Shown: in pieces, positions 1-37,814 of the stretch
Position numbering within the stretch: the stretch's first letter is position 1
Layout of the letters: each line of letters begins with the position of its first letter
Origin: Gallionella sp.
GTDB lineage: Bacteria > Pseudomonadota > Gammaproteobacteria > Burkholderiales > Gallionellaceae
Reading direction: 5' to 3'
Assembly (NCBI GenBank): GCA_030700315.1
Contig: JAUYJO010000065.1
Coordinates: 1-37,814 of the forward strand
Length of the DNA stretch: 37,814 nucleotides
The notes under the pieces: generated by a model
What the model saw: only the letters and a program-made list of their open reading frames with translations
What the model was told of the DNA's origin: nothing
Database searches by the model: none
Program-made: the position numbers and the translations under genes

Positions 1-351
1 CCATGCGGCTTGCGCCGAGGCAATGTCGCGCTGCTTGTCCTGGGTTTCCCAGGTAAAGCCTTCGCCCATCACGTGATACTCAACTTCGGGAAAGCGGCGG
101 AAAAAGGCTTCTTCGCCGGTGGAAAAACTGCCTTTGATGAATTGCACCACGCCGACGCGCATGTTGTGCCCGAGAGCACGGGCGATCATGCCGAAGGCCG
201 CAGTGCTCTTGCCCTTGCCGTTGCCGGTGTGCACCAGCACCACGCCGCGGCTCTCGGTGGCGCGGTCGATCTTTGCGTCCACCACTTCCTTGTGGCGTTG
301 CGTGCGGGCGCGGTGTCGCTCGTCGGCAGCGGCCATATCCTTATCGCTCAT
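1..351 (-). CDS. cobO: Corrinoid adenosyltransferase CobO/BtuR (3' end outside window)
   Basis: Cob(I)alamin/cob(I)yrinic acid a,c-diamide adenosyltransferase, a cytosolic enzyme that moves the adenosyl group of ATP onto reduced corrinoid cobalt to make coenzyme B12. The first 117 codons are present; the rest lies before position 1. A P-loop of the CobO type, HTGNGKGKST, sits at residues 41-50, followed by VVQFIKG and the GEGFTW segment typical of the family. The start codon overlaps the stop of the upstream membrane-protein gene by one base (TAATG), so the two are probably translationally coupled. It is the last visible gene of the riboswitch-controlled btuB transcript, fitting salvage of imported corrinoid. 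The assignment is firm from motifs; the missing C-terminus cannot be judged. Confidence 0.93.
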   Translation of the reverse strand, partial: MSDKDMAAADERHRARTQRHKEVVDAKIDRATESRGVVLVHTGNGKGKSTAAFGMIARALGHNMRVGVVQFIKGSFSTGEEAFFRRFPEVEYHVMGEGFTWETQDKQRDIASAQAAW

Positions 352-923
352 TATTTGCCTGTGGTACTGGCAGCAACCGGCGCACGCGCGGTCAGCACCG
401 CATATAACGCGGCTGCGCACGCCAGATACAGCATGCCGCCTGCCAAATACTGGGGATAATATTGCGCCACGCGGGCAGCGTATTCGGCCATACCCATGTC
501 AGGGTGGCGTCCGGAAAACCAGTAGAACGCCCCATTGGAGATAAGGAATGCCACGCTCAGCGCAGCGACGGAAAGACCGGCAAACACGCCCAAGCTGCGC
601 AAGCTGTGTTGGTGGATGCGTGCGTAGTAGCGGCCCGCCAACCACAATACCGCATAGGTCGGAATCAGAAACCAGTAAGCGGGCGTAACGCACCAGTCAC
701 TCACGCCCAGATGGGCAATCGCCACGTAGTCCAGTGCAGCCGCTTCGAGCAGCAGCCCGACAAACAACAGGGGGCCGGCGACAAAGAAACCGGCCAGCAG
801 GAACACCGCCAGTGAAGCATCCGGCAAATGCAGCGCGCTGCCGAAATGATGCATACGCGTGGCCGCCATCAAGACGGCCAAGACCAAACCAATCAACACC
901 GGACGTTGGGATAACAGTTTCAT
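351..923 (-). CDS. Polytopic inner-membrane protein of the cobalamin operon
   Basis: A 190-residue hydrophobic protein with about five to six membrane segments (roughly residues 7-24, 37-65, 80-97, 109-133 and 160-182) and no signal peptide cleavage site that I can see. I do not recognise a named family. It lies 57 bases after btuB and overlaps cobO by one base, inside a transcript controlled by a cobalamin riboswitch, so a role in moving cobalamin or another corrinoid across the inner membrane is the natural inference. Its size and topology resemble the substrate-binding S-components of ECF transporters, but no ATPase or T-component gene is visible here. It has no B12-binding histidine motif (DxHxxG). 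The function is inferred from context only. Confidence 0.6.
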   Translation of the reverse strand: MKLLSQRPVLIGLVLAVLMAATRMHHFGSALHLPDASLAVFLLAGFFVAGPLLFVGLLLEAAALDYVAIAHLGVSDWCVTPAYWFLIPTYAVLWLAGRYYARIHQHSLRSLGVFAGLSVAALSVAFLISNGAFYWFSGRHPDMGMAEYAARVAQYYPQYLAGGMLYLACAAALYAVLTARAPVAASTTGK

Positions 924-980
924 GTTGCACTCCTTAAAATTATAAAAATTGACACTTGAAAATTCACTGCGGCTACTTGA

Positions 981-2810
981 TCAGTTTCTGGGTTGATAAT
1001 TCAGCGTGAAGTATAACCCGCGCCCCGCCTGATTATAGAACTGCGCGGTCTCGTATCGCTTGTCCAGCAAGTTGTCGATACGGCCCTGCATCGACCAGCC
1101 CTGCGCAATGCGATATTCGGCGCACACGTCGAGCAAACCGTAGCCCCCCAGACGCTTGGTGCCGGTATTGGCGAGGTCATCAAAGCGGCGGCCTTCCGCA
1201 TATAGTGAACCGGCAAAACGATAGGCGCCCGAGTCACGCGCCGCTTCGATGCGCATCGTTTCTGTTGCGCGCCGGTTCAGCAGCTTGCCCTGATTCACGC
1301 CGGAAGTCTGAAGCGGGTCTTGCAAGGTCAGCGTGCCGTTGATATCCCAATCGGCGAGCTGTGTTTGCAACTGCCCTTCCAGCCCGTTCAAACGTGCGGT
1401 GTTAATGTTAACGGGAGTAAAATTAGCATCGAAGCCGATCAAATCGGTAATGTCGGTTTGATAGGCATTCAGCGACCACTTGCCGAATGTGCCATGCCCC
1501 GCCACCCCCCCCTCCATGCTGCGCGACAACTCGGGACGCAACGCCGCACTACCGAATCCCGGGTAGTACAGCTGATTGAAGGTGGGAGCCTTGAACGCCG
1601 TGCCATAAGAAGCCGTCAAGCGCATCGTGTCGTTGATCGCATAAACGTAGCCCAAACCGGCGGTGTCGTGCCCGCCGAACTGCTGGTTGCTGTCGCGGCG
1701 CAGGCTGGCTTGCAGACTGTGCGCGCCGAAGTCACCCTGGTACTGCCCGAACAGCGCACGGTTGCTGCGCGCAACTTGTGCGTAGGCGCGGCGGCTTTCG
1801 ATGCGATCCTGTTGATAATCCAGTCCCGCGCTGATCAACTGCCGACTATCCAACGCGATATCATTTTGCCAAGTCATGCTGTCGCGCTGCGTGTTGTAGC
1901 GGTCGATATACAAACCGTTAAAAAACAAATCGGAATTATCCTGGCTGCGCCCGCCGCGCAGCGTCATATGCCATTGTTCGGTAGCGGCGAAATACGCACT
2001 ACCGCCCAGCACCAGCTGCGCCGCCTTGGTTTCGTTGCCCGCAAAAATACTGCCGTCCGATTTACTGGCACTATTCGCCTGAAGCGCGTTGAAATCAGCC
2101 GTCACGCCATTATCGAAGCGATAGCCGCCGCGCAGCCCCAACGATAAATTGCGATAGCCATCCTTGTCCGGCTCATTAACAAAACAACCTGCCACCAGAC
2201 TGCCACGGCACGCATTGAAGCCGCTGGTGTCTTGCTGATTGAGTTTGGCGTTGAACCAGCCTTGCTCCCCGCCGCCGCTCAAACCGAACATGCTGTTGAA
2301 CGTGCCATAACTCCCCGCCATCGCGCTGAACGATGGGGTCAACGCGCCGCCGCCTTTGCGGGTGAAAATCTGGATCACGCCTCCGATCGCTTCCGAGCCG
2401 TACAGGCTGGCGCGCGGGCCGCGCACGATTTCGATACGTTCGATCTGCGCCACCGGAATATCCTGAAACGATGCCGTGCCGGTCGTTGCCGAGCCGACCT
2501 TGATGCCGTCCACCAGCACCAGTACGTGATCGGCATTGGTGCCGCGCAAATGCACCGAAGTCGCCTTGCCCGCGCCGCCGCTGTTGCTGATGGTCAAACC
2601 CGCCACACCACGCAGCACATCCGGCAGGGATTGCGCTTGCAGGCGGACTATATCCTGACGGGTGATGACGGAAACGGAAGCCAGGGTTGCATCGGCGGAT
2701 TGCGCGGTGCGCGTGGCGGTAACGACTATATCCGGCAAGGTTTCGTTAACGACTGCGTAAGCATGGGTACACACCGCACCGAGCAGCGCGGCAGATAGTT
2801 TGTATTTCAT
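981..2810 (-). CDS. btuB: TonB-dependent vitamin B12 receptor BtuB
   Basis: An outer-membrane beta-barrel that takes up cobalamin using energy from TonB. The 609 residues begin with a signal peptide (cleavage probably after HAYA, residue 19), followed at about residues 25-33 by the TonB box LPDIVVTAT. The plug domain is at about 40-150, with LPDVLRGVAGL, LRGTNADHVLVLVDG and IERIEIVRGPRASLYGSEA, and the barrel makes up the rest. Length matches BtuB (about 600). Two cysteines in the segment NACRGSLVAGC may form a loop disulfide. The last residues are YQPRN, so the C-terminal aromatic usual for barrel assembly is absent. The start is supported by an AGGAG sequence at 2818-2823, which lies in a predicted hairpin. 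The cobalamin riboswitch upstream is strong support for B12 as substrate. Confidence 0.93.
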   Translation of the reverse strand: MKYKLSAALLGAVCTHAYAVVNETLPDIVVTATRTAQSADATLASVSVITRQDIVRLQAQSLPDVLRGVAGLTISNSGGAGKATSVHLRGTNADHVLVLVDGIKVGSATTGTASFQDIPVAQIERIEIVRGPRASLYGSEAIGGVIQIFTRKGGGALTPSFSAMAGSYGTFNSMFGLSGGGEQGWFNAKLNQQDTSGFNACRGSLVAGCFVNEPDKDGYRNLSLGLRGGYRFDNGVTADFNALQANSASKSDGSIFAGNETKAAQLVLGGSAYFAATEQWHMTLRGGRSQDNSDLFFNGLYIDRYNTQRDSMTWQNDIALDSRQLISAGLDYQQDRIESRRAYAQVARSNRALFGQYQGDFGAHSLQASLRRDSNQQFGGHDTAGLGYVYAINDTMRLTASYGTAFKAPTFNQLYYPGFGSAALRPELSRSMEGGVAGHGTFGKWSLNAYQTDITDLIGFDANFTPVNINTARLNGLEGQLQTQLADWDINGTLTLQDPLQTSGVNQGKLLNRRATETMRIEAARDSGAYRFAGSLYAEGRRFDDLANTGTKRLGGYGLLDVCAEYRIAQGWSMQGRIDNLLDKRYETAQFYNQAGRGLYFTLNYQPRN

Positions 2811-2820
2811 TTGAAGTGCT

Positions 2821-2863
2821 CCTGAAAATTTCCAAGCGTCCCCGTTGGAAGATTAAATTCAGG
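2821..2863 (-). promoter_or_regulatory. Hairpin masking the btuB ribosome-binding site
   Basis: Two nested arm pairs are visible: 2821-2826 with 2858-2863 (CCTGAA/TTCAGG) and 2830-2835 with 2845-2850 (TTCCAA/TTGGAA). On the minus-strand RNA the proximal arm contains the AGG of the btuB Shine-Dalgarno sequence, so folding would block ribosome entry. This is a plausible expression platform for the upstream cobalamin riboswitch. The pairing is seen in the sequence; the switching role is inferred. Confidence 0.55.
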
Positions 2864-2952
2864 AAATGAAGGGAGGTGATAAAGCAGAAAATGAACTGCG
2901 CAGCTGTTCATTTTCCGATGCGCCACCCGCAGCATCTCCTGTTTCTTTGCTC

Positions 2953-3140
2953 CGTGGCCGGTCTCCGGGCTCGCAAGTCTTGATTTGCCGCCTTCCCATG
3001 AAATCCCTTGGGGGATCGCTCACAGTGGCATATTGGCAAATCCGCACTCGCTTACCGTTGCGGGGGCAGCACAGGCATCGGGTTGTTTCCCTCACCTGTT
3101 TCCCGTTTAACTCGCCTGCAAGCAGGCGAGAACCTCAAAG
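2953..3140 (-). promoter_or_regulatory. Cobalamin (AdoCbl-type) riboswitch upstream of btuB
   Basis: On the minus strand the conserved aptamer blocks appear in the correct order: an AGGTTCTCGCC...GGCGAG stem (arms at 3111-3130), AAACGGGAA, TGCTGCCCCCGCAACGGTAAG, the B12-box-like GCCACTG, GGGAAGGCGGCAAAT and GAGCCCGGAGACCGGCC. It is followed by about 140 bases of leader before the btuB start. Known members of this family bind adenosyl- or hydroxocobalamin and lower expression of B12 uptake genes when the vitamin is plentiful. The boundaries are approximate. Confidence 0.95.
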
Positions 3141-3230
3141 CAGCGCGGACTTTAACACAAGCACGGTGAAAGCAATGCAAAGACGCTGGCAGAAAAACTA
3201 CAAACCTCATTCAAAACGCCTGCTTACCGT

Positions 3231-3260
3231 TTGACTTATCAGCACTTTTCAAATTATAGT
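3231..3260 (+). promoter_or_regulatory. Sigma-70 promoter for zapB-zapA
   Basis: TTGACT (3231-3236) and TATAGT (3255-3260) are separated by 18 bases; each box matches the consensus at five of six positions. The expected start point, about seven bases downstream, coincides with the A of the zapB ATG at 3267. Confidence 0.6.
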
Positions 3261-3266
3261 CAGGGC

Positions 3267-3467
3267 ATGGAAAACGAATTGAACGCACTCGAAGCTAAAC
3301 TTGCGCAACTGATACAGGCGAGCGGCAAATTGCGCGCCGAAAATCACCAGTTGCGCCAGGATCTGGCGCATGCGCTCAGCAATCACCGCCAATGCAGCGA
3401 CAAGGTGGAAAACGCGAAGGCGCGCCTGGAAAAACTGCTGGCGACTCTCCCGGAAGATCAAACATGA
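3267..3467 (+). CDS. zapB: ZapB-like coiled-coil cell-division protein (TIGR02449 type)
   Basis: A 66-residue protein that is almost entirely coiled coil: leucines recur at heptad spacing through ENELNALEAKLAQL and onwards to about residue 60. This matches the small TIGR02449/ZapB-like proteins encoded directly before zapA in betaproteobacteria, which are thought to act with ZapA at the FtsZ ring. An earlier in-frame GTG-type start at 3231 would place the start inside the -35 box, so ATG 3267 was chosen. The stop codon overlaps the zapA start (ATGA), indicating translational coupling. The symbol is by family resemblance and position; sequence identity to E. coli ZapB is not claimed. Confidence 0.75.
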   Translation: MENELNALEAKLAQLIQASGKLRAENHQLRQDLAHALSNHRQCSDKVENAKARLEKLLATLPEDQT

Positions 3468-3775
3468 GCGGCGCAACCAAAACACTGGAAATCAAACTTC
3501 TCGACCGAGGATTGCGTGTCGCCTGCCCCGAGGAAGAGCGCGGCGAACTGCTCGATGCGGTTACCTATCTGGACAAAAAAATGCGCGAAATCCGCGATGC
3601 CGGCAAGATCGCCAACGTCGAGCGCATCGCCCTGATGGCCGCGCTCAATATCACCCACGAACTGCTTTCCACAAAAATTGGTCGCGGCATTGACGTTGCA
3701 GACTTTAAGCGTAGAATGAATTCCATGCAGGCGGCGATCGATGAGGCGTTAGCCGAACAAGATTCGCTGTTTTAG
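3464..3775 (+). CDS. zapA: Cell division protein ZapA
   Basis: A 103-residue FtsZ-ring-associated protein that bundles FtsZ filaments. The N-terminal part (residues 1-45) holds the typical ZapA fold with LEIKLLDRGLRVACPEEER and the LDKKMREIRD helix; the C-terminal part is a helical dimerisation segment ending in an acidic tail. ATG 3464 overlaps the zapB stop by four bases and gives the usual family length of about 100 residues. 6S RNA follows directly, the common gene order in beta- and gammaproteobacteria. A good promoter match lies inside its 3' coding region (3690-3717) and may serve the 6S RNA. Confidence 0.93.
   Translation: MSGATKTLEIKLLDRGLRVACPEEERGELLDAVTYLDKKMREIRDAGKIANVERIALMAALNITHELLSTKIGRGIDVADFKRRMNSMQAAIDEALAEQDSLF
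3690..3717 (+). promoter_or_regulatory. Candidate distal promoter of 6S RNA inside zapA
   Basis: TTGACG (3690-3695), 16-base spacer, TAGAAT (3712-3717). Transcription would begin near 3724, about 60 bases before the mature 6S 5' end, giving a precursor. A weaker second candidate, TTAGCC at 3749-3754 with TTAGTT at 3772-3777, would start close to 3784. Confidence 0.45.
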
Positions 3776-3783
3776 TTTAAGAG

Positions 3784-3988
3784 TTGTCCCCTGCGGTGTT
3801 CGATAGGTCCATATATTCTTTGAACCAATAAGCTTTGCTTAAAGCTGCGACCCTTGAAGTTGCTGTTGTGAACGTCCCCGGCCGATGTATCTGGTAGTTG
3901 TATTTGGCGGACGTACCTGAAGTGACTGGGAAGTGGCTCTCTTGGATCTCGGTTCAAGATGCTGGGTCAACGGCACAGGCGGGGGGCT
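3784..3988 (+). ncRNA. ssrS: 6S RNA
   Basis: A regulatory RNA that mimics an open promoter and binds the sigma-70 RNA polymerase holoenzyme. Conserved pieces of bacterial 6S RNA are present: the 5' element TGCGGTGTTCG, the central CCCCGGCCGATGT region and the 3' element GGTTCAAGATGCTGGGTCAAC followed by GGCACAGGCGGGG. The ends can pair (GTCCCC at 3786-3791 with GGGGGGC at 3981-3987), forming the closing stem. The position immediately after zapA is the usual one. The ygfA gene that often follows in gammaproteobacteria is not here. The ends are approximate. Confidence 0.88.
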
Positions 3989-3995
3989 TTATTCC

Positions 3996-4027
3996 AGTGC
4001 GGCCTTATTCGGGCCGCACTTTTTATT
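3996..4027 (+). terminator. Rho-independent terminator of 6S RNA
   Basis: A nine-base-pair stem AGTGCGGCC/GGCCGCACT (3996-4004 with 4012-4020), a seven-base loop and then TTTTATTT. Confidence 0.9.
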
Positions 4028-4168
4028 TGCAGATAGCAACTGTGCGTTATTGAGACTCACATAAATTCAGCGCAACTGCTCAGGCCGCAGCAATAGGCTC
4101 GGCAAATAGCCGCGACACCGGCCAAATGCCGCACTGCACCGATGCACATCGATAGACCGCTCCTACAA
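4028..4168. other. Gene-free spacer before the palindromic element
   Basis: Together with the element at 4169-4347 and the stretch to 4440, this makes a gap of about 470 bases without a convincing gene. I see no ORF with family resemblance, no tRNA and no clear promoter in 4028-4168. Confidence 0.6.
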
Positions 4169-4347
4169 TAACCCCGGATAGTTCATTAGCAACAAACTGC
4201 GTCATTCCCGCGCAGGCGGGAATCCAGTTGATTGAATAATCCTCGCGTAGCGAGCCAAAAACATGTTTTTGTCCGCTTCGCGGCGCATTTGTTTGGCTGG
4301 ATTCCCGCCTGCGCGGGAATGACGGGCTAATGGATTATCTGGGATAA
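4169..4347. repeat. Nested palindromic MITE-like element
   Basis: The core arms, 4200-4227 and 4297-4324, are perfect 28-base inverted copies (CGTCATTCCCGCGCAGGCGG... type). They are enclosed by a second, imperfect inverted pair, 4169-4190 with 4326-4347 (17 of 22 positions complementary). The interior, 4228-4296, holds AT-rich sequence with the small palindrome AAAACATGTTTT. No ORF is present. The core unit is closely related (25 of 28 in the left arm) to the one inside the element at 15722-15830. Confidence 0.8.
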
Positions 4348-4440
4348 CCATGCAGCAATGTGGCGACTGACCAATCTCGCTGACAATCCATCCGTAATAT
4401 TGCCATCTCAGTTTGAATCACACCCGTTTCCACCTGCGAA

Positions 4441-4469
4441 TTGACAACCGAGCGACTGCTCATTACCAT
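4441..4469 (+). promoter_or_regulatory. Promoter of the LexA-like gene
   Basis: A perfect -35 box TTGACA (4441-4446), a 17-base spacer and TACCAT (4464-4469). The start point would be near 4476, inside the dyad at 4474-4487. Confidence 0.65.
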
Positions 4470-4473
4470 ACAA

Positions 4474-4487
4474 AGAACGTTCGTTCT
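4474..4487. promoter_or_regulatory. Candidate operator AGAACG-TT-CGTTCT
   Basis: A perfect dyad of two six-base arms that contains GAAC-N4-GTTC (4475-4486). It covers the expected transcription start of the adjacent LexA-like gene, an ideal place for autorepression. The motif has the shape of the LexA box known from Gram-positive bacteria, not the CTGT-N8-ACAG box usual in beta- and gammaproteobacteria. Confidence 0.6.
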
Positions 4488-4500
4488 GCGCAAATGTACT

Positions 4501-5115
4501 ATGACTGATTTCGATACCCCCGCACCCGAGTCCCATCCCAGGGACGCAGAATATCTGGCTAAGCTGCAAGACTATTACGCCGTATGGAAAAGCATTCCTT
4601 CCTACGCTGCGCTGTGTGAGGTGTTTGGCATCGCCTCAAAATCCTGGGTTAAAGCGATTCTGGATCGCCTGTGCAAGGCGGATTTTATCGAGCGCACGCC
4701 CGATGGCGCATGGATTCCAACACGCCAGTTCTTTGCTCGCCCCTTTGCTGAATCCTCTGTCCAGGCGGGAATGCCGGTGTCGGTGACCGCAACCCAAGGC
4801 GAGTATTTTGTCATCGATGAGATGCTGATCGACACGCCGTCTCTGACTACCATGATTCAGGTCAGGGGCGACTCGATGATTGATGCCGGTATTCGTGACG
4901 GCGATATAGCCGTAGTAGAAAAACGCAATCTGGCCAACGTCGGCGACATCGTGGTGGCGATAGTCGATAACGATTTCACGCTAAAAACACTGGATAAGGA
5001 ACGCGGCAAATTCATCCTGCGCCCGGCTAACGCTGCCTACCCGGTCATCCGCCCGCATGGCTCACTGGAAATCTTCGGGGTGCTGGTCGGATTGATTCGC
5101 AAGTACCGGAAGTAG
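4501..5115 (+). CDS. LexA-like self-cleaving repressor (S24 peptidase)
   Basis: A 204-residue two-domain regulator. Residues 15-78 form a LexA-like winged helix with SYAALCEVFGIASKSWVKAIL as probable helix-turn-helix; residues 88-204 are the S24 autoprotease. The scissile Ala89-Gly90, nucleophile Ser125 in VRGDSMIDAGIRDGD and base Lys162 in FTLKTL are all present, and the Ser-Lys spacing of 37 equals that of E. coli LexA (119/156). It should repress DNA and cleave itself when RecA is activated by DNA damage. ATG 4501 was chosen over an in-frame TTG at 4441 because that TTG is part of the -35 box. No error-prone polymerase or recA gene is adjacent. It could be the main LexA or a second paralogue; the N-terminus is divergent, so no symbol is given. 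Confidence 0.85.
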   Translation: MTDFDTPAPESHPRDAEYLAKLQDYYAVWKSIPSYAALCEVFGIASKSWVKAILDRLCKADFIERTPDGAWIPTRQFFARPFAESSVQAGMPVSVTATQGEYFVIDEMLIDTPSLTTMIQVRGDSMIDAGIRDGDIAVVEKRNLANVGDIVVAIVDNDFTLKTLDKERGKFILRPANAAYPVIRPHGSLEIFGVLVGLIRKYRK

Positions 5116-5149
5116 GTGATCGCCTCTTTGAGTTTTTTGCAAGCGATAG

Positions 5150-7168
<2,019 letters not shown>

Positions 7169-7170
7169 GC

Positions 7171-9582
7171 ATGAGCATCGAGCAAACCAGCGAAGACCAA
7201 TCCAGTCTCTTTCCCGATGAGCAAATCACCGCCCCAGAAGTTGCGGCAGAACTGATAGAACCGGCAGCAGCGCCCGGCGGCAACGGCGGCGCAAGACAGT
7301 TCGCCCCGCTGCCCGCGCTGCCGGATGGCGATGATGTGCCGATTGCGCAGTATGCCGAGCGCGCCTATCTGGAATACGCCATTTCCGTAGTAAAAGGCCG
7401 TGCGCTGCCGGACGTGTGCGACGGCCAGAAGCCGGTGCAGCGGCGCATTCTTTACGCGATGCGCGCGATGGGGCTGAACCACGGCAGCAAACACGTCAAG
7501 TCGGCGCGCGTGGTCGGCGACGTGCTGGGCAAATATCATCCGCACGGCGATTCATCCGCCTATGAAGCCATGGTGCGCCTGGCACAGGACTTCTCGCTGC
7601 GTTATCCGCTGGTGGACGGGCAGGGCAATTTTGGCACGCGCGACGGCGACAACGCGGCGGCCATGCGCTACACCGAGACACGCCTCACCACGCTCGCCGA
7701 ACTGCTGCTGTCCGAAATCGACATGGGCACGGTGGATTTCGTGCCCAATTACGACGGCGCATTTCAGGAGCCCGCCATGCTCCCGGCACGTCTGCCAATG
7801 GTGCTGCTCAACGGCGCATCGGGCATCGCGGTCGGCATGGCGACGGAAATTCCCTCGCACAATCTGCGTGAAGTTGCGGATGCCGCCGTGCAACTGGTGC
7901 GCAATCCCGACCTCGGCGACGATGTTCTGCTCGCCTGCATCCACGGGCCGGACTTCCCCGGCGGAGGGCAAATCATCTCGTCCGCGCGCGACATCCGCGA
8001 ATGCTATCTGAGCGGACGCGGCTCGCTAAAGATGCGCGCCCGATGGACCGTCGAAGAACTGGCGCGCGGCCAGTGGCAAATCGTCGTGTACGAACTCCCG
8101 CATGGTGTTTCAACCCGCAAAGTGCTGGAAGAAATCGACGAGCTGACCAACCCGAAAGTCAAAGCCAACAAGAAGAGCCTGACGCAGGATCAGGTGCAGA
8201 ACAAGCAACTGCTGCTGTCGGTGCTGGATGCGGTGGCCGACGAGTCCGACAAGTCGCAGGCCGTGCGTCTGGTGTTCCAGCCCAGGTCCTCGCGCCAGAC
8301 GCAGGACGAGCTGATGAATGTGCTGCTAGCACACACCAGCCTGGAATCTTCTGCCCCCATCAATATGACTATGATCGGGCTGGACGGACGCCCGCAGCAG
8401 AAGCCGCTGACCCGGATCATCCGCGAATGGGTGGAGTTCCGCCTGCACACCGTGCGCCGCCGCAGCGAGTATCGTTTGGCCCAGGTCAACGACCGCCTGC
8501 ACATCCTTGAAGGCCGCATGGTGGTCTTCCTCAACCTCGATGAAGTAATCGCCCTGATCCGCGAATCGGATGATCCCAAGGCCGCGTTGATCGCAAGATT
8601 CGAACTTTCCGAGCGCCAAGCAGAAGACATACTGGAAATCCGCCTGCGCCAGTTGGCGCGCATGGAAGGCATCCGCATCGAAAAAGAAGTGAAGGCGCTG
8701 GAGAAAGAACGCCGCGAGCTGACGCGCCTGTTATCCAAGGAAAGCGCACTGCGCGAACAGGTCGCCGAAGAGATCGAAGCAGATGCCGCGACCTACGGCG
8801 ACGAGCGCCGCACGCTGGTCAAGGAAGCAGAAAAGTCGGCGCTCGTTGCGCTGGTAATCAACGAACCGGTGACTGTGATCCTCTCCAACAAACACTGGGT
8901 GCGCAGCCGTCAGGGGCATGGCTTGGATTTGTCGGCGCTCACTTTCAAGGATGGCGACAGCATGCTGGACAAATTCGAGTGCCGCACCACCGACCACTGC
9001 ATCGTGATCTGCGACAACGGCCGCGTGTGCAGCATCCCCGTCGCGCAATTGCCCTCGGGGCGAGGCGATGGCGCACCGCTCTCCACCTTCATTGATCTCG
9101 CTCCTGGAGCCAAAATCGCGCACGCGCTATGTGGCAAATCCGAGCAGAACTTATTGATTTCGACCTCCTCCGGTTACGGCTTTCTTTGCACGCTCGGCGA
9201 CATGGTGGGCAGGCAGAAAGCGGGGAAACAATTCATCTCCGTAGATCGGGAAGCTATCCTGATGCCGGCCCCTTTCACGCCCACCGAACAATCATTGGTG
9301 GCAGCGGTATCCGGCGGCGGCAGATTGTTGGTGTTCCTGCTGGCCGAAATGAAGCGCCTGCCGGGCGGCGGCAAAGGTGTCATCATCATGGGGCTGGGGG
9401 AAGGCGACGAATTGGCGGCCGTTTCCGTCATCAACCAGGCCGAAGTAAAAATTATCGGCAAGGCCGGAACACGCGAGCAAGCCGTCAAATTGCCTGGCGC
9501 GGTTCTGCACGGTTATTTCGGCAAGCGTGCGCGCGGCGGCAAGCAACTCCAGGCCCGGTTAAAACCTATGCGGATTGAGTGA
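7171..9582 (+). CDS. parC: DNA topoisomerase IV subunit A (ParC)
   Basis: The DNA-cleaving subunit of topoisomerase IV. The catalytic tyrosine is Tyr167 in [10 protein letters not shown]. The winged helix holds [15 protein letters not shown]; Ser128 and Glu132 correspond to E. coli Ser80 and Glu84, the usual quinolone-resistance positions, and both are the susceptible residues. The tower and coiled-coil gate follow, with a C-terminal beta-pinwheel at about residues 560-800 with repeated [12 protein letters not shown]-like blades. About 50 poorly conserved, Ala/Pro/Glu-rich residues precede the first conserved block, so this ParC (803 residues) is extended at its N-terminus compared with E. 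coli (752). It lies two bases after parE. Confidence 0.97.
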
Positions 9583-9668
9583 TTGCCGCATCTTGCCAGG
9601 CAATGCTGACACTCCCCTGCTTCCCCACACCGATTAGATCGTTTGCCATCTGGAATCCGGTGCGAAAC

Positions 9669-9677
9669 TGGTATAAA
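9669..9677 (+). promoter_or_regulatory. Extended -10 promoter candidate for the NarL-type regulator
   Basis: TGGTATAAA, an extended -10 element (TGn before TATAAA), sits 31 bases before the start codon. No good -35 box is seen at 16-18 bases. Confidence 0.35.
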
Positions 9678-9707
9678 TGACGCATACGCAAAAAAGGGGT
9701 TTTTGTT

Positions 9708-10349
9708 ATGGTTGTTCGCGTAATGATAATTGACGACCACAATCTGGTTCGTGCCGGGTTGTCTCGATTCCTGAATGAGTCGGCAGGCATTGAAGTCGTT
9801 GCTGAAGCCGCCAACGGCGAAGAGCTGTTGCAGAGATTGCGCACTATCCAGACTGACCTTTTGTTGCTCGATATGACCATGCCCGGCCTGAGCGGCGCGG
9901 AACTGATCACCCGTATCAAAAGCCTCTATCCTGCCCTGCATATCCTAGTGCTCAGCATGCACAATGAAACACAGGTTGTGTCGAGTGCCTTAAAGGCGGG
10001 AGCATCCGGTTATATCTGCAAAGACTGTTCGCCAAAAGTGCTGCTTGATGCTATCCAAAAAACCATGGAGACCGGCAAATATCTCAATCCGGAAATGGCC
10101 GAAAAACTGGCATTTTTCTCCACGTCCGCCTCGACAGAGCCGGACGATGTTGAGTTTATGCTGTCGGATCGGGAGATGGAAATTTTCCGCCTGATCGTGG
10201 CAGGAAAAAATATCAGCGAAATTGCCCAGCAACTTTTTATCAGCGACAAGACGGTCAGCACACACAAAGCACGCCTGCTCAAAAAACTCGGCTTGAAAAA
10301 TACCGTAGAGCTGGTGCGCTATTCCATGCAGCAGAAATTGTTCGGTTGA
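9708..10349 (+). CDS. NarL/FixJ-family response regulator
   Basis: A 213-residue cytosolic transcription factor. The receiver domain is at residues 3-118 with acidic pocket Asp9-Asp10, phosphoacceptor Asp55 in LLLLDMTMPG, Ser83 and Lys105. The C-terminal LuxR-type helix-turn-helix is at about 150-206, with LSDREMEIFRLIVAG and ISDKTVSTHKARLLKKLGL. All signalling residues are intact. The histidine kinase gene follows after 138 bases in the same direction, and its HisKA_3 type is the class that usually pairs with NarL-type regulators. Target genes cannot be read from the sequence. The 9-base direct repeat GGCTGCCAA at 10359-10367 and 10371-10379 in the spacer before the kinase is one possible binding site. 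Confidence 0.93.
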   Translation: MVVRVMIIDDHNLVRAGLSRFLNESAGIEVVAEAANGEELLQRLRTIQTDLLLLDMTMPGLSGAELITRIKSLYPALHILVLSMHNETQVVSSALKAGASGYICKDCSPKVLLDAIQKTMETGKYLNPEMAEKLAFFSTSASTEPDDVEFMLSDREMEIFRLIVAGKNISEIAQQLFISDKTVSTHKARLLKKLGLKNTVELVRYSMQQKLFG

Positions 10350-10487
10350 ACGTGGCAAGGCTGCCAAGATGGCTGCCAAAGCTGTGCCGTTGCCCATGAC
10401 CTCAAGCACCCAGCCACATTGCCTCCCGCAAGATGGCAAGTGGGCTGAAGCGCATGACTCTCTGAACTTGAATAAGAACGCGGATTC

Positions 10488-12050
10488 ATGACCCATCCAG
10501 ATGAAGAAATTCAACACATGACACAATTGCGGGCGGCAGCCGAGAAGCAGCTCGCCGACGCTTCATGGGGCGCGAATACGCTGTCCGATAGCAATGCAAT
10601 CACGCGCAGAATTCTGGATACCGCGCTCGATGGCTTTTGGCGCATGGGTATCCAAGGCAACCTGCTCGACGTCAATCCTGCCTACTGCAAACAATCCGGT
10701 TACACGCGCGAAGAGTTGCTGGGTTTGCATGTCTTTGATCTGGAAGCGTTGGAGAGCCGCGCAGACACCGCCAAGCACATAAAGCGCGTCATCGAGATTG
10801 GTCAAGGCCAGTTTGAATCCCTGCATTACCGCAAGGACGGATCGACCTGGCCGGTCGAAGTGAGCGTCACCTACCATAAAAATAATGGGGGCGAGTTTTT
10901 CGCATTTTTACGCGACATCAGCGAGCGCAAACGGAGCGAGGAAATGTTGCGCAAGCTCTCCATCGCGGTCGAACAAGGCCCCGCCTCAGTGCTCATCACC
11001 GACACTCAATCCCGCATCCAGTATGTTAATCCCCAGTTTACCGAGATTACCGGTTATAGCGCAGCCGAAGTGATCGGGCGAACCCCGAGCATGTTCCAGT
11101 CGGGGCAGACCTCCAAGGAAACCTATCGTGAGCTGTGGGGCAAGCTGCGCAACGGCCTGACATGGCATGGCGAACTGCTCAACAAACGCAAAAACGGCGG
11201 ACTTTATTGGGAAGATGTCAACATCGCTCCCGTCAAAACCACGGCAGGCGTCATTACCCACTATGTCGGCATAAAAACTGACATTACGTGGCGCAAGCAG
11301 GCCGAAACTCTCGTCCACGCATCGCTGGAAATCGAGGCTTCGCGCAAAGCGGTGCGTAACCTTGCGGCGCATGTAGAGAATCAACGCGAAGAAGAGCGCA
11401 AAATCATTGCCCGCGAGATTCACGATGAACTGGGGCAGATATTGTCGGTATTGCGCATGGATATTGCCCTGCTGAAAGACCGGACGGGCATGGATAACGC
11501 CGTGATGGACGACATTGAGCGCGGCATGCTGGGGCTGGTGGATCAGGCCATACAGGCGGTGCGTAATGTTTCCCACAGCCTGCGCCCGGTACAGCTAGGC
11601 ATGGGGAGCATCGCAGCCATCGAATGGCTTTGCACGGAGTTGACCAAACATAGCGGAATTTCATGCGCGCTGAAAGCAGTTGATGATATCGACGCCCTCC
11701 CCGAAAACATCGCCCTGATTTTATTTCGTATCGTGCAGGAATCACTTACCAATGTAGCGCGTCACGCCGCGGCGACCGGGGTGGATATAACTATCACAAC
11801 CAGCAACGGTGCTATTAAGGTTGAAATACGCGATAACGGCAAGGGATTTGATGTGAAAAATCTGGGCGTCATTAAATCGTTCGGCCTGCTCGGAATGAGT
11901 GAACGCGCCATTTCAATAGGCGGGGAATTGAACGTAACCAGCAAGCTCGGGCAGGGGACCATAATCACCCTGCACATTCCAAATGATCCGACGACGGGGG
12001 CAAAAAGCGAAAAATTCGCCACAGCCGGTGATGCCTCCGCAGGCAAGTGA
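10488..12050 (+). CDS. PAS-PAS histidine kinase, HisKA_3 type
   Basis: A 520-residue cytosolic sensor kinase with no membrane segment or signal peptide. Order: PAS 1 at about 40-148 ending in FLRDISERKRSEE, PAS 2 with PAC at about 155-270, and a dimerisation helix with phosphoacceptor His312 in IIAREIHDELGQILS. The ATPase domain at about 400-500 holds the N box (QESLTNVARHA, 417-427), DNGKGF at 449-454 and GLLGM at 466-470. The PAS domains lack an obvious heme or flavin signature, so the input signal is unknown; a soluble intracellular cue is likely. It pairs with the NarL-type regulator upstream. A second in-frame ATG at 10518 is possible, but 10488 is kept. Confidence 0.93.
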   Translation: MTHPDEEIQHMTQLRAAAEKQLADASWGANTLSDSNAITRRILDTALDGFWRMGIQGNLLDVNPAYCKQSGYTREELLGLHVFDLEALESRADTAKHIKRVIEIGQGQFESLHYRKDGSTWPVEVSVTYHKNNGGEFFAFLRDISERKRSEEMLRKLSIAVEQGPASVLITDTQSRIQYVNPQFTEITGYSAAEVIGRTPSMFQSGQTSKETYRELWGKLRNGLTWHGELLNKRKNGGLYWEDVNIAPVKTTAGVITHYVGIKTDITWRKQAETLVHASLEIEASRKAVRNLAAHVENQREEERKIIAREIHDELGQILSVLRMDIALLKDRTGMDNAVMDDIERGMLGLVDQAIQAVRNVSHSLRPVQLGMGSIAAIEWLCTELTKHSGISCALKAVDDIDALPENIALILFRIVQESLTNVARHAAATGVDITITTSNGAIKVEIRDNGKGFDVKNLGVIKSFGLLGMSERAISIGGELNVTSKLGQGTIITLHIPNDPTTGAKSEKFATAGDASAGK

Positions 12051-12318
12051 CACGGCGAAAAGTAGCCTCAAAATTGGCTCTTCCCGCCATGCGGTTTTAC
12101 ACGTCCCCACTCTGTCGCGCTTTGCTGTCCATTTAGCACGAGTTGTTTAAAGTAGATTCTCAATCTCGTCAGAATTTGCTTATCTTGTATCAGGCGATCC
12201 TCACCCTGTTCCGCGCAAAAAACTACAGCAAAATCATTCCTCCCTGATATTTTCTCAAGCGCTTATTTTGTAGAATCCATATCAGAGCAAAACGACATTA
12301 TTCATCTGCGGGGGCATC
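12051..12318. other. Spacer between kinase and small downstream gene
   Basis: No gene is seen. The AT-rich part near 12250-12300 includes TAGAAT, a possible -10 box for the next gene, but without a clear -35 box. The sequence GGGGG at 12310-12314 can serve as ribosome-binding site for the ATG at 12319. Confidence 0.4.
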
Positions 12319-12774
12319 ATGGCGAATATTCGAAATAATTCAAGCATTGCGAATGAACTCATACAAATTGAACCCGAGAATCTGTTCGACATAATTAACG
12401 AGATGATTTGCTCGATTGAGGCAAGGGATAATGCCGCACTGCTAGATAAGCTTGAAATGCTTGAAAGTGCTCTGCGCGCCTATTTTTCCGCCAGAGGAAA
12501 TGTTTCATTGGCACTCGATTCAGATTTCCCCCAATACGCGATTTCGCACCAATCGTTGCTCAACAAAATTAAGCGAATAAAAGATTGGCTGCGGGTTGAA
12601 AATGGATACTACTCCAAACGCGAAGCAAAAAATTACATCGATTCCTTATGGAGTTATCTATTGCAACACGTCGAGGATGATGAGAATTTGCTGAAGTTCA
12701 TGCTGGCAAAAGATTTCCACGATTTCGAACCCATCCGAAAAAACAATACCCCCATCCTGCATTGCAGCGGGTAG
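12319..12774 (+). CDS. Small all-helical protein, possibly a degenerate hemerythrin-like domain
   Basis: A 151-residue soluble protein. I do not recognise it with certainty. Its layout follows bacteriohemerythrin: ENLFDIINEM at 20-29 sits where the family has QHxxLFDLINxL, then a long helix, DFPQYAISHQSLLNKIKRIKDWL at 69-91 resembles the YP...H...H stretch, and LWSYLLQHVEDDENLL at 110-125 resembles WLxxHIxxxD. Most iron ligands would be missing: the first His is Pro19 and the HFxxEE motif is absent. His77, His117 and Glu122 could remain. It lies between a two-component pair and a receiver-phosphatase, all in one direction, so a signalling role is plausible. The fold is a proposal from pattern only. 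Confidence 0.45.
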   Translation: MANIRNNSSIANELIQIEPENLFDIINEMICSIEARDNAALLDKLEMLESALRAYFSARGNVSLALDSDFPQYAISHQSLLNKIKRIKDWLRVENGYYSKREAKNYIDSLWSYLLQHVEDDENLLKFMLAKDFHDFEPIRKNNTPILHCSG

Positions 12775-12924
12775 TGCCAGTATCCGGGATATCTTGCAAA
12801 GCGACCCACTCGACATCAACCGCTTCCCCAGCAAACCAGTCAGGTTTGAAACATATGCCAGGGTTGCATCCTGGGGTACTATTGGCCGCCGATAAACAAA
12901 CCGTCAGTGTGCCCCCAGTTATTT

Positions 12925-15288
12925 ATGATGCAAATAGCCACGCAATCACAACTGCATATCCTGTTGCTGGAGGACTCGCCGACTGATGCCGAGTTGATTG
13001 AGCGCGAGCTGCGAAAAACCGGCCTGAATTTCGTTACGATGCGCCTGAAATCTCGCGAGGCGTTTGCCCGTGCGCTCAAGGACTTCCTGCCGGACATCGT
13101 CCTGTCCGACTACAACCTCCCCGGTTTCAGCGGCCTGGCCGCACTGGAAATGGTGAAGCGCGATTACCCGGAAATACCGGTGATCATGGTTACCGGTGCG
13201 CTTTCCGATCAAGAGGCCGTGAATCTGCTCCAGGCCGGTGCCAATGATTATGCGCTTAAAGACCGGCTGGCGCGCCTGGCGCCTGCTGTGCAGCATGCCC
13301 TGCTGGTCAAGGAGGATAACAAAGCCAGAAAATTTGCCGAAGCGCAATTGTTGGAGCGGGAGCTGCAGTACCGCACTTTGGCTGACTCGGGCCAAGCGCT
13401 GATCTGGGCATCCGACACTGACAAGCTATGCAACTACTTCAACAAAGTTTGGCTGGAATTCACCGGGCGCAGCTTTGAGCAGGAGCAAGGTAACGGCTGG
13501 ACTGAGAGGGTCCACCCTGACGATTTGCCGCATTGTGTGGATGTATACGTGTCAGCTTTTGAGCGGCGCGAAAAATTCAGCATGGACTACCGGTTACGCC
13601 ACCACGATGGAGAGTACCGCTGGATACAGGACGATGGTTGCCCGCGCTATGACAGCAATGGTGTATTCGTCGGCTATATCGGTTACTGCCTTGACATCTC
13701 GGAGCGCAAACATGCGGAAGAAGCGCTGTCACGTTACGCCCATGATATGGGCGAACGCATCAAGGAGATTTCCTGTCTTCGCGACATCACTGCGCTGTCA
13801 TTAAAAAAGAATCGAAGCCTGGAGAGCATACTCAACAGCTGTGCCCGGCGCATACCTGAAGGGTGGCTTGACCCATCATCCATTTGCGCCCGCATCCGCC
13901 TTGAAAACCAGACTTTTGAGACACCCGGCTTCAAGGAGACCGAATGGAAACTTGCTGCAGCGATTCCACTTGCTGAAAATAGGCCGGCAGTTGTCGAAGT
14001 TTTCTACATGGGCGACGTCAGCGAGGTTGCCCAAAATCCGTTTCTTGATGAAGAGCGCGAGCTGATTGGCTCTATAGCCGTGCAGCTAGGGCTATCTCTG
14101 GAACGCCGCTGGGCTGAAGAAAAATTAAAACTCCAACATGAAAGCCTGCGCGATAGTGAAGAACGCCTGCGTACTATCATCGAAAATTCGATGGATGCAG
14201 TCGTACAGATAGATTCCAGAGGGGTCATCACCGGTTGGAGCAGCCAAGCAGAGGAAGTTCTCGGTTGGGCTAAAGATGAGGCGATCGGGCGAGAGATACA
14301 TGAAACGATTATTCCCCCCATGCATCGCGAGGCGCATGTGCGTGGCATGGAACATTTCAAGCGCACCGGCGAAGGGCCTATTCTGAATAAACGCATAGAA
14401 ATTGTGGGGCTGCATCGCAAAGGTCACGAGTTCCCCATCGAATTGGCAGTGGCTCCAATCAAAACGCAAAGCGAATACGAATTCAGTGCATTCATCCGCG
14501 ACATCACCAAGCGCAAAGAATTCGAGTCAGAAATATTGCGTTCCAACATTGAGCTGGAAAAATTTAACTCCGCCATTTCCAGCGACCTGCTGGTCGCTCG
14601 GGATGTGATGGACTACATCATGCGCTCGGATGGGTTGCGTGATCGGCAAATCCGCCACTTTCAGCGCCCGACCCAGCAATTCAGCGGAGATGTTATCGCT
14701 GCCGGGCGGGATAATAAGGGAGACTTGCGTGTCATGCTGGCGGATGTTGCCGGGCACGGCCTGCAAGCCGCGCTATTTTTGCTGCCTATCTTCCGGGTAT
14801 TTCGTGCCATGGTGAAAAAAGGGTTTACCACCAGCGACATCGTCACGGAAATTAACCAGACCATGCGGGGAATTGCCGAGACCGGGCGCTTCATTGCGGC
14901 AGCGGTAGCGCACATTACTCGCGACGGCTCCGCTATTGAAATCTGGAACGGCGGAATCCCCACTGCTTTCTATGTGCAAAAGAATGGTGAGCTGTATAAG
15001 TTTCGCTCGCGGCATCTTCCATTGGGTGTGGTGGATGCCGATGCCTTTGAAGCGGCTACCGAATTTTTTCATGCGCAGCCGGGTGCGCTCCTGCTCTGCT
15101 CGGATGGTTTGACCGAAGCGGAGAATGCTTCCGGTGAGCCATTCGGCGAAGCGCGATTTGAGGTCATACTCAGAACATCGCCGCCGGATAGATTGTTCGA
15201 TAATATATTATCTGCTCTTGAAACCCATCTTGGAGAATGCCTCGCGCATGACGATTTATCCTTGATGCTTGCACAATGCGGTGATTGA
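12925..15288 (+). CDS. Response regulator with PAS domains and PP2C (RsbU/SpoIIE) phosphatase output
   Basis: A 787-residue cytosolic protein. Receiver at about 10-125 with phosphoacceptor Asp62 in DIVLSDYNLPG, PAS/PAC at about 150-262 (WTERVHPDD, ending LDISERKHAEE), a GAF-like region at about 280-395, a second PAS/PAC at about 412-535, and a C-terminal PPM/SpoIIE serine phosphatase at about 560-787. Metal-binding parts of the phosphatase are present: QFSGDVIAAGR, LADVAGHGLQAAL, LLCSDGLTEAEN and AHDDLSLML. Proteins of this kind dephosphorylate an anti-sigma-factor antagonist to switch a general response. No STAS antagonist or HPT/anti-sigma gene is nearby, so its partner is elsewhere. Start choice: ATG 12925 (ATG 12928 and GTG 12907 are alternatives; none has a strong ribosome-binding site). 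Confidence 0.9.
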   Translation: MMQIATQSQLHILLLEDSPTDAELIERELRKTGLNFVTMRLKSREAFARALKDFLPDIVLSDYNLPGFSGLAALEMVKRDYPEIPVIMVTGALSDQEAVNLLQAGANDYALKDRLARLAPAVQHALLVKEDNKARKFAEAQLLERELQYRTLADSGQALIWASDTDKLCNYFNKVWLEFTGRSFEQEQGNGWTERVHPDDLPHCVDVYVSAFERREKFSMDYRLRHHDGEYRWIQDDGCPRYDSNGVFVGYIGYCLDISERKHAEEALSRYAHDMGERIKEISCLRDITALSLKKNRSLESILNSCARRIPEGWLDPSSICARIRLENQTFETPGFKETEWKLAAAIPLAENRPAVVEVFYMGDVSEVAQNPFLDEERELIGSIAVQLGLSLERRWAEEKLKLQHESLRDSEERLRTIIENSMDAVVQIDSRGVITGWSSQAEEVLGWAKDEAIGREIHETIIPPMHREAHVRGMEHFKRTGEGPILNKRIEIVGLHRKGHEFPIELAVAPIKTQSEYEFSAFIRDITKRKEFESEILRSNIELEKFNSAISSDLLVARDVMDYIMRSDGLRDRQIRHFQRPTQQFSGDVIAAGRDNKGDLRVMLADVAGHGLQAALFLLPIFRVFRAMVKKGFTTSDIVTEINQTMRGIAETGRFIAAAVAHITRDGSAIEIWNGGIPTAFYVQKNGELYKFRSRHLPLGVVDADAFEAATEFFHAQPGALLLCSDGLTEAENASGEPFGEARFEVILRTSPPDRLFDNILSALETHLGECLAHDDLSLMLAQCGD

Positions 15289-15318
15289 CTCACAGTTGTC
15301 CCATCAGGAATTCAGTTC

Positions 15319-15657
15319 ATGGATATAATAATTTTGCTCTTTATGCTGTTGTTGGCCGCGCTGGTGTGGTTCTGGTTTGACAGTCTGGGTGCCCTTGAGG
15401 TCGCCCGAAATATGGGCAAACATGCCTGTAGCGATGCGCAGGTGCAATTTCTCGACGACACGGTCGCCAACATCGCGCTGGCCTTGGTGCGCGACGAGTC
15501 TGGACGCAGGGTGTTACGCCGCACCTATCGTTTCGAATTCAGCGAAACCGGCAACACTCGGCTTGAAGGCCGACTAATCTTGCTTGGTGACAAAGTCGAA
15601 TCGGTAACGATGGAGCCTTATCAAATATTGCCCGAAGCGGATAACGATCGCGTTTGA
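15319..15657 (+). CDS. DUF3301 family membrane-anchored protein
   Basis: A 112-residue protein with one N-terminal membrane segment (residues 2-20, IIILLFMLLLAALVWFWF) followed by a soluble domain with DSLGALEVARNMGKHAC, VQFLDDTVA and RRTYRFEFSETG. These match the DUF3301 family, small proteins of beta- and gammaproteobacteria of unknown function. It follows the phosphatase gene by 30 bases in the same direction and may be co-transcribed. It converges with mutS across a MITE. The family is recognised; the function is unknown. Confidence 0.85.
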   Translation: MDIIILLFMLLLAALVWFWFDSLGALEVARNMGKHACSDAQVQFLDDTVANIALALVRDESGRRVLRRTYRFEFSETGNTRLEGRLILLGDKVESVTMEPYQILPEADNDRV

Positions 15658-15717
15658 CGTGAATTCGTGCAGCGACTCGTTTGCCACACTCACCCCGTCC
15701 GGCTTGGGAGTTGATAA

Positions 15718-15834
15718 CTAGGGAGGCGCTGATTTATTCGGTTTCGTCGTTCCCGCGGAGGCGGGAACCCAGTTAAATTAAGGCACTGGATCTCCGCCTT
15801 CGCGGAGATGACGAATAAATCAGCGCTTCCCTAG
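15718..15834. mobile_element. MITE with IS5-type ends and CTAG target duplication
   Basis: A 109-bp element (15722-15830) has 19-base terminal inverted repeats GGAGGCGCTGATTTATTCG and CGAATAAATCAGCGCTTCC with one mismatch, flanked by CTAG at 15718-15721 and 15831-15834. A CTAG-like four-base duplication is typical of IS5-group transposases. The inside carries a second imperfect palindrome (15745-15772 with 15786-15813) related to the core of the element at 4169-4347. There is no coding capacity, so it must have moved with a transposase supplied elsewhere. The downstream CTAG contains the mutS stop codon. Confidence 0.82.
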
Positions 15835-18509
15835 ATCAGCGTCTTCAACTGATACAACCGCTCCAACGCATCCTTCGGACTCAATTCATCCGGCTGCAAT
15901 TCGCGCAGTGACTTTAACACCGGATGCTCTTCCGGTTCCGGCATCTCCAGTTCCGGCATCTCCGATTTTTTGTCGAACAGATCGCCCTGCGGATTTTGTG
16001 CGGCACTGCTCTGTTCCAGTTTGACAAGTTGTTTCTTCGCGGCGCGGATGACGCTGTTCGGCACGCCCGCCAGCGCGGCGACTTGCAGGCCGTAGCTCTG
16101 GCTGGCGGCACCTTCGTTGACGCTGTGCAGGAACACGATGCTGTGCTGGTGTTCGATGGCGGCGAGGTGGACGTTGGCGAGCTGGGCGAATTCTTCGGCG
16201 AGGCGCGTGAGTTCGAAATAATGCGTGGCGAACAGGGTGTAGCTGCGGTTCTTTTCCAGCAGGTGGCGTGCGATGGCGTAGGCGAGGGCTAAGCCGTCGA
16301 AGGTGGAGGTGCCGCGCCCGATCTCATCCACCAGCACCAGACTTTTTTCCGTGGCGTTGTGCAGGATGTTGGCGGCTTCTGTCATCTCGACCATGAAGGT
16401 GGAACGTCCGCTGGCGAGGTCGTCGGATGCGCCGATGCGCGTGAATATCTGGTCGGTCTCGCCGAGCGTTGCTGTTTGTGCAGGAACGAAACAGCCGACA
16501 TGCGCGAGCAGCGCGATCAGCGCGACCTGGCGCATGTAGGTGGATTTACCGCCCATGTTCGGGCCGGTAATCAGCAGCATCTTGCGCGCAGCGTGCAGGT
16601 CGGTGTCGTTGGCGATGAAGTTCTCGATTTGCGCTTCCACCACCGGATGGCGGCCTTGCGTGATTTCTATTTGCGTGTCGTCGCTGAACTGTGGCGCGCT
16701 GAAATTCAGCGTGGCGGCGCGCTCGGCGAAGGTGGCAAGCACATCGAGTTCGGCGATGGCGGCGGCGATGCGTTGCAGTTGCGGGATGAACGGCGCGAGC
16801 TGGTCGAGCAGTTGTTCGTAGAGGAATTTCTCGCGCGCCAGCGCGCGGTCGTTGGCGGACAGCGCCTTGTCTTCGAAGGTCTTGAGTTCCGGCGTGATGT
16901 AGCGCTCGGCGTTCTTCAGCGTCTGGCGGCGGCGGTAATCGTCCGGCACGTTCACGGACTGGGCCGCGCTCACTTCAATGTAGAAACCATGCACGCGGTT
17001 GTATTCGACTTTCAGCGTGGCGATGCCGGTGCGCGCGCGTTCGCGCGCTTCCAGCGCCAGCAGGAAATCGCCGCAGTTGGTCTGGATGCCTCTTAGCTCA
17101 TCTAACTCCGCATCAAAGCCGTCGGCGATCACGCCGCCTTCGCGCAGCACCGAGGAGGGTTCGGGTTTCAGGGAAGTTTGCAGGATGGTGACGAGATTCG
17201 TGTCGTTTTGCAATGCATCGGCGAGGCTGGCAATCAGCGAGCGGTTTTGTAGGTCGGGTTTCCCCGCAAGGGGGAGGCAGGTGGGTTCCCCGCTGCTGCG
17301 CAGCGACCCTTCCGCTCCCAACCCGACATCATTATTGCCGTGTCGGGTCAGAACCCGAACCACAAGTGCGGTTTGCAGTTGCGGCAAGGCCAGCAGCGTG
17401 TCGCGCAGGCCGGACAGATCACGCGGTCTTGCGCTGCGCAGGGCGATGCGTGCGGTGATGCGTTCCACATCGACACAGGGTTTGAGGTGGTCGTGGGCGG
17501 CACGGTGCAGCCCGCTCAGTTGTTCCACCGCACCCAGCCTTGCCCCCAGCACCGTGCGGTCACGCAGCGGGTGATGCAGCCAGTTCGCCAGCAAACGGCT
17601 GCCCATGTGGGTCGCGCAGGTGTCGAGCAGCGACAGCAGGGTGGGGGCGGGTTCGCCGCGCAGGGTCTGGGTAATCTCCAGGTTGCGCCGCGTCGCGGCA
17701 TCCATGCGCACGTAACGATCGGCGCTATACACCTGCAGACTACGAATGTGGTTGATGGCCTGGCCTTGCGTGAGCTTGGCGTAGCCGAGCAAGGCACCGG
17801 CGGCTTCCAGGCCCACGCTAAAATTATCGCAGCCGAATCCGGCCAGGTCGAGCGTGGCGAACTGCTGGCACAGCGCGCGGCGCGCCGTTTCCAGTTCAAA
17901 GTGCCAGTCGGGCAGCGATTTCAGCGCGGCGTGGCTATTGGCTTGCAGGGCGGCATTTTCGGCATGCAGAATTTCGGAGGGTTGCAGGCGTTCCAATTCG
18001 GCGGGCAGGTTGTCGGCGGAAGTTTCGCAAACGCGGAATTGCCCCGAGGCGAGATTCAGCCAAGCCAGGCCCAGCTTGCCGCTGCGTTGATGCAGCGCCA
18101 GTAGCAGACAGTCGCGCTTTTCTTCCAGCAAGGCGGAATCGGTGACGGTACCGGGGGTGACGATGCGCACTACTTTGCGCTCGACCGGGCCTTTGCTGGT
18201 GGCGGGGTCGCCGATCTGCTCGCAGATCGCCACCGATTCGCCGAGTTTGACCAGACGCGCCAGGTATTGCTCGGCGGCGTGATAAGGGACACCCGCCATC
18301 CTTATCGGCTGCCCGTTGGATGTGCCGCGCTGCGTCAGCGTGATGTCGAGCAGCTTGGCGGCGCGCACCGCATCTTCGTGGAACAGCTCATAGAAATCCC
18401 CCATGCGGTAGAACAGCAGCATGTCGGGATGCTCTGCCTTGATGCGCAAATATTGCTGCATCATCGGCGTGTGAGCCGGTTCTTTGATTTCTTTATTCAC
18501 ATTGCCCAA
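15831..18509 (-). CDS. mutS: DNA mismatch repair ATPase MutS with a repeat-derived insertion
   Basis: MutS recognises base mismatches and recruits MutL. Its 892 residues include mismatch-reading Phe39-x-Glu41 in RMGDFYELF, connector, lever and clamp domains, Walker [10 protein letters not shown] at 649-657 and Walker [13 protein letters not shown] near 725. The family is usually about 850-860 residues; the excess is explained by residues 383-421, which are encoded by a 117-bp repeat element (17248-17364) placed in frame in the lever region. Removing it rejoins LPQLQTAL directly with NRSLIASL. The stop TAG lies in the CTAG target duplication of a MITE. The start is uncertain: TTG 18509 and GTG 18500 both precede the conserved HTPMMQQYL block. 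Confidence 0.95.
17248..17364. repeat. 117-bp palindromic repeat element inserted in the mutS coding sequence
   Basis: The ends are imperfect inverted repeats, TGTAGGTCGGGTT at 17248-17260 and AACCCGAACCACA at 17352-17364. Internal copies of the same words occur: AACCCGAC at 17320-17327 and the hairpin TCGGGT/ACCCGA at 17343-17358. The length is exactly 39 codons and contains no stop in the mutS frame. Similar TGTAGGTCGGGTT palindromes are a familiar type of intergenic repeat in proteobacteria; finding one inside a gene is unusual. Confidence 0.75.
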
Positions 18510-18602
18510 TTGTTTAACGTTTGCCGTTCCCGGAACTTCCGCCAGTGTAAGGGTTTTTTATCGGTCAGAATGCATGGGCATTGGCAGCAGAGCCCGCATA
18601 GC

Positions 18603-18628
18603 GCGAAGGGCAATCACTTGCCCTTCGC
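18603..18628 (-). terminator. Strong hairpin overlapping a stop codon
   Basis: A perfect 11-base-pair stem GCGAAGGGCAA/TTGCCCTTCGC with the four-base loop TCAC (18614-18617). The loop holds the TGA stop of the small membrane-protein gene. No U-tract follows, so it is either a weak terminator or an RNA-stabilising hairpin before mutS. Confidence 0.45.
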
Positions 18629-18913
18629 TTGATCGGAAGAGGCGGCAAGGTGTTCCGCCTTGGCCTCTTTTTTGGCCTTGTCTGAGCGAAGACGAGTCCA
18701 TACGATATAGAGTATCAGTCCAGCGACGGCAAGATAGGCACCCAGCCACGCTTCGTAACCCTGTCGCGTATCTTGTCCGGTAGGCAAGGAAAACACGCCA
18801 ATGGCAATCGATACGAGCACGATCACGCCGCCATGTAATATCTGGACAGGTCGAGGCGGAACATATTTTTCCATTTTCTCCTTGATAAGGAGATCGAGTT
18901 TCGGGTCGTTCAT
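18614..18913 (-). CDS. Small membrane protein with two membrane segments
   Basis: A 99-residue protein of unknown function. A charged N-terminus (MNDPKLDLLIKEKMEKYVPP) is followed by two membrane segments at about residues 25-44 (ILHGGVIVLVSIAIGVFSL) and 58-75 (WLGAYLAVAGLILYIVW), then a Lys/Glu/Ala-rich cytoplasmic tail. I do not recognise a family. ATG 18913 is preferred over a TTG six bases upstream. It lies upstream of mutS on the same strand with 104 bases between them. The gene is probably real, given its clean two-helix pattern and lack of overlap. Confidence 0.65.
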   Translation of the reverse strand: MNDPKLDLLIKEKMEKYVPPRPVQILHGGVIVLVSIAIGVFSLPTGQDTRQGYEAWLGAYLAVAGLILYIVWTRLRSDKAKKEAKAEHLAASSDQAKGK

Positions 18914-19021
18914 AGTCAATTTGCCGGATATGTAAAGTGCCTGCGATTCTACGTCAAAGCAGGTGGAAATAAAAAATCATAAGGGAATTTTTGGGTAAAT
19001 GGCCGCGTGCGTCATGATGCC

Positions 19022-19663
19022 TCAGCTGATCTTGACCACGATGTCGTGCAGCGTGTTGGCGCATTGCGCCATATGCTCGGCGGCGTTGGTCAGGTGTCGG
19101 TAGATCTCGCGGCGCTTGAACATGTTGATGTAGTCGTCGCCCTCGAACAGCGTGGGCAGTACCACGCGATACAGTTTCTCGGCATAGCGCTCGGCTTTGC
19201 GCGCCGCGTCGGCGTCCAGTGCGGCGCTGGCGGGTATCGTGCCAAGCTTGGCAAAGCCGTTGGCCAGCGCATCGACGCCATCTTTGATGCAGCGCGAAAT
19301 GTCGCGCATGAAGTTGTCCGGCTCGACGCCGAGCACATCCATCTCATGCACGGTGGTCTTGCAGTACATCACGATGTCATCGAGGCTCATGATCGCGCGG
19401 TAGATGTCCTCGCGGTCGATGGGCGTCGAGAACGCCTCGTTCAGCTCATGCAGGTTGCGCACCTTGATGCCGTCGGCCTCATGCACGTCCTGCTTGAGCG
19501 CCTCGGCAATAGCCGGGTCGCCGTGCTCCATATATTCGACCAGCAGGTTGACCGTGTGCGCAACCTTGAGGTTCTGCTCGGTCAGCATGCGGAAGAAGTC
19601 CGGCATCTTGGGAAAAACCCGATCGAGAATGATCGCCAGCAATGTTTTGGATGCTTCTGTCAT
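19022..19663 (-). CDS. DUF47 PhoU-like phosphate transport accessory protein
   Basis: A 213-residue all-helical cytosolic protein of the DUF47 (PhoU-like, sometimes called Pit accessory protein) family. Typical features are the N-terminal FFRMLTEQNLKVAHTVNLLVEYM helix, the HEADGIKVRNLHELNEAFSTPIDREDIYRAI block with acidic metal-binding residues, and the C-terminal KRREIYRHLTNAAEHMAQCANTLHDIVVKIS. Its start is 12 bases after the pit stop codon on the same strand, the classic arrangement. Members modulate the activity of Pit carriers. Confidence 0.93.
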   Translation of the reverse strand: MTEASKTLLAIILDRVFPKMPDFFRMLTEQNLKVAHTVNLLVEYMEHGDPAIAEALKQDVHEADGIKVRNLHELNEAFSTPIDREDIYRAIMSLDDIVMYCKTTVHEMDVLGVEPDNFMRDISRCIKDGVDALANGFAKLGTIPASAALDADAARKAERYAEKLYRVVLPTLFEGDDYINMFKRREIYRHLTNAAEHMAQCANTLHDIVVKIS

Positions 19664-19675
19664 GGCATATGCTCC

Positions 19676-20707
19676 TCAGAGAAAAGCTTGGGCAACAAAA
19701 TAGCAGCAGATCGACATCAATGCTGCGCCGGGTATCGTGATCAGCCAGGTGGTGACGATCTCGCGCGCCTTGCTCCAGCGCACCGCCTTGGGGCGTTCGG
19801 ATGCGCCGATGCCCATGATCGACGAGGCGACCACATGCGTTGTCGAGACCGGCGCGCCCGCCAGGGATGAGGCGAAGATCACGCCGGCGGCAGTCATCTG
19901 CGAATCCAGCGCATGCAGCGGGCGGATTTTGTAAATAGAAAAACCCAGTGTGCGCACGATCTGCCAGCCACCGGAGAGAATGCCCAGCGTGATGGTTATC
20001 GAGCAGGCCAGCATCACCCAGAACGGTATTTCAAAGGTGGGGATGAAGCCGCCCAGCACCAGTACCAGCGTCAGGATGCCCATGCTCTTCTGCGCATCGT
20101 TGGCGCCGTGCGAAAAAGCCAGCCCGGCCGAAGTGGCGAATTGCAGGTAGCGCAAGTCCCGGTTGATCGACGGGTGCGCGCCGCGCAGCAACGCCATCAT
20201 GGTTTTGTGCAGCCCGTAGCCGACCCAGAAACCGATCAGCGGCGACAGGATCAGGGCGACCAGCACCTTGGCGACGCCGGTCAGGTGGCCATGCAACAGA
20301 TCGTCGAAACCCCACGATACATGGCTGGCTCCCGCTGCCACCATCACCACGCCAGCCAGCCCGCCGACCAGCGCATGCGAGGACGAGGAAGGGATGCCGC
20401 GCCACCAGGTCAGCAGGTTCCACGCAATCGCGCCGAGCAGGCCGCAGAACACGATGGTCAGCGCCGTCACCCGGTCGAGGTCGTCCAGCGTGACAAATTT
20501 TCCGATGGTGTTGGCCACCGCCGTACCACCCAGCAACGGCCCGAGGAATTCGAAGAAGGCAACTACCAGCACCGCCTGCACCGGCGTCATCGCGCGCGAG
20601 GCGATCACCGTCGCGATGATGTTGGCCGCGTCGTGGAAGCCATTGGTGTACTCGAACAGCAGCACCACAATGATGGTGGCGATAGCCAGGACGAGGATGG
20701 TGTCCAT
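19676..20707 (-). CDS. pit: Low-affinity inorganic phosphate transporter Pit
   Basis: A 343-residue inner-membrane carrier of the PiT family that moves metal-phosphate with protons. The two inverted signature motifs are visible: GFHDAAN at about residues 23-29 and the later SHGANDAQKSMGIL, each in a half-repeat of about five membrane segments. PSSSSHALVGGLAG and GAPVSTTHVVASSIMG are the paired re-entrant segments. It is shorter than E. coli PitA (499) because it lacks the large central loop, as in many bacterial Pit proteins paired with DUF47. It follows suhB by 24 bases and precedes the DUF47 gene by 12, suggesting an operon. Confidence 0.95.
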   Translation of the reverse strand: MDTILVLAIATIIVVLLFEYTNGFHDAANIIATVIASRAMTPVQAVLVVAFFEFLGPLLGGTAVANTIGKFVTLDDLDRVTALTIVFCGLLGAIAWNLLTWWRGIPSSSSHALVGGLAGVVMVAAGASHVSWGFDDLLHGHLTGVAKVLVALILSPLIGFWVGYGLHKTMMALLRGAHPSINRDLRYLQFATSAGLAFSHGANDAQKSMGILTLVLVLGGFIPTFEIPFWVMLACSITITLGILSGGWQIVRTLGFSIYKIRPLHALDSQMTAAGVIFASSLAGAPVSTTHVVASSIMGIGASERPKAVRWSKAREIVTTWLITIPGAALMSICCYFVAQAFL

Positions 20708-20731
20708 GCCGTCGCCAGCCCGTAGTGCTTG

Positions 20732-21529
20732 TTAGCCTTTTAATTCCGCAGTCAGATGCGGTTTGATGACATCCAGCAACAGCGGGTGGATGTTGGGATT
20801 GCCCGCGCAGAGATGGCCGGTCTTGAGGAAGGTATCGGAACCGTACAGATCGCTGACCATACCGCCCGCCTCGGTGATCAGCAGGCAACCGGCGGCGATG
20901 TCCCACGGCTTGAGCCCGGTCTCGAAAAAGCCGTCATAGCGTCCCGCCGCCATCCACGCCAGATCCAGCGCGGCAGAGCCGGGGCGGCGCAGGCCGGCAG
21001 TTTTCTGGATAAGTTCTTTGAAGATCGCCAGGTAAGCATCCATATGCTCGAACCGGGTATAGGGAAAACCGGTGCCGATCAGGCTGTCGGCAAGGTGCAG
21101 GCGTTTGGTGACGCGCAGGCGCTTGTCGTTGAGAAACGCACCGCGCCCGCGCGTGGCGGTGAACAGCTCGTTTTTGGTCGGATCGTATACCACCGCCTGG
21201 GTAATGATGCCCTTGTGCTGCAAGGCGATGGATACTGAATATTGCGGAAGGCCGTGCAAAAAGTTAGTCGTGCCGTCCAGCGGATCGATGATCCACAGGA
21301 ACTCCGACTCGCCTTGAGCGCCGCTCTCTTCTGCCAGAATAGCATGCCCCGGATAAGCTTCCAGCAAAGTCTGGATGATGGTCTGCTCGGCGGCGCGATC
21401 CACCTCGCTGACGAAATCCGCATGGGATTTTTTGGTGATGGTGAGGTGGTCTATCTTGTCGGCGGAACGGTGAATCAGGTTGCCGGCGCGACGTGCGGCC
21501 TTCACCGCGATGTTGAGCATGGGATGCAT
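20732..21529 (-). CDS. suhB: Inositol-1-monophosphatase SuhB
   Basis: A 265-residue Mg-dependent phosphatase of the IMPase family; in proteobacteria SuhB also binds RNA polymerase and supports rRNA antitermination. Metal ligands are visible: Glu67 in ILAEESG, Asp82 and Asp85 in [10 protein letters not shown], and Asp210 in KPWDIAAG. The N-terminus [16 protein letters not shown] is typical of SuhB, and the length matches. An AAGG sequence about ten bases before the ATG can serve for ribosome binding. It probably heads the pit-DUF47 transcript. Its promoter region abuts a degraded group II intron tail. Confidence 0.94.
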
Positions 21530-21624
21530 ATGGATACGACCTTTTTAATGAGCTATAAATTTCAGGGCGCATTTTAGCGTGTAAGGTGCAATAATCCCAA
21601 ATAATCCCTCAATACAAAATTGCG

Positions 21625-21740
21625 ATAAGGGTAGAGCAAGGCTTCCGCCCTCCCCTCACTCGGAACCGTGCGTGCGTTTCTCCCACATTCGGCTCGCACG
21701 GTTGTGGCTTCCTCGCCATGAAGTCCGAATTTCAACGAGG
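21625..21740 (-). mobile_element. 3' remnant of a group II intron (domains V-VI)
   Basis: On the minus strand a domain V-like hairpin runs from GAGCCG (21690-21695) to CGGTTC (21663-21668), 33 bases long, with the AGC triad and a central CG bulge before the closing helix. It is followed by a domain VI-like GAGGGGAGGGCGGAAGCC and the end CTACCCTTAT near 21625. The 21711-21740 stretch forms a further stem (CCTCG/CGAGG), perhaps the end of domain IV. No reverse transcriptase gene and no upstream domains are present, so the intron is dead. The AA/CA mismatch in domain V is a sign of decay. Confidence 0.65.
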
Positions 21741-21751
21741 CCCCATAATCG

Positions 21752-22162
21752 ATGCAAATATCCAAGCACATTACTATCCCCGACGCCGAGATCGAATTGC
21801 ATGCGATCCGCGCTCGGGGTGCGGGCGGGCAGAACGTCAACAAGGTCTCTACCGCGATTCATCTACGCTTTGACATCAATGCGTCATCTTTGCCGGATGA
21901 CTACAAGGAAAAACTCCGGCAACTGAGCGACCGGCGCATTTCCGGCGATGGGGTAATCATCATCAAAGCGCAGCGCTATCGCAGCCAGGAAAAGAACCGG
22001 GAAGATGCGCTTGCGCGGCTTCAGGCTTTGATCAGAAACGCAGGCATCACGCCCAAGAAACGCACCGCAACCAAGCCGACAAAAGCTTCAAAAGCAAGGC
22101 GGCTGGAGGGCAAAACCCAACGCGGCCAACTGAAAGCGTTGCGGGGAAAAGTCGGCGACTAA
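21752..22162 (+). CDS. arfB: Alternative ribosome-rescue factor ArfB (YaeJ)
   Basis: A 136-residue peptidyl-tRNA hydrolase that frees ribosomes stalled on broken messages. The N-terminal domain carries the catalytic GGQ at residues 25-27 in [10 protein letters not shown], then the [11 protein letters not shown] and [21 protein letters not shown] blocks. The C-terminal tail (about 105-136) is Lys/Arg-rich, [20 protein letters not shown], and in the family inserts into the empty mRNA channel. Length equals that of the family (about 140), far shorter than RF1/RF2. The possible ribosome-binding site GAGG (21737-21740) is part of the intron remnant's last stem. Confidence 0.95.
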
Positions 22163-22190
22163 GGATGGTCTCTAATTCGATTTCTCTATT

Positions 22191-22218
22191 GTAGGGGCGC
22201 GATTTATCGCGCCCCTAC
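22191..22218. repeat. Perfect GC-rich hairpin between arfB and cysK
   Basis: A 12-base-pair stem GTAGGGGCGCGA/TCGCGCCCCTAC with a TTTA loop. It lies between the converging ends of arfB and cysK and may act as a two-way terminator, but there is no U-tract on either side. Hairpins of this exact type recur between genes in many bacterial genomes. Confidence 0.7.
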
Positions 22219-22222
22219 GAAA

Positions 22223-23200
<978 letters not shown>

Positions 23201-23284
23201 GTGTGCCTCCAGCTTTGTTTTTATCTTTCCCCTCGCCCCTCACCAGCAAGCGCAACAGAGACACGGATCAAGCGTTCAAAATGC

Positions 23285-23310
23285 AAAAAGCCGGACATAT
23301 CCGGCTTTTT
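23285..23310 (-). terminator. Terminator of the ribosomal-protein operon
   Basis: A perfect 11-base-pair stem AAAAAGCCGGA/TCCGGCTTTTT with a four-base loop, 50 bases after the rplQ stop. Symmetric A and T runs would let it work in both directions. Confidence 0.92.
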
Positions 23311-23361
23311 GTTTAGCGCTGAACCATCCTTCGACTCACTCAGGATGAAAGTGTGTGTTGG

Positions 23362-23748
23362 CTACTCAGCCTCAACGGCGGTCATTTCTGCCGGACGATC
23401 CATCAGCTCGATCAGCGCCATCGGGGCATTGTCGCCCTGGCGAAAACCAAACTTGAGAATGCGCAGGTAGCCGCCGTTGCGTGCCGCATAGCGCGGGCCA
23501 AGCTCGTCGAACAGCTTGGTCACCATTTCACGGTCACGCAAACGGGCAAATGCCAGACGGCGATTAGCCAGGCTCGGAGTCTTGCCCAGCGTCAGGATAG
23601 GCTCCGCGACGCGGCGCAGTTCCTTGGCCTTGGGCAGCGTGGTCTTGATGAGTTCGTGGCGCAACAGCGACACGGTCATGTTGCGGAACATCGCCAGACG
23701 GTGGCTGCTGGTGCGGTTAAGTTTTCTTAAACCTGAACGGTGACGCAT
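23362..23748 (-). CDS. rplQ: 50S ribosomal protein L17
   Basis: A 128-residue 23S rRNA-binding protein of the large subunit near the tunnel exit. It has the family N-terminus [20 protein letters not shown] and the C-terminal block [20 protein letters not shown]. It is the last gene of the alpha operon, 58 bases after rpoA, and is followed by a strong terminator. The acidic tail ([10 protein letters not shown]) slightly exceeds that of E. coli L17 (127 residues). Confidence 0.97.
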
Positions 23749-23806
23749 GATTTGCCTCTCTTGATTCTAATTTTCTTAAATTTCTATCTTTTTCTATTGC
23801 TCTGCT

Positions 23807-24775
23807 TTAAGCAACAGCTACAGGCCAGTTTTCCAGCTTCATGCCCAGCGACAAGTTGTGCTCGGCAAGAACCTGCTTGATTTCGTTGAGCGACTTGCGA
23901 CCCAGATTCGGGGTACGCAGCAAATCGTTCTCGGTGTATTGAATCAGGTCGCCGATGTAGTGGATGCTTTGCGCCTTCAGGCAGTTGGAAGAACGCGGAG
24001 TCAGCTCCAGATCGTCCACCGGACGCAACAGGATCGGGTCAACCTTGGGCGCTTGAATTTTTTCGACAACCGGCTCAGTGCCTTCCAAAGCTGCAAACAC
24101 GGAGAATTGATCGACCAGAATGCGCGCTGCGTTGCGTATCGCCTGTTCGGGGTCAATGGCGCCATTGGTTTCGATGTGCATCACCAGCTTATCGAGGTCG
24201 GTGCGCTGCTCGACGCGCGCGCTTTCGACCGCATAACTGACGCGACTGACCGGGCTGAACGATGCGTCCAGCGCGATATGGCCAACTGCGCGCGTTTCGC
24301 TTGACACCTGACGCGACATGGCCGGGATATAACCGCGTCCCTGCTCAACCTTGATTTGCATATCCAGTTTACCGCCTGCGGTCAAATGGGCAATCACATG
24401 ATCCGGGTTGACTATCTCGACATCGGCATTGCCGCTGATATCGGCAGCGGTCACTATGCCCTGGCCTTCTTTTTTAACGGTCAGCACCACTTCCGGCACA
24501 TTATGCAGGCGCAGCACCACGCCTTTCAGGTTCAGCAGGATATCCACGACATCTTCCTGCACACCATCGATGGTAGCGTACTCATGCAGCACGCCCGCCA
24601 TTCTCACTTCTGTCGGCGCGGCGCCGGGCATGGAAGATAACAGGATACGACGCAATGCATTGCCCAATGTGTGGCCGTAGCCGCGCTCAAAAGGCTCCAT
24701 CACCACCTTGGCCTGGGTGGCGGAAATCTTTTGCACATCAATGATGCGGGGCTTCAAAAATTCATTCTTATGCAT
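23807..24775 (-). CDS. rpoA: RNA polymerase alpha subunit
   Basis: A 322-residue subunit that assembles the polymerase core and contacts activators. The N-terminal dimerisation domain (1-235) includes [21 protein letters not shown]; the C-terminal domain (about 245-312) holds the DNA- and UP-element-binding surface with [29 protein letters not shown] and [13 protein letters not shown]. The CTD residues expected for UP-element contact, including the Arg and Asn in RSSNCLK, are present. It lies between rpsD (17 bases) and rplQ, the usual alpha-operon order. Confidence 0.98.
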
Positions 24776-24792
24776 ACGCTACTCCGCGTGGA

Positions 24793-25422
24793 TTACTTGG
24801 AATACAACTCGACCACGAGATGCTCGTTGATGGTTGCAGGCAATTCGGCACGTTGCGGCTTGGCTTTGTACGTTCCCTTGAGGGCCTTGGTGTCCATTTC
24901 GATCCATTCCGGAAAACCGCGCTGCTCTGCGGCGGCGAGTGCCGCCTTAATACGCAGTTGTGCTTTGGATTTTTCGGCCACTTCAACCACGTCGCCGGGA
25001 CGCACTTGACAAGAAGGAATGTTGACGCGTCTGCCGTTCACCAGAACGCCATTGTGTCGAACCACCTGGCGTGCCTCGGCACGCGATGCGCCGAAGCCCA
25101 TGCGGTATGCCACGTTATCCAGGCGCGATTCCAAGTTCTGCAGCAGATTTTCGCCGGTAATGCCACGCTGGCTCTCCGCTTGCTTGTAGGTCAGGCGGAA
25201 CTGTCTCTCCAGCACACCATAAATACGGCGCACCTTCTGCTTTTCACGCAACTGACCACCGTACTCGGACAAGCGGGTGTTCTTTTTCTGACCGTGCTGG
25301 CCGGGCGGGTAGGCCCTGCGTTCAACAGCACATTTGTCGGTAAAACATTTCTCGCCCTTCAGGAACAGCTTTTCGCCTTCGCGGCGACACTGACGGCATT
25401 TTGCATCTAAATTTCTAGCCAA
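24793..25422 (-). CDS. rpsD: 30S ribosomal protein S4
   Basis: A 209-residue primary 16S rRNA-binding protein. Cysteines 9, 12, 26 and 31 form the zinc-binding (C+) N-terminal knuckle. The S4 RNA-binding domain is at about 97-160 with [23 protein letters not shown]. In many bacteria S4 represses its own alpha operon by binding the rpsM leader; here 59 bases separate rpmJ from rpsM, with no clear pseudoknot that I can confirm. Confidence 0.98.
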
Positions 25423-25442
25423 GATCGACTCCCAAAAAATTT

Positions 25443-25832
25443 TTAAATACGACGCTTTTTAGGCGGGCGGCAGCCGTTATGCGGAACCGGCGTAATATCC
25501 GAAATGCTGGTGATCTTAAAACCAGCCGCATTCAATGCGCGCACTGCTGACTCGCGCCCCGGGCCGGGACCCTTGATGCGCACTTCAAGGTTTTTAACGC
25601 CGCATTCGACAGCGGACTTACCCACTGTTTCAGCCGCCACCTGGGCCGCAAAGGGCGTGCTCTTGCGCGACCCCTTGAAGCCCTGCGCGCCACTGGTCGA
25701 CCATGCCAGAGTGTTGCCCTGGCGATCAGTGATAGTGACGATGGTGTTGTTAAAGGAAGCATGAACGTGCGCTATCCCTTCTGCTACGTTTTTCTTGACT
25801 TTCTTGCGCACCTTCGTGCTTGGCTTGGCCAT
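25443..25832 (-). CDS. rpsK: 30S ribosomal protein S11
   Basis: A 129-residue platform protein of the small subunit, where it helps hold mRNA near the Shine-Dalgarno helix. It shows the N-terminal basic arm ([14 protein letters not shown]), [33 protein letters not shown] and the C-terminal [11 protein letters not shown]. It lies 30 bases after rpsM and 20 before rpsD. Confidence 0.98.
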
Positions 25833-25862
25833 AATCTAATCCTCTAATGCGTTATAGCAAAC

Positions 25863-26228
25863 TTACTTCTTGGCGCCGGCAATCGCCTTGCGCGGCCCCT
25901 TGCGGGTGCGCGCGTTGGTGCGGGTGCGCTGGCCACGGCACGGCAAACCGCGACGATGGCGCAAGCCGCGATAGCAGCCCAGATCCATCAGGCGCTTGAT
26001 GTTCATCGTCGTCTCGCGGCGCAGATCACCTTCCACCGTAAATTTGGCAACTTGTTCACGCAGCTTTTCTACTTCCGCGTCAGTCAAGTCTTTCATTTTA
26101 GTGCTGGAATTTACGCCAGCCGCCACGCAAACCTTCTGTGAGCGGTTGCGTCCGATACCGTAGATTGCAGTCAAGGCAATCACAGCGTGTTGATGGTTGG
26201 GGATATTGACCCCTGCAATACGTGCCAT
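25863..26228 (-). CDS. rpsM: 30S ribosomal protein S13
   Basis: A 121-residue head protein that contacts tRNA and bridges to the large subunit. The N-terminus [10 protein letters not shown], a helix-two-turn-helix [14 protein letters not shown] and the basic C-terminal tail with [19 protein letters not shown] are all typical. It begins the alpha-operon block, 59 bases after rpmJ. Confidence 0.98.
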
Positions 26229-26287
26229 GCAGCTACCCTATCTTTGAAAAGACGAAAATTATATCACCTGGAGCCGATTTAATTCAA

Positions 26288-26401
26288 TTAGCCCTGGCGT
26301 TGCTTGTGCCGCGGCTCCGCACAAATAACGCGTACCACGCGCTTGCGGATAACGATCTTGCAGTTGCGGCAGATTTTTTTTACTGATGCCTGTACTCTCA
26401 T
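26288..26401 (-). CDS. rpmJ: 50S ribosomal protein L36
   Basis: A 37-residue zinc-ribbon protein of the large subunit, easily missed because of its size. The sequence begins [15 protein letters not shown] and ends EPRHKQRQG. Cys11, Cys14, Cys27 and His32 form the complete metal site, so this is the zinc-binding (C+) type. It lies between infA (23 bases) and rpsM (59 bases), its usual position. Confidence 0.97.
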
Positions 26402-26424
26402 TATTTTCTCCTAAACTCGCCCAA

Positions 26425-26643
26425 CTATTTGGCACGGAATACAATACGCGCCCTGCTCAAATCATACGGTGTCAATTCCACGGTCACTTTGTCGCCGGGC
26501 AGGATGCGAATATAGTGCATACGCATTTTTCCCGAAATATGACCCAACACCACATGACCGTTTTCCAGCTTGATTCGGAACGTCGCGTTCGGCAGCGACT
26601 CCTCTATCTCGCCCTGCATCTGAATCACATCTTCTTTAGCCAT
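26425..26643 (-). CDS. infA: Translation initiation factor IF-1
   Basis: A 72-residue OB-fold protein that occupies the ribosomal A site during initiation. It shows [36 protein letters not shown] and [21 protein letters not shown]. Its start overlaps the secY stop by one base (TAATG). The placement between secY and rpmJ is common in betaproteobacteria. Confidence 0.98.
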
Positions 26644-27959
26644 TAGCGCGTAAGCCCACCCTTGAAATTGGCCTTTTTCAGCAGGTTTTCATACTGGTGC
26701 GTCATCAAGTAAGACTGCACCTGCGCCATGAAATCCATCGTCACCACCACCAGAATCAGCAGCGATGTGCCGCCGAAATAAAATGGCACATTCCACTTCA
26801 CCACCAGAAATTCCGGCAATAAACAAACCAGGGTGATATACACCGCGCCAACCATGGTCAGGCGCAGCATGATCTTTTCAATATAGCGTGCAGTTTGCTC
26901 GCCGGGGCGAATCCCCGGCAAAAACGCACCGCTTTTCTTCAGGTTATCTGCCGTTTCTTTCGGGCTGAACACCAGCGCCGTGTAGAAAAAACAGAAAAAT
27001 ATAATCGCCGCTGCATACGTCAACACGTAAATCGGTTGCCCCGGAGACAACATGGCGCTGATATCCTTCAGCCAACCCATGCCCTGCCCGCTGCCAAACC
27101 AGCCCGCGATCGTCGCCGGGAACAAAATGATGCTTGAGGCAAAAATTGGCGGGATCACACCCGCCATATTCAGCTTCAACGGCAGATGCGAACTTTGCCC
27201 GCCATAAACCTTGTTACCCACCTGCCGTTTGGCGTAATTCACCAAAACTTTGCGCTGGCCGCGCTCAACGAACACCACCAACGCCGTCACCGCAATCGCA
27301 CCGAAGAACAGCAGCAATACCAGCGGGATGGAAAAAGCCCCGGTACGCGCCAATTCAAGTGTGCTACCGATCGCGCTGGGCAGCCCTGCCGCGATACCGG
27401 CAAAAATAATCAGTGAAATTCCGTTACCCAAGCCGCGCTCGGTAATCTGCTCACCCAGCCACATCAGAAACATTGTGCCGGTCACCAGGGTAATCACCGA
27501 GGTCAACTGGAACATCGCTCCAGGGTTCGGCACTAATCCAGGCTGGGATTGCAGCGCCACCGAGATGCCAAACGCCTGAAACAGCGCCAGGAGCAATGTG
27601 CCATAACGCGTGTACTGCGTAATCTTGCGGCGGCCAGCTTCGCCTTCTTTCTTCAACTGCTCGACATGCGGAACCGCTATCGCAGCCAACTGCATGATGA
27701 TCGACGCGGAGATATACGGCATGATCCCCAGCGCAAAAATCGTGAAGCGCTCCAGCGCGCCACCGGAGAACATGTTAAACATGCCCAGGATGCCGTCTTT
27801 TTGCGACTTGAACAATTCCGCCAACACTGTCGGATCGATACCCGGTACCGGAATATGCGCGCCGATGCGAAATACGACTAACGCCCCCAGCAAAAACCAG
27901 AGGCGCGGGCCCAAATCACCATACTTACCCTTAGCTACACCCTTGACCACTGTGCTCAC
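26643..27959 (-). CDS. secY: Protein translocase subunit SecY
   Basis: The central channel of the Sec translocon in the inner membrane. Its 438 residues have ten membrane segments. Typical blocks are the [22 protein letters not shown] first helix, the plug region near residue 60-75 ([35 protein letters not shown] continues into helix 2), [23 protein letters not shown] in a cytosolic loop, and [15 protein letters not shown] in the ribosome- and SecA-binding loop. It begins nine bases after rplO and overlaps infA by one base. Confidence 0.98.
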
Positions 27960-27968
27960 GTACCGGCC

Positions 27969-28403
27969 TTACTCGGCGATGCTGCCGCCAGCAGCCTCAA
28001 TCGCGGCGCGCGCACCTTTTGTTAGCATCAACCCTTGCAACTTCACCGCACGGGAAATTTCACCGCACAGAATAACTTTCGCTGACAAGGCATTGGCATG
28101 TATAACGCCAGCTTGCTTGAGCGCCAGTAAATCAATGCTATCGACCGGCAATTTTTGCAGGTCAGACAAACGCACTTGCGCCGTGTCGTTGCGCGTCAGC
28201 GAGACAAACCCGCGCTTCGGCAAACGGCGTTGCAGCGGCATCTGGCCCCCTTCGAAACCGACTTTGTGAAAACCGCCAGCGCGTGACTTCTGCCCCTTGT
28301 GGCCGCGACCACAAGTCTTGCCCAAACCGGAGCCGATACCGCGACCGACACGGCGCTTGCTATGCTTGGCACCTTGTGCTGCTTGAATATTATTGAGTTG
28401 CAT
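27969..28403 (-). CDS. rplO: 50S ribosomal protein L15
   Basis: A 144-residue late-assembly protein of the large subunit. It has the Gly/Arg-rich N-terminal extension with [25 protein letters not shown] and the conserved [15 protein letters not shown]. The globular C-terminal domain ends [12 protein letters not shown]. It lies three bases after rpmD and nine before secY, the standard spc order. Confidence 0.98.
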
Positions 28404-28406
28404 CTG

Positions 28407-28607
28407 TTATGCCTCGCACTTAACCAGGTAAAACACTTTATTGATCATGCCTCGCACACAAGGAGTGTCTTCCAGTTGCACGGTATGATTGATACGACGC
28501 AGCCCCAAGCCGCGAATCGTGTCGCGATGCGATTGCTTGGTGCCGATCACGCTTCTGATCTGCGTCACCTTGATTGTTTTTGCTGGGTTTGTTTTGGATT
28601 GTGTCAT
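28407..28607 (-). CDS. rpmD: 50S ribosomal protein L30
   Basis: A 66-residue protein of the large subunit. The core [35 protein letters not shown] and [13 protein letters not shown] is typical of bacterial L30. The N-terminal MTQSKTNPA adds about six residues relative to the usual 58-60; a shorter start is not evident, so this one is kept. It lies three bases from both rpsE and rplO. Confidence 0.96.
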
Positions 28608-28610
28608 GTC

Positions 28611-29132
28611 TTACCCCAGTATCTCGTCGACATTTTTGCCGCGCTTTGCGGCAATCTCGGACAGCGAATTCATCGCTTTAAGGCCATTCAACGTGGCGCG
28701 GACCACATTGTACGGGTTGCTGGAGCCAATACATTTGGCCAGCACATCGCGCACGCCGACTGCTTCAAATACCGCACGCATCGCGCCACCTGCAATAATT
28801 CCGGTACCTTCTGACGCCGGCTGCATCAACACCTTGGCTGCGCCATGCTTGCCGATCACGGTATGGTGCAGCGTACCGTTCTTCAGGCTGATCTTGTCCA
28901 GATTGCGGCGCGCCTCGTCCATCGCTTTTTGCACGGCAACCGGCACTTCCTTGGACTTGCCTTTGCCCATCGCCACACGACCATCACCGTCGCCAACCAC
29001 GGTCAGCGCGGCAAATCCCATGATACGGCCACCCTTGACTACCTTGGTGACGCGGTTCACGGAGATCATTTTTTCGATCAGGCCGTCATCGCGACCTTCC
29101 TGCTGCTGCATTCTTCCTTGCGGCTTAGCCAT
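28611..29132 (-). CDS. rpsE: 30S ribosomal protein S5
   Basis: A 173-residue protein important for decoding accuracy. The N-terminal double-stranded RNA-binding-like domain contains [32 protein letters not shown]; the loop with [11 protein letters not shown] is where spectinomycin-resistance changes occur in other bacteria, and it looks wild type. The C-terminal domain has [19 protein letters not shown]. It lies 13 bases after rplR. Confidence 0.98.
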
Positions 29133-29145
29133 TGCTCAACTCCAA

Positions 29146-29502
29146 TTAAAACTGCAGACCATGTTCGCGCGCGGCTTCAGCCAGCGCCTTGACACGGCCA
29201 TGATAGCGGTTGCCGGAACGGTCGAACGCCACCTCGGTAATACCCGCCGCCTTCGCTTTTTCGGCGATGCGCTTGCCCACTGCGGCTGCGGCAGCCTTGT
29301 TTCCGCCATTCGCCAAATCCTTGCGCACCTCCGCTTCAACGCTGGATGCGCTAACCAGCACTTTGCTGCCGCAGGCGGAGATGACCTGGGCATAGATATG
29401 CAAGTTGGTACGGTGAATGGCCATACGAACCGTCTTTTTTTCAGCAATGCGTGCACGGGTTTTGCGTGCTCTGCGCTGACGTGCTTCTTTCTTGTTCAAC
29501 AT
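29146..29502 (-). CDS. rplR: 50S ribosomal protein L18
   Basis: A 118-residue 5S rRNA-binding protein. It has the basic N-terminus [19 protein letters not shown], the [23 protein letters not shown] core and the C-terminal [27 protein letters not shown] signature. It lies 27 bases after rplF. Confidence 0.98.
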
Positions 29503-29529
29503 ATCCGCCTCAGTTATTTCTGCCTAAAA

Positions 29530-30063
29530 TTACTTCTTCTTGGTTTCTTTCAGGATCACCACTTCATCGCTATAACGTACCCCTTTGCCCTTATATGGCT
29601 CGGGTTCGCGGAAAGCGCGAATTTCAGCGGCAACTTGCCCGACTCTCTGCTTGTCGGCGCCCTTTAATAGGATTTCGGTTTGTGTCGGTGTCTCAACCTT
29701 GACACCGGCTGGCATCTTGTACGAAACCGGATGCGAAAAGCCCAAGGTCAGGTTCAGCGTATCTCCAGCGGCTTGGGCACGGTAGCCCACGCCAACCAGG
29801 TTCAGCTTGCGCTCAAAACCTTTGCTCACACCCTGCACCATATTGGCCAGCAATGCGCGGATCGTGCCGGACATCGCATCTGCCTGAGTGGAGTCGTTCT
29901 GCGCCTTGCACAACAGGCTGTCACCTTCGCGCACCACGCTCACATCGCCCGACAAGGCTTGCTTGAGGGTGCCCATCGGGCCCTTTACCGAAATTTCGCC
30001 TGCTGCCAGCGCGACTTCTACACCGCTCGGCACTACAACAGGATTCTTGGCAACTCTAGACAT
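29530..30063 (-). CDS. rplF: 50S ribosomal protein L6
   Basis: A 177-residue protein near the factor-binding site of the large subunit, made of two similar alpha/beta domains. Typical blocks are [20 protein letters not shown]-like [33 protein letters not shown] and the C-terminal [23 protein letters not shown]. It lies ten bases after rpsH. Confidence 0.98.
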
Positions 30064-30073
30064 GCTTACCTCG

Positions 30074-30472
30074 CTACGCGACTACGCACAGCACTTCACC
30101 ACCAATACCATTGGCGCGCGCTTTGCGGTCGGTCATCAAACCCCTGGAAGTGGACACAATTGCAATCCCCAAGCCGTTCATCACCTTGGGAATATCACCT
30201 GAGCCCTTGTAAATGCGCAACCCTGGACGGCTGATGCGCTGAATTTTTTCAATTACCGGGCGACCGCTGTAATACTTCAAGCTAATCTCCAGCGTGGCTT
30301 TGCCGCCCTCGCCCTTGATAACATTGAAGCCGTCAACATAGCCTTCTTCTTTCAACACCACGGCAATCGCCACCTTCAGTTTGGAGGAAGGCATCACCAC
30401 TGTGTTTTTTTCCGCCATCTGCGCATTGCGAATACGCGTCAGCATGTCGGAGATCGGATCACTCATACTCAT
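30074..30472 (-). CDS. rpsH: 30S ribosomal protein S8
   Basis: A 132-residue primary 16S rRNA binder; in E. coli S8 also represses the spc operon by binding near the rplE start. It shows [34 protein letters not shown] and the C-terminal [30 protein letters not shown]. Two in-frame ATG codons lie six bases apart; the first, 30472, has GGAG eight bases upstream and was chosen. Confidence 0.98.
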
Positions 30473-30482
30473 TTAATTGCTC

Positions 30483-30788
30483 CTACCAGCTTGCCTTAAC
30501 GACACCGGGAATTTCGCCGCGCATCGCGAACTCACGCACCTTGATACGCCCCAAACCAAACTTCCTGAACGTGCCGCGCGGGCGCCCAGTCAACGCGCAA
30601 CGATTGCGCAGACGAACCGGGCTGGAATCGCGCGGCAAAGCCTGCAACTTCAGGCGTGCAGCGGCACGGTCTTCATCGCTGAGTTTCATGTTGGAAATCG
30701 CTGCCAGCAATTCTGCGCGCTTGGACGCAAATTTCTTGACGGTTTCGCGGCGTTTTAGCTCGCGATTAATTACTGCCATCTTAGCCAT
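30483..30788 (-). CDS. rpsN: 30S ribosomal protein S14 (zinc-free type)
   Basis: A 101-residue protein of the small-subunit head. It is the long C-minus form: [21 protein letters not shown] has one Cys where the zinc form has a CxxC pair. The C-terminus [13 protein letters not shown] is characteristic. It lies ten bases from both rplE and rpsH. Confidence 0.98.
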
Positions 30789-30798
30789 TAGTATTCCC

Positions 30799-31338
30799 TC
30801 ATTTCTTTAATGGGAGTTTGAATGCCAACAGAAGCGCCTTGGCTTCCTCGTCGGTCTTCGCGGAGGTGGTGATAGTAATGTTCATGCCACGCAACGCATC
30901 AATTTTTTCGTACTCGATTTCCGGAAAAATAATCTGTTCTTTCACGCCCATGTTGTAGTTGCCACGACCATCGAACGATTTGCCGGAGATGCCACGAAAA
31001 TCGCGAATACGCGGAATGGCAACAGAAATCAGGCGATCCAGGAATTCATACATGCGCTCTTTGCGCAGTGTCACCTTGCAGCCAACCGGATATCCATCGC
31101 GGATCTTGAAGCCGGCGATAGATTTCTTGGACAAAGTAACCACCGGCTTCTGACCTGCAATCTTTTGCATGTCGCCAACCGCAAACTCCATCACTTTCTT
31201 GTCAGCAACCGCTTCACCCACACCCATATTCAGGGTTATTTTCTCGATGCGCGGCACTTCCATAACGGACTTGTAGCCAAACTGCTTCATCAGATCCTTG
31301 GCGACCTTGTCTTTGTATAAATCGTAAAAACGAGCCAT
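30799..31338 (-). CDS. rplE: 50S ribosomal protein L5
   Basis: A 179-residue 5S rRNA- and P-site tRNA-contacting protein. It shows [54 protein letters not shown] and [30 protein letters not shown], all family blocks, and ends FKLPLKK. It lies 11 bases after rplX. Confidence 0.98.
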
Positions 31339-31349
31339 GCCCTTACCCC

Positions 31350-31664
31350 TTAAGCGTCAATCATTTCGCCGCTGGACTTGAACACGCGCACCTTACGCCC
31401 GTCTTCCAACGTTTTAATACCAACCCGATCCCCCTTGCTGGAAGCCGTGTTGTAGATTGCCACATTCGAAATATGAATCGGCACCTCTTTTTCCACGATT
31501 CCACCGGTCAAACCCTTTACCGGGTTAGGCTTCTGATGCTTCTTGACTTTATTGATGCCTCCAACCAGCAGGCGGTCGCCCAGGACTTGCAGCACATTGC
31601 CACGATTACCCTTGTCCTTACCGGCGATTACGATAATGTCATCGTTTTTCTTGATCTTGCGCAT
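31350..31664 (-). CDS. rplX: 50S ribosomal protein L24
   Basis: A 104-residue assembly initiator of the large subunit. The KOW motif lies at about residues 7-35 ([21 protein letters not shown]), followed by [15 protein letters not shown], the typical mid-section. It lies 28 bases after rplN. Confidence 0.98.
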
Positions 31665-31692
31665 GATTTTCCTCGACTCGATCCGTTTCCGT

Positions 31693-32061
31693 TTACAGCA
31701 CTTCAGGTGCCAACGAAACGATCTTCATGAATTTCTCGGTACGCAACTCGCGCGTCACCGGCCCGAAGATGCGCGTGCCAATTGGCTCCAGCTTGGCGTT
31801 CAGCAACACTGCGGCATTGCCGTCAAATTTGATCAGCGAACCATCCGAACGACGCACGCCCTTGGCTGTGCGAACCACCACGGCATTGTACACTTCGCCT
31901 TTTTTGACGCGCCCGCGCGGAGCAGCATCCCTGATGCTGACCTTGATGACATCGCCAACGGAAGCGTAGCGACGCCTGGAACCGCCCAACACCTTAATGC
32001 ACATCACAGAGCGCGCGCCAGTGTTGTCAGCCACATCTAAAACAGACTGCATTTGTATCAT
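31693..32061 (-). CDS. rplN: 50S ribosomal protein L14
   Basis: A 122-residue beta-barrel protein at the subunit interface. It shows [43 protein letters not shown] and the C-terminal [24 protein letters not shown]. The start has GGAG eight bases upstream. It is the first gene of the spc block, preceded by a 193-base spacer with its own promoter and a structured leader. Confidence 0.98.
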
Positions 32062-32081
32062 TATTTAATCTCCAACTTTTT

Positions 32082-32134
32082 CCGCTTGTGGCGGCCAGTT
32101 TTGGAACCCGTTCGGGTTAGGTCGCCGCAAGCGG
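32082..32134 (-). promoter_or_regulatory. Structured leader upstream of rplN
   Basis: A long stem of 12 pairs (32082-32093 with 32123-32134, one wobble) encloses a small hairpin AACCCGTTCGGGTT (32105-32118). It ends about 20 bases before the rplN start on the minus-strand transcript. It may control translation or processing of the spc segment. Only the pairing is observed. Confidence 0.45.
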
Positions 32135-32217
32135 CGGGTAAAAAATCTTCTTCTTGCCGTTAACCGCTCTCCGCTTAAGGAGACGATCAAGAAAACGCTT
32201 CAGAAACGAAGCCGCTC

Positions 32218-32245
32218 ATTATATTCGAATCCGAATAAGATGCAA
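32218..32245 (-). promoter_or_regulatory. Promoter for the spc segment (rplN onward)
   Basis: A perfect -10 box TATAAT (32218-32223 on the complementary strand) with TTGCAT (32240-32245) 16 bases upstream. The -35 box is weak (three of six). It lies in the only large gap of the ribosomal cluster besides those around rpsJ. Confidence 0.55.
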
Positions 32246-32254
32246 GCAGAATTG

Positions 32255-32536
32255 TTATAAAGTAGCCGATTTTTCGATCAGCTTGGCTATGCGCCAGCTT
32301 TTAGTTTTTGCAATCGGGCGGCACTCTTCGATAGTCACCACATCGCCTGCATGGCACTCGTTGGCCTCATCATGCGCATGATATTTCTTGGAGACACGAA
32401 TAATCTTGCCCAGCAACGGGTGCTTTACCTTGCGTTCAACCAAAACTGTTACGGTCTTGTCCATTTTGTCGCTTGTTACGATACCGGTCAGGGTACGCTT
32501 CAGCTTAGACTCACTCATCACATTAGCTTCGCTCAT
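32255..32536 (-). CDS. rpsQ: 30S ribosomal protein S17
   Basis: A 93-residue OB-fold primary 16S rRNA binder. It shows [29 protein letters not shown], a [14 protein letters not shown] block and [20 protein letters not shown]. An internal ATG at 32518 (MSESKLKRT) would give a more usual length of 87; the first ATG overlaps the rpmC stop by one base and is kept. It closes the S10 block before the 193-base spacer. Confidence 0.97.
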
Positions 32537-32736
32537 TATTGGGCACCCTTCTCTTTCAAAACAGTCTTTACGCGAGCGATATCGCGGCGCACCTTGCGCA
32601 ATTCACTGGTATTGGTCATTTGCTGTGTCGCAACTTGCATGCGCAGGCCAAATTGCGCCTTGGTCAGTGACAAGACCTCTTGCTGCAGATCAGCCGCAGA
32701 TTTCGCTCTCAATTCAATTGCCTTCATGTTATGCAC
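32536..32736 (-). CDS. rpmC: 50S ribosomal protein L29
   Basis: A 66-residue helical-hairpin protein at the tunnel exit and part of the docking site for SRP and trigger factor. It shows [30 protein letters not shown] and the C-terminal [18 protein letters not shown]. It overlaps rplP by eight bases and rpsQ by one. Confidence 0.97.
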
Positions 32737-33145
32737 CTACCTGTCTAACCACGAATGTGGTCGCAATCGGCAACTTCGCAGAGGCCAAACGGAATGCTTC
32801 GCGCGCCAATGTTTCATCCACACCATCCATTTCATACAGCATCTTGCCGGGTTGAATCTCGGCAACGTAGAACTCCGGATTGCCCTTACCATTACCCATG
32901 CGAACTTCGGCTGGCTTCTTGGAGATCGGCTTGTCCGGAAAAATGCGGATCCAGATACGACCACCACGTTTGATGTGACGGGTCATCGCGCGGCGCGCGG
33001 CTTCAATCTGGCGTGCTGTCAAGCGACCGCGTGCAACCGCCTTCAGCCCAAACTCGCCGAAACTTACCTTGTTGCCACGAGTGGCTATACCGGTATTGCG
33101 GCCCTTTTGTTCTTTGCGGTATTTCCTTCTAGCTGGCTGTAGCAT
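32729..33145 (-). CDS. rplP: 50S ribosomal protein L16
   Basis: A 138-residue protein near the A site of the peptidyl transferase centre. It shows [45 protein letters not shown] and [21 protein letters not shown]. It overlaps rpsC by 17 bases at its start and rpmC by eight bases at its end, which suggests tight translational coupling. Confidence 0.98.
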
Positions 33146-33839
33146 GCTTTGCTCCCGACTTTCTTACTTTCTTTTCCGGTTCAGCGGCAACTGGTGCAGC
33201 AACTTCCTGACCGCCAACCTCGCCTTTGAACACCCAAACCTTTACGCCGATGATTCCGTAAGTGGTCTTCGCTTCCGATGTGCCGTAATCGATATCGGCG
33301 CGCAACGTATGCAACGGCACACGGCCTTCGCGATACCATTCGGTGCGTGCGATCTCAATCCCGTTCAATCGTCCGGCGCTCATGATCTTGATGCCTTGCG
33401 CGCCCAGGCGCATGGCGTTTTGCATGGCGCGCTTCATGGCACGACGGAACATGATACGTTTTTCCAGTTGTGCGGTGATACTGTCGGCAATCAACTGTGC
33501 ATCAATTTCCGGCTTGCGCACTTCCTCGATAGCGACATCGACAGATTGCAGGCCCATGCGCTTGCGCAATTCTGCGCGCAACGCCTCGATATCTTCGCCT
33601 TTCTTGCCGATCACCATGCCGGGGCGAGCGGTATAAATTGTCACTTTGGCGTTCTTGGCCGGACGCTCGATGATGATCTTGGAGACGCCTGCGGATGCCA
33701 GCTTCTTTTTCAGAAATGCTCTAACCTCAATGTCCTTGAGCAGCAAATCAGCGAAATTTTTGCTGTTGGAATACCACTTGGAGCTCCAGTTTTTTCGAAC
33801 GCACAACCGGAAACCGGTTGGATGAATTTTTTGTCCCAT
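33129..33839 (-). CDS. rpsC: 30S ribosomal protein S3
   Basis: A 236-residue protein at the mRNA entry tunnel with helicase function. The N-terminus [25 protein letters not shown] is typical; a KH domain at about 40-110 has the GxxG loop in [12 protein letters not shown], and the C-terminal domain has [31 protein letters not shown]. The Lys/Ala-rich tail is longer than in E. coli. It overlaps rplP by 17 bases. Confidence 0.98.
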
Positions 33840-33848
33840 AATTTGCCC

Positions 33849-34184
33849 CTAGCTCCCGACGCTGACCGTAATGTGGCAGGTCTGCTTTTCAATTTTGTTG
33901 CCACGGCCCTTGGCGCGCGCCATGAAACGCTTTAGCGATGTCGCCTTATCGATGTAAATGGTGGTCACTTTCAACTCATCAATGTCCGCCCCATCGTTAT
34001 GCTCGGCATTCGCAATCGCGGATTCCAGTGCTTTCTTGATAATTCCCGCGCCTTTTTTCGGGCTAAACGCCAGGATATTCAGCGCCTGAGCAACCGGCAA
34101 TCCGCGAATCTGGTCTGCCACCAGGCGGCCTTTCTGCGCGGAGAGATGAATATTTTTTGCAACTGCAGTTGTCGTTGTCATCAT
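33849..34184 (-). CDS. rplV: 50S ribosomal protein L22
   Basis: A 111-residue protein whose long beta-hairpin lines the exit tunnel and takes part in macrolide response. It shows [28 protein letters not shown] and the hairpin at about residues 80-95 with [14 protein letters not shown]. The hairpin looks wild type. It lies six bases after rpsS. Confidence 0.98.
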
Positions 34185-34190
34185 GCCTCC

Positions 34191-34466
34191 TTATTTTTTC
34201 GCTTTCTTGTCGGCAGCATGGCCCTTGAAGGTGCGCGTCAGGGAAAACTCGCCCAACTTATGCCCCACCATGTTCTCGGATACATATATCGGAATGTGTT
34301 GCTTGCCGTTATGCACCGCAATCGTCAAGCCGACAAATTCCGGCAGCACCGTGGAACGGCGCGACCAGGTTTTCACCGGGCGTTTATCGTTGGTCGCCCG
34401 CACCGCTTCAATTTTCTTGAGCAGATGCGCGTCGACAAATGGACCTTTTTTAATGGAACGTGCCAT
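34191..34466 (-). CDS. rpsS: 30S ribosomal protein S19
   Basis: A 91-residue small-subunit head protein that pairs with S13. It shows [45 protein letters not shown] and [21 protein letters not shown], the full family pattern. It lies 13 bases after rplB. Confidence 0.98.
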
Positions 34467-34479
34467 ATTTGCTTACCCC

Positions 34480-35307
34480 TTAAACCTTAAAGCGACGACG
34501 CACAATCATACCGCTGGTGCGCTTGTTGCGGCGTGTACGGAAACCCTTGGCCGGTACTCCCCACGGGCTTACCGGGTGACGGCCAGCAGCAGTCTTACCT
34601 TCGCCGCCGCCATGCGGGTGATCGACCGGGTTCATCACCACACCGCGCACGGTCGGGCGCACCCCGCGCCAACGCATCGCGCCGGCCTTGCCAATAGAAC
34701 GCAGGCTGTGTTCGGCATTCCCCACTTCACCCAAGGTCGCTTTGCAATCGATATGCACCTTGCGGATTTCGCCGGAACGCAACCGCAACTGCGCATAACT
34801 TCCTTCACGTGCCAACAGCTGTACTGAAGTGCCCGCAGAACGAGCCAGTTGCGCGCCCTTGCCCGGCAACATTTCGATGCAATGTATGGTCGAACCAACC
34901 GGAATGTTGCGCAATGGCAAGGTGTTGCCGGCCTTGATTGGCGCCTCGGAGCCGCTGATCAGTGTCGCGCCCGCCGCCACCCCTTTGGGTGCAATGATGT
35001 AGCGGCGTTCGCCGTCGGCATAGCACAGCAGTGCCAGATTCGCACTGCGGTTCGGGTCGTATTCAAGACGCTCTACAGTCGCCGGAATTCCGTCCTTATT
35101 GCGCTTGAAGTCCACCAGGCGGTAATGCTGTTTATGGCCGCCACCCATATGCCGGGTCGTGATGTGGCCGTTGTTGTTGCGCCCAGCCGTCTTGCTCTTC
35201 TTTTCAAGCAGCGCGGCAACAGGCTTGCCTTTATGCAGGTCAGGGTTGACAACGCGCAGAACCGCACGCTGCCCCGGGGTTGTTGGTTTTAGCTTGATCA
35301 ATGCCAT
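34480..35307 (-). CDS. rplB: 50S ribosomal protein L2
   Basis: A 275-residue protein needed for subunit joining and peptidyl transfer. It has an OB-fold and SH3-like domain, with [21 protein letters not shown] near residue 43-63 and [16 protein letters not shown] near 225, where the conserved His of the peptidyl transferase region is retained. The C-terminus is [19 protein letters not shown]. It lies five bases after rplW. Confidence 0.98.
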
Positions 35308-35312
35308 GGCGA

Positions 35313-35642
35313 TTATCCTTGCTCACTTGCAGCAAAATTTATTTCCTGCCCGGAAGCCAGGCACACATAGGCCTTCTTCCAGTTGTTGCGGCGACCGGCG
35401 TAACGGCCACCTTTAACCTTGCCTTTGACGTTGGCCACTTGCACGGCATCCACGCTGACCTTGAACATCATTTCAACGGCAGCTTTGATTTCCGGCTTGG
35501 TCGCATCGGGTGCAACACGGAAAATAACTTGCTCGTTCTTGTCGGCAACATAGGTCGCCTTTTCGGAGATTTGCGGAGCGAGCAACACCTTCATCAAACG
35601 CTCCTGGCTGAATTGTTTCACGCCTACTTTCGAGGTACTCAT
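35313..35642 (-). CDS. rplW: 50S ribosomal protein L23
   Basis: A 109-residue exit-tunnel protein that docks trigger factor and SRP. It shows [39 protein letters not shown] and [19 protein letters not shown]. An N-terminal [12 protein letters not shown] adds about ten residues relative to E. coli. Its start overlaps the rplD stop by four bases (ATGA). Confidence 0.97.
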
Positions 35643-36262
35643 GCGAACATCTCCTCAATTTTCGCCATCGCATTGCGCGTAACAACCACGCTCGGGAAGC
35701 GCACCAAGCTGACCGGGTCAGTTTGATTGGCTTCCAGCACCAATACGTTGGGCAGGTTGCGCGATGACAGATACAGGTTTTCGTTCAAATCGTCGGTGAT
35801 GATCAACAGGCGGCCATCGAGACCCATCCCTTTGATTTTTTGCGCCAGTAACTTGGTCTTGGGCGCATCGACCGTCAGGCTGTCCACCACCACTAAACGA
35901 TTCTCGCTGACCAGCCTGGACAATATCGCAGCCAGTCCGGCGCGGTACATCTTGCGATTAATTTTTTGTGTGTAATTTTCTTCGCCGGTGTTCGGGAATA
36001 TCTTGCCGCCGCCGCGCCACAACGGGCTGGATGCCATACCGGCACGCGCGCGGCCCGTGCCTTTTTGGGCGAACGGCTTGCGCGTACTCTTGGCGATTTC
36101 GCTGCGGCCCTTTTGCTTGCTGTTACTGCCACGCGCATTGGCCATATAGGCGGTGACCAACTGATGCACCAGGTCCTCGTTGTATTCGCGGCCAAACAAT
36201 TCGTCTGACGCATGCAGATTGGCGGTCGCCTGACCCTGATCGTTAATGACTTTGAGTTCCAT
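35639..36262 (-). CDS. rplD: 50S ribosomal protein L4
   Basis: A 207-residue large-subunit protein with a tunnel-lining loop (about residues 45-95, with [23 protein letters not shown] and [12 protein letters not shown]). In E. coli, L4 also represses the S10 operon through attenuation and translation block at its leader. The rpsJ leader here carries a terminator-like hairpin that could be such a target, though this is inference. It overlaps rplC by one base and rplW by four. Confidence 0.98.
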
Positions 36263-36906
36263 TATGCACCTGCCTTCACTGCGGGGCGCACGACAATGCT
36301 GCTGTTTGTGCAGCCTGGGACGGCGCCTTTTACCAGCAACAATTGGCGCGCAACATCGACGCGCACGACTTGTAGATTCTGAACAGTACGCTGCACATCA
36401 CCGAGATGACCGGTCATGCGCTTGCCGGGGAACACCCGGCCAGGATCTTGCGCCATGCCGATAGAGCCGGGGACGTTGTGCGATTTCGAGTTGCCGTGTG
36501 ATGCACGACCGGATTTGAAGTGGTGACGCTTGATCGTGCCGGCGTAACCCTTACCTTTGGTTGTGCCCGTCACATCGACGAGTTGACCTACCTGAAAAAT
36601 TTCCACGCTGACCGTGGAGCCTGCCTGCAGGCCGGCCAGTTGTTCAGGTAAAACGGTGAATTCCTTGAGTGCACTCCCCGCTTCCACACCCGCCTTGGCG
36701 TAATGTCCGGCGGCAGCCTTGCTGACGCGTCCGGGACGGCGCACACCGTGTGCCAGTTGCACAGCGGCATAGCCATCGGTATCCACGGATTTAACCTGAG
36801 TGACACGATTATTGGACACTTCCAGCACAGTTACCGGCAACGACGATCCGTCTTCGGTAAAAACGCGGGTCATGCCAATCTTGCGACCGACAAGTCCTAA
36901 GCTCAT
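36262..36906 (-). CDS. rplC: 50S ribosomal protein L3
   Basis: A 214-residue early-assembly protein reaching into the peptidyl transferase centre. It shows [72 protein letters not shown] (in overlapping family blocks) with the Gln in GMAQDPGRV that is methylated in E. coli L3. It follows rpsJ by 89 bases. Confidence 0.98.
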
Positions 36907-36995
36907 TTTAATTTCCTCTTGTTAAGGGGCTGACTACAATTGGTCAACCGATCTTCTTGCTGCCTGGTACAACAACTTGATGCCTGCTGCAACTA

Positions 36996-37307
36996 TTACT
37001 GCAATTTGATCTCGACATCCACACCAGCCGGCAAATCCAGTTTCATCAACGCGTCTACCGTCTTGTCGGTAGGGTCGACAATATCCATCAAGCGCAGATG
37101 GGTGCGAATTTCAAATTGATCGCGCGAAGTCTTGTTGACGTGCGGGGAACGCAACACATCGAAACGCTCAATCTTGGTTGGCAAAGGCACCGGGCCGTTT
37201 ACCACCGCGCCAGTGCGCTTGGCAGTTTCAACAATCTGCGCCGCCGACTGGTCGATCAAACGATAATCAAACGCCTTGAGGCGAATGCGAATTTTTTGAC
37301 TTTGCAT
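36996..37307 (-). CDS. rpsJ: 30S ribosomal protein S10 / NusE
   Basis: A 103-residue small-subunit head protein that also acts as antitermination factor NusE. It shows [31 protein letters not shown] and [29 protein letters not shown]. It is the first gene of the S10 operon proper. Its leader of about 83 bases, from a promoter at 37397-37425, contains a terminator-type hairpin and a second small hairpin (37327-37339) just before the start. Confidence 0.98.
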
Positions 37308-37344
37308 AATTTTCTCTTGCTTCTATGCGGCAATGCCGCTAATT

Positions 37345-37387
37345 AAAGAACGAAAACGCGTGGTTCAAAACAAGCCCGAACCACGCG
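37345..37387 (-). terminator. Terminator-like attenuator in the rpsJ leader
   Basis: On the minus strand a perfect ten-base-pair stem CGCGTGGTTC/GAACCACGCG (37378-37387 with 37357-37366) is followed directly by TTTTCGTTCTTT. It lies between the putative rpsJ promoter and the start codon, so it would stop transcripts early unless overridden. It could also end transcripts that arrive from tuf. Confidence 0.65.
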
Positions 37388-37396
37388 AGGGCGCGC

Positions 37397-37425
37397 ATTG
37401 TATCTTTACTCAATCAACCTTGCAA
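37397..37425 (-). promoter_or_regulatory. Promoter of the S10 operon
   Basis: TTGCAA (37420-37425) and TACAAT (37397-37402), 17 bases apart on the minus strand. The -10 box matches the consensus at five of six positions and the -35 box at four. The start point would be near 37390. Confidence 0.6.
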
Positions 37426-37437
37426 CTACTTGTGCCA

Positions 37438-37495
37438 GGTAAAGGGAGAAGAGGGAAGGGAGAAGGGTTAAACCCTTCCCTCCTCCCCCTTTACC
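37438..37495 (-). repeat. Purine/pyrimidine hairpin behind tuf
   Basis: A 27-base all-purine run (37441-37467) faces an all-pyrimidine run (37472-37492). The outer arms GGTAAAGGG (37438-37446) and CCCTTTACC (37487-37495) pair exactly. The purine run contains AAGGGAGAAG twice. It begins 12 bases after the tuf stop and lacks a U-tract, so it may be an RNA 3' end stabiliser, a weak terminator or a small repeat. Confidence 0.55.
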
Positions 37496-37507
37496 CTTCT
37501 CATTCCT

Positions 37508-37814
37508 TTACTCGATAACCTTCGCCACCACGCCCGCGCCGACAGTACGGCCGCCCTCGCGAATCGCGAAACGCAGGCCTTCTTCCATCGCGATCGGGTT
37601 GATCAGGTTGACGGTGATGCTGACGTTGTCGCCGGGCATGACCATTTCGGTGCCTGCCGGCAGTTCGACCGCGCCGGTCACGTCGGTGGTGCGGAAGTAG
37701 AACTGTGGGCGGTAGCCTTGGAAGAACGGGGTGTGGCGGCCGCCTTCGTCTTTGCCCAGCACGTAGATCTCGGCGGTAAATTTGGTGTGCGGCTTGATGC
37801 TGCCCGGTTTGCAC
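37508..37814 (-). CDS. tuf: Elongation factor Tu, C-terminal part (5' end outside window)
   Basis: About the last 102 residues of EF-Tu, which carries aminoacyl-tRNA to the ribosome. The visible sequence is most of domain [47 protein letters not shown] and the terminal [22 protein letters not shown]. The GTPase domain lies beyond position 37814. Position directly upstream of rpsJ is the usual str-S10 junction in betaproteobacteria. Near-identical second copies of tuf are common, but none is in this window. Confidence 0.98.

Follow-up and report, generated by a model that had tools for sequence, protein, structure and literature searches.

The locus considered here raises the question of how 117 bp of palindromic DNA came to lie in frame within a gene for mismatch repair, what kind of DNA this is, and what it may mean for the protein. 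The window, i.e., the complete stretch of 37,814 nucleotides that was analyzed, belongs to a draft Gallionella sp. genome (3.5 Mb in 243 contigs, with an estimated contamination of 5.43%) and carries on its minus strand, at 15,831–18,509, an open reading frame for the DNA mismatch repair protein MutS, which starts with TTG and runs through 892 codons, insert included, without interruption. The score of the protein against the MutS family model TIGR01070 (1099.6 bits; NCBIfam cut-off 641.7), together with its fold, places it in the MutS1 family, and it also matches NF003810 (1053 bits). The 117 bp are authentic in-frame repeat DNA built in two layers, and, taking the explanation as a whole, we consider it very probable that small non-autonomous mobile palindromes were inserted in two steps and tolerated in a MutS loop.

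Architecture of the 117-bp insert

The insert (17,248–17,364, minus strand) occupies residues 382/383–421 at site B, one of five insert-prone sites of the protein, and its ends form a 14-nt inverted repeat that is 86% complementary. The uninterrupted frame, the imperfect inverted ends, and the assignment to residues 383–421 proposed in the first-pass annotation are all borne out by these data. The same annotation held that excision of exactly 117 bp would bring the protein back to the normal MutS length; in comparison with insert-free relatives, MutS shows a net gain of 36 codons and not 39, so that some three codons of the original loop can no longer be recognized and removal of the 117 bp would not restore the ancestral loop.

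The composite nature of the insert is evident from the comparison with G092, whose MutS (91% identical to that of the window) scores best among those of the other genomes of the genus. At the same codon, the mutS of G092 contains a clean 58-bp inverted pair of REPs of the family designated F1, without the second element, F6, and the alignment of both DNA sequences leaves exactly 57 extra bp in a hairpin tip of the window, between near-identical flanks. In the window, the outer F1 arm with its intact GTAG head (17,249–17,262, plus strand) consists of GTAGGTCGGGTT plus two tip bases; the 57-bp F6 (17,263–17,319, no strand assigned) sits in the tip of this one F1 hairpin, its end points being uncertain by a few bases, as letters are shared at the junction; and the second arm of the hairpin (AACCCGAC, 17,320–17,327), a spacer, and the other F1 hairpin complete the element (17,320–17,363, likewise without an assigned strand). 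GTAG is thus intact at 17,249 and its partner decayed (17,360–17,363), the outer end of the other hairpin reading CCAC, while both ends are intact in G092, G083, and G093. F6 without F1 is also present within the queA, dnaE, and ftsK frames of the host; its position, as judged from the host sequence alone, is within the Pfam domain match for QueA and FtsK and, for DnaE, in the stretch that joins the NTPase domain to the finger domain.

That the 117 bp move as one unit is not supported. The search of the genome with the whole 117 bp, in which 40 of 131 first-look candidates were scored, returned the insert itself and three partial matches, all to its inner part (query 16 to 68–76); none of the scored candidates was a further complete copy, and alignment with G092 divides the piece in two. 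Of the mobile repeat that the first-pass annotation had seen in MutS, the dispersed repeat forming codons therefore stands, on the copy number of its core, and the single unit does not. The order of events may be reconstructed as follows: a first F1 REP pair (58 bp) would have entered mutS after about residue 382, a form kept by G092-like relatives, and later, in the lineage of the window's genome, F6 (57 bp) would have entered the tip of one F1 hairpin; MutS would then be translated with about 39 extra residues, probably mostly disordered. An assembly or binning artefact, which the 243 contigs of the draft might invite, as might G095, whose MutS ends at site B with its contig stopping inside the same element, is scarcely credible and already largely refuted: the same kind of insert lies at the same codon in other assemblies, including the five-contig G027, and at site A an insert is found in G064, a genome in a single contig.

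When folded as single-stranded DNA, the 133-nt stretch 17,240–17,372 is more stable than 200 of 200 shuffled versions (z −3.56). This fold, obtained with DNA parameters, would also suit a hairpin that works in the mRNA by tuning the translation or stability of mutS, with the peptide as an incidental product, and extracts of PMC3733652 describe many REPs as transcribed and argue for a possible RNA role. Nevertheless, such a function is highly improbable here, since the hairpin lies mid-gene and must be translated through, and none of the inserts in the aligned mutS ORFs breaks the frame; among the 64, G094 (locus L168) is split by an in-frame TAG elsewhere, near residue 763.

Copy number of F1 and association with RAYT genes

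The F1 core GTAGGTCGGGTT, with at most one mismatch, is present in the host genome in 247 copies on the plus and 243 on the minus strand versus 21 and 32 for the reversed control, so that 490 copies against 53 are far above chance. The further genomic copies by which the first-pass annotation proposed to check its repeat thus exist for the F1 core, and these 490 near-exact copies also rule out the origin of the 39-residue loop by ordinary divergence. A known structured RNA was likewise discarded as the identity of this DNA, as five insert loci gave five matches, all of them to microRNA models and far below the gathering scores. The strict 22-nt F1 hairpin, found in 37 of 76 genomes of the genus, reaches 108 copies in the host, the highest number among the 76 (the next has 18), and its control gives 0 in every one of them. 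Inverted pairs are seen among 23 F1 copies listed from a sample, and six of the 27 F1 clusters in a 437-kb sample fall inside ORFs of 150 aa or more when assigned by a mechanical rule, which overlooks the copy in the window itself; the two of these six ORFs that were tested match the protein families FolC and sensor kinase.

Five Y1_Tnp matches were identified in the host, four of them above the Pfam cut-off, and both matches tested further, L205 and L206, belong to the NCBIfam family REP_Tyr_transpos, including L206, which is below the Pfam cut-off and scores 190.6 in the NCBIfam model against a cut-off of 80. In L206, the ORF of this REP-associated tyrosine transposase (RAYT; 1363–1923) lies between two F1 REPs of opposite orientation, one at 1320 (plus) and one at 1947 (minus). 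F1 therefore has the features of a GTAG REP, being a short GTAG-ended palindrome in many dispersed copies, with a RAYT gene flanked by the same REPs, and it is probably mobilized by RAYTs acting on single-stranded hairpins. REPINs are units composed of two REPs in inverted orientation; the F1 pair resembles them in forming one such unit, and differs in that it serves as codons and has received another element. The presence of an element in mutS goes with more copies of it in the genome, both for F1 (6 versus 58 genomes, p 0.0026) and for F4 (11 versus 53 genomes, p 0.014) in one-sided comparisons that ignore kinship; G093, with an F1-type insert in mutS yet 0 strict F1 hairpins in its genome, counts against the explanation preferred here.

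In-frame inserts across the genus and in other genes

In the Gallionella-related genus, mutS was found in 71 of 76 genomes, and 64 sequences were aligned; the twelve genomes left unaligned comprise five without a mutS match and seven with fragments or weak matches (G003, G014, G018, G022, G036, G077, and G078). In-frame inserts of at least 8 aa are carried by 38 of the 64 aligned MutS, with a total of 60 inserts at five sites, a count that leaves out extra stretches ahead of the likely start (positions −16 and −7); among the 58 sequences of at least 840 aa, 36 are insert-bearing. The insert of the window, which had been called unusual in the first-pass annotation, consequently exemplifies a pattern seen across the genus and lies where MutS is tolerant. 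The inserts are distributed over site D (near residue 141; 5 inserts), site E (near residues 187–191; 4), site A (residue 331; 22), site B (residue 383; 17), and site C (residues 433–437; 12).

A palindrome family motif is present in 58 of the 60 inserts (37 genomes), against 9.7% of 12000 length-matched random segments from 25 insert-free mutS genes, and in 3 of 125 native loops, the family labels resting on loose motifs together with reading by eye. Both inserts lacking a motif belong to G068 (L159), whose MutS-like frame exceeds 1100 codons, with several extra stretches and without the exact GPNMGGKST string. The families are F1 (GTAGGTCGGGTT), F2 (CCCTCTCCC), F3 (GTAGGGTGGGCAGC), F4 (CCTGAGCTTGTCGAAGG), F5, a hairpin of about 60 bp that by reading was seen in MutS only inside F2 or F4 (six genomes), and F6, the 57-bp piece nested in the F1 of the window; F1 and F3, both starting with GTAG, may be kin. 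At site B, F1, F2, and F3 start at nearly one codon, and relatives with an insert at this site share the DNA element of the window or carry another, rather than the same residues encoded by unrelated DNA, which agrees with what the first-pass annotation expected of an alignment. At site C, the difference between G070 and G069 is a 60-bp F5 inside F4.

On a MutS tree of 62 rows, from which the insert regions as well as G002 and G095 were left out and in which 24 of 59 inner branches are weak, presence or absence (at least 4 aa) changes at least 8, 4, 13, 14, and 11 times at sites D, E, A, B, and C, respectively. As lineages with similar inserts are dispersed over this tree, whose support is weak, part of this pattern may stem from recombination; in a check for the latter, flank identities at site B did not set the F1 carriers apart. 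In named genomes, the top-scoring MutS matches bear the labels Gallionellaceae, Sideroxydans, and Gallionellales, which points to the kinship of the host. Among the 80 best-scoring MutS loci listed for named genomes, element-like inserts at the five sites were found in two, L035 and L037, whose labels are Gallionellaceae and Gallionellales (L037 is apparently the same contig as G013), and a further six have loops that exceed the reference by 8 aa or more, with no recognized element; on these 80 loci, inserts as a general MutS feature are not supported.

The same 76 genomes offer a comparison with other genes, in which a net gain of at least 8 aa over the median is found in 0 of 35 ParC, 0 of 34 ParE, 2 of 59 CarB, and 18 of 66 PheT, counting full or near-full orthologue matches, without partial matches and the query's own genome, and using the longer of the two PheT copies of G017 (the other would give 17 of 66). 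MutS is thus the most affected of the five genes tested and not the sole one, and the occurrence of its inserts in more genomes than those of the four control genes suggests that plain loop tolerance may not explain everything. In CarB, the gain of G016 fits no assigned family, and G083 is without an insert of at least 8 aa in one place. ParC and ParE matches exceed the gyrase level in only about half of the 76 genomes (the window's own parE and parC are at 5,207–9,582), and G017 and G069, with two full PheT copies each, are perhaps mixed bins. The 18 PheT loci fetched (L267–L284) represent G092 and, with the exception of G070, every one of the 18 genomes in which PheT gained at least 8 aa (17 loci). 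By reading, 13 of them have F2-type inserts, 12 at about residue 446 and one at residue 586, which rules out a restriction of these elements to MutS; no element was recognized in the remaining 5. The PheT of G095 reads as a three-layer nest, with F5 inside an F2-like palindrome inside F2.

In the host itself, mutL (L287, G000:C214:13779-17390; ORF of 685 codons, minus strand) encodes a MutL in which 156 extra bp interrupt the family match at model position 198/200, as a nested palindromic insert near ORF codon 230 that reads as F2 enclosing an F2-like palindrome, which in turn encloses F5; by eye only, the MutL linker shows another F2-like stretch. Besides MutL, in-frame palindrome copies recognized in the host's own sequence lie in DnaE (L003), QueA (L002), FtsK (L004), and FolC (L198:17567-19165), and also in L194:16581-19955 (AcrB-type) and L200:10365-12671 (HsdM). 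It is very unlikely that the mismatch-repair pair of the genus, MutS and MutL, is a preferred landing ground for palindromes whose inserts tune repair; if it were, lineages of differing mutation rates would follow, or elements blunting mismatch repair and anti-recombination would aid their own spread, and MutS would be a naturally evolving platform of loops encoded by mobile DNA.

Protein structure, repair function, and related palindromes

An AlphaFold2 model was computed from the window's MutS sequence and 43 relatives, the window's protein alone being modelled; its mean pLDDT is 84.7, and its best structure match is E. coli MutS (1ng9_A, TM by target 0.89). Site B belongs to what we take to be the core/lever region of MutS, and residues 393–420 have pLDDT values below 50 and lie between helices 362–391 and 425–432, in agreement with the surface loop suggested by the first-pass annotation; in the model, insert residues 382–391 prolong the helix before them instead of forming a free loop, which counts against the explanation preferred here. 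The other sites are also located at the ends of, or between, neighboring elements of the modelled fold, namely helices 318–331 and 335–342 (site A), helices 425–432 and 437–446 (site C), strands 136–142 and 145–152 (site D), and strands 179–183 and 195–199 (site E). The exposed loop, the open frame of the elements, and the preservation of the frame in both steps suggest that selection tolerated the result, and wide insertion, with survivors only where loop and frame permit, would bring different families to the same few MutS sites across the genus.

The shared positions could instead reflect the recognition of a target sequence by the elements, that is, integration specificity and not tolerance of the protein, as the start of three families at nearly one codon of site B and the nesting of F5 and F6 within hairpins of other palindromes might suggest. 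However, the same target would then be required by different families, no common sequence is apparent by eye at the five sites, all of which are at turns of the fold, and ParC and ParE have no gains of at least 8 aa (0 of 35 and 0 of 34); we therefore consider target specificity quite unlikely, and retain tolerated insertion as the preferred explanation.

Regarding function, three motif strings (GDFYEL, Walker A, and DEIGRGTST) are kept in 55 of the 64 aligned rows, the window's MutS among them; the nine rows without at least one exact string are the fragments G002, G013, G030, G081, and G095, those with an inexact GDFYEL (G063, G065, and G086), and G068, with an inexact Walker A. The dN/dS of mutS is 0.110 between the window's genome (G000) and G092, and 0.104 between G000 and G008; in hand-picked pairs it ranges from 0.04 to 0.11 in eight with at least one insert-bearing MutS versus 0.04 to 0.15 in five without. 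Inserts do not go with longer terminal branches (median 0.068, n = 37, versus 0.085, n = 25; p 0.46). Motifs, dN/dS, and branch lengths suggest that the MutS of the window still works, and a mutator effect is more likely to be absent or mild. A contrary reading would have the insert weaken mismatch repair, making the host a constitutive or mild mutator, with the recurrence of inserts as repeated selection for a higher mutation rate. The nested insert in the host MutL and the F6 copy in DnaE fit such a view, as do the frequency of inserts in MutS, above that of all four control genes, and the many replication and repair genes among the intragenic REPs in extracts of PMC3733652, where mutators are proposed. 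Nevertheless, the retained motif strings, the similar dN/dS ranges, the terminal branches, the position of the insert sites at turns of the model, and the hot place in PheT, a non-repair gene, make this reading unlikely.

Tolerated in-frame palindromes have precedents, and the present case belongs with those of Rickettsia and with intragenic GTAG REPs. Rickettsia palindromic elements (RPE) lie in frame in proteins, among them a guanylate kinase described as still active in extracts of PMC2229807, and in-frame palindromes in Rickettsia proteins also appear in extracts of a paper on R. japonica (PMC3767692). The elements described here share with RPE and their Wolbachia counterparts that multi-copy palindromes stand in frame within conserved protein genes (MutS, and also MutL, QueA, DnaE, FtsK, and FolC); they differ in their occurrence in a Gallionella-related genus, in the number of sequence families, and in the repeated and nested insertion at a few sites of one protein. 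Intragenic GTAG REPs have been reported in several bacteria, many of them in replication and repair genes such as uvrA, recB, DNA polymerase I, and the dnaE of R. conorii, and were proposed to create mutators (extracts of PMC3733652). The GTAG head, the hairpin pairs, the many copies, the RAYT flanked by REPs, and the copies in repair genes are common to those REPs, as covered by these extracts, and to F1, whereas different families at one codon across a genus and in-frame nesting are features of the present case. The term mutS is absent from the main text of PMC3733652, and among the literature matches listed, by their titles and abstract beginnings, none dealt with palindromes in mutS, multi-family insertion at the same site across a genus, or in-frame nesting.

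The 60 accepted in-frame inserts amount to an insertional scan that nature has performed on a key fidelity protein, and they mark the MutS sites that tolerate foreign peptides, and small mobile palindromes add protein sequence repeatedly, even one within another. The natural insert-bearing and insert-free versions of MutS in this genus make the earlier mutator proposal directly testable.
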